Below are positions 1 to 64,000 of a DNA stretch of 64,000 nucleotides, piece after piece. Each line of letters begins with the position of its first letter. Positions within the stretch are counted from its first letter, which is position 1. A model generated the notes under the pieces. The model was not told the DNA's origin. It made no database searches and saw only the letters and a list, made by a program, of their open reading frames with translations. The DNA is taken from contig NZ_JBBCAT010000001.1 of NCBI RefSeq assembly GCF_037203705.1, positions 2,267,418-2,331,417 on the forward strand, read 5' to 3'. The translations under genes and the position numbers were made by a program. The DNA comes from Prosthecomicrobium sp. N25 (GTDB lineage: Bacteria > Pseudomonadota > Alphaproteobacteria > Rhizobiales > Ancalomicrobiaceae).

Positions 1-91
1 AGATCTCGCGGGCCTGCAGGCTCGCCCCGTGCCCTTCGCGGGCGAGGGCGATGAGGGCCTTGAACGCGTACCGGGCCTTCTGCGAAATCAT
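1..91 (-). CDS. Rrf2-family transcriptional regulator, N-terminal fragment cut by window edge
   Basis: Read on the minus strand, 30 codons from an ATG at 91 to the window edge give a peptide starting MISQKARYAF and ending LQAREI. This is the typical opening of Rrf2-family winged-helix regulators (IscR, NsrR, RirA and relatives): an M(I/L)SQKARYAL-type start followed by helix 2. Rrf2 proteins bind DNA and often sense Fe-S clusters or nitric oxide through three C-terminal cysteines, which lie outside the window, so the subtype cannot be given. The gene is divergent from the LOG-family gene at 223, and the roughly 130 bases between them must hold both promoters. Confidence 0.8.
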   Translation of the reverse strand, partial: MISQKARYAFKALIALAREGHGASLQAREI

Positions 92-222
92 GGGCTTGGC
101 AATCCAGCAGGTCTTTGGGGCGAGCTACACCGAACGCCCGCCCGGGTCAAAGCATTCGAGCCTTGCCGCCCGAGAATAGGTGCCGGCGGGTTCATTTTTC
201 CCGAACGTCGAGGCAAATCCGC

Positions 223-804
223 ATGTCGAAGCGCAATCTGGCCCGTATCGCCGTGTTCAGCGGCTCCAATTTCGGTCGCGGCGAGGACTACAGGGCGGCT
301 GCGGCCGAACTCGGGCGGGAAATCGCCCGTCGCAAGATGGAGATCGTCTACGGCGGCACCCACAAGGGCCTGATGGGCGTCGTCGCCGATTCGGCGCTCG
401 CCGCCGGCGGCTCCGTCCACGGCGTGATCACCGAGCGCCTCCTCGGCAAGGGCCATCTCCACCCCGGCCTGACCTCCCACGAGGTGAGCGCCCACATGCG
501 CGCCCGCAAGGCCCGCATGGCCGACTGCGCCGACGCCTTCGTGGCGCTCCCCGGCGGCATCGGCACCCTGGAGGAACTCGCGGAGATCTGGACGCTCAAC
601 CAGCTCGGCGACATGGACAAGCCGCTCGGGCTCCTCGACACAGCCGGCTACTGGCGGCCCTTCATGGGCTTCATCGACCACATGATCGCCGAAGGCTTCC
701 TCCCCGGCGCCCACCGCGGCTCGATCGTCGTCGAGGCCGACCCGTCCCGCATGATCGAGGCCCTCGCCGCGGCCGAGGCCATCACCGTCCCGAAGTGGAT
801 GTGA
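223..804 (+). CDS. LOG-family protein (TIGR00730 type), putative cytokinin riboside 5'-monophosphate phosphoribohydrolase
   Basis: 193 aa, the usual size for bacterial LOG proteins. The family cleaves nucleoside 5'-monophosphates to free base and ribose 5-phosphate. It carries the two family signatures: a Rossmann-like N-terminus (AVFSGSNFGRG, then GGTHKGLMG near residue 50) and the catalytic PGGIGTLEEL motif near residue 109. The ATG at 223 is preferred because the extension back to 115 is Arg-rich and unlike the family, while residue 1 at 223 places the first beta strand correctly. It is a soluble, single-copy cytosolic enzyme, divergent from the Rrf2 regulator. The true substrate (AMP or a cytokinin nucleotide) cannot be told from sequence. 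Confidence 0.88.
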   Translation: MSKRNLARIAVFSGSNFGRGEDYRAAAAELGREIARRKMEIVYGGTHKGLMGVVADSALAAGGSVHGVITERLLGKGHLHPGLTSHEVSAHMRARKARMADCADAFVALPGGIGTLEELAEIWTLNQLGDMDKPLGLLDTAGYWRPFMGFIDHMIAEGFLPGAHRGSIVVEADPSRMIEALAAAEAITVPKWM

Positions 805-831
805 GTGGCCTGTCACTCCAGGAGGCATTCC

Positions 832-856
832 GGAACGATAATGCATACGGAACGAT
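832..856. repeat. Tandem GGAACGAT direct repeat in the intergenic region
   Basis: The 8-mer GGAACGAT occurs at 832-839 and again at 849-856, a 17-base period, with a partial third copy (GGAATCG) following. It lies 28 bases after the LOG stop and about 100 bases before the amidohydrolase start. It could be an operator or part of a promoter. The GGAAC half resembles the -35 of EcfG promoters, but no CGTT follows at the required distance. Confidence 0.4.
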
Positions 857-956
857 CTCGGAATCGCGCGGCGGGGGCACTAGTCTGACCGGCGCGCCGA
901 ACCTTCAGGTCGAGTGACTCGAGGGGCGGCTGGACCCGAACCGGAACCCGCCCGTG

Positions 957-2399
957 ATGAGAGCCATCGCCGTCGCCGACGCCCTCCTGGGCCCCGAGTA
1001 CCGGGCCTCAGGCCCCGTCCGCATCGCCGTCGAGGACGGCCGGATCGACTCCGTCACGCCCCTCGTGGCGCCGCCTCCCGGCCCACGCCGGCTTGCCCTT
1101 CCGGCCCCTGCGGATGCCCACAACCACGGCCGCCCGCTTTCGACCACCTCTTTCGCAGCCTCCGGCAAGCCGTTGGAATCCTGGCTCATCCGGCTCGCCG
1201 CCATGCCGTCGATCGACGCCCGGATATCGGCTCTCGCCTTCTTCGGCCATGCCGCCCTCGGCGGTGTCGGCGCGGTGATGATGCACCAGACCCGACCCTC
1301 GGGCCGGCTGCCGCTGCCGCAGGAGGTGCGCACCATCGCGGACGCCGCCGCCGAGGTCGGCATCCATTGCGCCTATGCGGTCTCGGTGCGCGACCGCAAC
1401 CCGCTCGTCTACGGCCCGACCGAGGAGGCGACCGGCGCCCTGCCGCCCGCCTCGCGCGCCGCGGTCGAACGCCTGTTCCGCAGCCCCGACCTCTCGCCGT
1501 CCGACCACGTCGCCCTCGTCGAGGAGGTCGCCGCCGCCGCCGAACGTCCGGGCTTCTCCGTCCAGTTCGGACCCAACGGCATCACCTGGTGCACGCCGGC
1601 GCTCCTCGAGGCGATCGCCGAGGCCTCGGCCCGGACGGGCCGGCGCGTGCACATGCATCTCCTCGAGACCAGGTATCAGCGGGCCTGGGCCGACCGCCAT
1701 CATCCGGAGGGCGTCGTCGCCTTTCTCAAGTCGATCGGCCTGCTGTCCCCGCGCCTGACCCTCGCCCACTGCGTCTGGGTCCGGCCGGACGAAGTGGAGA
1801 TGATCGCCGAGGCTGGCGCGACCATTTCGGTCAACACGGCCTCCAACCTCGTGCTCGCCTCGGGCATCGCCCCGGTCGCGACCATGGTCGGCACCGCGGC
1901 CACGGTCGCGCTCGGCCTCGACAACTCGGCCTTCGACGAGACCGACGACGTCTTCCACGATCTCCGCCTGTTCAAGCACCTCCACGCCGGCTGGGGCTTC
2001 GAGGACGTGGTCACGGCGCCCGGGGCCCTGCGCTTCGCGGCGGCGAACGGACGCCGGTCGCTCGGCCTGCCCGGCTCGGGCGTCATCGCGGCAGGCGAGC
2101 CGGCCGACCTCGCGCTGCTCGACCTCGACGCGCTGGACTGGGATTCGATCCTGCCGGTCCCTCCGATCGAGCTCGTCTTCACCCGTGCCACCAAGGCGCA
2201 CCTCGCCGAGCTGATCGTGGCCGGCCGCACGGTGGTGGAGGACGGCAGGCTGGCGGGGCTGGATATTGCCGCGATCGAGCGCGAGGTGCGCGCCGCCTAC
2301 CGCGCCGGCCTTCCCGACCGCGGCGACTTCCTCGCGGCCTGGGGAGACCTGGAGCCGGCGCTCGCCCGCTTCTACCGGGAGCGCCTCGGCTGCTGCTAG
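957..2399 (+). CDS. Amidohydrolase-superfamily protein (ATZ/TRZ, cytosine-deaminase-like)
   Basis: 480 aa. Metal ligands of the amidohydrolase barrel are visible in order: DAHNHGRP (HxH after strand 1), HMHLLE (strand 5 His), LAHCVWVRPDE (strand 6 His) and LDNSAFDETDD (strand 8 Asp). A small beta domain flanks the barrel at both ends, ending in IVAGRTVVEDG. This arrangement is typical of deaminases and chlorohydrolases acting on heterocyclic rings (AtzA, TrzN, SsnA, guanine deaminase). The substrate is unknown. ATG 957 directly follows an in-frame GTG at 954; neither has a strong Shine-Dalgarno. The gene stands alone, followed by a clear terminator hairpin. Confidence 0.85.
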   Translation: MRAIAVADALLGPEYRASGPVRIAVEDGRIDSVTPLVAPPPGPRRLALPAPADAHNHGRPLSTTSFAASGKPLESWLIRLAAMPSIDARISALAFFGHAALGGVGAVMMHQTRPSGRLPLPQEVRTIADAAAEVGIHCAYAVSVRDRNPLVYGPTEEATGALPPASRAAVERLFRSPDLSPSDHVALVEEVAAAAERPGFSVQFGPNGITWCTPALLEAIAEASARTGRRVHMHLLETRYQRAWADRHHPEGVVAFLKSIGLLSPRLTLAHCVWVRPDEVEMIAEAGATISVNTASNLVLASGIAPVATMVGTAATVALGLDNSAFDETDDVFHDLRLFKHLHAGWGFEDVVTAPGALRFAAANGRRSLGLPGSGVIAAGEPADLALLDLDALDWDSILPVPPIELVFTRATKAHLAELIVAGRTVVEDGRLAGLDIAAIEREVRAAYRAGLPDRGDFLAAWGDLEPALARFYRERLGCC

Positions 2400-2406
2400 A
2401 CGACGG

Positions 2407-2440
2407 AAAACGGGCCCGGTCAGGGATCCGGGCCCGTCTT
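2407..2440. terminator. Bidirectional intrinsic-terminator-like hairpin
   Basis: A perfect 10-bp stem (ACGGGCCCGG at 2410-2419 with CCGGGCCCGT at 2428-2437) closes an 8-base loop. Four A's immediately upstream become a U-run when read on the minus strand, so it best serves the minus-strand gene ending at 2489. It also lies 8 bases after the amidohydrolase stop between convergent genes. Confidence 0.75.
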
Positions 2441-2488
2441 CAGGTGGGGTTCGCGCCGGGAGGAGGGGAGCGCGTCGCCCCGGAAACC

Positions 2489-2767
2489 TCAGTGGCAGAC
2501 CTTCTTCCAGTACTGGTTGCCGTAGTAGTCCTCGACCAGCACCTTCTTGCAGACCGGCACGTAGACCGGCTCGGCCGGGACGACGTAGGTCGGGCCGTAG
2601 TAGGGCTGGGCGTAGGCCGCGCTGGCCGCCACGCCGCCGAGGATGAGGCCGCCGACGAGGCCGCCCACGAAGGCGCCGCCGCGGGCTTCGGCCTGGGTCG
2701 TGGTGCCGACCGTGGCGGTGGCGAGCGTGAGGGCGGTGAGGGCGGCGGCGGTGACCTTGGCGAACAT
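2489..2767 (-). CDS. Small secreted or membrane-associated hypothetical protein with glycine-zipper segment
   Basis: 92 aa. A Sec signal peptide is evident (positive start, then about 18 Ala/Thr/Leu residues, cleavage likely after QAEA). It is followed by a Gly-rich segment (GGAFVGGLVGGLILGGVAA) resembling a glycine zipper, then a Tyr/Pro-rich stretch and a C-terminal part with two cysteines in VPVCKKVLVED and WKKVCH. Short proteins of this layout are common in Hyphomicrobiales and mostly uncharacterised; they are probably periplasmic or outer-membrane attached. It stands alone, convergent with the amidohydrolase. No function is proposed. Confidence 0.75.
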   Translation of the reverse strand: MFAKVTAAALTALTLATATVGTTTQAEARGGAFVGGLVGGLILGGVAASAAYAQPYYGPTYVVPAEPVYVPVCKKVLVEDYYGNQYWKKVCH

Positions 2768-3001
2768 GGCTCGTGTCCTGGGTTAGTCGGGGCCGGCTCT
2801 GGGTCCCCGTCGTTTCGATGATCCGAGACTAGACGCCCGCTCATGCACCGAACCCGAACGCCCCTTGCAGACTCCGTTCATGTCGGGGGCCACCGATCAC
2901 GCCTCCGTGATCGCGCGTCAGGCCTTTCGGAGCGAAAGGGGGCGTCCGCCACGCTGCCGCCGCAAGCCCGGCCCTGAATGCGGCCCCCTGGAGGACTATC
3001 C

Positions 3002-4450
3002 TTGACCATCGCCGCCGCGGCCCCCTTCGCTCGCTATCGCCCGCCGGCCCCGGAACCGCTCGAGCGGCCCCTGGGTACGCTGGCCTTCCTCCGCGCCCTG
3101 ACCTCCAACCCGCTGAACGTCTGGACGCGGCAGGCCTACGAGGAGCCTTTCGTCGACCTGCCCGGCAACGTCATCGGGCCGCGCCTTCTCGTGAACGATC
3201 CGGAGGCGATCCGCCGCATCCTGGTCGAGAACGAAGGCAATTACCTGCGCGACGATCTCCAGTTGCGCATCCTCAGGAGGACCATCGGGCTCGGCCTCTT
3301 CACCGCCGAGGGCGCAGCCTGGCGGGCCCAGCGCAAGGTCGTCGCCCCGCTGTTCAGCGCGCGTGCCGTCTCCGGCTTCCTGCCCGCCATGGCGGCCGCC
3401 GCCGAGGCGGGCATCGAACGCCTGTCCGCTTCGCCCGACGGGACGGTGCTGGACGTCGCTGAGCAGATGAGCACGATCGCGCTCGACGTCCTGGAGCGCA
3501 CGCTCTTCCGCGACGGTTTCCGGACGCCGCTCGCCGAGGTCGGGCGGCATTCGAAACGCTTCGTCGACGGCGCGGGGGCGGTCACCATCCTGGACGTCCT
3601 CGGCCTGCCCGAGTGGATCCCGGGTCTGCGCCTGCTCCGCGTCCGCTCGGACCAGCGCGCCCTGTCGGCGATGGTCGACCGGATGATCGCCGCGCGCCGG
3701 GCCGCGCCCCCGAAGCCGGACGGGGAGGGGCCCGAGACGCGCGACATCCTCTCCGCCCTGCTCGCCGCTGCCGACCGGGAAACCGGCATCGGCCTCTCCG
3801 AGCGCGAGGTGCGCGACAACGTCCTGACCTTCATCGGCGCCGGCCACGAGACGACAGGCTATGCCCTGTCCTGGGCCCTGTTCCTGCTCTCCGGCGCCCC
3901 GGACGTCCGCGCCGCGGCCGAGGCCGAGGCCGACGCCGTCCTTGGCTCCGACCGGGAGGCCCCCGCGGGCATCGCCGACCTGCCGCTCGTCCGCGCCGTG
4001 ATCGAGGAGTCCATGCGGCTCTATCCGACCGCGCCCTTCCTCAGCCGGGTCGCCCGCCAGGACGATGTCATCGGCGGACGGCCGATCCGCGCGGGCAGCC
4101 TCGTCCTGATCGTTCCCTGGCTCCTGCACCGCCATCGCCGCCTCTGGTCCGACCCGGACGTCTTCGACCCGGGCCGCTTCCTCCCGGACCGGCGCGAGAG
4201 CGTGCCGCGCTTCGCCTATCTCCCCTTCGGCGCCGGCCCGCGGGTCTGCATCGGCTCCGCCTTTGCGCTCCAGGAGGCGACCCTCGTCCTCGCCCGAATC
4301 CTTTCCCGGTTCCGGTTCGACCTCGCGCCCGGCCACGTCATCGAGCCGGTCCAGCGCATCACGCTGAGGCCCCGCGGCGGCATGCCGATGATCTTGAGGC
4401 ACCGGGCCGCGCCGACATCGGGCCTTGCCGGAGCGGACACGCCGCGATAG
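3002..4450 (+). CDS. Cytochrome P450 monooxygenase
   Basis: About 482 aa from the preferred TTG start. Hallmarks are present in order: I-helix oxygen-binding AGHETT, K-helix ESMRLYP (ExxR), and heme-binding loop FGAGPRVCIG with the thiolate Cys. It is a soluble protein needing separate redox partners; no ferredoxin or reductase is encoded next to it. TTG 3002 is chosen because GGAGG (2990-2994) sits 7 bases upstream; the ATG at 2978 would put this Shine-Dalgarno inside the gene. It is followed after 36 bases by a sarcosine-oxidase-like flavoenzyme, probably in one operon. Substrate unknown. Confidence 0.92.
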   Translation: MTIAAAAPFARYRPPAPEPLERPLGTLAFLRALTSNPLNVWTRQAYEEPFVDLPGNVIGPRLLVNDPEAIRRILVENEGNYLRDDLQLRILRRTIGLGLFTAEGAAWRAQRKVVAPLFSARAVSGFLPAMAAAAEAGIERLSASPDGTVLDVAEQMSTIALDVLERTLFRDGFRTPLAEVGRHSKRFVDGAGAVTILDVLGLPEWIPGLRLLRVRSDQRALSAMVDRMIAARRAAPPKPDGEGPETRDILSALLAAADRETGIGLSEREVRDNVLTFIGAGHETTGYALSWALFLLSGAPDVRAAAEAEADAVLGSDREAPAGIADLPLVRAVIEESMRLYPTAPFLSRVARQDDVIGGRPIRAGSLVLIVPWLLHRHRRLWSDPDVFDPGRFLPDRRESVPRFAYLPFGAGPRVCIGSAFALQEATLVLARILSRFRFDLAPGHVIEPVQRITLRPRGGMPMILRHRAAPTSGLAGADTPR

Positions 4451-4486
4451 CCCTCCCGCCGCGGGTTCGCGACGGAGCGGCATGCC

Positions 4487-5650
4487 ATGACGGTCCTCGA
4501 CACGATCGTGATCGGCCTCGGCGCCATGGGCGCGGCGGCCCTCGACCATCTGGCCCGGCGCGGGCAGCGCGTGCTGGGCCTCGAACGCTTCGGCCCGGCG
4601 CACGACCGGGGCTCCTCGCATGGCCGCTCCCGCGCGATCCGGCTCGCCTATTTCGAGGACCCCTGCTACGTGCCGCTGCTCCGGCGCGCCTACGAGAATT
4701 GGCGCGACCTGGAACGGCGGACCGGCACGGCCCTCCTGACGGTCACCGGCACCCTGGAGATCGGCGCGCCGGACAGCGAGGTCGTCGCCGGCTCGCTCGC
4801 ATCCTGCCGCCAGCACGCCCTGGCGCACGACCTGCTCGATGCCGCCGCCCTGCGCTCCCGCTGGCCCGTCTTCGAGCTGCCGGGTCACTACGTCGGTCTC
4901 CTGCAGCCCGAGGGCGGCTACCTGCTCCCGGAGGAGGCCATTCGCGCCAGCCTCGCGGCCGCGACCAGGGCCGGCGCCATCGTCCGCTTCGACGAGCGCG
5001 TCCTCGGCCTGGAGCCCCGTCCCGGGCACGTGGTCGTGGAGACCGGGCAGGGGACCTACGCGGCGGGCCAGGTCGTGGTCGCGGCCGGCGCCTGGGCGGG
5101 CGGCCTCGTCCCCGGTCTCGCCCCGTTCCTGCGCCCGACCCGGCAGGTGCTCGGCTGGTTCCGCCCGCGAGACCTCGCCCCCTTCGCCCTCGGCCGCCTC
5201 CCGGTCTTCATCGTCGATGATGGACCGGAAGGCGATCATTACGGCTTCCCGGCCTTCGAGGACGCGTCCGTGAAGATCGCCCGCCACGGCCACCTGGACG
5301 AGGTCATCGACCCGGAGGCGCCGTGCGCGGCGCCCTCGGCGGCGGACGTGGCGGTGCTCCGCCGCTTCCTGGCCCGCCGCATGCCCGCGCTCGACGGCGA
5401 GCCGGTCCGCCTGGCGACCTGCACCTACACCGGCCTGCCGGGCGGCTTCTTCCTGATCGACCGCGCCCCGGCGGACGAGCGCATCCTGGTCGCCTCGCCC
5501 TGCTCCGGGCACGGCTTCAAGTTCGCGAGCGTGGTCGGGGAGATCCTGGCGGACCTCGTGGCGCAGGGCCGGACGGCGCAGCCGATCGCACCCTTCTCCT
5601 GGCACGCCATGGCGGCGCGCGCCTGCCTCGAGACCCTGACGGATCCGTAA
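4487..5650 (+). CDS. Monomeric sarcosine oxidase / N-methyl-tryptophan oxidase-like FAD amine oxidase
   Basis: 387 aa, matching the MSOX/SolA/pipecolate-oxidase family. It oxidises a secondary amine or N-methyl amino acid with O2, releasing H2O2. The N-terminus has the FAD dinucleotide motif (IVIGLGAMGAAA). RGSSHGRSRAIR is the conserved loop contacting flavin and substrate. SPCSGHGFKF near residue 339 carries the Cys that in MSOX binds FAD covalently through 8alpha-S-cysteinyl. The second half is the antiparallel substrate domain. It is probably co-transcribed with the P450, which suggests sequential oxidation of an N-alkylated compound, though that is inference. Confidence 0.88.
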   Translation: MTVLDTIVIGLGAMGAAALDHLARRGQRVLGLERFGPAHDRGSSHGRSRAIRLAYFEDPCYVPLLRRAYENWRDLERRTGTALLTVTGTLEIGAPDSEVVAGSLASCRQHALAHDLLDAAALRSRWPVFELPGHYVGLLQPEGGYLLPEEAIRASLAAATRAGAIVRFDERVLGLEPRPGHVVVETGQGTYAAGQVVVAAGAWAGGLVPGLAPFLRPTRQVLGWFRPRDLAPFALGRLPVFIVDDGPEGDHYGFPAFEDASVKIARHGHLDEVIDPEAPCAAPSAADVAVLRRFLARRMPALDGEPVRLATCTYTGLPGGFFLIDRAPADERILVASPCSGHGFKFASVVGEILADLVAQGRTAQPIAPFSWHAMAARACLETLTDP

Positions 5651-6189
5651 TCTGTCCAAGCGGACAGCCCCGGATCGCGCCATTCCGCATGGCGCGAGGC
5701 GCGCGCCTGCTGCACTCTGATATCAGTCGCCGCGTCGGCGCTGCTGTCCGGGCACCCCCGCGGGCGGCCTCTCTGAAAGGGGAGCGAAATGTCCCCCTGT
5801 TCCCGTTGCCGCTACCGACCGCGCTGCATCCGCTACGGCTGGCTGTCGCCGTCCGGGTTCTGGTTCGAGAGCCACGTGGTGATCACGCCGCTTCCCGGCT
5901 GCCGGGGTTTCGAGGAAAGCGGCGCCGATATAGCCACGCGCTTCAGAGAGGTGGTCCGGTCGCCGCCCCAACTCGGCTGCTGACTGACCGTTGCCTGTCC
6001 GAAATGCGCTCTCGCGCGGAACCATCCGCCAGGGTCGAGGTTGACCACCCGGCGGCCGGGCCCGGCCGGATGGACCGCGACCGGTCCTCCGCGCCCGCAT
6101 ATCGGCCGCGGCAGGCGGGGCGCATCCCGCCGTTTGGTTCTCGGAGCCCGGCGCCGGCCTAACGGACCGGGACGGACAGGAGACATCCA
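5651..6189. other. 539-base gap with one doubtful small ORF
   Basis: No family-recognisable gene lies between the amine oxidase and the small membrane protein at 6190. One 64-codon ORF (5789-5983) has a good ribosome-binding site and is listed separately. The rest is GC-rich with no strong hairpin or repeat that I can see. Confidence 0.6.
5789..5983 (+). CDS. Possible small Cys-containing hypothetical protein
   Basis: 64 codons. The only positive evidence is a strong Shine-Dalgarno (AAAGGGGAG about 5 bases before the ATG) and a cluster of cysteines at the N-terminus (MSPCSRCRYRPRC) that could bind a metal. It is not recognised and its codon use is not clearly coding-like. It could equally be chance in GC-rich DNA. 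Confidence 0.3.
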   Translation: MSPCSRCRYRPRCIRYGWLSPSGFWFESHVVITPLPGCRGFEESGADIATRFREVVRSPPQLGC

Positions 6190-6426
6190 ATGCAGCAGCG
6201 GACCCTCATCATCGCCGGCGTGGTGATCGCCGTCCTGGTCGTCCTCTTCCTGGCGATCGGCCGCGACACGACCACGACGGCGACGCGCACCGACGTGCCG
6301 CCCAACCCGACCACCTCGGCGGCGCCGCCCTCCACCACGAACGTTCCCGGTACACCCGGCGCCACGGGCGCGGGCACGCCGACCACCGGCACGGTTCCGG
6401 CCCGGCCGCCGGCGACCAGCCAGTAA
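6190..6426 (+). CDS. Small single-pass membrane protein with Thr/Pro-rich tail
   Basis: 78 aa. Residues 6-24 (LIIAGVVIAVLVVLFLAIG) form one transmembrane helix or uncleaved signal anchor. The rest is a low-complexity Thr/Pro/Ala/Gly segment without Cys or Trp, likely an unstructured periplasmic tail. A good AGGAG Shine-Dalgarno sits 9 bases before the ATG. Similar proteins are annotated only as hypothetical. It is followed by a hairpin terminator shared with the convergent chemoreceptor gene. Confidence 0.7.
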   Translation: MQQRTLIIAGVVIAVLVVLFLAIGRDTTTTATRTDVPPNPTTSAAPPSTTNVPGTPGATGAGTPTTGTVPARPPATSQ

Positions 6427-6452
6427 GCAACGGAATCGCAGCTTTCCGAAGG

Positions 6453-6478
6453 AAAACGGGCGGCCGAAGGGCCGCCCG
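6453..6478. terminator. Bidirectional terminator hairpin
   Basis: A perfect 9-bp stem (CGGGCGGCC 6457-6465 with GGCCGCCCG 6470-6478) has a GAAG tetraloop. An A4 tract at 6453-6456 becomes UUUU after the stem on the minus strand, so it is a good intrinsic terminator for the chemoreceptor gene ending at 6505. On the plus strand a short TTTT follows 5 bases after the stem. Confidence 0.8.
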
Positions 6479-6504
6479 CCGCATTTTGGATGCCGCCGTG
6501 GCGG

Positions 6505-8184
6505 TCAGGCCGCCTTCACCTCGCTCAGGAACCCGTCGACCTCCCGGCTGACCTCGGCCGACCGGGATGCGAGGTCCCGGGCCGCGTCCAGGACCGCGGA
6601 GGCCGCCCTGCCGGTGGCGTCCGCATGCTGCCGGACGTCCCCGATATTGCCGCTCACCGTCCGGGTGACCGCGGAGGCCTGGTGGACGTTGCGGCCGATC
6701 TCCTTCGCCGAACGGCCCTGCTCGTCGATGTCGGCGGCGATCTCGCCCGCGATCCGGTTCAGCTCTCCGATCACCTCGCCGATCGACCGGATCGCGATGA
6801 CGGCCTCGCCGGTCGCCGTCTGGATATCGCCCACCTGCGCGGCGATCTCCTCCGTGGCCTTCGTGGTCTGGCCGGCCAGCGCCTTCACTTCGGCGGCGAC
6901 CACCGCGAAGCCGCGCCCCGCCTCGCCGGCCCGGGCGGCCTCGATGGTGGCGTTGAGGGCGAGGAGATTGGTCTGGCCAGCAATGTCGTTGATGAGCGCG
7001 ATGACGTTGCCGATCCGCTCCGCGCTCTGCGACAGCTGCTGCACGCTGCCGTCCGTCCGCCGGGCGTCCTCGACCGCGCGCCGCGCCATGGCGGCGGATT
7101 CCCCGACCTTCGCCGCGATGGCGTCGATCGACCGCGACAGTTCCTCCGAGGCGTCGGCCACCGCCGCCACGTTCGCGGAGGTCTGTTCGGCCGCGCTGCC
7201 CACTTCCATGGCCTGCCGGTTCGTCGCATCCGCCGTGTGGCTCATGGACTGCGCGGAGTGCTCCATGCCGGCCGCCGCCGTCCCGAGCGCGGCCGTCAGG
7301 TCGGCCATGCGGGCTTCGAAGCGGCGTGCCAGGCCGTCCAGCCGCTGCGCCCGCCGGACCTTCGCGTCTGCCTCCGCGGCGGCCGCCTGCTCGGCCTCCG
7401 CCTTGGCCCGCAGGGCCGCGCGGAAGGTCTTGAGGGTCGCCGCGATGGTGCCGATCTCCGTCCGGGGCGCCATGTCGGGGACGGAGACGTCGATGTCGCC
7501 TTCCGCGAGCCGGCGCATCGGGTCGATGACCGAGCGCATGCCGGCCCCGATGCTGCGGATGAAGAGCACGCCGCCCGCGAGCGCCAGCAGGGTGGCGCAG
7601 CCGATCATGACCGCGATCGTGAACGAGGCGTTCTCCGAGCTGGCGAGGAGGGTCAGGCTCGCCTCCTGGGCCCCCCGCGTCTTCAGCGCAGCGATGTCGT
7701 CGAGCGCCTTGAGGGCCGCCAGCATGGCGGGCGCGGCGGTCTGGTTGTAGAGCGCGCCGGCCGCCTCCTTGGCGAAGGCGTTCGAGTATTGCAGGATCTG
7801 GGGAACCGTGCCCGAATAGGTCGACCAGCCCGTCTCGAAGCGCCGGAAGGCCGCGCCGGTCTCGTCGCCGCCCGCGTAGGTCGGCGCCAGGGCCCGGGCC
7901 TTGTCGAGCCGCGTGATCGCGGTGCCGAACGCCGCCTCCGCGGCTTTCATGTCGTCCATGTCGGTCGCGATGATGTGCCGGAACACGGCGCTCCGGGCGT
8001 CCCCCGCCGCACTCTGCAGGTCGTTCGCCCATCCGAGCCCGGGCAAGAAGCTGCCCTGAAGGTCCGCCACTCGGTGCCCGACCGCGCGAACGCCGGCAAG
8101 ATTCACCGCGCCGATCGCCAGCAGGCACAGAACGAAGGCCGAAAACGCCGCGACCAGACGCGCCTTGATGGACAGAGCCGTCAT
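6505..8184 (-). CDS. Methyl-accepting chemotaxis protein
   Basis: 559 aa. Layout: TM1 near residues 8-30, a periplasmic helical sensor region of about 155 residues, TM2 near 188-210 ([19 protein letters not shown]), HAMP about 210-263, then a long coiled-coil signalling domain whose hairpin tip contains the conserved [15 protein letters not shown] motif that contacts CheA/CheW. The ligand domain looks like a four-helix-bundle type, with no recognisable PAS or Cache. The C-terminus ([10 protein letters not shown]) lacks a CheR/CheB docking pentapeptide, so adaptation would rely on other receptors. No che genes are nearby, so this is an orphan receptor. Confidence 0.93.
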
Positions 8185-8357
8185 GGTTCCTCCCGAGAAA
8201 CCCCATTATGATATTCAAATGTGACAGCTGCAGGTTAAGTTTCCCCAAAACGTTGAGAGGCCCATCGGGACGCGTCACACTTGGTGCGACCGTCGGCAAC
8301 ACCGGAACCCACAGGCGGGCCTCGGCATTTGTCCGGAGCCGAAGCTGGAGGGTCACC

Positions 8358-8582
8358 ATGGCGAAATACGCAATTCACGTCGTTCCGGCCGACGAGGGCT
8401 GGGTGGTCAGGCGGGGAGGGGAGGTCGCCCCGGTCGCCGCCTACCCGAACAAGGCCGCGGCGCTGGCGGCCGGCCGCGAGCTCGCCAAGGCCGAGAAGGT
8501 CGAACTTGTCGAGCACGGCCGCGACGGCCGGATCCAGGACAGCGACAGCTTCGGCAACGACCCGCGCGCCATCAAGGGCTGA
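8358..8582 (+). CDS. DUF2188-family small protein
   Basis: 74 aa. The sequence fits the DUF2188 pattern: a short HVVP..GWVVRRGG beta hairpin, a helix with repeated Ala (KAAALAAGRELAK) and an ending rich in HGRDGRIQDSDSFG. The family is small, cytosolic, common in proteobacteria and of unknown biochemical role. ATG 8358 is chosen because GGAG at 8347-8350 lies 7 bases upstream; earlier in-frame codons are not family-like. It is the last protein gene before tRNA-Cys. Confidence 0.85.
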   Translation: MAKYAIHVVPADEGWVVRRGGEVAPVAAYPNKAAALAAGRELAKAEKVELVEHGRDGRIQDSDSFGNDPRAIKG

Positions 8583-8694
8583 CGGGCCTCTCGCAGGGCC
8601 GCCGTGACTTGGCCGGCGTCGGGCGGAAACTACGCCCCCGTCCGATGCCGTGCTTGCCTAAGGTCTTGCGGTCGTCTATCAACCCGACCCGGAC

Positions 8695-8768
8695 GGCCTC
8701 GTGGCGGAGTGGTTACGCAGCGGACTGCAAATCCGTGTATCCCGGTTCGATTCCGGGCGAGGCCTCCA
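8695..8768 (+). tRNA. tRNA-Cys(GCA)
   Basis: 74 nt folding as a full cloverleaf. The acceptor stem GGCCTCG (8695-8701) pairs with CGAGGCC (8758-8764). The anticodon loop CTGCAAA at 8725-8731 has GCA at 8727-8729. The T arm is CCCGG-TTCGATT-CCGGG. The CCA end is encoded (8766-8768) after discriminator base T. No integrase or attachment-site duplication is seen near its 3' end. Confidence 0.97.
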
Positions 8769-8819
8769 AATCTCTGATTTATAATTGAAATTTACGCCAG
8801 CTCCGACTGCGCGATCACC

Positions 8820-9248
8820 TCACCCCTCCAGCACCAGCTCGACGCCCCCCTCCTCCAGGATCGCCCGGGAGCGCGGGAAGGCCGCGCCCCAGACCGGGTC
8901 ATCGAGGGCGGGGGCGGGGGAGACGAGCCGGGTGATGCCGGACTGGACGATTGCCCGGGCGCAGTCGATGCAGGGGAAGAACGTGCTGGCGATCGTGGCG
9001 CCGGCGAGGGCGCGCCCCTGCCGCGCGGCCGCGAAGATCGCGTTGCGCTCGGCGTGCTCCATCCAGACGAACCGCCCGTCGCCCTCGTGCCGCCAGTCGA
9101 GGTCGGCGACCCCGCGGGGAAACGTGTTGCAGGCCGCGATCGGGCCGCCGCCGTCGCACAACAGGACGGCCGCCCCGACCTGCCGGACGCGATTCGGGCT
9201 GCCGCCCGCGGCGGCCCTGGCCAGGTTCATCAGTTCGTCGAGCGTCAT
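8820..9248 (-). CDS. Deoxycytidylate-deaminase-like zinc enzyme
   Basis: 142 aa from the ATG at 9248, which follows a GGGGGA Shine-Dalgarno by about 6 bases; the longer reading upstream is Arg/Pro-rich and unlike the family. The zinc-binding and catalytic signature is intact: HAE in EHAERNAIFAAA, and PCxxC in FFPCIDCARAI. GGSPNRVRQVGAAVL and the N-terminal helix match the dCMP deaminase / ComE-type branch of the cytidine deaminase superfamily. It probably converts dCMP (or a related nucleotide) to dUMP for dTTP synthesis. It is divergent from the ABC binding-protein gene, with 230 bases between the two starts. Confidence 0.85.
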   Translation of the reverse strand: MTLDELMNLARAAAGGSPNRVRQVGAAVLLCDGGGPIAACNTFPRGVADLDWRHEGDGRFVWMEHAERNAIFAAARQGRALAGATIASTFFPCIDCARAIVQSGITRLVSPAPALDDPVWGAAFPRSRAILEEGGVELVLEG

Positions 9249-9478
9249 CGCGCGTTCCCCCGTCTCGCCCCAGCATCCCCGCCCGCCGGACCCATCGTCA
9301 ACCGCACGTGGCAGGGTCGGGCGGAGCAAAGAATCGACAGCTGGCTGACTTTTCATCGCGTGCGATAATTTCGAACGGATCTCTCGAAACTTGATTGTAT
9401 GGCGCACGCCCGACTGGTGCTTCACTGCCCCCGGCGGCCCCGGTGGCGGCCGTTTCCAAAGCACGGGGGGGTAGCGTC

Positions 9479-10507
9479 GTGGCACTCATCGATCGTCGTC
9501 ACCTGATCAAGGGCGCGGGTGCGGTCGCGGCCGGCGCCGCGGGGCTCGGCCCGCTCCTCACCATCGGGGCCACGGCCCAGGGCAAGCCGGTGCTGAACCT
9601 GCAGCTCGGCTGGCTCCTGTCCGGCAACCAGCTCGGCGAAGTCTGCGCCAAGGCGCTCGGCTACTACGACGCCGAGGGGCTCGACCTCAAGTTCCAGCCC
9701 GGCGGCCCGAACATCGACGGCGTTGCGGTCGTCGCCGCCGGCCGCTTCGAGGTCGGCCAGGTCTCGTCGAGCCCGTCGCTCATGCTCGCGGCCTCGCAGG
9801 ACATCCCCATCAAGTGCTTCGCCACCGGCGCCCAGGTCCACCCCTACACCTTCTTCTCCCTGAAGAAGAACCCCGTGCGGGAGCCGAAGGACCTGGTCGG
9901 CAAGAAGGTCGGCATCCAGGCGACCGGCGTCATCCTGCTCCGCGCCCTCCTCGCCAAGAACAAGATTCCCGAGAAGGACGTGACCATCGTGACGATCGGC
10001 GCCGACATGGCGCCCTTGATGACCGGCCAGGTCGACGTCGTCACCGGCTGGCTCACCAACACCACCGCCCTCAAGGTGCTCGGCGACCAGCGGGTCGAGA
10101 TGCGTCTCTGGGACACTGGCGTGCGGCTCTACGCGCTGCCCTACTACGCCACCGCAGACACCATCGCCAAGCAGGGACCGGTGCTCGGCAAGTTCCTCAC
10201 CGCCACCGGCAAGGGCTGGGCCTACGCCCGGGAGAACCCCGAGAAGGCGGTCGACTTCCTGGTCAAGGAGTTCCCGAACCTCGTCAAGGCGGACGAACTC
10301 GACGCGGCCGCCATCATGCTCCAGTACGCCTTCTCGGAGAAAACCAAGACCGAGGGCTGGGGCACCATGGACCCGGCCGTCTGGCAGGACCAGATCGCGC
10401 TCTACGCCGAGCTCGGCCAGTTCTCCAAGCGCGTGCCGAAGCTCGAGGAGGTCATGACGATGGAAATCCTCAAGGCGACCGCCGATTCCCGTCCGAAGGT
10501 CGGCTGA
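9479..10507 (+). CDS. ABC transporter substrate-binding protein (NMT1/THI5, SsuA/TauA type)
   Basis: 342 aa from GTG 9479, which has a GGGGGGG Shine-Dalgarno about 8 bases upstream. The N-terminus has a twin-arginine-like signal ([14 protein letters not shown]), so the protein is periplasmic. The body matches the family that binds nitrate, sulfonates, taurine, thiamine precursors or aromatic acids: [22 protein letters not shown], then [11 protein letters not shown] and [18 protein letters not shown]. It is the first gene of an importer operon followed by catabolic genes, so its ligand is likely an organic acid degraded by them. The exact ligand is unknown. Confidence 0.9.
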
Positions 10508-10520
10508 GGCGGCCGGCCCC

Positions 10521-11294
10521 ATGGCTTCCCCCGCCGTTGACTGCCGAGACCTGTCGGTCCGCTTCATCAGCGAACGGCGCACCGTGACCGCGCTGGAATC
10601 CGTGTCCTTCTCGGTCGAGCCGGGCGGCTTCACGAGCCTGCTCGGCCCGTCCGGCTGCGGAAAGTCCACGCTCCTCCGGGTGGTGGCCGACCTGGTCGCC
10701 CCCTCCGAGGGCCGCGTCGCGGTCCTCGGCACCAGCCCCGAGGAGGCCCGCAAGGCGCGCGCCCTCGGCTTCGTCTTCCAGGACGCGGCGCTCCTGCCCT
10801 GGCGGACCGCGCTGCAGAACGTCGAGCTGCCGCTCGAGGTCGGCGGCCGGCGCGCCCTCGCCCCCGGAGCCGCCACCCCGCGCGAACTCCTCGCCCTCGT
10901 CGGCCTCGCCGGCTGGGAGAACAGCTTCCCGCACGAGCTCTCCGGCGGCATGCGCCAGCGCGTGTCGATCGCCCGGGCGCTTCTCGGCGGCCCGCGGCTC
11001 CTCCTCATGGACGAGCCCTTCGGGGCGCTCGACGAGATCACCCGCGACCGCCTGAACGGCGAGCTGCGCCGCATCTGGGCCGAGACGGGCACGACGATCC
11101 TGTTCGTCACCCATTCGGTCTACGAGGCGGTCTTCCTCGCCGAGCAGGTGCTGGTGCTCTCCGCCAACCCCGGCCGCGTCGCCGCCCTCGAGACCATCGG
11201 GCTGCCCCGCGACCGGGATCTCTCGATCCGCGACACCGCGGAGTTCGTGGCCATCGCGGCGCGCCTGCGCGCCCATCTCGGGAGCGCCCATTGA
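10521..11294 (+). CDS. ABC transporter ATP-binding protein (SsuB/TauB type)
   Basis: 257 aa. Complete nucleotide-binding domain: Walker [11 protein letters not shown]-loop [12 protein letters not shown], signature [16 protein letters not shown], Walker [14 protein letters not shown] and H-loop [13 protein letters not shown]. The sequence between Q-loop and signature has the short form typical of nitrate/sulfonate/taurine importers. It powers the import system of its neighbours. The start is 13 bases after the binding-protein stop, and its stop overlaps the permease start. Confidence 0.93.
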
Positions 11295-12136
11295 ACTCCG
11301 CCCCGGACAACGCCGCCTTCCTGGCCCGCGCCGAGACGATCCGCCTCGCCGAGGAGGCCTTCCTGGCCGATCTCAAGCGGGCGCGCCTGAAGCGCCGCAT
11401 CCTGCCGGCCGCCGGCATCGCCGCCATGATCGCCACCTGGGCGCTCCTGGTCTACGTCCTGAAGGTCCCGCCCTTCGTCGCCCCCTCGCCGCAGCTCGTC
11501 GGGGTGACGCTCGTCTCCCGCTTCGACGTCCTGATGACGAACCTGCTGCCGACCGCGATCGAGGCCGTCTCCGGCTTCCTGCTCGGCAACCTGGCCGCCA
11601 TCGTGATCGCCACCGTGTTCGTCCACAAGAAGTCCATGGAACAGGCCTTCTTCCCCGTTGTGGTGCTCATCAACACCATCCCGGTCGTCGCCAAGGCCCC
11701 GATCCTCGTCCTGCTGCTCGGCAACGGCATGGAGCCGAAGATCGCCATCGCGGCGCTGATCTGCTTCTTCCCGACCCTCGTCAACATGGTGCGCGGGCTC
11801 GAATCCGTGAACCCGCAGTCGCTCGAGCTGATGAAGGTGCTCTCCGCCTCGAAGTCGGAGATCTTCTTCAAGCTGAGGCTCCTGAACGCCGTCCCCTATC
11901 TCTTCTCGGCCCTGAAGATCGCCGCCTCGACAGCGGTCATCGGCGCGATCGTCGGCGAGTGGATCGGTTCCACGACCGGCATCGGCGCCCTGATCATCCA
12001 GTCCACCTACAATTTCGACAGCGCCATGCTGTACGCGACCGTGATCGTCGGCTCGGCCTTCTCGGTCCTGTTCTTCCTCGCCATCTCGCTCGCCGAGCGC
12101 CTCGTGGTGCGCTGGCAGCCGCCCGTCGCGACCTGA
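11291..12136 (+). CDS. ABC transporter permease (SsuC/TauC type)
   Basis: 281 aa. Starts with TTG at 11291, overlapping the ATPase stop (TTGA), with GGGAG upstream: translational coupling. A long hydrophilic N-terminus of about 30 residues precedes TM1. The body has six predicted helices and the cytoplasmic EAA-like loop ([20 protein letters not shown]). It forms the membrane channel, probably as a homodimer since no second permease gene is present. Confidence 0.92.
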
Positions 12137-12176
12137 CCGGCCGATCCGAACGCCCCAACCGACACGGGAGAGACCC

Positions 12177-13529
12177 ATGCCGCCTCTCGACCTCATCCCC
12201 GAATCCCCGGGCTCCGTCCCGGTCGTGGCGCGCGCCGACGTGGTCGTCGTCGGCGGCGGCCCGGCCGGCTTCGCGGCGGCGGTCGCGGCGCGGCGCGAGG
12301 GCTGCTCGGTCGTCCTGATCGAGCGCTACCCCTATCTCGGCGGCCTCGCTTCCGGCGGCATGGTCCTCGTGCTCGACGACATGAACAACGGCCAGGAGGT
12401 CACCGTCACGGGCCTCTGCATGGAGATGATCGAGCGGATGGCCCGCATCGGCGCCGCCGTCTATCCCCCCGTGGAGGACCGCCGCCAGGGCTGGGACGTC
12501 TACCGCACCTGGGCGCCCTGGGGCCTCTTCGACTTCCGCACAGACTCGAAGCCGAACGCCATCGTGATGGCCGCCGCCTTCGACCCGGACGGCTGGAAGC
12601 GGGTCTCCAACGAGATGATCGTCGAGGCGGGCGTCGACGTGCGCCTGCACTCGTGGTTCTCCAAAGCGATCGTCCGCGACGGCCGGATCGCGGGCGTGAT
12701 CTGCGAGACCAAGGCTGGCCGCCAGGCGATCCTTGGCGATGTGGTGATCGACACCTCCGGCGACCTCGACGTGGCCGCCGCGGCGGGGGCGAAGTTCACC
12801 GACGGCGCCTATATGGTGACGACGGTGTTCCGCCTCGGCGGCGTCGACACGGAGGCCGCCGAGCGCTTCCGCTACGAGGATCCGGACGCCTTCGCCAAGG
12901 TCGACAAGCAGGCGAAGCGCACCATCGGCGGCTCCTGGGACCGCTGGTGGCTGAAGACCCCGCTGCCCGGCATCGTCTGGTGCAACTGCCCGCACATGAC
13001 CGGCCTCGACGCCATGAAGGTCGAGGACCAGACCCGGGCCGACTTCGAGGGCCGCCGGCGCATCTACGCGCTCGTCGACTTCGTCCGCGCCAACATGCCC
13101 GGCTTCGAAAGGTGCTACGTGGTCGACGTCGCCCCGCAGCTCGGCGTCCGTCAGACGCGCCTGCTGGAGGGCGAATACGTGGTCACCAAGGACGACGTGA
13201 ACCACCGCGTCCACTTCCACGACACGGTCGCCCGCGGCCGCGACTACTACACGCCCTACCGCGCCATGCTGCCCAAGGACGTCGACGGCCTGCTGGTCGC
13301 CGGCCGCCACTATTCGGCGACCGAATCCGCCCAGAAGCTGTCGCGCGAGATCCCGCCCTGCATGTCCATGGGCCAGTCCGCCGGCGTCGCCGCCGCGCTC
13401 GCCGTCTCCGCCGGGATCGCGCCGCGCAGGGTCGACCCGAAGGCGATCTGCGCCCGCGTCCGCGCCCAGGGCGGCGACCCCGGCGACATCCCCTCCGACA
13501 ACGCCCGCATCATGGAGACTGCCGCGTGA
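12177..13529 (+). CDS. FAD-dependent oxidoreductase (FAD_oxidored family)
   Basis: 450 aa. The N-terminal FAD-binding motif VVVVGGGPAGFAAAVAARREG is followed by GGLASGGMV. The C-terminal motif GLLVAGRHYSATESAQKL...GQSAGVAAALAV is typical of the PF12831 family of uncharacterised flavoproteins. No NAD(P)-binding second Rossmann motif is obvious, so the electron acceptor is unclear. It lies 40 bases after the permease with a GGGAG Shine-Dalgarno and ends overlapping the CoA-transferase start, so it is part of the same operon and presumably oxidises the imported substrate or an intermediate. Confidence 0.87.
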   Translation: MPPLDLIPESPGSVPVVARADVVVVGGGPAGFAAAVAARREGCSVVLIERYPYLGGLASGGMVLVLDDMNNGQEVTVTGLCMEMIERMARIGAAVYPPVEDRRQGWDVYRTWAPWGLFDFRTDSKPNAIVMAAAFDPDGWKRVSNEMIVEAGVDVRLHSWFSKAIVRDGRIAGVICETKAGRQAILGDVVIDTSGDLDVAAAAGAKFTDGAYMVTTVFRLGGVDTEAAERFRYEDPDAFAKVDKQAKRTIGGSWDRWWLKTPLPGIVWCNCPHMTGLDAMKVEDQTRADFEGRRRIYALVDFVRANMPGFERCYVVDVAPQLGVRQTRLLEGEYVVTKDDVNHRVHFHDTVARGRDYYTPYRAMLPKDVDGLLVAGRHYSATESAQKLSREIPPCMSMGQSAGVAAALAVSAGIAPRRVDPKAICARVRAQGGDPGDIPSDNARIMETAA

Positions 13530-14692
13530 GCGCTCCCGCCGACCTGCCGCTCTCCGGCATCCGCGTCGTCGATTTCACCCAGGTCATGATGGGGCCGGTG
13601 GCGACTCAGATGCTTGCCGATTACGGTGCCGACGTCATCAAGATCGAGAAGCCCGGCACCGGCGACCTGTCCCGCACCGCCTTCCCGAACGACCCTGCGG
13701 GCCTGCTCGGTCCCGTCTACTGCTCGCTCAACCGCAACAAGCGCTCGATCGTGCTCGACACCCGCTCGCCGGAGGGCCGCGAGGCCGTGCTGCGGCTGAT
13801 CGGGACCGCCGACGTGGTGGTCAACAACTTCCGCGCGGGCGTCATGGAGCGGCTCGGCTTCGGTTACGAGGAGCTGGCGAAGCTGAACCCGCGCCTGATC
13901 TACGCGGTCGGCACCGGCTTCGGCCTGGTCGGCCCCTATGCCCACAAGGGCGGCCAGGACGTGCTGGCGCAGGCCATGTCGGGCGTCATGCACCGGCGCT
14001 CGGACGCGCACCTGCCGCTCTCCATCTACCCGACCACCTTCGCCGACTATTCGGCCGGCATGCACCTCGTCCAGGGCGTGCTCCTCGCCCTCCTGCAGCG
14101 CGAGAAGACGGGCAGGGGACAGCGCATCAGCGTCTCGCTCCTCGATTCCATGCTCGCCGCGCAGACCCAGGAGGCGGCCGCCCACCTGATGCGGGGCCGC
14201 GAGGTGAACTGGGGCGCCATGCCGCTCTCCGGCGTCTTCGAGACGACCGACGGGGCGGTGGTCCTCGTCGGCGCCTTCAAGGCCAACCCCTTGCGCGACA
14301 TCTCCGCCGCACTGGAAATCGACGACCTGTCCCAGGACCCGCGCTTCACCGCCCATCCCGAGCAGGTCGCCAATAAGGCGGCCCTGCACGCGATCTTCCG
14401 CGCCCGTTTCGCGACCAACACGACGGCCCACTGGCTCGGCCGCCTTGAGGCCCAGGACCTTCTCTGCGCGCCCGTCCGGACGCTCGCCGAGGCGCTCGCC
14501 GACGAGCAGACCGCGATCAACGGCATGGTCATGGAGGCGGACGGCGCGGTCGAGCGGATCCGGGTCGTCGGCTCTCCCGTCCACATGGAGGCCGCGCCCG
14601 TCACGATCCGCCTCCCGCCCGCCCATCTGGGGCAGCACACCCGCGAGATCCTCGATGAGATCGGTCTCGGCGCGGCACGGGCGGCCGAGTGA
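13526..14692 (+). CDS. Class III CoA-transferase (CaiB/BaiF family)
   Basis: 388 aa from GTG 13526 (GTGA overlap with the upstream stop). Family signatures: IRVVDFTQVMMGPVATQMLADYG at the N-terminus, DVIKIEKPGTGD, NKRSIVLD, VVVNNFRAG, and the catalytic Asp in GGQDVLAQAMSG. These enzymes transfer CoA from a donor such as succinyl-CoA to a carboxylic acid through an Asp-CoA intermediate. Together with the downstream hydratase this suggests activation of an imported carboxylate to its CoA thioester. Confidence 0.92.
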   Translation: MSAPADLPLSGIRVVDFTQVMMGPVATQMLADYGADVIKIEKPGTGDLSRTAFPNDPAGLLGPVYCSLNRNKRSIVLDTRSPEGREAVLRLIGTADVVVNNFRAGVMERLGFGYEELAKLNPRLIYAVGTGFGLVGPYAHKGGQDVLAQAMSGVMHRRSDAHLPLSIYPTTFADYSAGMHLVQGVLLALLQREKTGRGQRISVSLLDSMLAAQTQEAAAHLMRGREVNWGAMPLSGVFETTDGAVVLVGAFKANPLRDISAALEIDDLSQDPRFTAHPEQVANKAALHAIFRARFATNTTAHWLGRLEAQDLLCAPVRTLAEALADEQTAINGMVMEADGAVERIRVVGSPVHMEAAPVTIRLPPAHLGQHTREILDEIGLGAARAAE

Positions 14693-15468
14693 TGCCGGTC
14701 CGCTTCGAGATCCTCGACCATGTCGCCCGGGTGACGATCGACCGCCCCGAGGTCCTGAACGCCGTCGATGCGGCCACCGAGCAGGAGCTGGATCGGATCT
14801 GGTCGGCCATCGAGACCGACCGGTCGGTGCGCGTCGTCGTGCTCACCGGCGCTGGCGACCGCGCGTTTTCCACCGGCGCCGACATGAAGAACAGCGGCGG
14901 CTCGTCCGGCCTCGACTACTGGGCGGCGGCCCGGCCGAACGGCTTCGGCGGCATCGCGCTCCGCCAGACCCTGGACGTGCCCGTGATCGCCCGGGTCAAC
15001 GGCCACGCGGCCGGCGGCGGCTTCGAGATGGTGCTCGGCTGCGACATCGTGGTGGCCGCCGAAGAGGCGACCTTCAGCCTGCCCGAAGCCCGCGTCGGCC
15101 GCATGCCGCTTGACGGCGGCATGACGCTCCTCCAGCGCCAGATCCCGTTCCGAGCCGCGATGGGCATCATGCTGACCGGACGGCGCGTGAAGGCGCCCGA
15201 GGCCCTGGCGCTCGGCATCGTCAACGAGGTCGTGCCGCGCGCCGACCTCGACGCGGCCACCCACCGCTGGGTCGCCGACGTGCTCGCCTGCGCGCCCCTG
15301 TCGATCCGGGCCATCAAGCAGACCGTCCGGCGCACCGCCCATCTCACCGCCGCGGAGGCGCAGGGCCAGCGCCTGCCGGCGCTCGTCGAGGCGCTCCGCT
15401 CCGAGGATGCGGAGGAGGGGGTCCGCGCCTTCCGGGAGAAGCGCAAGCCGGACTGGAAGGGACGCTGA
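14692..15468 (+). CDS. Enoyl-CoA hydratase/isomerase family protein (crotonase)
   Basis: 258 aa. Oxyanion-hole segments FSTGADMK and HAAGGGFEMVLG are present. The two acids used for hydration in crotonase both appear: Glu in GGGFEM and Glu in SLPEARVGRMP. Hydratase activity is therefore possible, although the family includes isomerases and hydrolases. ATG 14692 overlaps the CoA-transferase stop by one base; GTG 14689 is an alternative. It acts in the cytosol, likely on the acyl-CoA made by its neighbour. Confidence 0.9.
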   Translation: MPVRFEILDHVARVTIDRPEVLNAVDAATEQELDRIWSAIETDRSVRVVVLTGAGDRAFSTGADMKNSGGSSGLDYWAAARPNGFGGIALRQTLDVPVIARVNGHAAGGGFEMVLGCDIVVAAEEATFSLPEARVGRMPLDGGMTLLQRQIPFRAAMGIMLTGRRVKAPEALALGIVNEVVPRADLDAATHRWVADVLACAPLSIRAIKQTVRRTAHLTAAEAQGQRLPALVEALRSEDAEEGVRAFREKRKPDWKGR

Positions 15469-15517
15469 GAGGCGCGATAAGCTCGGCGTTCCCTTCCGGT
15501 GACCCGCCCAGGACGCC

Positions 15518-16423
15518 ATGCTGCACGCCGCCGCGCTCTACTACTTCCGCGAAGTGGCCCGCGTCGGCTCGATCCGCAAGGCGGCGAGCGCCCTCAACGT
15601 CGCGGCGAGCGCGCTCAACCGGCAGATCCTCAACCTCGAGGCAGACTTGGGCACCGCGCTGTTCGACAGGGTGCCGGGCGGCATGCGCCTCACCGTGGCG
15701 GGCGACCTGCTGCTCCGCCACGTGACCGACACGCTGCACGACTTCGACCGCCTGCGCGTCGCCATCGACGATCTGAAGGCCGCCCGCACCGGCCACGTCG
15801 CGGTGGCCGCGGTGGACAGCCTTCTGGTCGACTTCCTGCCCCGCGCCATCCACCGCTTCCGCGCCGACTTCCCGGCCGTGACCTACACCGTCATGGCCGT
15901 GCAGCCGCCCGAGGTGGCGAGCCTCGTCGCCTCCGGCGAGATCGACCTTGGCTTCACCTTCGTCGGCAAGGTCCCCGGCTCGCTCCACTTCATGGCCGAG
16001 ATCTCCGCACCGATCGGCGTCGTGATGCGGGCCGACCATCCGCTCGCCTCGCGCATGGTCATCGAGTTCGACGAGGTCGCCCGCTATCCGATCCTGACCC
16101 AGTCCGGGCCGCTGCCGAGGGGCGCCGACGTGGACGAGGCTTTCGGCACCTTCAAGAACCAGCTCAGGCCGACGATCCAGTCGAACTCCATCCAGATGCT
16201 GAAGCTCGCCATCATGCTCAACATGGGGCTCGCCTTCTTCACCCGGCTCGGCTTCCTGCACGAGATCGAGCAGGGCGACCTCGCCTGGCGCCCGCTCGCC
16301 TCGGCGGCCATCAACACCTTGCGGCTCGGGCTGCTGGTCTCCCCCCACCGCGACCTGAGCCCGGCGGCCCAGCAGCTCGCGCGCCGGCTGTCCGAGGACC
16401 TGCACAAGTTCGCGGCGATTTGA
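15518..16423 (+). CDS. LysR-family transcriptional regulator
   Basis: 301 aa. N-terminal winged helix (residues 1-60) contains YYFREVARVGSIRKAASALNVAASALNRQI and the linker helix LEADLGTALFDR. The rest is the two-lobe effector-binding domain. It lies 49 bases after the hydratase on the same strand rather than divergent, which is unusual for LysR but still points to control of the catabolic block at 9.5-15.5 kb. The inducer is probably an intermediate of that pathway. Confidence 0.93.
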   Translation: MLHAAALYYFREVARVGSIRKAASALNVAASALNRQILNLEADLGTALFDRVPGGMRLTVAGDLLLRHVTDTLHDFDRLRVAIDDLKAARTGHVAVAAVDSLLVDFLPRAIHRFRADFPAVTYTVMAVQPPEVASLVASGEIDLGFTFVGKVPGSLHFMAEISAPIGVVMRADHPLASRMVIEFDEVARYPILTQSGPLPRGADVDEAFGTFKNQLRPTIQSNSIQMLKLAIMLNMGLAFFTRLGFLHEIEQGDLAWRPLASAAINTLRLGLLVSPHRDLSPAAQQLARRLSEDLHKFAAI

Positions 16424-16576
16424 CCGGTGTGCCCGGGCGGCCGCCCCCGGCGGCGTGCCTCCCGTCTCCGCCCGATTTCCTACTTGTCCGCGCCCGGACC
16501 GGGGGCTAATGATCCCCGCGCCGGGCCCGCGCCGCGCCTGAAGCGGCCGGGACGATCCGCCGAGCCGGGGGACCTC

Positions 16577-17239
16577 ATGACGAATTTCGCCAAGGCGCGC
16601 AGGACCATGGTCGACAACCAGCTGCGCACCAACGACGTGACGGATCTCCGCATCCTCGACGCCTTCGACGCGCTCCCGCGGGAGCTCTTCGTGCCGCGCG
16701 CTCTCGCCCCGCTCGCCTACATCGACGAGCACCTGCAGGTGAAGGCCGGCCCGCCGCCGCGCTACCTCATGCAGCCGGCCCCGCTCGCCCGGCTCATCCA
16801 GCTCGCCGCCGTCCGCCCGGGCGAGAAGGTGCTCGTGGTCGGCGCCGGCACCGGCTACGCCGCCGCGCTCCTGGCCCGCCTGGACGCCAAGGTGATCGCG
16901 CTCGAGTCCGATCCCGATCTCGCCGCCGAGGCCCGCAAGGCGCTGGCGGTGGCCGGCGCGGCGGACGTCGAGGTCGTGACCGGCCCGCTCGCCGAGGGCG
17001 TGCCCGCCGCGGCGCCCTTCGACGTGATCCTGCTCGACGGCTCCGTCGAGGTGCTGCCCGAATCGCTCGGCCGCCAACTCGCCGAGGGCGGGCGCCTGGT
17101 CGCCGTGGAAGGGCGCGGTCTCGCCGGCAAGGCGCGGATCTGGATCCGGACCGGCGACGAGATTTCGCCTCGCATGGCCTTCAATTGCGCGGCCCGCCCG
17201 CTGCCCGGATTCGAGAAGGTTCCGGCCTTCGAGTTCTGA
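16577..17239 (+). CDS. pcm: Protein-L-isoaspartate O-methyltransferase-family protein
   Basis: 220 aa. PIMT-family features: RRTMVDNQLRTNDVTD at the N-terminus, the SAM-binding motif KVLVVGAGTGYAAALLA, and the acidic residue ending the next strand (VIALESD). The family repairs isoaspartyl residues in aged proteins. In alphaproteobacteria this homologue commonly lies directly upstream of tolC, as here, and the Thr/Ser active-site motif of classical Pcm is replaced by LMQPAP, so its substrate may differ. ATG 16577 follows GGGG by about 8 bases. Confidence 0.85.
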   Translation: MTNFAKARRTMVDNQLRTNDVTDLRILDAFDALPRELFVPRALAPLAYIDEHLQVKAGPPPRYLMQPAPLARLIQLAAVRPGEKVLVVGAGTGYAAALLARLDAKVIALESDPDLAAEARKALAVAGAADVEVVTGPLAEGVPAAAPFDVILLDGSVEVLPESLGRQLAEGGRLVAVEGRGLAGKARIWIRTGDEISPRMAFNCAARPLPGFEKVPAFEF

Positions 17240-17480
17240 GCCGGGCGACAAAAATCAGGATCTACATGCCCTTACGGAACGCGGTCGATCCGCCGGCGCG
17301 TGCCGGGCCGAAACGTCTCGGCCGGACCTGTCGCCCACTGTTGCGTGAGGGCCGCACTGCATCAGATTTGTCTTTGCCCCCCGGCCCTTGAGGCGGCATG
17401 GCGTCCCCGATGATGCTACAAATCGGGGCGCCTTGGAATCGATGCGTTCGGACTCTGTCGAACGGACGGGAGTTGGGCAC

Positions 17481-18914
17481 TTGAAGGTTAAGCGGTACCT
17501 CCAGTCCGGCGTGTTGGCCCTCCTCATGGCCGGGACGTCCGGTTCGGCCATGGCGCAGACGCTTCTGGACGCGCTTTCCCTCGCCTATTCCAACAACCCG
17601 GACCTGAACGAGCAGCGCTCGCGCACGCGCTCGGCGGACGAGAACGTCAACATTGCCCTGTCCGGCTACCGTCCCCAGATCAACCTGAACGCCTCCTCGG
17701 TCTGGACGTCCAGCCGCACCAACCGGTTCACGAACGCGCCGGGCAAGACGACGCCCCCGCTCGACGTCAGCGCCGACACGAGCGGCCTCCAGCGGAACAT
17801 CCAGCTGAGCCTGGTCCAGCCGATCTTCTCGGGCTTCCAGACGACGAACTCCGTGAAGCAGAACGAGGCCGCCGTGCTGGCCCAGCGGGAGTTCACGCGG
17901 AACACCGAGCAGCAGATTCTCTTCGATGCCGGCACGGCCTTCATGGACGTGATCCGCGACACGGCCCTGGTCGGCCTGCAGGAGACCAACGTCAAGTTCC
18001 TCACCGAGCAGGTCCGCGCGGCGCGCGACCGCTTCGCCGTCGGCGAGGGCACGCGCACGGACGTCGCGCAGGCGGAGGCCCGCCAGCAGCTCGCCGTCTC
18101 GCAGCTGAACAGCGCCCGCGCCCAGGCCAACTCGAGCCGCGCCCGCTTCCGCCAGGTGATCGGCGTCGAGCCCGGCCGGCTGACCGGATCCGTGCCGTTC
18201 GAGAGGCTTCTCCCCAAGAACGGCCCGCAGGCGGTCGACATCGCCCAGGTCCGTCACCCCGCGATCCTGGCGGGCGTGCACAACATCGACGTCGCCTCCT
18301 TCAACATGAAGGTGATCGAGGGCGACCTCCTGCCCCAGGTCAACCTGCAGGGCGCCGTGTCGCGCACGCTGAGTGAATCCAATGCGACGGGCAGCCTCCA
18401 GCCCGGACGCACGCGCTCGAACACCAACAACGCCCAGATCGGCATCAACGTCACGGTGCCCATCTACCAGGGCGGCGCCGAATACGCCCGCGTCCGGAAG
18501 GCCAAGGAAGACCTCGGCACGGCGCGGATCCAGCTCGACTCGACGCGCGACTTCGTCCGCCGCACCGCGATCGCCGCCTTCGGCCAGTATGAGGCCGCCG
18601 GCGCCTCGATCATCGCCGCCCGCGCCCAGGTCGAAGCGGCGCGCCTCGCCCTCAACGGCGTCATCGAGGAGCAGCGGGTCGGCCAGCGCACCACCCTGGA
18701 CGTCCTGAACGCCCAGGCCGAACTCATCGACGCCCAGGTCAACCAGGTTCTCGCCGAGCGCAATCGCGTGGTCGCCGCCTTCGCGCTGACCGCCGCGATC
18801 GGCAAGCTGGACGCCGAGAACCTGAGCCTCAAGGTCGTCAAGTACGATCCGGTCCAGCACTACGACGCCGTCCGCGACAAGTGGTTCGGCCTGCGCACGC
18901 CTGACGGGCGCTGA
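17481..18914 (+). CDS. tolC: TolC-family outer-membrane channel protein
   Basis: About 477 aa. A signal peptide (KRYLQSGVLALLMAG ... SAMAQ) precedes the mature LLDALSLAYSNNPDLNEQRSR start, the usual OEP repeat opening. The two repeats contain QPIFSGFQT and VPIYQGGAEYARVRKA, the beta-barrel and hinge motifs of TolC. It forms a trimeric outer-membrane exit duct for type I secretion and RND efflux pumps. TTG 17481 with GGGAG 8 bases upstream puts the signal peptide at the very N-terminus; the ATG at 17442 would add 13 residues. Confidence 0.93.
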   Translation: MKVKRYLQSGVLALLMAGTSGSAMAQTLLDALSLAYSNNPDLNEQRSRTRSADENVNIALSGYRPQINLNASSVWTSSRTNRFTNAPGKTTPPLDVSADTSGLQRNIQLSLVQPIFSGFQTTNSVKQNEAAVLAQREFTRNTEQQILFDAGTAFMDVIRDTALVGLQETNVKFLTEQVRAARDRFAVGEGTRTDVAQAEARQQLAVSQLNSARAQANSSRARFRQVIGVEPGRLTGSVPFERLLPKNGPQAVDIAQVRHPAILAGVHNIDVASFNMKVIEGDLLPQVNLQGAVSRTLSESNATGSLQPGRTRSNTNNAQIGINVTVPIYQGGAEYARVRKAKEDLGTARIQLDSTRDFVRRTAIAAFGQYEAAGASIIAARAQVEAARLALNGVIEEQRVGQRTTLDVLNAQAELIDAQVNQVLAERNRVVAAFALTAAIGKLDAENLSLKVVKYDPVQHYDAVRDKWFGLRTPDGR

Positions 18915-19159
18915 AGGGCCGCAGCCGTCGCCGGGTCCGGGCGGCCGCCGGCTCGGGCCCTCTCGCCCGCGTGCGGGAAGCCCGGCCGCTTGGCGATCGG
19001 GCCGGAAACCGTTCACACCATTGGGAAAAAAGCGCCCGCCGCCCGGGTCCGCTCCGTTTCGGACCCGTGACGGCGCCTGTATGGTGCGACGACCCGCCGA
19101 TTCGGCCACCGGATGCCGAATCGGCCGGGCTTGCGGACCTGCGGTCGAGGGAGACGGGT

Positions 19160-19765
19160 ATGGCGAAGACGCAAGCGCAGGAACCCTCGATGGAGGAGAT
19201 CCTCGCCTCCATCCGCCGCATCATCGCCGACGAGGAGAAGCCCACCCCCGCCCCCGATCCGGCCCCCGACGACGACGGGGAGCGCATCTCCGAGGAGGAT
19301 CTCGACAAGCTCTTCGCCAGCGCCGACGAACCTGAGCCGGAGCCCGAGGAGGACGAGGCCGACGTCCTCGATCTCACCGAGGAGAGCATCGAGGAGCCCG
19401 CCGCCGCGATGGCGCTGGAGGACGAGGACCTCGCCTTCGCCGAGCCCGAGCCCGCCCCGGCGCCCCCGCCGCCGCCGCCGAAGCCGGCCCCCGTCCGCGC
19501 CGAGGTCCCGCCGCCGCCCCCGCCGCGCCGTCCCGAGCCGGAGGCCCCGGTCGGCCGGATCCTGTCGGACCAGACCGGTCAGGCCGTCAGCGCCGCTTTC
19601 GAGAACCTCACCCACATGCTCATCGGCCGCAATCCCCGCACCCTCGAGGACGTCGTCCAGGACATGCTCCGCCCCATGCTGCGCGACTGGCTCGACCAGA
19701 ACCTGCCCGGCATGGTGGAGCGGATGATTCGCGCCGAGATCGAGCGCGTGACGCGCGGACGCTGA
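19160..19765 (+). CDS. popZ: PopZ-like polar organizing protein (DUF2497)
   Basis: 201 aa. Conserved N-terminal helix (EPSMEEILASIRRIIADE) is the partner-binding region. A long acidic and proline-rich disordered linker (about residues 25-135) follows. The C-terminal oligomerisation helices include TLEDVVQDMLRPMLRDWLD and LPGMVERMIRAEIERV. In Caulobacter and Agrobacterium, PopZ forms a polar condensate that anchors ParB-parS and recruits cell-cycle kinases. Its place between tolC and valS is the standard alphaproteobacterial order. Confidence 0.9.
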   Translation: MAKTQAQEPSMEEILASIRRIIADEEKPTPAPDPAPDDDGERISEEDLDKLFASADEPEPEPEEDEADVLDLTEESIEEPAAAMALEDEDLAFAEPEPAPAPPPPPPKPAPVRAEVPPPPPPRRPEPEAPVGRILSDQTGQAVSAAFENLTHMLIGRNPRTLEDVVQDMLRPMLRDWLDQNLPGMVERMIRAEIERVTRGR

Positions 19766-19881
19766 GCCCGCCGTCGGGCCGCCGCCGCCGGTTGACACTC
19801 GCGCCCCCGTCTGCCTTATCGGACGCCTCGAAACCACGCCCGGAAGCCGCGCGTGCCGCGGCGCATCGCGAGTAGACGTTC

Positions 19882-22611
19882 ATGCTGGAGAAGACCTTCG
19901 ACGCCGCCGCCGTGGAGCCGCGGATCGCCGCCGCCTGGGACGAGGCCGGCGCCTTCAGGGCGGGGGCCGGCGCCGAGCCGGGCGCGTCGACCTACTCGAT
20001 CGTCATCCCGCCGCCGAACGTCACCGGCTCGCTCCACATGGGCCATGCGCTCAACAACACGCTCCAGGACATCCTCTGCCGCTTCGAGCGCATGCGCGGC
20101 CGCGACGTCCTCTGGCAGCCCGGCACCGACCACGCCGGCATCGCCACCCAGATGGTGGTCGAGCGCCAGATGTTGGAACGCCAGGAGCCCGGCCGCCGCG
20201 AGATCGGCCGCGAGAGGTTTCTCGAGAAGGTCTGGTCCTGGAAGGCGGAGTCCGGCGGCGCGATCGTCAACCAGCTGAAGCGCCTGGGCGCCTCCTGCGA
20301 CTGGTCGCGCGAACGCTTCACCATGGACGAGGGCCTTAGCCGCGCGGTCCTCAAGGTCTTCGTCGACCTTCATCGCAAGGGGCTGATCTACCGCGACAAG
20401 CGGCTCGTCAACTGGGACCCGAAGCTGCTCACCGCCATCTCGGACCTCGAGGTCCAGCAGGTCGAGGTCAAGGGCAACCTCTGGCATTTCCGCTACCCGG
20501 TCGAGGGCCGCGTCTTCGATCCCGAGGACCGGTCGACCTACATCGTCGTGGCGACCACGCGCCCCGAGACCATGCTCGGCGACACCGCCGTCGCGGTCCA
20601 CCCGGAGGACGAGCGCTATCGCGACCTCGTCGGCCGGTACGTGATCCTGCCCCTCGTCGGCCGCCGCATCCCGATCGTCGCCGACGAGTATTCCGACCCC
20701 GAGAAGGGCTCCGGCGCCGTCAAGATCACCCCCGCCCACGACTTCAACGACTTCGAGGTCGGCCGCCGCCACGGCCTGCGCCTGGTCAACGTGATGACCG
20801 TCGAGGGTGCCATCGACGTCGCCAACAACGTCGACTTCCTGCAGGACCTGCCCGTCAACGCCGAGCTGATGGAGACCATCGCGCGCGTCGAGGGCCAGGA
20901 CCGCTTCGCGGCCCGGAAGCGCATCGTCGAGCTGATGGAGACCCGCGGCCTGCTCGAGAAGATCGAGCCGCACACCCACATGGTCCCGCACGGCGACCGC
21001 GGCGGCGTGCCGATCGAGCCCTACCTGACCGACCAGTGGTACGTCGATGCCGCGACGCTCGCGAGGCCCGCCATCGCGTCCGTCCGCGAGGGCCGCACCG
21101 TCTTCGTGCCGAAGACCTGGGAGAACACCTACTTCCAGTGGATGGAGAACATTCAGCCCTGGTGCATCTCCCGCCAGCTCTGGTGGGGCCACCAGATCCC
21201 CGCCTGGTACGGGCCGGACGGCACGGTCTTCGTCGAGCTGTCGGAAGCCGACGCGCTCGCCGCCGCCGAGAAGCACTACGGCGCGCCGACGCCTCTGAAG
21301 CGCGACGAGGACGTCCTCGACACCTGGTTCTCCTCCGCCCTCTGGCCCTTCTCGACCATGGGGTGGCCGGACCGGACGCCCGAGCTCGCCCGCTACTACC
21401 CGACCTCGGTCCTCGTCACCGGATTCGACATCATCTTCTTCTGGGTCGCCCGGATGATGATGATGGGCCTGGAGTTCATGGGCACCGAGCCGTTCCGGGA
21501 CGTCTACATCCACGCCCTCGTCCGTGACGAGAAGGGCGCCAAGATGTCGAAGTCGAAGGGCAACGTCATCGACCCGCTCGACCTCGTCGACGAGTACGGC
21601 GCCGACGCCCTGCGCTTCACCCTCGCCGCCATGGCGGCCCAGGGCCGCGACATCAAGCTCGCCACCTCCCGCGTCGCCGGCTACCGCAACTTCGCCACCA
21701 AGCTCTGGAACGCCGCCCGCTTCGCCGAGATTAACGGCTGCGTGATCGCCTCCGACTTCGAGCCGCTTGCCGCCGAGGACACGATCAACCGCTGGATCGC
21801 GGTCGAGCTCAATCGCGCCGTCGCCGAGGTCACGGCCGCCCTGGAGGCCTACCGCTTCAACGACGCCGCCGGCGCCGCCTACCGCTTCGTCTGGAACACC
21901 TACTGCGACTGGTACCTGGAATTCGCCAAGCCGGTCCTGCAGGCCGAGGGCGACAGCCGCTCGAAGGCCGAGACCCGTGCCACGACCGCCTATGTCCTCG
22001 ACGAGATCCTGAAGCTGCTCCACCCCTTCATGCCCTTCATCACCGAGGAGCTCTGGGCCGAGAAGGCGAAGGAGGCGGGGCTGAAGCGTCCCTCTATGCT
22101 CGTCACCACGCGCTGGCCGAAAGCCGGCGTGACCCGCTCCGAAGCCGCCGACGAGATCAACTGGCTCGTCGACCTCGTCACCGAGATCCGCTCCGTCCGC
22201 GTCGAGATGAACGTGCCCGTGGCGAGCCAGATCCCCCTCGTGCTGGTCGGCGCCGGTCCCGTGGAGCGGGCCCGCGTGGCGACCCACCGGGCGGTGATCG
22301 AGCGCATGGCCCGCATCGCCTCCATCGGCTTCGCGGACGAGCCGCCGGCCGCCTCCGCCCAGATCGTCCTCGGCGCCACGACGGCCTGCCTGCCGCTGGA
22401 AGGCGTCATCGACTTCGCGGCCGAGCGCACGCGGCTCGACAAGGAGCTGAAGAAGCTCGCCGACGAGGTCTCCCGCATCGACGCCAAGCTGAACAACCCC
22501 TCCTTCGTGGCCCGCGCGCCCGAGGAGGTGGTCGAGGAGAACCGCGAGAAGCGCGAGGAGTACCTCGCCCGCCGCGCCAAGGTGGAAGAGGCGCTCGCCC
22601 GCCTCGGGTGA
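19882..22611 (+). CDS. valS: Valyl-tRNA synthetase
   Basis: 909 aa, class I aminoacyl-tRNA synthetase. The HIGH motif appears as HMGH (residues 52-55, in [16 protein letters not shown]) and KMSKS as [10 protein letters not shown] (554-558). It contains the editing (CP1) domain with [19 protein letters not shown] and a C-terminal coiled-coil tRNA-binding arm (residues about 845-909, [19 protein letters not shown]). It charges tRNA-Val and is essential. The convergent antiporter gene ends only 18 bases beyond its stop, without an obvious terminator hairpin. Confidence 0.97.
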
Positions 22612-22629
22612 GCGCCGTCCGGCGCGGCC

Positions 22630-24354
22630 TCACAGGCCGGCCGGTCCCGCCTTCAGGGCGCGGATCATGCTGCGCGCCAGTTCCTGTTCGCCGATGAGCA
22701 CCGTGTCGCTGCCGAGCTTGGCCAGATAGTCGGCTGCCTCGGTGCTGTGCGCCCGCGCGATCACCGTCACGGCCGGGTTGGCGGCCTTGGCGGCTTCCAC
22801 CAGATGTCCCGCCTCGAAGGCGTCCGGGATCGCCGACACGAGGGTGCGCGCACCCGCCAGGTTGAGCCGCTCGAGCAGCGCCGTCTCCCCGCAGGCGCCC
22901 GCATAGGCCTCGATGCCCCGCGCCTTCAGGGGTTCGAGCCGGAGCGGCTCCTCGTCGACCACCAGGAACGGCACGCCCGCGGCCGCCAGCTCCGCGGCGA
23001 TCTCCGACCCGACCCGGCCGTAGCCGACCAGGACGGCGTGGCCGCTCAGCGCGGTCGCCGGTTCCGCTTCCACGGCGGGAGCGGTGGCGGCCGGCGCTTC
23101 GGCCGGCGCCTTCGGCCGGCCGCCCGCCGCATCCGGGGCCGTCAGCCGGTCGAGCGCGAAGAAGAGGAGGGGGTTGATCAGGATGGACAGGATGGAGCCC
23201 GCCACCACCAGGTCCCGCGCCGCCTCGGGCACGATCTCCAGGTTGACCGCGAGCACGATGAGGATGAAGGAGAATTCGCCGATCTGCGCGAGGCTCGCCG
23301 CGATCGTCAGCGCCGTCGCGTGCGGGTGCCCGAAGGCGCGCACGATCAGCCAGGCGGCCAGCGACTTGCCGAGCACGATGATGAGGACCGTCGCCGCCAG
23401 CGCGGCCGGGTGCGTGGTCAGGATCGCCGGATTGAACAGCATGCCCACCGAGACGAAGAACAGCACCGCGAAGGCGTCGCGCAGCGGCAGCGTCTCCCGG
23501 GCGGCCTGGTGGCTGAGCTGGGATTCCGCCAGCACCATGCCTGCGAAGAAGGCGCCGAGTGCGAATGAGACGCCGAACAGGTTGGCCGAGCCGTAGGCGA
23601 CCCCGAGCGCGATGGCGAGGACGGCGAGGCGGAAGAGCTCGCGCGAGCCGGTATGCGCGACATAGTGCAGGATCCAGGGGATCACCTTGCGGCCGACCAC
23701 CAGCATCAGGGCGACGAAGAGGCCGACCTTCACGGCGGTGAGCAGCAGGGTGGCCCACACCGTCCCGACCCCGAAAGCCGCGACGAGCCCGGCGTCGGCG
23801 CCGGCCGCCGCCTCCGGCGACGCGCCGCCGAGGAGCCCGGAGAGGGGCGGGATCAGGACGAGCGTCAGGACCATGACCAGGTCCTCGACGATGAGCCAGC
23901 CGACCGCCACGCGGCCGCGTTCCGTCTCGATTTGCCGCCGCTCCTGCAGCGCACGAAGCAGCACCACCGTGCTGGCGACCGACAGCGACAGGCCGAACAG
24001 CAGCCCCGCGCCCCAGCTCCAGCCGAGCCAAAACGCGAGCCCCATCCCGAGCAGGCTCGCCACCGCGATCTGCCCGATCGCGCCCGGAATCGCGATGGCC
24101 CGGACGGAGAGGAGATCCTTCAGCGAGAAATGCAGCCCGACCCCGAACATCAGCAGGATGACGCCGATCTCCGCCAGCTCGACCGCGAGTTTCTGGTCCG
24201 CCACGTAGCCGGGCGTGAACGGCCCGACCACCACGCCGGCCGCGAGGTAGCCGACGATCGGCGGCAGCTTCAGCCTCTGCACCGCGAGCCCGAGCGCGAA
24301 GGCGAGCCCGAGACCGATCGCGATGGTCGAGATGAGCGGCGTGTCGTGCGGCAT
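22630..24354 (-). CDS. CPA2-family cation:proton antiporter with RCK domain (KefB/YbaL-like)
   Basis: 574 aa from the ATG at 24354, preceded by GGAGAG. About 12 transmembrane helices (residues 5-385) include RLKLPPIVGYLAAGVVVGP at the N-terminus. They are followed by a linker and a cytosolic RCK_N/TrkA-N Rossmann domain (HAVLVGYGRVGSEIAAELA, then FLVVDEEP). The family exchanges K+ or Na+ for H+; the RCK domain gates transport in response to nucleotide or thiol ligands. The pore motif region (STVVLLRALQERRQIET...GWLIVEDL) is intact. No KefF/KefG ancillary subunit is adjacent. It is divergent from the TfoX-like gene. Confidence 0.9.
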   Translation of the reverse strand: MPHDTPLISTIAIGLGLAFALGLAVQRLKLPPIVGYLAAGVVVGPFTPGYVADQKLAVELAEIGVILLMFGVGLHFSLKDLLSVRAIAIPGAIGQIAVASLLGMGLAFWLGWSWGAGLLFGLSLSVASTVVLLRALQERRQIETERGRVAVGWLIVEDLVMVLTLVLIPPLSGLLGGASPEAAAGADAGLVAAFGVGTVWATLLLTAVKVGLFVALMLVVGRKVIPWILHYVAHTGSRELFRLAVLAIALGVAYGSANLFGVSFALGAFFAGMVLAESQLSHQAARETLPLRDAFAVLFFVSVGMLFNPAILTTHPAALAATVLIIVLGKSLAAWLIVRAFGHPHATALTIAASLAQIGEFSFILIVLAVNLEIVPEAARDLVVAGSILSILINPLLFFALDRLTAPDAAGGRPKAPAEAPAATAPAVEAEPATALSGHAVLVGYGRVGSEIAAELAAAGVPFLVVDEEPLRLEPLKARGIEAYAGACGETALLERLNLAGARTLVSAIPDAFEAGHLVEAAKAANPAVTVIARAHSTEAADYLAKLGSDTVLIGEQELARSMIRALKAGPAGL

Positions 24355-24497
24355 GGGCTCTCCGTCCGCCGGGGCGGCCGTTCGGACTGTCAGGGATCGG
24401 TCATAGTCTGGGACCGTTCGAGACCACATCCCGGCGGCGCGGGCAAGGGTTCTGCCGTGCTAATCTGGCGCGAACACGACGAAGCCCGGAGGTGCCG

Positions 24498-24893
24498 GTG
24501 TCATCGGGGTTGATCGATCATGTGCGCGAACTGGCCGAGACGGTCGGCGGCCTGCGCTTCCGCCGCATGTTCGGCGGCTGGGGCGTCTTCTGCGAGGCCG
24601 GCATGTGCGGCATCGTCAGCGGCGACGTGCTCTTCCTGAAGATCGACGAGGCGAGCGTCGGCCGGTTCGAGGCCGAGGGACTGGAGCCCTTCTCCTACGC
24701 CACGAAGAAAGGCCGGCAGACGATCGACACCTACCGCCGCGCTCCGGAGCGGAGCCTGGACGATCCGGACGAGTTCGCGGAGTGGATGCGTCTGGCTGTC
24801 GACGCCACCGCCCGAAAGGCCGAGGCGAAGGCCTCGAAGGGCCGCGCCGGCTCCCCGCGTCGAGGCGGCCGCTTGGCGGGACCGCCGCTGTGA
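24498..24893 (+). CDS. TfoX/Sxy N-terminal domain protein
   Basis: 131 aa from GTG 24498, with GGAGG at 24488-24492; the GTG at 24492 is too close to that site. The TfoX_N domain is recognised by RFRRMFGGWGVFCEAGMCG, GDVLFLKID and FSYATKKGRQTIDTYRRAPE. In gammaproteobacteria TfoX/Sxy regulates competence, but stand-alone N-domain proteins in alphaproteobacteria are uncharacterised. The C-terminal 25 residues are a basic tail. Confidence 0.85.
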   Translation: MSSGLIDHVRELAETVGGLRFRRMFGGWGVFCEAGMCGIVSGDVLFLKIDEASVGRFEAEGLEPFSYATKKGRQTIDTYRRAPERSLDDPDEFAEWMRLAVDATARKAEAKASKGRAGSPRRGGRLAGPPL

Positions 24894-24914
24894 TTCGGCC
24901 GCTGGACATGACAA

Positions 24915-24934
24915 AGCCGGGCGCGGGCCCGGCT
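24915..24934. terminator. Hairpin between convergent genes
   Basis: Perfect 8-bp stem AGCCGGGC / GCCCGGCT with a GCGG loop, lying between the convergent TfoX-like and diguanylate cyclase genes. A short A-run before it (AAA) gives a brief U-run for the minus-strand gene. Confidence 0.55.
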
Positions 24935-24956
24935 GCGACACGACCGGCGGGACGGC

Positions 24957-26015
24957 TCAGGCGACGTGCAGGTCGAGCTTGACGTCCGGATCTGATTCGC
25001 AGCGCACCAGGTTCCGGCCCGCGCGCTTCGCCGCGTAGAGGCACGAGTCGGCCCGCTCGACCATCTCCTGGCTGGTATCGCCGGGCCGCCAGACGGCCAC
25101 GCCGACCGAGATGGTGATCCGGCCGAGGTTCTCGCCCGTCGAGCGCTTGACCAGTTCCTTGGACATCACGGACTGGCGGATGTGCTCGGCGACCACCACG
25201 CCCTGGCGCAGGTTGGTGCGCGGCAGGATGACGGCGAACTCCTCGCCGCCGTAGCGGCACGCGATGTCCTGGCCCTTGACGTTCTGCTTCACCGCCAGTG
25301 CCACGAGGCGCAGCACCTGGTCGCCGGTCTGGTGGCCGTAGCTGTCGTTGAACTTCTTGAAATGGTCGATGTCGGTCAGGAGCAGCGCGAAGGGCTGGTC
25401 GGCCTGTTTGGCCTCCATGCAGGCCCGCTCGATCGAATGTTCGAAGTGCTTGCGGTTGGCGAGCGTGGTCAGCTCGTCCGTCAGGCTCTCGTAGCGGATC
25501 GCCTCCAGGCTCTCCTGGAGCTCGGCGATCTGGCGGCGGCTGTCGGCGAGCTGCCGCTCGAGCTGGCGGTTGGCGTGCTCGGTCTTCTTGGTGACCGACA
25601 TCAGGCTTTCGACGACGTGCTTCACCTTGGCCTGGTCGACGTCGCCGGCGAGTTCGCGGGTGGCGTCGTCCAGGGACGAGCGATAGCCGCTCGTGGTCTG
25701 GATGGAGGAATCGAGCATCGACATCACGCTGCCGATCTCGCCGGAGAGCTTGCCGCCCACCTCCTCGATCCGCTCGCCGAGCCGGCTGGGGCTGACGAAC
25801 TGGTCGTAGACCGTGCCCACCTCGGCGGTGGTCAGCCGGCCGCGGGACCGGATGATCTCGTTGATGGCCTTGTTCAGGGAATGATTGAAGCCGGCGGCGT
25901 ACGTGTACCAAAGCTCGTAGTGACGAGGATAGGCGGGCACCTCGTTCTTCTTCAGGTGGCCGAGCGCGGCCTCCCCGTAAACGATTGTGCGCCGAAAGTC
26001 GTCTTGCTCGCTCAT
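24957..26015 (-). CDS. GGDEF-domain diguanylate cyclase
   Basis: 352 aa from ATG 26015 (GAGGG upstream; GTG 26021 is possible). An N-terminal helical region (1-100, with YGEAALGHLKKNEVPAYPRH) is of a type I recognise only as recurring in alphaproteobacterial cyclases. A coiled coil at about 130-170 leads into the GGDEF domain (about 178-340), with active-site RYGGEEF at 256-260. It makes c-di-GMP from two GTP. The product-inhibition I-site, normally RxxD just before the active site, reads KGQD, so feedback control may be altered. No transmembrane segment and no EAL domain. Confidence 0.92.
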   Translation of the reverse strand: MSEQDDFRRTIVYGEAALGHLKKNEVPAYPRHYELWYTYAAGFNHSLNKAINEIIRSRGRLTTAEVGTVYDQFVSPSRLGERIEEVGGKLSGEIGSVMSMLDSSIQTTSGYRSSLDDATRELAGDVDQAKVKHVVESLMSVTKKTEHANRQLERQLADSRRQIAELQESLEAIRYESLTDELTTLANRKHFEHSIERACMEAKQADQPFALLLTDIDHFKKFNDSYGHQTGDQVLRLVALAVKQNVKGQDIACRYGGEEFAVILPRTNLRQGVVVAEHIRQSVMSKELVKRSTGENLGRITISVGVAVWRPGDTSQEMVERADSCLYAAKRAGRNLVRCESDPDVKLDLHVA

Positions 26016-26172
26016 GTCCACCCTCGCGCCGGATTTGAAGGCAGCAGCGCCCTTGGTGCAGGCCGTCTCCGGTCTGACCCGACGGTAGCGGGGATGGCTT
26101 AAATCCGGGTTAAGGGAGCGAAAGCGCTTGCGGTTTTCACGCTTCCGGTTCGGCGAGCATAAAGCAAACCGG

Positions 26173-26210
26173 CATTCGATGATAGACGTAACACCGTATA
26201 ACCATTCGAT
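26173..26210. repeat. CATTCGAT direct repeat, 30-base spacing, upstream of the diguanylate cyclase
   Basis: CATTCGAT occurs at 26173-26180 and 26203-26210 in a locally AT-rich stretch between the helicase stop and the cyclase start. A 30-base spacing puts both copies on the same face of the helix, which fits a protein-binding site. It is about 160-195 bases upstream of the cyclase ATG. Function not established. Confidence 0.4.
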
Positions 26211-26216
26211 ATAATT

Positions 26217-27782
26217 TCAGCCCGCGGATCGCACCGGCCTCGTGGGGCGAAGCAGGAACGCGGGCACGTGATCTCCGAGCCCGACCGCCGAGGACTCCTC
26301 GGACTCGCGCCGGTCCGGACGGGAATAACGAGGCTCCTGCCGGGGCGAACGGGGCTCGGTCCGGGGTTGGCGGGGCTCCGCGCGCGGCGCGCCGGCCTGG
26401 ACCGGCTGCTGGTCGCGTTCTCCCGCCGGCTCGGTGCGCTCGGGGCGACGCTCGCGCGGCGCCCGGGTCTCCGTACCCCGTTCGCGGTTGGCGCGGCCTT
26501 CGCCGGCGCCCTTGCGGGAGTCCGCGCCGCGGGTCCGTCCGGCTTCGCGGTCGCGACCGCCGCGGCGGCCGTCCGCGCTGCGCCGGCGTGGTTCGGAACT
26601 GCCCTCGGATGCCGGCTCGCCGGACCACTCCAGCGTCTGGTTGGTCAGGCGCTCGATGGCCGAGACGTGCTTCTTGTCGAGGTCGGTGACGAGCGTGATC
26701 GCCATGCCGAAGCGCCCGGCACGCCCGGTGCGTCCGATGCGGTGGACATAGTCCTCCGCGTGGACCGGCACGTCGTAGTTGAAAACGTGGCTCACATCGG
26801 GGATGTCGAGGCCGCGCGCGGCGACGTCGCTCGCCACCAGGAGCGTGATGCGGCCAGCGCGGAACCCGTCCAGCGTCGCCATGCGGGCGCGCTGGTCCAT
26901 GTCGCCATGGAGCGCGCCGACGTTGAAGCCGTGCTTCTCGAGGCTCCGGTAGACGATCTGCACGTCGCGCTTGCGGTTGCAGAACACGATCGCGTTCTTC
27001 AGGTCCTGCGCGTCGCGCACCAGCCCGCGCAGCACGTCGCGCTTCTCGTGCGCCTCGCGCCCCGCGGCGACGAGACGCTGCGCGACCGTGGTGGCGGTGG
27101 TGGCCGGCCGGGCCGTCTCGATCCTGACCGGATTGCGCAGGAACGTATCGGCCAGCCGCTGGATCTCCGGCGGCATGGTGGCCGAGAACATCATGGTCTG
27201 CCGCGTCGCCGGCAGCATCTTGCAGATCCGCTCGATGTCCGGGATGAAGCCCATGTCGAGCATCCGGTCGGCCTCGTCGATGACGAGGATCTCGACGCCG
27301 TTCATCAGGATCCGGCCGCGCTCGAAGAGGTCGAGCAGGCGCCCGGGCGTGGCGATCAGCACGTCGACGCCGCGGTCGAGCTTCTTGACCTGCTCGTCAA
27401 GCGAGACGCCGCCGATCAGCAGGGCCACGGTCAACTTGTGGTTGATCCCGTACTTGTTGAAGTTCTCCTCGACCTGCGCGGCGAGTTCGCGCGTCGGCTC
27501 GAGGATCAGGGTCCGCGGCATGCGCGCCCGGGCACGGCCCTTCTCGAGCCGTGTCAGCATCGGGAGCACGAAGGAGGCGGTCTTGCCGGTTCCCGTCTGG
27601 GCGACGCCCACCACGTCCTTCTGTTCCAGGACGATCGGGATCGCCTTTGTCTGGATCGGCGTCGGCGTCGTGTAGCCGGCGGACGTGACGGCGGAAAGGA
27701 CCTTCTCGGAAAGACCGAGATCGGAGAAGGTGACGGTCTGAGGCGCCTGTTGCGCCTCCGTGGCAGTGTCGTTGATGGTCAT
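26217..27782 (-). CDS. DEAD-box ATP-dependent RNA helicase (RhlE-like)
   Basis: 521 aa from ATG 27782 (ATG 27872 would add 30 residues). All core motifs are present: Q motif TPTPIQTKAIP, motif I AQTGTGKT, Ia PTRELAAQ, II DEAD (VIDEADRMLD), III SAT, V VASDVAARGLD and VI HRIGRTGRAG. The last 130 residues are a disordered Arg/Glu/Pro/Gly-rich tail with RGG-like pieces, ending in an ordered-looking motif GLGDHVPAFLLRP. It remodels RNA in ribosome assembly or decay, often in cold adaptation. The upstream 240 bases are AT-richer than average. Confidence 0.93.
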   Translation of the reverse strand: MTINDTATEAQQAPQTVTFSDLGLSEKVLSAVTSAGYTTPTPIQTKAIPIVLEQKDVVGVAQTGTGKTASFVLPMLTRLEKGRARARMPRTLILEPTRELAAQVEENFNKYGINHKLTVALLIGGVSLDEQVKKLDRGVDVLIATPGRLLDLFERGRILMNGVEILVIDEADRMLDMGFIPDIERICKMLPATRQTMMFSATMPPEIQRLADTFLRNPVRIETARPATTATTVAQRLVAAGREAHEKRDVLRGLVRDAQDLKNAIVFCNRKRDVQIVYRSLEKHGFNVGALHGDMDQRARMATLDGFRAGRITLLVASDVAARGLDIPDVSHVFNYDVPVHAEDYVHRIGRTGRAGRFGMAITLVTDLDKKHVSAIERLTNQTLEWSGEPASEGSSEPRRRSADGRRGGRDREAGRTRGADSRKGAGEGRANRERGTETRAPRERRPERTEPAGERDQQPVQAGAPRAEPRQPRTEPRSPRQEPRYSRPDRRESEESSAVGLGDHVPAFLLRPTRPVRSAG

Positions 27783-28025
27783 CGTATCCGTTGCTGCATC
27801 GCCCCGACCGGCGCCGGAACCGGCTGCGGTTCGTTTCGTTTTCGCATGCGAGGGGCGATCCGCAGAGTTCATGATGCAGTGCGAAAGGCTCCCGGAACAT
27901 ACGGTGCGAAACCAAAAAGTCAATGTCGAAACGCCCGAGGCGTGAACTCGATCCCGATTTCGGCGGCGATTTCTTCGCCGACTTCGACCAACATCGGGAG
28001 CCGCCTGATTTCGGAGAGGTCTGCC

Positions 28026-28724
28026 TTGTCGAATCTTCCGCTTCTCATGATCCCCGGCCTCAACTGCACCGCGTCCCTTTGGTCGGAGCAGATCGATGCC
28101 CTCGGCGCCGGGCGGACCCTCGTGGTCGCCGACCAAACCGGCCACGATTCGATGGCGGGGCTCGCCGCCTCGATCCTCGCCGACGCCCCGCCGCGCTTCG
28201 CGCTCGCCGGCCTCTCAATGGGCGGCTACATCGCCTTCGAGATCCTGCGCCAGGCCCCGCACCGGGTGGAGCGCCTCGCCCTCCTCGACACCCAGGCGCG
28301 CGCCGACACCGACGAGACCCGCCAGTCCCGCCGCCAGCAGATCGAGATCGCCTGGAACGGCGGCTTCGCCCGCATCCCCGACCTGCAGCTCCCGCGCCTC
28401 CTGTCGGAGCGGGGACGGGCCGACCCCGCGCTGGTCGCCCTTGTCCGCCGGATGGCCGAGGCCACGGGCCGCGACGGCTTCATCCGCCAGCAGTCGGCGA
28501 TCCTCGGCCGCCCGGACTCCCGCCCGGACCTCGCCCGCATCGCCTGCCCGACCCTGGTCCTGGTCGGCGAGCAGGACGCCATCACGCCGCCCGATCTCGC
28601 CCGCGAGATGCACCAGGGCATCCCGGGCAGCCGTCTCGTCGTCGTGCCGGGCGCCGGCCACCTGTCGACGCTCGAGGCCCCCGAGCCGGTCTCGACCGCG
28701 CTCGGCCAATGGCTGGACGCCTGA
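28026..28724 (+). CDS. Alpha/beta-hydrolase fold protein
   Basis: 232 aa from TTG 28026, which has GGAGAGG at 28013-28019. The catalytic triad is visible: nucleophile Ser in LAGLSMGGYIAF, Asp in GEQDAITPP and His in GAGHLST. The oxyanion-hole region is MIPGLNCTASLW. It resembles small esterases and 3-oxoadipate enol-lactonase-like proteins, but no specific substrate can be assigned. The apparent upstream ORF extension is antisense to the helicase gene and is not coding. Divergent from the helicase. Confidence 0.82.
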   Translation: MSNLPLLMIPGLNCTASLWSEQIDALGAGRTLVVADQTGHDSMAGLAASILADAPPRFALAGLSMGGYIAFEILRQAPHRVERLALLDTQARADTDETRQSRRQQIEIAWNGGFARIPDLQLPRLLSERGRADPALVALVRRMAEATGRDGFIRQQSAILGRPDSRPDLARIACPTLVLVGEQDAITPPDLAREMHQGIPGSRLVVVPGAGHLSTLEAPEPVSTALGQWLDA

Positions 28725-28736
28725 CGGGCGGGGGAG

Positions 28737-28766
28737 GGCCTGCGCGGGCCCGCGCGGGCCCCAGGC
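28737..28766. terminator. GC-rich palindrome between convergent genes
   Basis: GCGCGGGCCCGCGC at 28742-28755 is a perfect 14-base palindrome inside an outer GCCTG/CAGGC pairing (28738-28766). It lies between the hydrolase and the convergent secreted-protein gene. No U-run, so terminator function is tentative. Confidence 0.3.
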
Positions 28767-28767
28767 T

Positions 28768-29202
28768 TCAGTTGCCGGCCTTCTGGAACGTGTAGTCGCC
28801 CGGGGCCTTGACGATCGCCTCGTAGGTGCCCTCGGCCGCGCCGCCACCTTCGAGATCGAAGGTCAGCACCAGGCGGTCGCCGTCCATCTCGACCGTGGTC
28901 TCCTTGACGTCCGCCCCGAGTTCGAAGACCTCCGCGATCTCCAGGCTCGCCTCCACGGACGGCCCGGCCTGCGTGTAGGCGATCCACTGCACATAGAAGC
29001 GGGCCCGGATCTCGGTCGTGCCCGAGCGTGTCACCACGATCCGGTAGGCGCCCGCCTTGCCGGAGGTCGACCACTCGCCGACGAGCCGCATCTCCTCCAC
29101 CTCGGCCGGGATCTGCGCGATCCGGTCGGAGGCCGGGTCCGCCCGGCCGGGCTGAGCGGCCGCGGCAAGGAGGACGAGGCCGAGGAGGGTGCGTCGGATC
29201 AT
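28768..29202 (-). CDS. Exported hypothetical protein, about 120 aa mature
   Basis: 144 aa from ATG 29202. A signal peptide MIRRTLLGLVLLAAAAQPGRA is followed by a beta-rich mature domain with alternating hydrophobic residues (MRLVGEWSTSGKAGAYRIV, VEMDGDRLVLTFDLEG). The GEWS...YRIVVT pattern suggests a lipocalin-like or similar small beta barrel, but I do not recognise a named family. It contains no Cys. It is divergent from the small membrane protein at 29344. Confidence 0.7.
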   Translation of the reverse strand: MIRRTLLGLVLLAAAAQPGRADPASDRIAQIPAEVEEMRLVGEWSTSGKAGAYRIVVTRSGTTEIRARFYVQWIAYTQAGPSVEASLEIAEVFELGADVKETTVEMDGDRLVLTFDLEGGGAAEGTYEAIVKAPGDYTFQKAGN

Positions 29203-29343
29203 GGGCGGGACCGTCTCTGAAGGCGGCGGATTCGCCGCGCTGGTTTCCGGGCCGGACACGTGAAGACCAGATGAACGGCCATTTCAAGACGGGTTCAAGG
29301 CCCGCGCCCCAGGATCGCCACAGTCAGATCCGGGAGACCCGCC

Positions 29344-29568
29344 ATGACCCTCGACCGCGCCCAATGGGGATTGTCCCTCGTCGTCGCGCTGTTCATGACG
29401 ATCAAGATCGCCGGCCGCCTCTGGGCCCTCGCCCCCGAGGCAAGCCCGGCCATCGTCCTCCTCCACTACGCCGCGCTCGCCGTCTTCCTTGCCGGCGCCA
29501 TCGCGGCGGGTTTCCTCTTCGTGGAGAGAATCATGCTAGGCCAGCACCCTAAGAGGAATTCGCGTTAA
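29344..29568 (+). CDS. Small two-helix membrane protein
   Basis: 74 aa with two predicted transmembrane helices (about residues 8-28 and 38-62) and a short basic tail (HPKRNSR). GGGAG 9 bases before the ATG supports translation. The family is not recognised. Its last codons abut the AT-rich insert starting at about 29569, so the original C-terminus may have been changed by the insertion. Confidence 0.6.
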   Translation: MTLDRAQWGLSLVVALFMTIKIAGRLWALAPEASPAIVLLHYAALAVFLAGAIAAGFLFVERIMLGQHPKRNSR

Positions 29569-29591
29569 GAGATGGACGGAGAGACCTCACT

Positions 29592-30849
29592 TCATTTCTC
29601 GAGTCTACTCAAACCTTTGCGGTCGAGCTCCAGCGCTGCACCCGTGCTATCGAGCCGGAGCTTAGATGCAGACCCTAGTATCGCCGAGGCAAGGTGGTCC
29701 GCTGCGTTTAGTTGAACGGCCTCTGAACTCTGCGGCGTCCGACGGAACAAGTCGTGTGTTATGCCTGTCAATAATGCTTCGGGTATGTCGCTCTGGCGTG
29801 CCATCTGCCATTCCAGCGCGGACTCTATCGCCCAACTTGCGCGGTCAATGTCGATCTGCGTTTGTCTAACAACAAACTCAGCTTCGGAGTTTCTCTTGAA
29901 CCATTCATTCTGCCAGCGAAGATAAAATCCCAACAAGCTCACGAGCACAGCAAAGGCAAGAAGCGAGCGAAGCATGAGCCATCCAATCATGACTAGATCT
30001 CGGTCGCGTTCCTGTGAGAGGTACTCATGAACATCCCAGAAACTAAAAATCATTGCACATGCTGATATGCAAATAAAGATGAAGCATGTTATGGTGATAG
30101 GGGTCCGAAGACCGACTGTATCTTTACTGAGGGCGAACTTAGAAACCTGAGCTTCCAGAGCAGATTTTATATCCTTCCGGATTTCACGTCTTGCATGAGT
30201 ATTAGTTCTATCATCTACTTGCCTTCTAATTGCTTCGAGTTCCGATCGCTGAGCCTCAAGCCTGATATTTTGTTCTTCATGCCTCGCTAAAAGTGAAGCG
30301 CGTTCAGCTTCGAATTCAGTACTGAGTCGCCTTCGTTCCTGTTCGAGAGTGTTGATGTTATCGACAAGCAACGTATTGTATTTTTCAATTATAGACAGTT
30401 GAGTGGCTTCAAGAGCCTGGATCGTTGAACTTACGTTGAGCGTATCAATCTTTCCCTTGTTAGAAGCAAATGCATACTTACCTATTTCCTTATGAGCAAA
30501 CAATAGAAATGCGAACAGCTGCTCTCGATTCTCAGGTTGCACCCCCCCCATTCTGAGGGGAATTGTGGATCCAATTAGTGTTAACTCTATCAAGAATTGA
30601 GTCCGCGTTACTTGTCCTCGCAATCGTGAAAGTAAACCCCGGAACCTGCAACTGCGCTTGATGAATTGCCGAAGAAGAGGGGTGAGCAATCAACATTTCA
30701 ACTTCAGCACTGGAGAGGCTTATTGATTCAGGGTACCCTTGGACATAAATTGAAGCCGATAGAAGTGGGAATTCCGCAATAGACGCCCTTAGGAATCGAA
30801 TTATTGAACGATCGTCCAGTCGCGGCACGTGGTAGGTATTGTCACTCAA
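29592..30849 (-). pseudogene. Unrecognised coiled-coil, two-TM membrane protein gene split by a frameshift in a G8 run
   Basis: Two overlapping frames form one gene of 418 codons if one G is removed from the G8 tract at 30542-30549. Part 1 (30849-30532, TTG start, GAGGGGG Shine-Dalgarno overlapping the parE stop) ends shortly after NSPQNGGGAT. Part 2 continues as GGVQPENREQLFAF down to 29592. The restored protein has an N-terminal globular region (1-110), a charged coiled coil (about 160-215), two transmembrane helices (about 250-300: ITCFIFICISACAMIFSFW and MLRSLLAFAVLVSLLGFYL) and a helical C-terminus. No family is recognised. It could be a pseudogene, a phase-variable gene, a slippage-expressed gene or a sequencing error. 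Confidence 0.65.
30542..30549. repeat. Homopolymer C8 (G8 in the gene strand) at the frameshift point
   Basis: Eight consecutive C's on the plus strand sit exactly where the reading frame of the insert gene breaks. Seven G's in the gene strand restore the frame. Such tracts are prone to replication slippage, transcriptional slippage and sequencing miscalls. Confidence 0.9.
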
Positions 30850-30861
30850 GAATAGACCCCC

Positions 30862-32910
30862 TCAGATATCCAGATCGAGATCGCTCGCGAAGGCGGCTTT
30901 TTCGGTGATGAAGGCGAAGCGGGCTTCGGGCTTGTTGCCCATCAGGCGCTCGACGGAGTCCTTGGTCGCGTCCTCCTGGCCCTCGATGACCTCGACGCGC
31001 AGGAGCGTCCGGGTCTTCGGGTCCATGGTGGTTTCCTTGAGCTGGAACGGCATCATCTCGCCGAGGCCCTTGAAACGGCCGATCTCGGGCTTCTTGTTCC
31101 TGAAGACGGACGCCATGAGCTCGGCCTTGTGGGCGTCGTCGCGGGCGTAGACGGTCTTGGAGCCGTGGGTGATCCGGTAGAGCGGCGGCACCGCCAGATA
31201 GAGATGGCCGCGCCGGATCAGGTCCGGCATCTCGCGGTAGAAGAAGGTGATGAGCAGCGAGGCGATGTGGGCGCCGTCCACGTCCGCGTCGGTCATCACG
31301 ATGATCTTGTCGTAGCGCAGGTCCTCCTCGCGCCAGGCCTTTCCGACCCCGCAGCCGAGCGCCTGCACCAGGTCGGCGAGCTGCTGGTTGGCGCCGAGCT
31401 TGTCGCGCGTCGCGTTGGCCACGTTGAGGATCTTGCCGCGGAGCGGCAGCACCGCCTGCGAACGCCGGTCGCGCGCCTGCTTGGCCGAGCCGCCGGCCGA
31501 ATCGCCCTCAACGATGAAGAGCTCCGACCCCTGCGCGGCCGTGTCCGAGCAGTCCGCCAGCTTGCCGGGAAGGCGCAGCTTGCGGATCGGCGTCTTGCGC
31601 AGGATCTCCTTCTCCTGCCGCCGTCTAAGCCGCTCGTCGGCCCGCTCCAGCGACCAGTCGAGCAGCCGGTCGGCCTGCGCGCGCGAGCCCGCGAGCCAGT
31701 GGTCGAAGGCGTCCTTGATGGCCGTGTCGACGATGCGCAGGGCCTCGGCGGTGGCGAGCTTGTCCTTGGTCTGGCCGACGAACTCCGGCTCCCGGATGAA
31801 GACCGAGAGCATCGCCCCGGCCGTCGTCATGACGTCCTCGGCGGTCAGGATGGCGGCCCGCTTGTTGCCGACCAGATCCGCATAGGCGCGCAAGCCCCTG
31901 AGCAGCGCGACCCTGAGGCCCTGCTCGTGCGTGCCCCCCTCCGGCGTCGGCACCGTGTTGCAGTAGGAGGAGACGAAACCGTCGCCGGCGAACCAGGCGA
32001 CCGCCCATTCGACCGCGCCGTGGCCCGAGGTCTTCGCCGTCCGCCCCGCGAAGACGTCGTCGACGGCGAGCCGCTCGCCCTTCAGCTTCTCCGCCAGGAA
32101 GTCCTTCAGGCCCCCGGGAAAATGGAAGACCGCCTTGTCGGGCGTCTCGCCGCCCGCCACCAGCTCCGTCGGGCAGGACCACCGGATCTCCACCCCGCCG
32201 AAGAGATAGGCCTTCGACCGCGTCATCCGGAAGACCCGTGAGGGGTCGAACTTCGCCGCCGGCCCGAAGATCTGCGGATCGGGGCGGAAGCGCACGGTCG
32301 TCCCGCGCCGGTTCATGACCTCGCCGAGCTCCTCGAGCCCGGTCACCGGATGCCCGCGCGAAAAGCGCTGCCGGTAGAGCCGACGGTTCTTGGCGACCTC
32401 GACCTCGAGGCTCTCGGACAGCGCGTTGACCACCGAAACGCCGACCCCGTGCAGGCCGCCCGACGTCTCGTAAGCCTTGCCGTCGAACTTGCCGCCCGAA
32501 TGGAGCATCGTCATGATGACTTCGAGCGCCGATTTGCCCGGATACTTGGGATGCGGGTCGACCGGAATGCCGCGACCGTTGTCCGAGACTGTCAGCGTCC
32601 CGTCCGCCTCCAGCCGCACGTCGATGAAGCTGGCATGGCCCGCCACGGCCTCGTCCATCGCGTTGTCGATCACCTCGGCGAAGAGGTGGTGCAGCGCCTT
32701 CTCGTCCGTACCGCCGATATACATGCCGGGCCGCCGGCGCACCGGCTCGAGCCCCTCCAGGACCTCGATGTGGGAAGCGTTGTACTCGGCCTCCCCGGGC
32801 GTGCCGGACCGCATCGGAACCGCCCGCAGGGGCTTCGGCGCGGGCGCGGCCGGACGCGGCGGGGCCTCCGGCTCGGGGAGCTTCGCGAAGAGGTCTTGGG
32901 ACTTGGCCAT
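30862..32910 (-). CDS. parE: DNA topoisomerase IV subunit B
   Basis: 682 aa from ATG 32910 (GGAG upstream; ATG 32934 is an alternative). GHKL ATPase motifs: EVIDNAMDEAVAG, VSDNGRGIPV and GGLHGVGVSVVNALS. The Toprim domain has IVEGDSAGGSAKQARDRR, LPLRGKILNV and MTDADVDGAHIASLL. The length, without the long GyrB insertion, fits ParE rather than GyrB. With ParC it decatenates replicated chromosomes and is essential. The AT-rich insert gene begins 12 bases after its stop and probably shares its transcript. Confidence 0.95.
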   Translation of the reverse strand: MAKSQDLFAKLPEPEAPPRPAAPAPKPLRAVPMRSGTPGEAEYNASHIEVLEGLEPVRRRPGMYIGGTDEKALHHLFAEVIDNAMDEAVAGHASFIDVRLEADGTLTVSDNGRGIPVDPHPKYPGKSALEVIMTMLHSGGKFDGKAYETSGGLHGVGVSVVNALSESLEVEVAKNRRLYRQRFSRGHPVTGLEELGEVMNRRGTTVRFRPDPQIFGPAAKFDPSRVFRMTRSKAYLFGGVEIRWSCPTELVAGGETPDKAVFHFPGGLKDFLAEKLKGERLAVDDVFAGRTAKTSGHGAVEWAVAWFAGDGFVSSYCNTVPTPEGGTHEQGLRVALLRGLRAYADLVGNKRAAILTAEDVMTTAGAMLSVFIREPEFVGQTKDKLATAEALRIVDTAIKDAFDHWLAGSRAQADRLLDWSLERADERLRRRQEKEILRKTPIRKLRLPGKLADCSDTAAQGSELFIVEGDSAGGSAKQARDRRSQAVLPLRGKILNVANATRDKLGANQQLADLVQALGCGVGKAWREEDLRYDKIIVMTDADVDGAHIASLLITFFYREMPDLIRRGHLYLAVPPLYRITHGSKTVYARDDAHKAELMASVFRNKKPEIGRFKGLGEMMPFQLKETTMDPKTRTLLRVEVIEGQEDATKDSVERLMGNKPEARFAFITEKAAFASDLDLDI

Positions 32911-33133
32911 GGGGCTCCGGTCGGACGGCGTCATGGGCGGGTGCTACCACGAATCGCCTGTGATTGTCTCACGGATCAGAGCGCGCCGCGACCAAAATGT
33001 TCCGGTTCCGTTCCTGTGGGTCCGCTGCGGATCGTCGGCGCGATCCGGCACCGGGAGCGGGCCGGAGCGCCCCGTCTCGCGCCGCGCGCGATCAGGCGAG
33101 GCGCTCCGCTCGGCGCGAAGGCGCTGCCCGGCC

Positions 33134-33550
33134 TCAGCCGTTGAGCGCGGACGTCGCCGGCATGGCGATCCGGCTCGCCGCCGGGGCACGGCGCGTGTGA
33201 GCGGTGACGATCGCGGCGAAGACCAGCATGGCCGAGATGGTGACGAGCGAGCCCGCGATGGCGACCGGTTCCCCCCAGGGCTTCGACAGCACCGCCCCCG
33301 CGATCCCCGGCGCGATCAGCACGAGGCCTGTCGTCGCGAGCCCGAGATGCAGGCCCGCCGCCTTGCCCTCCGCCGCCGGCACGACCTTGTAGAAGAGGCC
33401 CGCCAGGAACATCGACACGAAGCCGACGAGATTGATATGGGCGTGGACGGGCGCGAGGCTGTGGTCGTGCGAGGCCCCCATGACGATGCCGAGGCCCATG
33501 CCCGTGAGGGCCGCGAGCACGCCGAGGCGCAGGAACCAATTCCCGATCAT
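33134..33550 (-). CDS. Small membrane protein resembling a truncated heme-copper oxidase subunit I
   Basis: 138 aa, four predicted transmembrane helices. Histidines cluster in SHDHSLAPVHAHINLVGF, with GLHLG further on. The HAHIN(L/V)xG pattern is shared with subunit I of heme-copper oxidases, NorB and NnrS-like proteins, where His ligates heme or copper. The protein is far too short for a whole oxidase. A GGAGGAA Shine-Dalgarno fits ATG 33550. It may bind heme or sense redox state; the role is unknown. No other oxidase subunit is adjacent. Confidence 0.75.
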   Translation of the reverse strand: MIGNWFLRLGVLAALTGMGLGIVMGASHDHSLAPVHAHINLVGFVSMFLAGLFYKVVPAAEGKAAGLHLGLATTGLVLIAPGIAGAVLSKPWGEPVAIAGSLVTISAMLVFAAIVTAHTRRAPAASRIAMPATSALNG

Positions 33551-33571
33551 GTACACTTCCTCCGATTGGCC

Positions 33572-33595
33572 CGGCGCCGGATCGAACCGGCGCCG
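33572..33595. promoter_or_regulatory. Perfect 9-bp hairpin just upstream of the mini oxidase-like gene
   Basis: CGGCGCCGG (33572-33580) pairs with CCGGCGCCG (33587-33595) around a 6-base loop. It ends 11 bases before the GGAGG Shine-Dalgarno of the minus-strand gene starting at 33550. It may be a leader hairpin in its mRNA or a terminator for the phospholipase D gene upstream; there is no U-run on the minus strand. Confidence 0.5.
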
Positions 33596-33704
33596 CTCCC
33601 CTGACCATCGGGAGGGCGCGGAATAGCCGCCGCCCCGGAGAGGCGCAAGGCCTTCCGCGGCGGCGAGGGTATCACGATCAGGTGTGGCGCGCGTGATCCC
33701 GGTT

Positions 33705-35213
33705 TCAGGTCCGCTTCTTCAGGAACCACAGCGGCTCGAACGGCTTGCCGGGATCGAGCAGGAACGTGCCCGGCATGGAGCGGACGGCGCCCCGGCTGTC
33801 GAAGGCCGGCGAGAGCTTCAGCCGCCGCGGATTGGCGTTGAGGCGGTCGATCGTGCGGATGAGCGAGCCCTCCTCGGCGTGTGTCCGGCCGACCGCCTCG
33901 GGCTCCGCGTCGAGGTGCTCACCGAGCAGGCGGTCCCGGATGGCGGCGATGCGCCGGCGGGTCGCCGGGCTCGTCCCCTCGATGGCGATGTCGCATTCCG
34001 TGTCGAGGCCGACCGAACGGTTGTTCAGGTTGGACGACCCGATCCGGAGTAGGAGGTCGTCGACGACGACCACCTTGGCGTGCACGTGGATCGGGCACTC
34101 CGTCTCCTCCCGCCCGGGCGAGGACGGGTAGAAGACGCGCAGCCGGTCGTGGCGGTCGTGCCGCCTGAGATGCCGGATCAGGCGCTCGCCGTTGATGCCC
34201 ATCACGAGCTTCTCGAAGAAGCCGCGTGCGCAGAAGGTCAGCACGACCACCACCTCCGGGCCGTCCTCCCGCTTCAGGTGGTCGACCAGGATGTCGCGGA
34301 TGTAGCGGGCCGTCAGGTACTGCGCCTCGATGTAGATGGAGCGGCGGGCCGCCCGGATCGCCTCCGCGGTCAGGAGTGCCGCCTCGCGCACGGGCTCGTG
34401 CGGCCCCCAGGCGGGATGCGTCCGCGCGATGCCGATCGGCTCGCGCAGGAATTCCGGCTCCACGCCTTCCGGCCAGATCCCCGGGTTCCGGACGGGTGCC
34501 GGCACGACCTCGCCGGTCGCGATCCGCCAGCGCTCCCGCGCCAGGTCGCCGAGCGCCACCGCCGCCGGGCCGTCGACGACGGCCTGCACGTCGTGCACCG
34601 GCCCGTAGGCCTTGCCCTCGTAGGTGACGCGGCGCGGGTCGTCGGCCTCGTGCCGGCAGCTGTCCCAGCGCCGGACGGTCAGGTCCATGCCGCCCACGAA
34701 GGCGAGGCTGTCGTCGATGGCGACGAGCTTCTGGTGATGCGCGGCGTAGATCGGGTGCTTGGAATCGAGCCGCACGCTGATGCGCGGGTGGTCCTGCCAG
34801 GGCGCCCCGATGAGGAGCGGCAGGGGCGCGCCCGGCGCGTGCACGACCGCGACGCTCCAGACCAGGATCCGCACCTCGAGCTCCGGATGGTCCTCCACGA
34901 GTGAGCGCAGGAGGTCGCCGAGCGCGGGCGCGTCCGGCTCGGGCCGCAGCGTGATCTTGCCATCGAAATCCCAGCCCAGGATCGTGATGGACCGGCGCGC
35001 CTGCCGCAGCGCCGTGTCGAGGGCGGCGAAATAGGCCTCCGCGTCGACCAGCACGGCGGCCCTGTCGGCCTCCTCGAGGCGCCAGCAGGTCTCGCCGGGG
35101 CGCAGGATCCGGTGCGGCTCGCGCCGCTCGTCCTGAACCTCGGAGATGCCGCCGAGGATCGCGGTCTCGGTCTCGCTCAAACGCCGCAGCATGCCGGCTC
35201 GCCTCGCATTCAT
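33705..35213 (-). CDS. Phospholipase D / cardiolipin-synthase-like protein
   Basis: 502 aa from ATG 35213 (ATG 35192 also possible). Two HKD catalytic motifs, HxKxxxxD, are present: HHQKLVAIDDS with VGGMDLTVRR, and HVHAKVVVVDD with RIGSSNLNNRS. There is no N-terminal transmembrane anchor, unlike ClsA. The family hydrolyses or transfers phosphatidyl groups. The layout resembles rhizobial phospholipase-D-like proteins and ClsB (YbhO). In E. coli clsB is clustered with ybhN and ybhP; here the matching homologues lie about 5 kb away. Confidence 0.88.
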   Translation of the reverse strand: MNARRAGMLRRLSETETAILGGISEVQDERREPHRILRPGETCWRLEEADRAAVLVDAEAYFAALDTALRQARRSITILGWDFDGKITLRPEPDAPALGDLLRSLVEDHPELEVRILVWSVAVVHAPGAPLPLLIGAPWQDHPRISVRLDSKHPIYAAHHQKLVAIDDSLAFVGGMDLTVRRWDSCRHEADDPRRVTYEGKAYGPVHDVQAVVDGPAAVALGDLARERWRIATGEVVPAPVRNPGIWPEGVEPEFLREPIGIARTHPAWGPHEPVREAALLTAEAIRAARRSIYIEAQYLTARYIRDILVDHLKREDGPEVVVVLTFCARGFFEKLVMGINGERLIRHLRRHDRHDRLRVFYPSSPGREETECPIHVHAKVVVVDDLLLRIGSSNLNNRSVGLDTECDIAIEGTSPATRRRIAAIRDRLLGEHLDAEPEAVGRTHAEEGSLIRTIDRLNANPRRLKLSPAFDSRGAVRSMPGTFLLDPGKPFEPLWFLKKRT

Positions 35214-35315
35214 GCCTTCCACCGAAGGACGCGCCCACCGGGACGGGGGCGTTCCCGCGCGCAGCCCAAGCGGACGACGCGCGGGAATCGAATGCGTAAC
35301 GGCCGCTAAGGTTCC

Positions 35316-35340
35316 GCCCGGCCAAGGACTTGGCCCGGGC
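35316..35340 (-). terminator. Hairpin after the TerC gene
   Basis: GCCCGGCCAAG (35316-35326) and CTTGGCCCGGGC (35329-35340) form an 11-bp stem with one bulged C and a two-base loop gap. It lies just beyond the minus-strand TerC stop at 35348. It is not followed by a clear U-run. Confidence 0.5.
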
Positions 35341-35347
35341 AGAGCCC

Positions 35348-36016
35348 TCACAGCATGGCGGCGACCAGCGGGGCGACCTCGTGGGTGCCGCGCCAGATCA
35401 TGTCGAGGGCCACGTAGAGGATCACGGCGAGACCCACATAGGCGATCCAGCGATGCTTCTGCAGCAGCTTGGCGATGAAGCTCGCCGCGATGCCCATCAG
35501 CGCGATGGAGAGGACGAGGCCGAAGACCAGCACCCAGGGATGCTCGCGCGCCGCGCCGGCCACCGCCAGCACGTTGTCGAGCGACATGGAGACGTCGGCG
35601 ACGACGATCTGCCAGGCCGCCTGCGCGAAGGTCTTCTGCGGCGCCCCCGGTGGGCCCGCCGCGATCGTGCCGTCGGCGTTGATGTCGACATCTTCCAGCG
35701 CCTCCTCGGCGTCGACCTCCTCGGCATGGGTGGTGCGCAGCTCGCGCCACATCTTCCAGCACACCCAGAGGAGCAGGATGCCGCCGGCGAGCAGGAGGCC
35801 GACGATCTGGAGGAGCTGGGTCGTCAGGCCGGCGAAGACGATGCGCAGGCCGGTGGCGGCCACGATGCCGATCAGGATGGCCTTGTTGCGCTGCTCGCGC
35901 GGAAGCCCGGCGGCGGCCAGGCCAATCACGATGGCGTTGTCGCCGGCGAGCACCAGGTCGATCATGATGACCTGGAGAAAGGCGGAGATTACTCCGCTCG
36001 ACAGGATTTCGGACAT
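35348..36016 (-). CDS. TerC-family integral membrane protein (YjbE-like)
   Basis: 222 aa from ATG 36016 with GGAGAGG about 8 bases upstream. Paired motifs of the family are present in the two halves: IDLVLAGDNAIVIGLAAAGLP near the N-terminus and VADVSMSLDNVLAVAGAA in the second half. About seven helices, split by an acidic cytoplasmic loop (HAEEVDAEEALEDVDINADG). TerC proteins export Mn2+ or help load metal onto secreted enzymes. No yybP-ykoY riboswitch was found upstream. Divergent from the acyltransferase. Confidence 0.9.
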   Translation of the reverse strand: MSEILSSGVISAFLQVIMIDLVLAGDNAIVIGLAAAGLPREQRNKAILIGIVAATGLRIVFAGLTTQLLQIVGLLLAGGILLLWVCWKMWRELRTTHAEEVDAEEALEDVDINADGTIAAGPPGAPQKTFAQAAWQIVVADVSMSLDNVLAVAGAAREHPWVLVFGLVLSIALMGIAASFIAKLLQKHRWIAYVGLAVILYVALDMIWRGTHEVAPLVAAML

Positions 36017-36410
36017 GGGTCGTACCTCTCCACACGGAATCGCGTCGGGGAGAGGCCCGGCGGGCCGGGGAGGGGAGAGGTCGGCGACACCGTCGGCGCG
36101 CGGCGGGAGGGCCCGCGCGCGGAAGGAGCCATGTCGACCCGTCCGTCGAACCGGATACCTGTCGGGCCACTCCACAATGGATCCAGTCCGACATCGCAGC
36201 GCCGACGTCGTCGGTGCGCTGCCAGAGGGGCCCGGCCTGGTGACCTTCAGATAGCGGAACGTCGGCCCGGCATCAAGGGTTCCTGACAGGATCGTCAGGC
36301 GATTGTCAGCGCCGTGACATGATTGACACGGCGGTAACCTTGCCAAGCGGTTGCGCATGACAGCGAGGGGCCGACGCCGCATCCTGCCGGCTCGCCGCCG
36401 AGGATCCCCG
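36017..36410. promoter_or_regulatory. 394-base divergent intergenic region with two dyads and a -35-like box
   Basis: No gene is seen here. Two inverted repeats lie close together: CCTGAC-N6-GTCAGG (36282-36299) and GCCGTG-N10-CACGGC (36311-36332). A perfect TTGACA (36323-36328) is inside the second dyad and faces the acyltransferase gene at 36411, though no good -10 follows 16-18 bases on. This suggests an operator over a promoter. The part nearer TerC is GC-rich without a recognised riboswitch. Confidence 0.4.
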
Positions 36411-37601
36411 ATGACCGACCACGCCGCCCGGATCGCCCGAGCCGCTCTCGCCCGCAGCCTTGCCGCCGAGGCGCCGCCCCCGGTGCCCGCCGCGGCCGTG
36501 GCCGCCGCCGCGCGCAAGGCGGCCGCCAAGCCCGCGGCGGCCGAGCGCCTGCCCGGGCTCGACGGCCTGCGCGTCGTCGCCGTCCTGGCCGTGGTCGCCT
36601 TTCATCTCCTCTTCCGCGGCCCGGTCTCCGGCTGGACCGGCGTCCCGTTCCCCGCCGTGGAGGGGGTCGCGGCCTACGGCTATGCCGGCGTCGACCTCTT
36701 CTTCGTCATCTCGGGCTTCGTCATCGCCTGGTCGTCGGAGGGCCGCAGCCCGCTCGCCTTCGCCCGGGCGCGCCTCCTCCGCCTCTGGCCGGCCTTCGTG
36801 GTCTGCATGACGGTCACCGCACTGGTGCTGGCGCTGGCGCGCGACCCGAATTTCCCCATCGGCCCCGCCATGTGGGTCGCCAACCTGATCTTCCTGCCGC
36901 AGCTTCTCGGGCAACCCTTCGTCGACGGCGCCTATTGGTCGATCGTCACCGAACTGACCTTCTACGGCTGGGTGTTCCTCGCCATGGCGCTCGGCCTCTG
37001 GCCGCGCCGGATCGCCGAGATCGGCCTCGTCTGGCTGGCCGTCTCGCTCGTCAATCTGTTCCTCGGCTCGGCCATTCTGGACCGCCTGTTCCTGACCTCC
37101 TTCGCGGGCGAGTTCCTGGGCGGCGTCGTCCTCTACCGGATCCGCGCCGAGGGCCAGAAGCCAATCCTGCTCGCCCTGCTGACCGCCTCGGTCTTCGTGG
37201 CGGTCGTCCACTCGGTGCCCTATTCGGGCGGCCTCGACCGCCTCTACGGCTTCAAGGCCGACCCCGCGGCCGTGGTGCTGGTCCATTTCGCGATCTTCGG
37301 CCTCGTCGCCGCCGCGGCCGCCGCCCGGGTGCCGGCCCGCCTGGCCGGCCTGACGCTCGCCGCCGGCGGCGCGACCTATCCGGCCTATCTTCTCCATCAG
37401 AACATCGGCTACGTCCTGATCGACCGCCTCGTCCCGGCCGGCGTGCCCGGCCCGCTCGCGGCCCTCCTCATCACCGCGGGCGTCTTTGGCCTCGCCTGGG
37501 TCGTCTGGGCCCGCATCGAGCCCGCCGGCCGACGCCTGCTCGCCCCGATCCTCGACCGCGCGATCGCCCGCCTCCCGGCCGCCATCGGCGGCGGGCGCTG
37601 A
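36411..37601 (+). CDS. Acyltransferase-3 family membrane protein (OafA/YrhL type)
   Basis: 396 aa from ATG 36411 (GAGGA upstream). An Ala/Lys-rich N-terminus of about 45 residues precedes the family motif RLPGLDGLRVVAVLAVVAFHL, whose Arg and His are catalytic, and VDLFFVISGFVIAW follows. About ten transmembrane helices. These enzymes move acetyl or other acyl groups across the membrane onto sugars of polysaccharides, glycans or lipids. No polysaccharide cluster surrounds it, so the acceptor is unknown. Confidence 0.9.
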   Translation: MTDHAARIARAALARSLAAEAPPPVPAAAVAAAARKAAAKPAAAERLPGLDGLRVVAVLAVVAFHLLFRGPVSGWTGVPFPAVEGVAAYGYAGVDLFFVISGFVIAWSSEGRSPLAFARARLLRLWPAFVVCMTVTALVLALARDPNFPIGPAMWVANLIFLPQLLGQPFVDGAYWSIVTELTFYGWVFLAMALGLWPRRIAEIGLVWLAVSLVNLFLGSAILDRLFLTSFAGEFLGGVVLYRIRAEGQKPILLALLTASVFVAVVHSVPYSGGLDRLYGFKADPAAVVLVHFAIFGLVAAAAAARVPARLAGLTLAAGGATYPAYLLHQNIGYVLIDRLVPAGVPGPLAALLITAGVFGLAWVVWARIEPAGRRLLAPILDRAIARLPAAIGGGR

Positions 37602-37723
37602 CGCCGCTCTCCCGCCCCTCGACCGGAAAATCTCCTCCCGCGCCCGCTTCGGAATTGCGGGCCCGTCACGGGCCTGCAACACTCCGGGGATAACGAAAAC
37701 ATGACGCGTGGAGGAGACCACCC

Positions 37724-39694
37724 ATGACCCGAGAAGCCCAGATTCCGATCTCCGTGCAGGCCGAGGAAGGCGAGGACCGCGGGTCCAACGCCTCGGCCAA
37801 CCCGACCATGGGCGACATGATCGCCGAACGCTTCAGCCGTCGCGACCTGATGCGCGGCGTGCTCGCCGTCGGCGCCATCACGGCGACCGTCAGCCCCCTC
37901 GCGCTCGCGGCCGGCCGCGCCGAGGCCCAGGCGAGCGCGACGCCGAGCTTCGACTTCAAGGAGGTCGCGGCCGGCAGCGACGACAAGCATTATGTGGCCG
38001 ACGGCTACGACGCCGACATCCTGATCCGCTGGGGCGACCCGATCTTCCCCGATGCGCCCGAGTTCGATCCGCTCGCGCAGACCGCGGAGAAGCAGAAGCG
38101 CCAGTTCGGATACAACAACGACTTCCTCGGCTTCATACCGCTCGACGCCTCGGGCGACCGGGGCCTCCTCGTCGTCAACCACGAGTACACGAACGAGGAG
38201 CTGATGTTCCCGGGCGTCGGCATCCAGGACACCAAGGAGAACAACTTCAACAAGACCACCAAGGAAATGGTCGACATCGAGATGGCGGCCCACGGCGGCT
38301 CCGTGATCGAGATCCGCCGCACGGGCGGCAAGTGGCAACTCGTTCGGGACTCCCGCTACAACCGCCGCATCACCGCCGAGACCGAGATGTCGATCACCGG
38401 GGCGGCGGCCGGCTCCGATCGCATGAAGACCAAGGCCGACCCGACCGGCACCAAGGTCTTCGGCATGTTCAACAACTGCGCGGGCGGCGTGACCCCCTGG
38501 GGCACCTGGCTGACCTGCGAGGAGAACATCAACGGCTACTTCTGGGGTCAGATCGCCGACAGCCACCCGGAGGCCAAGGCGATGAAGCGCTACGGCGCCC
38601 CCGGCAACCGCTACGCCTGGGGCAAGTACTACGACCGCTTCGCCGCGGAGAAGGATCCCAACGAGGTGAACCGCTTCGGCTGGGTCGTGGAGATCGACCC
38701 CAGCGATCCGACCTCCGTCCCGAAGAAGCGGACCGGCCTGGGCCGCTTCAAGCACGAGGGCGCCGGCAACGGCCTGGCCAGGGATGGGCGCTTCGTCGTC
38801 TACTCGGGCGACGACGAGCGCTTCGAGTACATCTACAAGTTCGTCACCGAGGGCAAGGTGGACACCGCCAACCCGGCGGCCAATCGCGACCTGCTCGAGA
38901 AGGGCACGCTCTACGTCGCCAAGTTCGCCGCCGACGGCACGGGCCAGTGGCTGCCGCTGGTGCACGGCCAGGGCCCGCTGACGGCCGCCAACGGCTTCCG
39001 CGACCAGGCCGACGTGCTCATTGAGGCGCGCAGCGCCGGCGACGCCCTGGGCGCCACCAAGATGGACAGGCCGGAGGACATCGACGTCAACCCGAAGACC
39101 GGCAAGGTCTACGCTATGCTGACCAACAACAACCGCCGCAAGGACGATCAGGTCGACGCCGCCAATCCGCGCTCCGACAACCGCTTCGGCCACATCATCG
39201 AGATCATGCCGGACGGCGGCGACCACGCCGCGACGACGTTCCGCTGGGAGATCCTGGTCAAGTGCGGGGACCCGTCCGTCGCCAAGGTCGGCGCCACCTT
39301 CTCGTCGGCGACAACCAAGGACGGCTGGTTCGGCATGCCGGACAACTGCGCGATCGACAGCCGCGGCCGCCTGTGGGTGGCGACCGACGGCAACGACTCC
39401 AAGCAGACCGGCCGCAACGACGGCCTATGGGCGATGGAGACCGAGGGCGCCGCGCGCGGCACGTCCAAGTTGTTCTTCCGCGTTCCCAACGGCGCCGAGA
39501 TGTGCGGCCCCTACTTCACCCCCGACGACACCACGCTCTTCCTCGCCGTCCAGCATCCCGGCGAGAGCGAGGACGAGAAGAACCCCGGAACCTTCGAGAA
39601 CCCCTCGACGCGCTGGCCGGACTTCAAACCGACCATGCCGCCGCGGCCGAGCGTCGTCGCGGTGACGAAGCGAGGGGGCGGCCAGATCGGCTGA
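37724..39694 (+). CDS. PhoX-family alkaline phosphatase (DUF839), Tat-exported
   Basis: 656 aa, the usual PhoX length. The twin-arginine signal FSRRDLMRGVLAVGAITAT lies around residue 38, so the folded protein is exported to the periplasm. Conserved metal and active-site segments include VVNHEYTNEE, TPWGTWLTCEEN, and GMPDNCAIDSRGRLWVATDGN. PhoX uses Ca2+ and Fe3+ to release phosphate from phosphomonoesters. A GGAGGAGA Shine-Dalgarno is present. No Pho-box was clearly seen in the 120 bases upstream. Followed by a terminator hairpin. Confidence 0.93.
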   Translation: MTREAQIPISVQAEEGEDRGSNASANPTMGDMIAERFSRRDLMRGVLAVGAITATVSPLALAAGRAEAQASATPSFDFKEVAAGSDDKHYVADGYDADILIRWGDPIFPDAPEFDPLAQTAEKQKRQFGYNNDFLGFIPLDASGDRGLLVVNHEYTNEELMFPGVGIQDTKENNFNKTTKEMVDIEMAAHGGSVIEIRRTGGKWQLVRDSRYNRRITAETEMSITGAAAGSDRMKTKADPTGTKVFGMFNNCAGGVTPWGTWLTCEENINGYFWGQIADSHPEAKAMKRYGAPGNRYAWGKYYDRFAAEKDPNEVNRFGWVVEIDPSDPTSVPKKRTGLGRFKHEGAGNGLARDGRFVVYSGDDERFEYIYKFVTEGKVDTANPAANRDLLEKGTLYVAKFAADGTGQWLPLVHGQGPLTAANGFRDQADVLIEARSAGDALGATKMDRPEDIDVNPKTGKVYAMLTNNNRRKDDQVDAANPRSDNRFGHIIEIMPDGGDHAATTFRWEILVKCGDPSVAKVGATFSSATTKDGWFGMPDNCAIDSRGRLWVATDGNDSKQTGRNDGLWAMETEGAARGTSKLFFRVPNGAEMCGPYFTPDDTTLFLAVQHPGESEDEKNPGTFENPSTRWPDFKPTMPPRPSVVAVTKRGGGQIG

Positions 39695-39719
39695 CCACGC
39701 CGCCGGATGGTGGACGCGG

Positions 39720-39752
39720 GGCCGCGCCCGGGGTGCTCCCGGCGCGGCCTTT
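39720..39752 (+). terminator. Intrinsic terminator of the phoX-type gene
   Basis: GGCCGCGCCCGGG (39720-39732) pairs with CCCGGCGCGGCC (38-49 of the same block) with one bulge and a short loop, followed by TTT. It lies 25 bases beyond the stop codon. Confidence 0.7.
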
Positions 39753-39837
39753 GCGCTATGATGGACCCCGACGGCAGTCCCGAGGGAGCGGCCGGAGTGG
39801 CGGCCCCCGCGACGATCGCCGAGGGGAGGGCTGCGTC

Positions 39838-40236
39838 ATGTCGCAGGACCCGGACGTCCGCCGTTCGGAGCTGGAGCGCGCCATGGTGGCGTTCGGGGAG
39901 GCCTGGGCGCGGGGCGACGCCGCCGTGCTCGAGGATCTGCTCTCTCCCACCTACACCCATGGCGACTACCTGGGCGGGTCCCAGGGGAGGGCGGACTGGC
40001 TCGCCTATGCCGCCGGCCGGACCCGGCTGCACACCACGCTGGCGTTCCGGGAGGTCGAGATCCGCTTCGTCGGCATGGTCGCGGTCGTTACCGGCATCAA
40101 CGACATCACCTACCGGGCGTCCGGCTCCGCCTCCGTCGAAACCCAGTCTGTGCGGTTCACCCAAGTCTGGGTGGAGAACGGCGGGCGCTGGCTGCGCGAG
40201 GCCTTCCAGGCGACCCGGATGCCCGCTCAGGCCTGA
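39838..40236 (+). CDS. SnoaL/DUF4440-like NTF2-fold protein
   Basis: 132 aa. The NTF2-like alpha+beta cone is suggested by the N-terminal helix (LERAMVAFGEAWARGDAAVLEDLLSP), the HGDYLGG turn, and strand pairs VVTGINDITY and RFTQVWVENGGRWLREAFQ. Members act as isomerases, dehydratases or ligand binders; no catalytic residues can be assigned here. A GAGGGGAGGG Shine-Dalgarno is clear. The last 10 bases overlap tail to tail with the YbhN-like gene. Confidence 0.78.
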   Translation: MSQDPDVRRSELERAMVAFGEAWARGDAAVLEDLLSPTYTHGDYLGGSQGRADWLAYAAGRTRLHTTLAFREVEIRFVGMVAVVTGINDITYRASGSASVETQSVRFTQVWVENGGRWLREAFQATRMPAQA

Positions 40237-41279
40237 CGCTCGGCCGCCCGGCGCTGCGCGGCCCGGCGCACCTCCAGGATGAGGAACAGGATCGTGCCGA
40301 TGGCCAGCGGAACGACGAAGTAGACGAGCCGGAACACGACCACCGCGCCGATCACGTGCGCGGACGGGATGAGGGTCGTCACGACGCTCTCGATGATGCC
40401 GAGTCCGCCGGGCACATGGGTCACGAGGGTGGCCACGTTGGCGAGCACGTACACGGAGGCGACGCCCAGGTAGGGCGCCTCGCCCACGGCCGCGAGCGCC
40501 TGGTGCAGGCAGGCCGCCACCAGGGCGAAGTTGACCGTGCCGACCGCCACCTGCGCCGCCGCGATCCGCAGGCGCGGGACCTCGAGCGTCCAGCGCCAGA
40601 GCCGAATCGGCCGGGGCCTCAGCGCCGCGACCCCGATGTAGAGCGCCGGCACGACGAGGCAGGCCGCACCGACGAGGCGCGACGTCGAGGGCGGCAGTTC
40701 GGTGACCCGTTCGGCGAGCCAGGGATCGGCCAGGAGCGCGATGCCCGCCAGGACCGCGAGCCCGAGACCGACCGTCATCCCGCAGAAGACGACGAGCTTG
40801 GCGACCTCGGAGAGCCGGAGCCCCCAGCGCCGGTAGAAGCGGTAGCGGATCGCCCCGCTCGACAGGCCGGCGAAGCCGATCGAATGGCCGAGCGAAAGGC
40901 TGACGAAGGAGGCCAGCGCCGTCCGGCGGTAGGGCAGCCGGTGGCCGATGTAGCGCACCGCCAGCGCATCGAAGAGCGTCAGGCAGGCGTAGCTCGCCGC
41001 GGCGAAGCAGGCTGCCAGCCCGAGCCGGCTTAGCGGGATGGCCGCGACCGCGTCGCGGATCTGGTCCCAGCCGTACTGGGCGAAGGTGCGCCGGATCAGC
41101 CAGATGCCGAGTGCCAGCGCGGCGACGAAGAGGAGCCGCGTACCCCAGATCTTCCAGGCCGGCTTCGGCGGCGGCGCGGGATCGCCGTCGTCCGCCCCGG
41201 GTGCCTCGGCCCCCGCCTGCGTCCACTGGATCGTCTGCCTGGCGGGCGCGGCGGCACGGGGCCGGGTCTGGACGTTCAC
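40227..41279 (-). CDS. Lysylphosphatidylglycerol-synthase TM-region family protein (YbhN-like, UPF0104)
   Basis: 350 aa from GTG 41279 with GAGGGG upstream. A proline-rich cytosolic N-terminus of about 40 residues is followed by about eight transmembrane helices. It has the family motifs SFVSLSLGHSIGFAGLSSGAIRYRFY and LVTHVPGGLGIIESVV. This is the flippase-like membrane domain of MprF without the synthase domain. It is 121 bases downstream of the YbhP-like gene on the same strand, the pairing also seen in enterobacteria, suggesting a role in membrane lipid handling. Confidence 0.85.
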   Translation of the reverse strand: MNVQTRPRAAAPARQTIQWTQAGAEAPGADDGDPAPPPKPAWKIWGTRLLFVAALALGIWLIRRTFAQYGWDQIRDAVAAIPLSRLGLAACFAAASYACLTLFDALAVRYIGHRLPYRRTALASFVSLSLGHSIGFAGLSSGAIRYRFYRRWGLRLSEVAKLVVFCGMTVGLGLAVLAGIALLADPWLAERVTELPPSTSRLVGAACLVVPALYIGVAALRPRPIRLWRWTLEVPRLRIAAAQVAVGTVNFALVAACLHQALAAVGEAPYLGVASVYVLANVATLVTHVPGGLGIIESVVTTLIPSAHVIGAVVVFRLVYFVVPLAIGTILFLILEVRRAAQRRAAERQA

Positions 41280-41400
41280 GGGTCACCCCTCGCGTGATGG
41301 CCGGCCGCCGCAGGAGCGCGGCCGGCCTTCCACCGAGAACCCGGGCGCGGCATGCCGGTTCCACGTCCGGCGGCCCGCGGCACACGCCACCGGTTCAGGC

Positions 41401-42222
41401 CTAGAGCCTCGAACCAGCCTCGAGCGCCGCTTCAGGAACCGGGTCCAGGCGACTCCCGGCACTGCGCTTCCCCGGGGCGGGCACGAGCCCGAGGTCGATG
41501 ACGAGCGGCAGGTGGTCCGAGGCGAGCCGGGCGAGCGGGCTGGAGAAGACCTCGGCCTTCGCCACCGCGACGGGCCCGCACGTGAAGGCGTGGTCGATGC
41601 GCAGAAGCGGCAGGCGGCTCGGGAAGGTCGCCCGCGCCCTGCCGGCCCCGGGGACCGTCTGGACGTCGGCAAAGCGGGCCGCCAGCGTCCGGTAGGTGCG
41701 GCCCAGCGGCGGGGCGTTGAAGTCGCCGACGAGCAGCGTCGGCTCCCGGCAGTGCGGATGGCCCAGCCAGTCGGGGCCGAGGAGGGCCGCGACCTGCGCC
41801 CGCTGCTCGGCCGGCACGAGCCCCAGGTGGGTGTTGATCATCTGCAGCTTCGCCCCGTCCACGTCGACCTCGACCCAGAGCGCGCCGCGCGGCTCCGCCC
41901 TGAAGCGCGCCCCGAAACTCCAGCCGGGCAGGGCGTCCGCCTTGACGAGCCGCAGCGCCCGCGTCGACAGGATCGCGTCGCCGTAGGCCTCCTCGACCAC
42001 CCGCAGCGCCGGGTGGAAGGCGACCTCCATGCCGAGCTCGAGGGCGATCGCCTCCGCCTGGTCGATCCGGCCCGTGCGCCGGCGCCCCACGTCCAGCTCC
42101 TGCAGGGCCACCACCTCCGCGCCCGTCTCGGCGATCACCTCGGCGATGCGGCGCGGGCTCAGAACGCCGTCGGTGCCGATGCAGCTGTGGACGTTCCAGG
42201 TGGCGATGCGGACGGGGGTCAT
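41401..42222 (-). CDS. Endonuclease/exonuclease/phosphatase-family protein (YbhP-like)
   Basis: 273 aa. EEP-fold catalytic motifs in order: IATWNVHSCIG, ALQELDVG (metal-binding Glu), INTHLGL, LVGDFNAPP (Asp/Asn), IDHAFT and SDHLPLV (catalytic His). It is cytosolic as read, with no signal peptide. The family includes DNases, sphingomyelinases and phosphoinositide phosphatases. Its pairing with the YbhN-like gene favours a lipid-related phosphodiesterase over DNA repair, which remains inference. Confidence 0.88.
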   Translation of the reverse strand: MTPVRIATWNVHSCIGTDGVLSPRRIAEVIAETGAEVVALQELDVGRRRTGRIDQAEAIALELGMEVAFHPALRVVEEAYGDAILSTRALRLVKADALPGWSFGARFRAEPRGALWVEVDVDGAKLQMINTHLGLVPAEQRAQVAALLGPDWLGHPHCREPTLLVGDFNAPPLGRTYRTLAARFADVQTVPGAGRARATFPSRLPLLRIDHAFTCGPVAVAKAEVFSSPLARLASDHLPLVIDLGLVPAPGKRSAGSRLDPVPEAALEAGSRL

Positions 42223-42291
42223 GCGGCTCGTGGTCTCTCCGGGTTGGCCAGGGCAGAACGATCGAGGCCGCCTCCGGTTCGCTCCCCGCGC

Positions 42292-42636
42292 TCAAGCGCA
42301 AGCCGGCAGCACGAAGGCCGCGAGCGCGTTCCAGGCGACCGCCAGGAGCGCCAGGAGCGCGGCGCCGCGGGTGACGCGGACGACGAAGCGCCCCGTCTCC
42401 GGGTCGGTCGTCCCGCGTCCGCCGGCGCCCGCGAAGGCCGCGATGGAGAGAAGCGCCGCGGCGGCGGCCAGGGTCGCGCCGGCCACGATCGCCTGGACCG
42501 CGGAGAAACCGCCCACGGGCGGGCCGCCGCCGTGGAACGTGCAGAGGATCGTGTTCGCGGCGTAGATCGCCCCGAAGTGCAAGCCCCAGACGATCAGGCC
42601 GCCGAGGAGCAGGGTCGCGCGTCCGAGGAAGCCCAT
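42292..42636 (-). CDS. Small three-helix membrane protein at the end of the oxidase operon
   Basis: 114 aa with predicted helices at about 6-28, 44-68 and 88-110, and two Cys (ILCTFHGGG and the last residues PACA). GAGGGGACGG precedes the ATG, 10 bases after the subunit I/III stop, so it is the last gene of the operon. I do not recognise the family. By position it could be a small oxidase subunit (a subunit IV equivalent) or an assembly factor. Confidence 0.7.
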   Translation of the reverse strand: MGFLGRATLLLGGLIVWGLHFGAIYAANTILCTFHGGGPPVGGFSAVQAIVAGATLAAAAALLSIAAFAGAGGRGTTDPETGRFVVRVTRGAALLALLAVAWNALAAFVLPACA

Positions 42637-42646
42637 CGCCGTCCCC

Positions 42647-45226
42647 TCAGGCCAGGAGCCGGGCCACGCCGTGCACCAGCGCGAGCCCGGCGAGCCCCTG
42701 CGCGGTCGCGGTGTGCCAGAGCAGCATCGTGCAGTCGTAGGTCGCGCGCCGGCTCCGGTCGAGCCGCGACGACAATCCCCGGGCCGCGACGAAGCCCGCC
42801 ATGAGCGCCAGCACGGCGGCCAGGAAACCCTGCAGGGTGGAGATCGTATAGACGGCGGCCCCGTAGCTCGACGCGTCGGGCCTCAGCCCGCTCTGCCAGT
42901 GCCCGGCGACCTCCGCCGCCACGCCGAGCGCCGGCCAGGGCGCGGCGGCAAGCATCAGCGCCGCCGCTCCGCCGGCCCGCAGGCGGGGCCGGGCCGGCAG
43001 CAGGCGCCCGGCCAGGACCACGATCGCGCTTCCCGCCAAGAAGGCGCCGGCGGAGAGGACGGGCCAGAGCGGGTCTGCCCGCGTCGTCCCGGGCGGGGGC
43101 CAGCGGCCCGGATTGGCCGTCCAGAGATAGAGGTAGGTGGCGACCACGCAGGCGAAGATCATGCCCGAGACCACCATGAGCACCATCATGGCCCACCATG
43201 CGTGGCTGACCGGTCCGGTCGCCTGCACGGGGATGCGGATGCCGCCCCCGATGTCGACCGGCGGATGGTAGGGGCCCGGGTCGCAGTCCCACATCCAGAC
43301 CATCACCGACACGATCGCCAGGACCCCGCACGCGAAGGCCGGCACGGTGAGCTGCACGGTCAGGCCGAGGAAGAAGGCGGCCGTGAAGACGGCGGCCAGG
43401 AAGGACGCCCAGCTCGGCCCCGGCAGGGCCAGGATGTACTGCGGGCGTGCCTCGACCGGGCTGGTGACGATCGTCTCGCGCCGGCCCGTGGCCGACCCGG
43501 GCAGGTAGTGGTGGCCGGCCTCGACCTCGCGGGCGAGGGACGGGCGGTCCCACACGGGCTCGCGGCTCGCCACGTGGGGGATAGAGCGCGTCTGGTAGTC
43601 CTCCGAGGGCAGCCACTCGAGCGTCCCGGCACCCCAGACGTTGCCGGCCCGGCGCCCGCCGAAGGGTCGGAAGTTCAGCACCGCGTCGAGGAGGAAGACG
43701 GCGACGCCGGCCGCGATCAGGAAGGCACCTCCCGTGGAGATGAGGTTCAGCGTCCCCCAGCCGACCTCCGGAATGTAGGTGTAGACCCGCCGTGGCATGC
43801 CGGCGAGGCCCGTCAGGTGCATGGTGAAGAAGGTGACGTTCACCCCGACGAACATCAGCCAGAATGACGTCTTCCCGAGCGTCTCCGACAGGGGCCGCGA
43901 GGAGACGACCGGCGCCCAGTAGTAGAAGGCGGCGAAGAGCGGAAAGACCATGCCGCCGATCAGGACGTAGTGGAGATGCGCGACGATGAAGTAGGTGTCG
44001 TGGACCTGCCAATCGTAGGGCATCATCGCCACCATCACGCCCGTCAGGCCGCCGATGACGAAGATGAACAGGAAGCCGAGCAGGAAGAGGGTCGGCGTCG
44101 AGTGCCCGAGGCGGCCGGCCGCGATGGTGGCGATCCAGGCGAAGATCTGGACCCCGGTCGGCACCGCCACCGCCATGCTGGCCGCCGAGAAGAATCCGAG
44201 CGAGAGGGTCGGCAGCCCGGTCGCGAACATGTGGTGCGCCCAGAGCCCGAAGGAGAGGAAGCCGGTGCCGAGAAGCGCGAGCACCACGAGCCGGTAGCCG
44301 ACCAGCGGCACGCCCGCCAGGGCCGACACCATCATGGAGACCATCCCGGCCGCCGGCAGGAAGATGACGTAGACCTCCGGGTGCCCGAAGAACCAGAAGA
44401 GGTGCTGCCACAGGATCGGGTCGCCGCCCTTGGCCGCGATGAAGAAGGGCCAGCCGAAGGCGCGCTCCAGCTCGAGCAGCAGCGTGGCGACGATCACGGC
44501 CGGGAACGCCACGACGATCATCATGGCGAAGACCAGCATGGACCAGGCGTAGATGGGCAGCTTGTCGAGGGACTGTCCCGGCGCCCGGGTCTTCAGCACC
44601 CCGACGATGATCTCGACCGCCCCGGCGATCGCCGAGATCTCGATGAAGCCGATGCCGAGGAGCCAGAAGTCCGCGTTGACCCCGGGCGAGTAGTCCTTCG
44701 AGGTCAGCGGCGGGTACATGAACCAGCCGCCGTCCGGCGCCAGCCCGAAGAAGAGGCTGGCAAAGAAGGCGAGCCCGCCGATCGCGTAGGCCCAGAATGC
44801 GTAGGCCGACAGGCGCGGGAAGGGCAGGTCGCGCGCCGCCTGCATGTTGGGTAGGAGCAGGACCCCGAACGCCTCCACCACCGGCACGGCGAACAGGAAC
44901 ATCATGACCGTTCCGTGCATGGTGAAGAGCTGGTTGTAGGTCGACGCGCCGACGACGTCGAGGCCCGGCTGGGCGAGCTGGACCCGCATCACCAGTGCGA
45001 CCACGCCTGCGAGCACGAAGAAGAGCAGCGCCGTGCCGATGTAGAGGAGGCCGACGAAGGTGTTGTTCACCGCCGAGAAGGCCCGCCAGCCCCGCGGCCG
45101 TGCCCAGACCCGCGCGAGGGCCTCCACTTCGCCGGCCGGCCGCGGCCCCGGGTTCGGAAGCGGCATGGCCCGCTCCCGCAGGCCCGGCTCGGCGCGGACC
45201 GGGATGCCGAGGCGCGCGTCGGTCAT
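42647..45226 (-). CDS. Cytochrome c oxidase subunit I fused to subunit III (caa3 type)
   Basis: 859 aa. Residues about 40-560 are subunit I with about 12 helices. The heme a, heme a3 and CuB ligands are seen in TMHGTVMMFLF (His), FFGHPEVYVIFLPAAG (His-Tyr crosslink and the proton-channel Glu of A1-type enzymes), WAHHMFATG (two His) and HDTYFIVAHLHYV. Residues about 620-859 are a shortened subunit III-like part with about six helices. It reduces O2 to water and pumps protons. ATG 45226 overlaps the subunit II stop (ATGA), giving translational coupling. Confidence 0.92.
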   Translation of the reverse strand: MTDARLGIPVRAEPGLRERAMPLPNPGPRPAGEVEALARVWARPRGWRAFSAVNNTFVGLLYIGTALLFFVLAGVVALVMRVQLAQPGLDVVGASTYNQLFTMHGTVMMFLFAVPVVEAFGVLLLPNMQAARDLPFPRLSAYAFWAYAIGGLAFFASLFFGLAPDGGWFMYPPLTSKDYSPGVNADFWLLGIGFIEISAIAGAVEIIVGVLKTRAPGQSLDKLPIYAWSMLVFAMMIVVAFPAVIVATLLLELERAFGWPFFIAAKGGDPILWQHLFWFFGHPEVYVIFLPAAGMVSMMVSALAGVPLVGYRLVVLALLGTGFLSFGLWAHHMFATGLPTLSLGFFSAASMAVAVPTGVQIFAWIATIAAGRLGHSTPTLFLLGFLFIFVIGGLTGVMVAMMPYDWQVHDTYFIVAHLHYVLIGGMVFPLFAAFYYWAPVVSSRPLSETLGKTSFWLMFVGVNVTFFTMHLTGLAGMPRRVYTYIPEVGWGTLNLISTGGAFLIAAGVAVFLLDAVLNFRPFGGRRAGNVWGAGTLEWLPSEDYQTRSIPHVASREPVWDRPSLAREVEAGHHYLPGSATGRRETIVTSPVEARPQYILALPGPSWASFLAAVFTAAFFLGLTVQLTVPAFACGVLAIVSVMVWMWDCDPGPYHPPVDIGGGIRIPVQATGPVSHAWWAMMVLMVVSGMIFACVVATYLYLWTANPGRWPPPGTTRADPLWPVLSAGAFLAGSAIVVLAGRLLPARPRLRAGGAAALMLAAAPWPALGVAAEVAGHWQSGLRPDASSYGAAVYTISTLQGFLAAVLALMAGFVAARGLSSRLDRSRRATYDCTMLLWHTATAQGLAGLALVHGVARLLA

Positions 45227-46245
45227 TTCAGGCTCTCCAGGTAGGCGGCGAGGTCCCGCAGCTGCCGCCCCTCCAGCCGGTCGTAGGACGGCATCCGGTT
45301 GCCCGGCTTCAGGTGCTGCGCCGAGGCGACCCAGCCGGCGAGCGTGCCCGGATTGCGCGGGAAGGTCCCGGCCGCGATCGTCGTGCGGCTGCCGAGCCGG
45401 GTGAGATCCGGCCCGACCGTCCCCGCCGCCTCGGTGCCCCGGACCGTGTGGCAGGCCCCGCATCCCTGCACCTGGAACAGCGCCGCCCCGCGCCGCTCCG
45501 CCTCGGTGACGGGCGCGGCGGCGTCCCCCGCGGACCGGGCCCACCAGGCCTCGAACGCCGCCGGCTCCAGCGCCACCACCGTGAAAGCCATCAGCGCATG
45601 CTGGCCGCCGCAGTACTCCGCGCACTGGCCGCGGTAAATCCCCGGCCGGGACGCCGCGATGCGGAAGCGGTTGGTGCGGCCCGGGATCATGTCGAGCTTG
45701 CCGGCCAGGCTCGGCACCCAGAAGGAATGGATGACGTCCGCGGTGTTCAGCACCACCTCGACCGTCGCCCCCGCAGGCACGTGGATCTCGTTCGCGTCGG
45801 CGAGCCGGACCGCGCCCTTGGAGTCCAGGTAGGCGACCCGCCACCACCATTGCTCCCCGGTCACCTCGACCCGCAGCGCCGGCGCTCCCGTGACGACAAG
45901 GTCGCGCGCGAGCGACAGCCCGTGCCAGAGGAGAGCGGAAAGGACGACCACCGGGAAGGCGATGCCGAGCCCGAGCACGAACCATTCATTCCCCGGCGCC
46001 CGCTCGTCCGAGCGGATCAGGATCGCCCCGATGGTCAGGATCGCCACCAGCGCGAAGATGCCCACTGCTCCGGTGGTCATCAGCCAGTGCAGGTCCGCGA
46101 CCGCCCGCGCCTCCGGTCCGGCCGGGTCCAGGGCCGATTGCGCGCCCTTGCAGCCCGGCAAGGCCAGCAACACCGCCCCGGCCGCCGCGGCCCGGGCGCC
46201 CCGTTGGGAGAGAAGCCGTGCCTGCGCCCGCGCCGCGCCCCTCAC
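45223..46245 (-). CDS. Cytochrome c oxidase subunit II with C-terminal cytochrome c domain
   Basis: 340 aa from GTG 46245 (GTGA overlap with the gene before). The N-terminus has a lipobox-like LLALPGC, so it is probably a lipoprotein. Two transmembrane helices follow, then the cupredoxin domain with a complete CuA site (GQCAEYCGGQHALM), then a fused cytochrome c with CGACH and a Met ligand in RMPSYD. This architecture defines caa3 oxidases, in which soluble cytochrome c or a membrane donor passes electrons to the fused heme c, then CuA. Located in the inner membrane facing the periplasm. Confidence 0.93.
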   Translation of the reverse strand: MRGAARAQARLLSQRGARAAAAGAVLLALPGCKGAQSALDPAGPEARAVADLHWLMTTGAVGIFALVAILTIGAILIRSDERAPGNEWFVLGLGIAFPVVVLSALLWHGLSLARDLVVTGAPALRVEVTGEQWWWRVAYLDSKGAVRLADANEIHVPAGATVEVVLNTADVIHSFWVPSLAGKLDMIPGRTNRFRIAASRPGIYRGQCAEYCGGQHALMAFTVVALEPAAFEAWWARSAGDAAAPVTEAERRGAALFQVQGCGACHTVRGTEAAGTVGPDLTRLGSRTTIAAGTFPRNPGTLAGWVASAQHLKPGNRMPSYDRLEGRQLRDLAAYLESLK

Positions 46246-46619
46246 TTCAGGGTACCCAGGAAGGCGGCCACGTCCCGCGCCTCCTCGCCGCTGAGACCGA
46301 TCCGCGGCATGCCCGTGGCCGGCACCAGCGCGGGCGGATCCTCGACGAAGCGTGCGACCGTCTCGGGCCGGTTCGGCAACTGGCCCGCCAGGAGCGGCCG
46401 CGCCGCGAAGCCGTCGAGCGGCGGCCCGACGATGCCCCTGGCGCCCGCCACGCCCGGGATCCGGTGGCAGACCCCGCAGGCGACCCGTTCGACGACGGCG
46501 CGCCCGCGTCCCGCGTCCCCGAAACCGCCGGCAGGCTGCGCCGCCGCTGGCGGGCTCGCCAGGGCGAAACCGCCGAGGATCAGGATGGCCGCGCCGCGCC
46601 GCGTCGGGTGTCGGGCCAC
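46242..46619 (-). CDS. Small periplasmic monoheme cytochrome c
   Basis: 125 aa from GTG 46619. A signal peptide (AAILILGGFALASPPAAAQ) precedes a single class I cytochrome c domain with CGVCH and the likely axial Met in TGMPRIGLS. Its stop overlaps the subunit II start, so it is translated together with the oxidase. Likely role: electron shuttle between the dehydrogenase/diheme cytochromes and the caa3 oxidase. Confidence 0.85.
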   Translation of the reverse strand: MARHPTRRGAAILILGGFALASPPAAAQPAGGFGDAGRGRAVVERVACGVCHRIPGVAGARGIVGPPLDGFAARPLLAGQLPNRPETVARFVEDPPALVPATGMPRIGLSGEEARDVAAFLGTLK

Positions 46620-46624
46620 GGCGG

Positions 46625-47491
46625 TCAGTTCCCGGACGCGGGGCCGGCGGCCGGTTGGGGCGGACGGTCGCCACGCAGGCCGGACGCGCCGCCCCCGGGC
46701 AGGAGCGGCGGCTTTTCCCCGGACGACCCCGTCGCCCCCGTCGGGCCCCGTGCCGCCTCCGAGGCGACGGGGGCGGCCCCCACCCCGGCGGGGGCGGGCG
46801 CAATGGCGGCATAGTAGGCCGCCACGGCCCGGATCTGATCCTCCGAGAGAGCCGTGGAGACCTGCTTCATCACGTCGAGCGCGTCGCCGCTGCGCCGCCC
46901 CTCCTTCCAGGCGCGCAACTGCGCGGCGAGGTAGGCGGCCGGCTGGCCGGCGAGGGCGGGCGAGACCGGCGCCATGCCGATCCCGTTCGGGCCGTGGCAG
47001 CCCGCGCAGGCCGCCACCCCGCGTGTCGGGTCCCCGGCCGCCGCGAGCGCGCCGCCTGTCTGCAGGAGATCGGCCGGCGCGGCCGCCGCCGCCGGATGCC
47101 CCGCGCCCGTGGCAGGGGCGACCGCCGCGTACCAGGCCGCCACGGAGGCTCGTTCCGTCTCGCCGAGCGCCCGCGCGACCGGGGTCATCACGTCGTTCCG
47201 GCGCAGCCCGGAGGCGTAGTCGCCGAGGGTCTTGTAGAGGTACCAGCCGCTCTGCCCGCCGATGCGCGGGACGCCGCCCGACGCGTCCGCCGCGCCGTCC
47301 ATTCCGTGGCACTGCACGCAGGCCGGCTGCCCCTGGTCCATGCCGGACCCGAGGGCGACCATCTGCCCGCGGGCGATCGCCGGGTCTCCGGATTGGCCCG
47401 CCACCGGAGCCGCGGCGGCAGCCAGGGCGGCGGCCGCGAGCCCGACCGTCAAGCTGCTGCGCATGGTCGATCGCCTCGTCATGGTGCCCAT
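46625..47491 (-). CDS. Diheme c4-type cytochrome c, copy 2
   Basis: About 288 aa; the start may be ATG 47503 (ATGA overlap), 47491 or 47482. A signal peptide (SSLTVGLAAAALAAAAAPVAGQ) leads into two cytochrome c domains, with CVQCH and CAGCH. Each has a downstream Met (DVMTPVARAL and DVMKQVSTAL). A Pro/Gly-rich tail of about 50 residues ends the protein. It is clearly related to the diheme protein at 50403-51212, sharing YLYK.L.DYASG and HGP.G.G.AP patterns, so it arose by duplication. It probably takes electrons from the GMC dehydrogenase. Confidence 0.88.
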   Translation of the reverse strand: MGTMTRRSTMRSSLTVGLAAAALAAAAAPVAGQSGDPAIARGQMVALGSGMDQGQPACVQCHGMDGAADASGGVPRIGGQSGWYLYKTLGDYASGLRRNDVMTPVARALGETERASVAAWYAAVAPATGAGHPAAAAAPADLLQTGGALAAAGDPTRGVAACAGCHGPNGIGMAPVSPALAGQPAAYLAAQLRAWKEGRRSGDALDVMKQVSTALSEDQIRAVAAYYAAIAPAPAGVGAAPVASEAARGPTGATGSSGEKPPLLPGGGASGLRGDRPPQPAAGPASGN

Positions 47492-47499
47492 GCAGCCTC

Positions 47500-49269
47500 T
47501 CATGCCTGCACCAGCGGTCGCGGGTTCTTCAGGTAGTCCCCGGTGATCGCCTGGAGTGCCCAGTAGGTGAGCGATCCGACGGTGCCGGTCGGGTTGTAGC
47601 CGGCGTTCTGCGGGAAGGCGGAGGCGCCCATGATCCAGAGATTGTGCAGGTCCCAGCTCTGCAGGTAGCGGTTCACCACGCTGGTCCGCGGGTCGGTTCC
47701 CATGATCGCGCCGCCGCTGTTGTGGGTCGTCTGGTAGGGCGCGATGGAATAGTGGTCGGCGAGCCAGGAGACCGAGATGGACCGACCTCCCATGGCCTGC
47801 CCGATCTCGCGCATCTTCCCCGTGAGGTGCCGCGCCATTAGCCGGTCGTTGTAGGGGAAGTCGAAGGTCATCATGCCCAGCGGCTGGCCGTAGGCGTCCG
47901 TATAGGTCCGGTCGAGGCCGAGATGGTTGCCAGGGTGCGGCGTCGAGGAGCCGTGCAGGGACAGGGTCACGGTCGAGTTGTAGTGGCGCGCCACCGCCTC
48001 CTTCCAGGCCCGGCCCCAGCGCGGGGTCCCGTCCGGGACCGGGTGGTGGTTGATCGGTCGGCCGGAGGTCTGGTTGGCCGCGATGTAGCCGCCGCCGACG
48101 AAGCCGAGTCCGGAATGGTCGAAGCTGCCGTTGTTCCAGTCGTCGATGACCGTGCCGAGCGCCCCGGCCCCCATGTAGGGGTTGATGCGCTGCGTCCCGT
48201 CGTAGAAGACGCTGACCGCCGTCATGGTCTGGTAGCTGTAGTTGCGCCCGACCGTGCCCTTCCGCGTTGCCGGGTCGTAGGGCTCGCCGATGCCGGACTG
48301 GAGCAGCAGGATGGGGTTGTGGTGCGCGAAGGCGCAGAGCACGACCATGCCGGCTGGCTGGAAGACCTCGCGCCCCTGGGCGTCCACATAGGTGACGCCG
48401 GTCGCGATCCGGGCGTCCTTGTCGTGCTCGATGCGGATGACGTGGCTGCGCGGCCGGATCGAGAAGTTCGAATTCTTCATCGCCGCCGGCAGAATGGCGA
48501 TCTGGGGGCTCGCCTTGGCGAAATGCTCGCAGCCGTAGGTCTCGCAGTAGCCGCAATACATGCAGGGCTGCATCTCCGCCCCGTACGGGTTGGTGTAGGC
48601 CCTCGTCTGGTTCGCGGAGGGCATCGGGAACGGGTGGTAGCCGAGGCCGGAGGCGGCGTCGGCGAAGAGCTTGCCGGACAGCGGCTGCTTCATCGGCGGG
48701 TTGGGATAGTCGTTCTGCCGCGGCCCCTCGAAGGGATTGCCGCCCGCCCGCGTCTCGCCCCGGAGGTTCCCGGCGAACCCGCCGATCCCGCAGACCTTCT
48801 CAAAGAAGTCGTAGTGCGGCTCGAGCTCCTCGTAGCTGACGCCCCAATCCTGGATCGTCACGTCGTCCCCGACATGGTCCTTGCCGTAGCGTTCCTCGGT
48901 CCAGGACTTCAGGCGGAACCACTCGGGCTGGAAGCGCCAGGTCTGCCCGTTCCAGTGCACCATCGCGCCGCCGACGCCGTCGGCCGGCAGAAAGGAGCCG
49001 AGCTGGCGCATCGGCAGCGCCTCCTGGCCGACGAAGTTGCGGAAGCTGAGCGTCTGGGTCGCCGCGTTCTGCATCAGAGCGTAGCGGATCGAGTATTTGA
49101 GTTCGTCGTGCATGGACGGCGACTGGAAGTCCGGGACGGTGTCCCGCATCGGTCCGCGCTCGAGCGCCACCACGGTCTTGCCGGCTTCCGCGAGGTGCTT
49201 GCCGACGATGGCCGCCGTCATGCCCCCGCCGACCAGCACCACGTCCACCTCCTTCATCCTGATCGGCAT
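47500..49269 (-). CDS. GMC-family FAD dehydrogenase, gluconate-2-dehydrogenase flavoprotein type
   Basis: 589 aa. The N-terminal FAD motif is VVLVGGGMTAAIVGKHLA. A cysteine cluster C236-x2-C239-x2-C242-x4-C247 (CMYCGYCETYGC) is of the kind that binds an Fe-S cluster in related glucose, fructose and gluconate dehydrogenases. The C-terminal GMC signature has THNSGGAIMGT (catalytic His) and NAGYNPTGTVGSL. No signal peptide is seen, as is usual, because it would be exported with the Tat-bearing small subunit. It oxidises a sugar, polyol or alcohol in the periplasm; the substrate is unknown. Confidence 0.88.
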   Translation of the reverse strand: MPIRMKEVDVVLVGGGMTAAIVGKHLAEAGKTVVALERGPMRDTVPDFQSPSMHDELKYSIRYALMQNAATQTLSFRNFVGQEALPMRQLGSFLPADGVGGAMVHWNGQTWRFQPEWFRLKSWTEERYGKDHVGDDVTIQDWGVSYEELEPHYDFFEKVCGIGGFAGNLRGETRAGGNPFEGPRQNDYPNPPMKQPLSGKLFADAASGLGYHPFPMPSANQTRAYTNPYGAEMQPCMYCGYCETYGCEHFAKASPQIAILPAAMKNSNFSIRPRSHVIRIEHDKDARIATGVTYVDAQGREVFQPAGMVVLCAFAHHNPILLLQSGIGEPYDPATRKGTVGRNYSYQTMTAVSVFYDGTQRINPYMGAGALGTVIDDWNNGSFDHSGLGFVGGGYIAANQTSGRPINHHPVPDGTPRWGRAWKEAVARHYNSTVTLSLHGSSTPHPGNHLGLDRTYTDAYGQPLGMMTFDFPYNDRLMARHLTGKMREIGQAMGGRSISVSWLADHYSIAPYQTTHNSGGAIMGTDPRTSVVNRYLQSWDLHNLWIMGASAFPQNAGYNPTGTVGSLTYWALQAITGDYLKNPRPLVQA

Positions 49270-49280
49270 GCCGCTCTCCT

Positions 49281-50045
49281 TCAGGGTCGCCCGGCGCCGG
49301 TCGGGGCGGGCATGTGGGACGCGTGCGCCTTGAGGTGCGCCTCGCGCGCCGCCGTGTTGCCGATGCCGATCGGCTCGCGCCGGTACTCGTGGCCGTGGAC
49401 GTCGACGAGGTCGACGAACTGCGCGTAGGCGCCGGGGAAGCCCACCATCCGCCAGCCCGCCATGCCGCGGTTCCCGCCATAGGCCGGATCGGCGAAGAAG
49501 CCCTCGATCGTGTTGGCGAGCAGCGTCTCGAAGAAGACCGCCGAAGGAAGGGAGGGCAGGGCGATTCCGCCGGTCTCCAGCTTGCCGAGGACCTCGTCCA
49601 TGACGGGTTCGCCGAGGTCCCAGAACTCCTTGCCCCCGTAGGCCTGCCGGCAGTGCTCGCCGATCTCTCCGATCGCGATCCGGTAGAGCTCGGCGGGCGT
49701 GAAGCGGAGCTGGTAGCCCTGCTCGGGCGCCGCCTCCGGCTTCCAGGGTCCCTTGAGATACATGCGGTCGCCGGCGCCCCAGGCGCTCGCCAGCTGCCGG
49801 TCGATGAAGAAGAGAACCCCCGCGTCCGCCGCGCCCGGCCAGCGCGGATCCTTCGGGATCAGCCGTTCGGCCGCCGCCTCGACGAAACGCGCCTCGGGGT
49901 CCGTGAAGAAGAAGAGGACCCGGTCGCCGTCGGCAGGCTCGGCCACCGGAGGCTGCGTCTGCGCCGCCGCGGGGCCCGCTGCCGCCGCCGCACCGGCCGC
50001 ACCGGCCACCTTGAAGAGGTCGCGTCTCGACAGGGTCTCGCTCAC
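49281..50045 (-). CDS. Gluconate-2-dehydrogenase subunit 3-family protein, Tat signal
   Basis: 254 aa from GTG 50045 (GGAG upstream). The twin-arginine signal LSRRDLFKVAGAAGAAAAAG is at residues 5-25. The mature part matches the small subunit of membrane-bound GMC dehydrogenases (FVEAAAERLIPKDPRWPGAADAGVLFFIDRQL). This subunit acts as a Tat hitchhiker chaperone and keeps the flavoprotein in the complex. It is 11 bases upstream of the GMC gene, the standard order. Confidence 0.88.
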   Translation of the reverse strand: MSETLSRRDLFKVAGAAGAAAAAGPAAAQTQPPVAEPADGDRVLFFFTDPEARFVEAAAERLIPKDPRWPGAADAGVLFFIDRQLASAWGAGDRMYLKGPWKPEAAPEQGYQLRFTPAELYRIAIGEIGEHCRQAYGGKEFWDLGEPVMDEVLGKLETGGIALPSLPSAVFFETLLANTIEGFFADPAYGGNRGMAGWRMVGFPGAYAQFVDLVDVHGHEYRREPIGIGNTAAREAHLKAHASHMPAPTGAGRP

Positions 50046-50076
50046 GATGCCACTCCGAAACAGAGAAGAAATTCGT

Positions 50077-50406
50077 CTACTTGCCCGTCACCTTGGCGAG
50101 GCAGTCGGCCTCCGCCGGCGTGCCCGCCAGCCCCTTGCAGAGATCGGCGCCGGGAAGCGGCGGGAGATCGGTCAGTCCCAGCTTGGCGCTCGCGGGCTTC
50201 GGCCCGCTGTTGCCGAGCGTGGTCCCGGCGCTCGTGTTGGCCCCGACATGGACGGCGCCGCCCCGGCTGATCCCGCCGGCGCCCGGCTGCTGCGAGAGCT
50301 GGTCGGCGGATTGGTTGCCCTGCGCGACGGCCGCGCCCGCCCCGCCGAGGACGAGCCCGGAAAGGACGATGAGGATCGCGGGGAAAGTCGGCCGGGTGCC
50401 GGTCAT
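50077..50406 (-). CDS. Small exported hypothetical protein in the oxidase operon
   Basis: 109 aa. A signal peptide (FPAILIVLSGLVLGGAGAAVAQ) is followed by a Gly/Ser/Ala-rich region and a conserved-looking end with two Cys (ADLCKGLAGTPAEADCLAKV) that could form a disulfide. It contains no heme motif. It overlaps the diheme gene before it by ATGA (50403-50406), so it is translationally coupled. I do not recognise it; by position it may be an accessory subunit of the dehydrogenase. Confidence 0.75.
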   Translation of the reverse strand: MTGTRPTFPAILIVLSGLVLGGAGAAVAQGNQSADQLSQQPGAGGISRGGAVHVGANTSAGTTLGNSGPKPASAKLGLTDLPPLPGADLCKGLAGTPAEADCLAKVTGK

Positions 50407-51212
50407 GGACGGTCTCCTTGCCGTTGGCCCGCCGGCGCGCCGCTGGCAGCGGTTCGGTTGCCGGCCGCCTCCGGAACCACGGCCGTGATCGCCGCCACCC
50501 CGGAGACGGAGCGCGGGGCGGGTGGCAGGCTCGCGAAGTAGCGGGCGGCCGCGGACACGTCGCGGTCGTCCATGCGCCGGGCTATGCCGGCCATCACGCC
50601 GGCCGGATCGCCGCCGCGCCGGCCGGCCTTCCAGGCCTGGAGCTGGCCGCGCAGGTATCCCTCGTGCTGGCCCGCGAGGGCGGGAACGAGCGGCGCCAGG
50701 CCGGCCCCGTCCGGCCCGTGGCAGTTCTGGCAGGCCTGGACCCCGTGCTCGGCGGCACCGATGGAGGACAGCACCGCTCCCCGCTGGACGAGGCCATAGT
50801 CCTCCGGGCCACCGGCCGGGCGCGCGGCCGCCCCGGTCGGCCCCGGCCCCGTCGGGTCCTGGGTCGCGTAGTGGACCGCGACGTCCCGCCGCTGCTGCTC
50901 GGTCAGCGCCTTGGCGATCGGCGTCATGATCTCGTTGGGCCGAACGCCGGAGGCGTAGTCGGCGAGCGCCTTGTAGAGGTAGGTCGCCATCTGGCCGTCG
51001 AGCCGCGGGAAGCCGGCTGCGGGATCGCCCCGGCCCTCCAGCCCGTGGCAGGCCAGGCAGGCCTGACGCTGCCCGCCCGGCCCGGCCCCGACCACAACGC
51101 CCCGTCCGCGGCCGGGGTCCGCGGGCGCCGTCCCGGATTGGGCACCGGCGACGCCCGTGGCGACCGCGAGCAGCAGGCCGGCGACCGTCACGCGCGGAGG
51201 GCGATAGGGCAT
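50403..51212 (-). CDS. Diheme c4-type cytochrome c, copy 1, first gene of the operon
   Basis: 269 aa. A signal peptide (VTVAGLLLAVATGVAGAQ) precedes two cytochrome c domains with CLACH and CQNCH, each followed by a possible Met ligand (EIMTPIAKAL and GVMAGIARRM). It matches the diheme protein at 46625-47491 over most of its length. It is the promoter-proximal gene; the operon promoter must lie in 51213-51371, a region shared with the divergent AI-2E transporter. Confidence 0.88.
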   Translation of the reverse strand: MPYRPPRVTVAGLLLAVATGVAGAQSGTAPADPGRGRGVVVGAGPGGQRQACLACHGLEGRGDPAAGFPRLDGQMATYLYKALADYASGVRPNEIMTPIAKALTEQQRRDVAVHYATQDPTGPGPTGAAARPAGGPEDYGLVQRGAVLSSIGAAEHGVQACQNCHGPDGAGLAPLVPALAGQHEGYLRGQLQAWKAGRRGGDPAGVMAGIARRMDDRDVSAAARYFASLPPAPRSVSGVAAITAVVPEAAGNRTAASGAPAGQRQGDRP

Positions 51213-51371
51213 GGGTCGGCACTCCCGCTCGCGGTCCGGAGCCTTGTGCCGACCTCGTGCCGGCACCTTCGTCCTGCCGCCGAACGAGGACCCGCCCGGG
51301 TTGTTCCGTCTCCCGGGCCGTGACCAGGAACAAGCGCGCCGGCCGGCCGTTCCTCCGCTGCACGCCGGCTT

Positions 51372-51386
51372 GAGGAGGCTTCCATA
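51372..51386 (+). promoter_or_regulatory. Shine-Dalgarno followed by a likely ATA start codon
   Basis: GAGGAGG (51372-51378) lies 5 bases before ATA (51384-51386), which is in frame with the AI-2E transporter. From the in-frame TGA at 51321 to the GTG at 51486 there is no ATG, GTG or TTG. This makes ATA the best-placed initiation codon, or a misread ATG. Confidence 0.5.
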
Positions 51387-52505
51387 CCCGCATCCGAACC
51401 GCTTCCCGGGCCGGCCGCCGTTCCCGCACCGCCCCCCGCCGCCCACCCCCGCGACGAGATCGCCTTCGTCCGCAAGGCCCTGATCGTGCTCGGCGTCTTC
51501 GCCCTGGCGCTCGCCGCCTGGCAGGTGCGCGAGAGCCTCCTCCTCGCCTTCGCGGCCGTGGTAGTCGGTGTCGTCTTCGATGCCGCTGCGGTCCCGATCT
51601 GCCGGCACACGCGCCTGCGTCGCCGCTATGCCCTGATCGCGGCGGTCCTTCTCGTCATCGGCATGGTCGCGCTCCTCGCCGTCCTGGTCGGTGCCCAGGT
51701 GAAGAACCAGCTCGGCGAGTTCGGCCAGCGGCTGCCCGACGTGGTGCGCTACCTGGAGACCCAGCTCGGCATCTCCCTGCCGGCCCTCAACGGCAGCGGC
51801 GGTTCCCTGCAGGACCAGCAGGGCGGCGCGGTCGCGGACCTCTCCAAGACGCTGATGGGGCAGATCACGACGCTCGGCACCATGGTCTTCGCGAGCGTCA
51901 CGAACCTCGTCCTGGTGATCGTCGGGGGCGTTTTCCTCGCCGTCGACCCCAGGATCTACAAGGCGGGGCTGGTCAAGCTCTTCCCGCCGGAGCGCCACGA
52001 GCGCATCGAGGACGCCCTCGACACATGCGGCCGCGCCCTGAAGCTCTGGCTTCTGGCGCAGGTCATCGCCATGGGGGTGGTCGGCACCCTGGCGGGCCTC
52101 GGCACCTGGTTCCTCGGCCTGCCGGCGCCCGTCGCCCTCGGCATCTTCGCGGGGCTGGCCGAGTTCATCCCGGTCGTCGGTCCGATCGCCGGCGCGGTCC
52201 CGGCGGTGCTCCTCGCGCTCACCATCGACATGTCGACCGCGCTGTGGACGCTCGGCCTCTTCGTCGTCATCCAGCAGCTCGAATCGAACGTCATCACCCC
52301 GATCGTCCAACTCCGGCTCGTCTCGATCCCGCCCGCGCTGCTTCTCTTCGCCGTCATCGCCTTCGGGACCCTCTTCGGTCCGATCGGCATCCTGGTCGCC
52401 GCCCCGATGACCGTAGTCGCCTTCGTGCTCGTGCAGAAGCTCTATGTCCGCGAGACCTTGGGCGAACCGGTGAAGATCCCGGGTGAGCAGAAGGCAGGGG
52501 GCTGA
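51384..52505 (+). CDS. AI-2E family transporter (PF01594, YhhQ/PerM/TqsA-like)
   Basis: 373 aa if started at ATA 51384, or 339 aa from GTG 51486. The GTG start would cut off the polar segment and first residues of helix 1 (DEIAFVRKALIVLGVF), which look like a natural family N-terminus. About eight helices surround a central loop. Family motifs: GIFAGLAEFIPVVGPIAGAVPA and QQLESNVITPIVQ, with GPIGILVAAPMT. The family exports autoinducer-2 or exchanges Na+/H+ in different members; the function here is not known. It is divergent from the cytochrome operon. Confidence 0.85.
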   Translation: MPASEPLPGPAAVPAPPPAAHPRDEIAFVRKALIVLGVFALALAAWQVRESLLLAFAAVVVGVVFDAAAVPICRHTRLRRRYALIAAVLLVIGMVALLAVLVGAQVKNQLGEFGQRLPDVVRYLETQLGISLPALNGSGGSLQDQQGGAVADLSKTLMGQITTLGTMVFASVTNLVLVIVGGVFLAVDPRIYKAGLVKLFPPERHERIEDALDTCGRALKLWLLAQVIAMGVVGTLAGLGTWFLGLPAPVALGIFAGLAEFIPVVGPIAGAVPAVLLALTIDMSTALWTLGLFVVIQQLESNVITPIVQLRLVSIPPALLLFAVIAFGTLFGPIGILVAAPMTVVAFVLVQKLYVRETLGEPVKIPGEQKAGG

Positions 52506-52516
52506 GCGCCCTCGGC

Positions 52517-53182
52517 TCAGCCTTCGGGCGCGGCCAGCCGGGCGACCAGCGCCGTCGCGGCGTCCAGTTCGTCCCGGTTCACGCTGTGGCCCATGCCGGG
52601 ATAGATCCGCTCGTCGACCGCCGCCCCGCCGGCGGCGAAGACGCCCGCCGTCTCCTTCACCCGCGCGAGCGGAATGTGCGGGTCGACGTCGCTGCAGCCG
52701 AGCAGGACGGGCGTCCCCTCGAAGGAGGCGGCCGCGGGCCAGGTCGTCCCGGGCGGGCCGATGAGCCCGCCGGAGAGCCCGATCAGCCCGCCATAGCGCC
52801 GCGGGTTGCGCGCCGCGAACTCGAGCGCCAGGCAGGCGCCCTGGCTGAACCCGCCCAGCACGATGCGCTCCGCCCCGATCCCTTCCGCCTCGACAGCGGC
52901 CACGAGCCCGCCGACGACCGCCAGCGCCGAGCCGAGCCACGGCTCGTTGCGCTCCACCGGCTCGATGAAGCGGTAGGGGTACCAGGTTCGCCCCTGCGCC
53001 TCGGGCGCCAGGAAGGCGATGCCCGGGGCGGCGAGGTGGCGCGCCAGATCCATCATGTCGGACGCGTCGGCGCCGCGTCCGTGCACGAGGATCACCGCCG
53101 CCGAGGCGGCCCCGAGGGGCGCGCCGGCGGTGTGGACGGCGAGGCCCCGGTGGGGCCCGGTGACTCCGATCGGCTGGACCAT
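52517..53182 (-). CDS. Phospholipase/carboxylesterase-family hydrolase (MhqD-like)
   Basis: 221 aa. Alpha/beta-hydrolase with HGRGADASDM (oxyanion region), nucleophile GGFSQGACLALEF, and His in YPGMGHSVNRDE. It lies 11 bases downstream of the ring-cleaving dioxygenase-like gene on the same strand. In Bacillus the pair MhqD/MhqO is induced by quinones and catechols; the same pairing here suggests handling of aromatic or quinone compounds. No MhqR-like regulator is adjacent. Confidence 0.85.
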   Translation of the reverse strand: MVQPIGVTGPHRGLAVHTAGAPLGAASAAVILVHGRGADASDMMDLARHLAAPGIAFLAPEAQGRTWYPYRFIEPVERNEPWLGSALAVVGGLVAAVEAEGIGAERIVLGGFSQGACLALEFAARNPRRYGGLIGLSGGLIGPPGTTWPAAASFEGTPVLLGCSDVDPHIPLARVKETAGVFAAGGAAVDERIYPGMGHSVNRDELDAATALVARLAAPEG

Positions 53183-53193
53183 GGCGTCCTCCT

Positions 53194-54138
53194 TCAGAGC
53201 GGCTTGAGGTTCGCCTCGATCGAGGCCCGCCGCGGCTCCAGGAACGGCGGCAGCGACAGTGCCTCCCCGAGCGTCTCCATCGGCTCGTCGGCCGCGAAGC
53301 CGGGAATGTCCGTGGCGATCTCGAACAAGATGCCGTTCGGCTCCCGGAAGTAGAGCGAGCGGAAGTAGTAGCGCTCGACCTCGCCCGAGGACGGCACGCG
53401 GAAGCCGCGCACGCGGTCGGTCCAGCCCCGGAGGCCATCGTAGTCGGGTGTCCGGAACGCGACGTGATGGACGCCGCCCGCCCCGTCGCGCGCCGGCGGC
53501 AGGTCCGGTTCGACCGCCACGTTGAGCTCCGCCCCGGCGCCGCCCGGCCCCATGGTGAAGACGTGCACCGGCCCCGTGAAGTCGGCGTCCCGGTGTTCCG
53601 CCCCGCGCGTCATCGCCATGACGCGGGTCAGCAGCACCTCGGTCGGCGCCAAGTCCGGGACGCTGAGCGTGATCCGCCCGAGCCCGCGCAGCTGGTGCTC
53701 GCCCGGCACCGGGCTGCGCGACCAGGGATGCGCCACGGAGGCGTCGTCCGCCACCAGCTCCAGCCGCTGCCCCTCCGGGTCCTCGAAGGTCAGCGAGGGC
53801 CGGCCCCGCCGCTCGGCGACGTCCCCGGTGGGGACGCCGAGACCGGTCAGCCGGTCGCGCCACCAGCCCAGGCTGTCCGGCGCCACCCGGAAGGCGGTCC
53901 GCACGATCGAGTGCGTGCCGCGCCGCGCCGGGCCGACCGGCCAGTCGAAGAAGGTGATGTCCGAGCCGGGGGTCGCCTCCCCGTCGCCGTAGAAGAGATG
54001 GTAGGCGCTGGTGTCGTCCTGGTTGACGGTCTTCTTGACCAGCCTCAGGCCGAGCACGCGGGTGTAGAAGTCGAGATTGCCGGATGCGTTCGCGGTCACC
54101 GCCGTAAGGTGATGAATTCCGCCCAATGCGAGGTCCAT
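53194..54138 (-). CDS. VOC-family ring-cleaving dioxygenase (MhqO/MhqE-like)
   Basis: 314 aa with two pairs of vicinal-oxygen-chelate modules. Metal-ligand segments: GIHHLTAVT near the N-terminus, GGVHHVAFRTPD in the second half and a Glu in EPNGILFEIATD. This is the extradiol-dioxygenase-like fold used by MhqO and PcpA-type hydroquinone dioxygenases. Good operon link with the downstream hydrolase, and divergent from the COG3618 amidohydrolase. Confidence 0.87.
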   Translation of the reverse strand: MDLALGGIHHLTAVTANASGNLDFYTRVLGLRLVKKTVNQDDTSAYHLFYGDGEATPGSDITFFDWPVGPARRGTHSIVRTAFRVAPDSLGWWRDRLTGLGVPTGDVAERRGRPSLTFEDPEGQRLELVADDASVAHPWSRSPVPGEHQLRGLGRITLSVPDLAPTEVLLTRVMAMTRGAEHRDADFTGPVHVFTMGPGGAGAELNVAVEPDLPPARDGAGGVHHVAFRTPDYDGLRGWTDRVRGFRVPSSGEVERYYFRSLYFREPNGILFEIATDIPGFAADEPMETLGEALSLPPFLEPRRASIEANLKPL

Positions 54139-54299
54139 GGCAGCCTCCTGCCGTTGTTGTCGGCCGACATATCGGCTCGTTCCGGAAAATGGCAACTTGA
54201 TGGATTGTTCGCGCCGGTCGAACGATCGCCCCTTGTCGGCGCGGCTTGCCGGCCCCCGCCGGCCGTGGTCTGCTTCCGGAAAACACCGGGAGGCGCAGG

Positions 54300-55151
54300 A
54301 TGCCGGATTTCTCGATCGTCGACGCCCATGTCCACCTCTACGATCCGGCCCGGCTCTCCTATCCGTGGATGGCTTCCGTCCCGGCCATCGACCGCCGCAT
54401 GCTGCCGGCCGACTACGACGCCGCCCGCGCACCCGTCGAGGTCGACCGCATGGTCTTCGTCGAGGTGGCGGTCGCCCCGGGCGCGCATCTCGACGAGGCC
54501 CGCTTCGTGCGCGACCTCGCCGAGGGCGAGACGCGGATCGCGGGCGTGGTCGCCCATGCGCCGGTCGAGAAGGGCAGGGCGGTCGAGGAGGACCTTGACG
54601 CGCTCATGGACCTCGGCCGGCTGCGCGGGATCCGCCGCCTGATCCAGGACGAGCCCGACGCCGGGATCGTCCTCGCGCCGGACTTCCTGGAGGGTGTCCG
54701 GTCGCTCGCGGCCCACGACCTGACCTTCGACCTCTGCATCCGTCACTGGCAACTCCCGGAGGCGATCGAGCTCGTCCGCCGCTGCCCGGAGGTGCGCTTC
54801 GTCCTCGACCACATCGCCAAGCCCGGCATCGCGGAGGGCCTGCGGGAGCCCTGGGCCGCGCAGATCGCCGAACTCGCCCGCCTGCCCAACGTGGTCTGCA
54901 AGGTCTCCGGCGTGATCACCGAGGCCGGCCCGGCCTGGACCGTCGCGAGCCTCAGGCCCTACGTCGAGCACGTGATCGAGTGCTTCGGTTTCGCCCGCTG
55001 TCTCTACGGCAGCGACTGGCCGGTCAGCGAGCTGTCGCACCGCTACGTCCAGTGGGTCGAGGCCCTGGACGCCATCCTGGCCGGGACTCCGGAAGCCGAC
55101 CTGCGCCGCTTCTGGCGCGAGACGGCGATCCGCACCTACGGATTGACCTGA
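54300..55151 (+). CDS. Amidohydrolase-2 family TIM-barrel hydrolase (COG3618)
   Basis: 283 aa. The HxH motif (IVDAHVHLYDP) at the N-terminus, His in CIRHWQLPE, FVLDHIAKP and the final Asp in YGSDWPVSE are those of PF04909 lactonases and decarboxylases, such as L-fuconolactonase and 2-pyrone-4,6-dicarboxylate hydrolase. It probably opens a sugar or aromatic-derived lactone. It is divergent from the MhqO-like gene, with about 160 bases between. Confidence 0.88.
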   Translation: MPDFSIVDAHVHLYDPARLSYPWMASVPAIDRRMLPADYDAARAPVEVDRMVFVEVAVAPGAHLDEARFVRDLAEGETRIAGVVAHAPVEKGRAVEEDLDALMDLGRLRGIRRLIQDEPDAGIVLAPDFLEGVRSLAAHDLTFDLCIRHWQLPEAIELVRRCPEVRFVLDHIAKPGIAEGLREPWAAQIAELARLPNVVCKVSGVITEAGPAWTVASLRPYVEHVIECFGFARCLYGSDWPVSELSHRYVQWVEALDAILAGTPEADLRRFWRETAIRTYGLT

Positions 55152-55241
55152 CCCCTCACGGGCATGTCATCGCGCTTCAAGAGAGTTCATGTGCTCGGCG
55201 CGACCGGCCGTGAGACGATGGCTCGGTCAGGGAGCCGACCC

Positions 55242-55784
55242 ATGTCCATCGAAACCGAACTCGCGGCGCTGGTCGCGAAGGCGCAGGCGGGCGATCGCAC
55301 CGCCTACGAGAGCCTGCTGAAGAGGCTCGCCGCCGATCTGCGCGGCCACGTCCGCCGTCTCCTCTCCCGTGCCGGCCCCGGCCAGGCCGCGGACGCGGAG
55401 GACGTCTTGCAGGAGATCCTCATCGCGGTGCACACGCGCCTGCACACCTACGATCCGTCGCGCCCGGCATCGGCCTGGGTCCACGCCATCGCCCGCCACA
55501 AGGTGATCGATCACCTGCGCGCCGGCGCCCGTTCCCGCGGCGCGGTTCCGCTCGAGGCCATCGAGGAGGTCGTCGCTGCCCCGGCGGGCGCCCCCGGGGC
55601 CGACTTCGACGCCGCCCGGGTGCTGGCGGCCCTGCCGGGGCCCCTGCGGGCGCCCTTCGCCGCGGTCAAGCTCGAAGGGCACTCCATCGCCGAGGCCGCC
55701 GCCGCTCACGGCATGACCGAGACGGCCCTGAAGGTCGCCATCCACCGCGGCATGCGCCGCCTTTCGGCGATCTTCGCCGGATGA
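55242..55784 (+). CDS. ECF-type RNA polymerase sigma factor
   Basis: 180 aa from ATG 55242 with GGGAG upstream. Region 2 contains AEDVLQEILIAVHTRLHTYDPSRPASAWVHAIARHKVIDHLR, and region 4 the helix-turn-helix EGHSIAEAAAAHGMTETALKVAIHRGMRRL. It directs transcription of a stress regulon. The next gene is a NrsF-type anti-sigma factor, the usual partner in alphaproteobacteria such as Caulobacter SigF, which answers to metals or oxidative stress. Confidence 0.93.
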   Translation: MSIETELAALVAKAQAGDRTAYESLLKRLAADLRGHVRRLLSRAGPGQAADAEDVLQEILIAVHTRLHTYDPSRPASAWVHAIARHKVIDHLRAGARSRGAVPLEAIEEVVAAPAGAPGADFDAARVLAALPGPLRAPFAAVKLEGHSIAEAAAAHGMTETALKVAIHRGMRRLSAIFAG

Positions 55785-55860
55785 GACGCCCCCGCTCCGC
55801 CGGCCCCGGTCATGGCGGCCATTTTAATGCCGTCTCGAAGCCCTCAAGCGAGATCCCAGC

Positions 55861-56502
55861 GTGCGCACCGAAGACCTGATCTCGACCCTCGCCGCCGCCC
55901 ACGGGCCGGTCGACCGGCACCGCACCCGCCGCCTGGTGCTCGGTGCCGCGCTGGTCTCCTTCGCGGTCGCGGGCGTCGCGGTCGTGCTGCGTCTCGGTGC
56001 CCGGCCCGACCTCATGCAGATCCTGGCCGAGCCGCGCGCCGCCGCCAAGCTTATCTTCGCCGTCGGCGCGGTCCTCGCCGCCCTCTGGTCCGTGCTGCGT
56101 TTGTCGCGGCCCGGCGCCGAGCTCTCCGAGACCGCCGCCGTCCTGGCGCTTCCCTTCGCTTTCGTGCTGAGCCTCGCCGCCCTGGAACTCTCCTGGAGCC
56201 CGCCCGAGGCCTGGCCGGCGCTCGTCTTCGGCGCGAGCTGGAGCTACTGCCTCACCTCGATCCCGCTCTACGCCGTCCTGCCCTTTGCCCTCCTCGTGCT
56301 GACGCTGCGCGAGGCCGCGCCCACGGACCTGCGCGGCGCCGGCTTCGCCACCGGCGTTCTCGCCGGCAGCCTCGCCACGCTCGCCTACGAACTGCACTGC
56401 ACCGAGGACGCCATGCCCTTCGTGGCGGCCTGGTACGCCGGGACGATCGTCGCCATCGGGGTCCTCGGCGCGCTAGTCGTGCCCCGCGTCGTGCGCTGGT
56501 GA
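55861..56502 (+). CDS. nrsF: NrsF-family membrane anti-sigma factor (DUF1109)
   Basis: 213 aa from GTG 55861. A short cytosolic N-terminus (RTEDLISTLAAAHGPVDR) is the sigma-binding part. Six transmembrane helices follow. The late conserved segment ELHCTEDAMPFVAAWY includes the Cys and acidic residues conserved in the family and thought to sense the signal. It holds the preceding ECF sigma factor at the membrane until stress. It lies 76 bases downstream in the same direction, so it is probably co-transcribed. Confidence 0.9.
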   Translation: MRTEDLISTLAAAHGPVDRHRTRRLVLGAALVSFAVAGVAVVLRLGARPDLMQILAEPRAAAKLIFAVGAVLAALWSVLRLSRPGAELSETAAVLALPFAFVLSLAALELSWSPPEAWPALVFGASWSYCLTSIPLYAVLPFALLVLTLREAAPTDLRGAGFATGVLAGSLATLAYELHCTEDAMPFVAAWYAGTIVAIGVLGALVVPRVVRW

Positions 56503-56624
56503 GCCCTCGCTGTCGCCGAAGCGCCACCTGATGACGGACCCGGCACAGTCCCCATGCCCTCCGTCGCACTAGGCTCGACGCTCGACAACCATGAGGGCCG
56601 CCCCGGCCCCGAGGAGGAGCCGTC

Positions 56625-58172
56625 ATGACCGACATGCCCGAAGCCGGTGCCCGCGAGGGCCGCCGCGGACGCGAGGCTCGCCGCGCCGCCCGTTCGGCCC
56701 GGTCCGGCGTGTCGGTGCCCTACATCACCCGCAACCTGCCGCTGACCGAAGTCCTCTCCGAGGAGGGGCTCGCCCTCATCGAGCACAATGCCGAGACCCT
56801 GATGGAGGAGATCGGCCTCGAGTTCCGCGACTATCCCGCCGCGCTCGAGCGCTTCCGCCAGGCCGGCTGCGACGTCCGCGGCGAACGCGTGCATTTTCCC
56901 CGCGGCCTCGCCCGCAGCCTGATCCGCACCGCGCCGCAGGACTACGTCCAGCACGCCCGCAACCCCGAGCGCAGCGTCCACATCGGCGGCAAGGACACCG
57001 TCTTCGCCCCGGTCTACGGCTCGCCTTTCGTGCACGACCTCGACCAGGGCCGCCGCTACGGCACCATCGAGGACTTCCGCAACTTCGTGAAGCTCGCCTA
57101 CCAGAGCCCCTTCATGCACCATTCGGGCGGCACGGTGTGCGAGCCCGTCGACCTGCCGGTGAACAAGCGCCACCTGGACATGGTCTACGCGCATATGCGC
57201 TATTCCGATAAGCCGTTCATGGGCTCGGTCACGCATCCGGAGCGGGCGAAGGACACGGTCGCGATGGCCGAGATCTTGTTCGGCGCGGAGTTCCTCCAGT
57301 CGAACACGGTGGTCACCTCGCTCATCAACGCCAATTCGCCGCTCGTCTGGGACGCCACCATGCTGGGCTCGGCCGAGGCCTACGCCCGCGCCAACCAGGC
57401 CTGCATCATCACCCCCTTCATCCTGTCAGGCGCCATGAGCCCGGTGACGGTCGCCGGCACGCTGACGCAGGTCCTCGCCGAGGTGCTCGCCGGCGTCAGC
57501 TTCACCCAGCTCGTCCGCCCGGGCGCGCCGGTCATCTTCGGCACCTTCGTGTCGACCCTCTCCATGCAGTCCGGCGCCCCCACCTTCGGCACCCCCGAGG
57601 CCAGCCTCGCGATCTACGGCGCCGCCCAGCTCGCCCGCCGCATGAAGCTTCCCTTCCGCACCGGCGGCTCCCTCTGCGCCTCCAAGGTCCCCGACGCCCA
57701 GGCCGCCTACGAGAGCGCCCAGACCCTGATTCCGACCATCCACGCGGGCACCAATTTCGTGCTCCACGCCGCCGGCTGGATGGAGGGCGGCCTTGCCTCG
57801 TCCTACGAGAAGTTCGTCATGGACTGCGACCAGCTCGGCATGATGCACGTGCTGGCCAAGGGCATCGACCTCTCGGACAACGGCCAGGCGCTCGCGGCCT
57901 TCCGCGAGGTCCCCCCCGGCGGCCACTTCCTCGGCTGCGCCCACACCCAGGCGAACTTCGAGACCGCCTTCTACCGCTCCGGCATCGCCGACAACAATTC
58001 GGTCGAGCAGTGGATGGCCGAGGGCAGCCAGGACGCCGCCCAGCGCGCCAACAAGATCTGGAAGAAGATGCTCGCCGACTACGAGGCCCCGCCGCTCGAC
58101 CCGGGCATCGACGAGGCCCTGCAGGCCTTCATGGCGAAGAAGAAGGCGAGCATGCCCGACGCGACGCACTGA
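56625..58172 (+). CDS. Trimethylamine-methyltransferase (MttB) family protein without pyrrolysine
   Basis: 515 aa, the usual size, read straight through with no in-frame amber codon, so it is one of the non-pyrrolysine MttB homologues. Known members demethylate glycine betaine, proline betaine or carnitine, passing the methyl to a corrinoid protein. Family segments include VFAPVYGSPFV, FMGSVTHPERA, NANSPLVWD and HAAGWMEGGLASSYEKFVMD. A GAGGAGGAG Shine-Dalgarno is present. No corrinoid protein or reductive activase is adjacent. The convergent MFS transporter lies 10 bases beyond its stop. Confidence 0.9.
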   Translation: MTDMPEAGAREGRRGREARRAARSARSGVSVPYITRNLPLTEVLSEEGLALIEHNAETLMEEIGLEFRDYPAALERFRQAGCDVRGERVHFPRGLARSLIRTAPQDYVQHARNPERSVHIGGKDTVFAPVYGSPFVHDLDQGRRYGTIEDFRNFVKLAYQSPFMHHSGGTVCEPVDLPVNKRHLDMVYAHMRYSDKPFMGSVTHPERAKDTVAMAEILFGAEFLQSNTVVTSLINANSPLVWDATMLGSAEAYARANQACIITPFILSGAMSPVTVAGTLTQVLAEVLAGVSFTQLVRPGAPVIFGTFVSTLSMQSGAPTFGTPEASLAIYGAAQLARRMKLPFRTGGSLCASKVPDAQAAYESAQTLIPTIHAGTNFVLHAAGWMEGGLASSYEKFVMDCDQLGMMHVLAKGIDLSDNGQALAAFREVPPGGHFLGCAHTQANFETAFYRSGIADNNSVEQWMAEGSQDAAQRANKIWKKMLADYEAPPLDPGIDEALQAFMAKKKASMPDATH

Positions 58173-58182
58173 CGGGCGTCGC

Positions 58183-59406
58183 TCAGGCGGTGGCGAGCCG
58201 CCCGGGCCGCCCGCGCGTCAGGATGAAGGCGGCGATGGCCACGTTGGCGAGGTTCCAGCCGATCCCGTTCAGGAACGCCGCCGCGTAGCTGCCGGTGAGG
58301 TCGTAGATCGCCCCCGACAGCCAGCCGCCGAAGGCCATGCCGACCAGCGTCGCCATCAGGACGAGGCCGACCCGCGACCCGGCTTCGCCGGCCGGGAAAT
58401 ACTCCCGCACGATGATGGCGTAGCTCGGCACGATGCCGCCCTGGAAGAGCCCGAACACCGCCGACACCACGTAGAGCGACGTGAGCCCGTCCGAGAAGAG
58501 GTAGAGCACGAGGGCGACGCCCTGCATGACCGAGCCGATCATCAGGGTCGCCACCCCGCCGATCCTGTCCGCGACGAAACCCGAGGCGATCCGGCTGACG
58601 ATCCCCAGCCCGAGCATCAGCGACAGCATCTCCGCCCCGCGCGCCATCCCGTAGCCGAGGTCGACGCAGTAGGCGACGATGTGCACCTGCGGCATCGACA
58701 TCGCCACGCAGCAGGCGAGCCCGGCGGCGACGAGCAAGGCCTGCATCTGCCCGGCCGAGAGCCCCAGCGCCGAGAGGCGCCCCGCGGCCGAGAGCGCGCC
58801 GGTCGGCGCCGGCTGTTCGGGCGGCTTCGGCCGCAGCAGGAGCGCCAGCGGCAGCATGGTGGCAAGGCAGAAGAGCCCGATGCCGATCTGCGTCGACCGC
58901 CAGCCCGAACCCGCCATGAAATGCTGGATGACCGGAGGCCAGAAGGTGCCCGCCAGGTAGTTGCCCGAGGCGCAGAGCGCGACCGCGAGGCCGCGCCGCG
59001 CACGGAAGAACATCGACACGTCCGCGAGCAGCGGCCCGAACGTCGCCGAACTGCCGAATCCGATCAGGAGGCCCTGGATCGCCGCGAACTGCCACAGCGT
59101 CCCGGCGAAGCCCGACAGCACGTAGCCGGTCGCCAGGCTGACGATGCCGCCCATGACCGGGCGGACGATCCCGTAGCGGTCGATCAGCCGCCCCATCAGC
59201 ACGCCGCCGATGGCGAAGCCCGCCATGGTCATGGTGTAGGGGAAGGAGGCGGCCCCACGCGCGACGCCGAACTCGGCCTGGACCGCCGGCAACACCAGGA
59301 CGACCGACCACATCCCGACCCCGCCGATCGTCGACAGAACGAGCGCGACCGCCAGCCTGAACCAGGCATAGCTGTCGTCGAAGCCGGCGGCCTGGGTGCG
59401 GAACAT
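58183..59406 (-). CDS. Major facilitator superfamily transporter
   Basis: 407 aa from ATG 59406 with about 12 predicted helices in two halves. The loop 2-3 motif reads GGVLMGRLIDRYGIVRP and the equivalent loop in the second half is IASGFVADRIGG. The overall layout resembles the oxalate/formate antiporter and monocarboxylate branch, but substrate cannot be fixed. Its position next to the MttB-like gene suggests uptake of a methylated amine or organic acid. Divergent from the MgtC/DUF4010 gene. Confidence 0.87.
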   Translation of the reverse strand: MFRTQAAGFDDSYAWFRLAVALVLSTIGGVGMWSVVLVLPAVQAEFGVARGAASFPYTMTMAGFAIGGVLMGRLIDRYGIVRPVMGGIVSLATGYVLSGFAGTLWQFAAIQGLLIGFGSSATFGPLLADVSMFFRARRGLAVALCASGNYLAGTFWPPVIQHFMAGSGWRSTQIGIGLFCLATMLPLALLLRPKPPEQPAPTGALSAAGRLSALGLSAGQMQALLVAAGLACCVAMSMPQVHIVAYCVDLGYGMARGAEMLSLMLGLGIVSRIASGFVADRIGGVATLMIGSVMQGVALVLYLFSDGLTSLYVVSAVFGLFQGGIVPSYAIIVREYFPAGEAGSRVGLVLMATLVGMAFGGWLSGAIYDLTGSYAAAFLNGIGWNLANVAIAAFILTRGRPGRLATA

Positions 59407-59534
59407 GGTTGGACTCTCCGGGCGCACCGCCCTCGCCGGTGCTTCCTCCCTTGATGACAGGCGTCGGCACGCGCCACAAGCACCCGGCACATCCCTGACT
59501 TGACCGCTCCGCCGGGACCTTGTCCGTTCGGCCG

Positions 59535-60818
59535 ATGCCCGACCTCGTCCTTCCCGACCTGTTCGTCCGACTGTCCCTCGCGCTCGCCATCGGTTTCTTG
59601 GTCGGCGTCGAGCGCGGCTGGAAGGATCGCGCCGAGGTCGAAGGCGGACGCACCGCGGGCCTGCGCACCTTCTCGCTGGTCGGCCTCTCCGGCGGGCTCG
59701 CCGGGGCCCTCCACAGCGTCGGCCTCGGCCCCGCCGCGATCCTGGTCCTGGGCGGCGGCGCGATCGGCGCGGTGCTGCTGTTCAAGTGGCGCGAAAGCGC
59801 GGCGGACGGATCCCATTCGGTGACCACGCCGGTCGCCGCCGTGGTCGTGTTCGGCCTCGGCGTCCTTGCCGTGCTGGGCGACATGAGGGCCGCCGCTGCC
59901 GCCGGCGTCGCCACGGCCGCGCTCCTGGCCCTGAAGCCGGTCCTGCACGGCTGGCTGCGCCGGCTGACCTGGACGGAACTCCGCGCGAGCCTCGTCCTCC
60001 TCGCCATGACGGTCATCGTCCTGCCGATCCTGCCGGACCGCACGCTGGATCCCTGGAACGCGCTCAACCCGCACGACGTCTGGGCCATGACGGTGCTGAT
60101 CGCCGCGCTGTCCTTCGCGGGCTACATCGCCGTCAAGCTGGCGGGCGAATCACGCGGGATCCTGTTCGCCGGCGCGGCCGGCGGCCTCGTCTCCTCGACC
60201 GTCGTGACCCTCGACAACGGCCGCCGCGCCGCGGAGGCGCCCGCCCTGGCCGCGCTTCTCGCGTCCGGCACGGCGGCGGCCGGCGCGGTCTCGGTCTTCA
60301 AGGTACTCTCCATCGCGCTGCTGCTCGCGCCCGGACTGGCGCCGATGCTCGGACCGGCGCTCGGCGGCGCCGGAGCGGCCTTCCTGGCCGGCGCCGCCGT
60401 CCTCTACCGCCGCAGCGCCGCGCCCGCGCCCGCGCAGGCCGACCGGAACGGCTTCGCCAACCCGTTCGAGCCCCTAGCCGCCTTCCGGTTCGGCCTCTTG
60501 CTCGCCGGCGTGCTGGCCGTCTCCAAGATCCTCGCCGACAACGCCGGCCCGGCCGGATACCTCGCCTTCGCGGCCCTGTCCGGCTTCGCCGACATCGACG
60601 CCGTGGTGCTCTCGGCCGGCCGGATGGCGGGGACGTCCCTGACGATGGATACCGCCGCCGCCGCGATCCTCTGCGCGGTCGGGGCCAATATCGTGATGAA
60701 GACCGTCTATGCCTTCTGGATCGGGGGCAGGGGCTACGGCCGCCTGATCCTCGCCGTTTCGCTGGCTGCGGCCGGGCTCGGCGCGGTCCTGTTCCGGGTC
60801 TTCGCCCCGGTCCTGTGA
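59535..60818 (+). CDS. MgtC/SapB-DUF4010 membrane protein
   Basis: 427 aa from ATG 59535 (TTG 59520 also in frame). The N-terminal MgtC-like part has LSLALAIGFLVGVERGWKDR and GLRTFSLVGLSGGLAG. The C-terminal DUF4010 part has repeated helices with GLVSSTVVTLDNGRRA and SGFADIDAVVLSAGRM. About 12 transmembrane helices in total. The family is linked to Mg2+ limitation and to membrane potential in some members, but this fusion type is not characterised. Confidence 0.88.
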   Translation: MPDLVLPDLFVRLSLALAIGFLVGVERGWKDRAEVEGGRTAGLRTFSLVGLSGGLAGALHSVGLGPAAILVLGGGAIGAVLLFKWRESAADGSHSVTTPVAAVVVFGLGVLAVLGDMRAAAAAGVATAALLALKPVLHGWLRRLTWTELRASLVLLAMTVIVLPILPDRTLDPWNALNPHDVWAMTVLIAALSFAGYIAVKLAGESRGILFAGAAGGLVSSTVVTLDNGRRAAEAPALAALLASGTAAAGAVSVFKVLSIALLLAPGLAPMLGPALGGAGAAFLAGAAVLYRRSAAPAPAQADRNGFANPFEPLAAFRFGLLLAGVLAVSKILADNAGPAGYLAFAALSGFADIDAVVLSAGRMAGTSLTMDTAAAAILCAVGANIVMKTVYAFWIGGRGYGRLILAVSLAAAGLGAVLFRVFAPVL

Positions 60819-60927
60819 GTGCTGCGATACACCGCGCCATTGCGTCCTTCGGCCAAGTTGCGGGACGGCGGCGAAGCGCCTAGAACCCTTGCGCTTTCCG
60901 GACAGAAGCGAGCGGGGCAGGCCAGAC

Positions 60928-62943
<2,016 letters not shown>

Positions 62944-63082
62944 TCGGCAGCCGGCGCGCGCCCGTCGGAGGGCGCGCGCGACTAGGCCGTGCGTTTTGGT
63001 ACCCTGCTACTGCCAAGCTTTACACCCGTACCCGCGTCGCCGATCTTCGGGCCCGTCGTCCAACCTTGGCCGGGAGGGATCC

Positions 63083-63274
63083 GTGACCGATCGCGCCATC
63101 GCTTCGAAGCCGCTCGACGTGCTGGTCGGGATGAGCGTCGGGCTCGAGCCCACGCCGCAGGATGCGGAGGCCGTCGCGGTTCTCGTCCGCCTCGGCCTCG
63201 CGGCCCGCGAAGGGTCCGGCCGGCCGCCGACCATCACCACCAAGGGCCGGGCCTGGGCCGAGGCCTTCCAGTGA
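63083..63274 (+). CDS. Small hypothetical protein, 63 aa
   Basis: 63 aa from GTG 63083 with GGGAGG at 63071-63077. The sequence looks like a small helix-rich domain (DVLVGMSVGLEPTPQDAEAVAVLVRLGLAAREG), with a TITTKGRAWAE ending of the kind seen in winged-helix tails. I do not recognise a named family. It is about 140 bases after pccA. Confidence 0.6.
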   Translation: MTDRAIASKPLDVLVGMSVGLEPTPQDAEAVAVLVRLGLAAREGSGRPPTITTKGRAWAEAFQ

Positions 63275-63293
63275 CGTCGTCCCCCGCCGCCGT

Positions 63294-63758
63294 TCAGTCC
63301 GGATCGCGCGACATCAGCGCGCCTGCCGCCAGCCCGATCGCCAGCGCGCCGTAGACGAGCCCGATCGAGCGGGGTGGCAGGACCGTCTCCCAGCCCGGTG
63401 TGACCCGCCGCGGCACGACGCCGTAGTCGACCACCGCCGCCACCAGTGCCATCAGCGCCGCGTCCCGCAGGTCCGTGCCGACGCTCCGCGGAGGCCGCGC
63501 GCCGCGCCAGGCCTCGAAGATCGCCGCCCAGAACATCCCCGAGCCGAAATGCGTCGCCGCGCCGACCCCCGTATGGGCGAGGTCGGCCTCCCGGATCCGT
63601 CCCGCGCCGTCGCCGTTGAGCCAGTGGCTGGTCGAATTGGTCGGCTGCAGGGCGCCGGCCCCCTCGGAGCGGGCGAGCTGGGCCGCGGCGGCGGCACTGG
63701 TGAGGCTTGCGAGCGTTCCGGTGACCGCCGTCCTGAGACCGAGATCGACGAGGTTCAT
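63294..63758 (-). CDS. Hypothetical membrane protein, 154 aa
   Basis: 154 aa with hydrophobic stretches near residues 8-30, 68-85, 100-116 and 128-148. Polar loops contain NSTSHWLNGDG and HFGSGMFWAAIFEAWRG. It is similar in feel to YagU-type inner-membrane proteins with SHW and HFG motifs, but the match is uncertain. It ends 20 bases from the convergent small gene. Confidence 0.7.
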   Translation of the reverse strand: MNLVDLGLRTAVTGTLASLTSAAAAAQLARSEGAGALQPTNSTSHWLNGDGAGRIREADLAHTGVGAATHFGSGMFWAAIFEAWRGARPPRSVGTDLRDAALMALVAAVVDYGVVPRRVTPGWETVLPPRSIGLVYGALAIGLAAGALMSRDPD

Positions 63759-63873
63759 GGGGCGCGTCCTCCGTGGTGTCGGCCCGTGAACGTCCCGCCT
63801 CCCTCGCGGTTCCGCAACGAACCTTTCCGGCCCCCTCATGCGTTGTTCCTGTCGAGCGGTCGGGAGGGCGGAC

Positions 63874-64000
63874 ATGCGCAGCGTGGCGAAGGTGATGGCC
63901 GCCGGCCTGATCGGGCTCGGGGCGGCGGTCTGGACGGTGGAGCCGGCCGGCGCGCAGTCCGTGGTGCGCCGCCTGGGGCAGGACCTCGGCCTCGTGCCGC
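63874..64000 (+). CDS. Exported protein, N-terminal fragment cut by window edge
   Basis: 42 codons are visible, starting at ATG 63874 after a GGGAGGGCGG Shine-Dalgarno. They form a signal peptide (MRSVAKVMAAGLIGLGAAV ... EPAGAQ) and the first mature residues SVVRRLGQDLG. The product cannot be identified from this fragment. Confidence 0.6.
   Translation, partial: MRSVAKVMAAGLIGLGAAVWTVEPAGAQSVVRRLGQDLGLVP

Follow-up and report, generated by a model that had tools for sequence, protein, structure and literature searches.

The window, by which we mean the whole stretch of DNA that was analysed (64,000 nucleotides), contains nine minus-strand genes that run from position 51212 to 42292 and are packed as one tight operon. 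Pfam and PDB matches confirmed the annotated families, and the genes lie where a preliminary description of this DNA had placed them. The operon opens with a secreted diheme cytochrome c of the cytochrome c4 family (50403-51212), which carries two CxxCH motifs and matches Cytochrom_C and the PDB cytochrome c4 entry 6q2u (E 1.1e-22). It is followed by a small secreted protein of 109 residues with two cysteines close to its C-terminus (50077-50406), a Gluconate_2-dh3 subunit (subunit 3) bearing a Tat signal (49281-50045; PF13618, E 3.6e-28, plus a TAT_signal match), and a GMC flavoprotein, the catalytic subunit (47500-49269; PF00732/PF05199). Downstream lie a second diheme cytochrome c of the c4 family (46625-47503; two CxxCH; 6q2u, E 2.5e-24), a monoheme cytochrome c with a GTG start (46242-46619; Cytochrom_C, E 2.5e-6), a CoxB-cytochrome c fusion, or subunit IIc (45223-46245; COX2 plus Cytochrom_C), an 859-residue CoxA-CoxC fusion, CoxAC (42647-45226; COX1, E 4e-138), and a 114-residue membrane protein whose sequence shows about three hydrophobic stretches (42292-42636). 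No family match was found for the 109- and 114-residue proteins in Pfam or in further searches. Counting CxxCH motifs gives the six c-type hemes that had been proposed, two in each diheme protein and one each in the monoheme cytochrome and CoxB.

Neighboring genes overlap by four bases at 50403-50406, 46242-46245 and 45223-45226, as previously described, and also at 47500-47503 between the GMC and second diheme genes, an overlap that had been missed. The remaining intergenic gaps measure 5 to 31 nt. A search within and around the block for sigma-70-like promoters and terminators found neither, and so none of the separate promoters that had been named as evidence against a single unit.

Dehydrogenase, cytochromes and oxidase

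The closest PDB relative of the GMC subunit is the large subunit of fructose dehydrogenase (E about 2e-33), and among the three-subunit FAD dehydrogenases its PDB matches are 8xcm, 7w2j and 6a2u. Four cysteines, C236, C239, C242 and C247, together with the catalytic-type residues H516 and N559, are invariant in 61/61 relatives. The cysteine pattern CxxCxxCx4C is likewise present in all 61, but its spacing is unlike that of fructose dehydrogenase. These four invariant cysteines suggest an Fe-S center. The GMC protein begins with MPIRMKEVDVVLVGGG and has no signal peptide; the Tat-bearing subunit 3, which is the sole PF13618 match in the host genome, is the likely carrier that exports it as a hitchhiker partner. 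The 109-residue protein occurs in Microvirga and Aquabacter, and its orthologues conserve VGAxT, SGP and PPLPxxxLC motifs. An AlphaFold prediction of the GMC protein made from eight close sequences was of low confidence (mean pLDDT 34.6). In the gene neighborhoods read as a guide to the substrate, no recurring sugar transport or catabolic genes were found, only stress-type genes.

GMC relatives at 43 to 57% identity mostly sit in an order of subunit 3, GMC and triheme cytochrome, some with a monoheme cytochrome, which confirmed over about 50 loci the contrast drawn in the preliminary description. When gene positions are compared across these loci, diheme cytochrome c 2 occupies the place that the triheme cytochrome holds in the wider family. 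In each diheme protein the cytochrome c4 matches span both class I c-heme domains. No membrane-bound triheme cytochrome c subunit is encoded in the operon, and the best match genome-wide is 38% identical and interrupted by an internal stop (G000:C4:151307-152161, L126). Because this subunit is absent, the nine-gene block is, on its gene content, outside the three-subunit class of fructose dehydrogenase (FDH) and gluconate dehydrogenase (GADH).

On the oxidase side, the best PDB match of CoxB is subunit II of the Thermus thermophilus caa3 oxidase (2yev_B, E 4.5e-50), with an alignment that extends across the c domain, and both the CuA motif CAEYCG and the heme motif CGACH are present. In CoxAC, the heme a, a3 and CuB ligand motifs MHGT, GHPEVY, HHM and HLHY are all conserved. 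The assignment of this protein as a CoxA-CoxC fusion holds for its COX1 half and for the full-length alignment to the T. thermophilus I+III chain (2yev_A, over residues 38-842). The CoxC half aligns solely within that full-length match and is also conserved in relatives; searched alone, it found no match in Pfam or in a separate PDB search.

At the position of the canonical aa3 K-channel lysine, CoxAC has Gln360, while the ordinary aa3 oxidase of the same genome (L001) has lysine. Glutamine occupies this position in all CoxA-CoxC fusions compared, whether GMC-linked or not (L039-L056, L132, L133, L138, L140). The D-channel aspartate is kept in the host CoxAC, and GHPEVY is kept in all fusions compared; the Tranquillimonas oxidase lacks even the glutamate. 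By these motifs the host oxidase resembles the caa3 type but lacks one canonical feature, and since the lysine is replaced, proton pumping is not to be assumed. The 114-residue protein had been counted among the two small unknown subunits of the chain. Its homologues, which conserve W, F, Y and two cysteines, follow CoxAC in both linked and stand-alone oxidase operons, so it is better described as belonging with this oxidase type in general than with the dehydrogenase in particular. The host genome encodes seven COX1-type proteins, and a second CoxA-CoxC fusion with its own CoxB-cytochrome c lies at G000:C1:1887242-1889062 (L056) with no GMC gene nearby.

EcfG-type sequences upstream of the operon

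An exact match to a sigma-EcfG-type promoter sequence, GGAAC-N16-CGTT, lies on the minus strand at 51283-51307, 71 nt 5' of the ATG of the first gene. The reported sigma EcfG sequence, GGAAC-N17-20-GTT (PMC6599016), fits this arrangement. A second exact match on the plus strand (51327-51351) is divergent and faces an AI-2E family gene (51486-52505, PF01594). In total, five EcfG-type matches were observed in the window as compared to 0.66 expected, and none of 100 shuffles reached five. Two further EcfG-type sequences, at 36258-36283 and 63789-63813 (both minus strand), precede the genes for a TerC-like and for a small membrane protein. Also present in the window are PhoX, phospholipase D-like, LPG_synthase_TM and Exo_endo_phos genes; the TerC and phospholipase names were assigned by eye.

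Across genomes, the motif lies within 150 nt of the start of 11/17 oxidase-linked operons; among the other gene starts of these loci, which were called with a crude gene finder, it does so at 8/311 (binomial P about 3e-14). The Microvirga loci do not represent independent observations; with the set reduced to eight lineages, four are positive (P about 3e-5). The strict motif is absent at 6/17 linked loci. It is present at 5/28 other alphaproteobacterial GMC operons and at 0/29 loci outside the Alphaproteobacteria. Four matches to NepR, an anti-sigma marker of the general stress response, were found in the host genome, and superoxide dismutase, Dps and PRC-barrel genes lie near the block in relatives. 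EcfG, the general stress response sigma factor, probably activates the operon. An EcfG consensus also lies just 5' of the CtaG-like gene in the stand-alone caa3-type operons L039, L042 and L140, with a near match in Sinorhizobium pSymB (L138), and the CoxA-CoxC oxidase type may itself be stress-regulated.

Recurrence and history of the pairing

The full block order was found at nine Microvirga loci and in Bauldia, with the short 114-residue and small-protein genes going undetected at some loci. A monoheme cytochrome c orthologue is present in every full block. Shorter versions occur in the alphaproteobacterium G015, where subunit 3, GMC, diheme, monoheme, coxB and coxAC genes are accompanied by a CtaG-like gene, and in Dinoroseobacter shibae (plasmid pDSHI02), where subunit 3, GMC, diheme, monoheme, coxB and a ctaD fusion are followed by genes for a 109-residue membrane protein and CtaG. 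Conservation of the block, which the preliminary description had proposed checking, was thus seen in several genomes, and since it is recurrent the arrangement is, on comparative grounds, not due to chance. The earlier statement that the gene set has no described equivalent does not survive as a claim of uniqueness, as pDSHI02 and the ten Microvirga and Bauldia loci hold it or nearly so. A full-text literature search found no description of the gene set; because it was limited to open-licence papers, this is weak evidence. Likewise, the portions of the D. shibae literature searched contained no functional report on the annotated pDSHI02 cluster.

In the sampled genomes, the GMC family was found in 14/289 alphaproteobacterial and 35/398 phylum genomes. 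Of the loci from this sample that were examined, those of the host genome and G015 alone carry an oxidase inside the GMC operon, so the oxidase-linked form is rare as far as the sample reaches. In Tranquillimonas, a GMC 71% identical to that of the host neighbors a different oxidase, one in which subunit III is not fused; the GMC frame of Tranquillimonas alkanivorans (L019, 9001-10754) is broken near its C-terminal end into two overlapping frames, which may be real or a sequencing error. Aquabacter has the CoxB-cytochrome c gene in its GMC operon, while its CoxAC orthologue (66% identical) is encoded on another contig, accompanied by the genes for CtaG and the small membrane protein, and no CoxB was found near it there. 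On Sulfitobacter plasmids, the dehydrogenase half and the oxidase half lie apart, with two transporter-type genes between them.

Under maximum likelihood, the GMC proteins with a linked oxidase form exactly one clade (support 100/99). This clade carries cytochrome c4-type dihemes. The CoxA proteins adjoining the linked GMCs do not form one clade. A single origin of the linked oxidases was rejected (AU p 4.5e-67; the constraint lowers the log-likelihood by 420 units). At least four oxidase changes are required by well-supported branches of the CoxA tree. Two cautions apply: the group was defined by linkage, but a quick preliminary tree had already been inspected when the test was made, and the Tranquillimonas sequence sits on a long branch; even so, G015 and D. 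shibae alone are already separate from the host and Microvirga group. As the linked oxidases are polyphyletic, the pairing has outlasted several exchanges of the oxidase. The Aquabacter arrangement, with CoxB in the GMC operon and CoxAC elsewhere, indicates that what remains beside the dehydrogenase is the electron-receiving subunit, and we infer that its retention reflects selection for electron transfer.

Proposed electron route, alternatives and known systems

We propose that the nine genes encode a single EcfG-controlled respiratory branch in which electrons pass from the GMC dehydrogenase through c4-type cytochromes and cytochrome c to the caa3-type oxidase and oxygen, bypassing quinone, and we assign this reading a probability of roughly 0.68. 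In this model, EcfG would turn the operon on in the general stress response. The GMC flavoprotein would be exported in folded form as a partner of the Tat-bearing subunit 3; in the periplasm it would oxidize a sugar- or alcohol-type substrate. Electrons would then move from FAD to the probable Fe-S cluster at C236, C239, C242 and C247, on to the cytochrome c4-type dihemes and from there to the monoheme cytochrome c. This cytochrome would deliver them to the heme c of CoxB, and CuA, heme a and the a3/CuB site of CoxAC would follow, where oxygen is reduced. Both quinone and the bc1 complex would be bypassed. The genes and their families, the cofactor motifs, the recurrent pairing and the promoter sequence are seen directly in the sequences; from these we infer the order of electron transfer, EcfG control in the cell and the quinone bypass.

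The preliminary description had suggested a dedicated substrate-to-oxygen chain. Strong comparative support exists for this idea, in that the linked GMCs are one clade, an oxidase is kept despite changes of lineage, and CoxB stays when CoxA moves. Against a dedicated oxidase, close orthologues are found in CtaG-triheme-CoxB-CoxAC operons without any GMC, so the oxidase can take electrons from elsewhere, and the divided halves in Sulfitobacter also count against a single branch. A more far-reaching version is offered tentatively, and we would sooner doubt it than accept it in full. In it, a stress-controlled dehydrogenase would be coupled directly to a caa3 oxidase of its own with an altered K channel, the two probably forming a c4-bridged complex; this branch would operate without quinone, bc1 or NADH, and its oxidase would have been exchanged several times in evolution.

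The two halves might instead share regulation only, with a stress-induced GMC and oxidase placed in one operon and the electrons entering a general cytochrome c pool that serves bc1 or other oxidases. The seven COX1-type proteins of the genome would provide such a pool with outlets, and the frequent EcfG motif upstream of stand-alone oxidases of the same type means that co-regulation alone could favor clustering. A monoheme cytochrome of Rhizobium radiobacter also reportedly accepts electrons from glucoside 3-dehydrogenase (PMC9915066). However, the GMC clade retained an oxidase across several oxidase exchanges, Aquabacter keeps with its GMC exactly CoxB, the electron-entry subunit, and the diheme and monoheme genes lie, with translational overlaps, between dehydrogenase and oxidase; we regard shared regulation alone as unlikely. 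Electron delivery to quinone, as in the gluconate and fructose dehydrogenases, with the oxidase genes as chance neighbors, would agree with the relationship of the catalytic subunit to fructose dehydrogenase. This route is nevertheless rated very low because the triheme quinone-reducing subunit is missing from the operon, its homologue in the genome being distant and broken, and the linkage is moreover conserved through the oxidase exchanges.

A further alternative concerns not the route but its purpose, namely that the chain burns a periplasmic substrate under stress to remove oxygen rather than to conserve energy, with an oxidase that pumps few or no protons. The glutamine in every fusion compared would suit such an enzyme, and the EcfG motif, along with the superoxide dismutase, Dps and PRC-barrel genes nearby in relatives, suggests stress protection. 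Against this, the host oxidase retains the D-channel aspartate and the GHPEVY glutamate, and oxygen reduction takes protons from the inside even without pumping, so that some energy would be conserved. Oxygen removal as the function thus appears improbable, if less remote than the delivery of electrons to quinone.

If the proposed branch is real, stressed alphaproteobacteria would use a short, private substrate-to-oxygen chain independent of NADH, quinone and bc1, which would make it a concrete candidate for how respiration continues in stressed or starving cells. The CoxA-CoxC fusions would additionally be a natural collection of oxidases that lack the K-channel lysine, in which proton uptake could be studied, and D. 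shibae, a model organism with the shorter block on one of its plasmids, allows direct testing.

By family assignment the parts are all of known kinds, and the combination is that of a dehydrogenase plus a dedicated oxidase. Fructose dehydrogenase, the FAD glucose dehydrogenase of Burkholderia (FAD-GDH) and gluconate 2-dehydrogenase are alike in having a GMC subunit, a Tat-bearing small subunit and a cysteine cluster likely to hold an Fe-S center; here, by contrast, separate c4-type dihemes and a monoheme cytochrome replace the triheme subunit, and an oxidase lies in the operon. The Caulobacter lactose 3-dehydrogenase LacABC (PMC9007349) resembles the present system as a periplasmic dehydrogenase with companion subunits and a cytochrome c, and the glucoside 3-dehydrogenase with its monoheme cytochrome c is likewise periplasmic and has companions (PMC9915066). 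Unlike here, the accessible parts of these two reports, compared by description only, mention no oxidase genes alongside. The T. thermophilus caa3 oxidase (2yev) shares, by full-length alignment, the fused subunit I/III, and also the attachment of a cytochrome c domain to subunit II, whereas the host enzyme has glutamine in place of the canonical K-channel lysine, an unrelated-looking 114-residue companion and a dehydrogenase in its operon.

Among oxidase operons, the stand-alone CtaG-triheme-CoxB-CoxAC units of Sinorhizobium pSymB, of Peteryoungia and of Aquibium plasmids have oxidase orthologues about 62% identical to that of the host, and CoxAC is followed, in those where it is annotated, by a small membrane protein. 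They differ in lacking a dehydrogenase, in having a triheme cytochrome and, often, in carrying a Na/Ca antiporter gene inside the operon. The pDSHI02 block of D. shibae has the host gene order, with a GMC 55% and a CoxAC 50% identical to those of the host and an EcfG motif upstream. It lacks the first diheme and small-protein genes and, unlike the host operon, is followed directly 3' by a flavin monoamine oxidase family gene and a cytochrome c (L133, 16789-18842), an arrangement that looks like a second dehydrogenase attached to the same oxidase.
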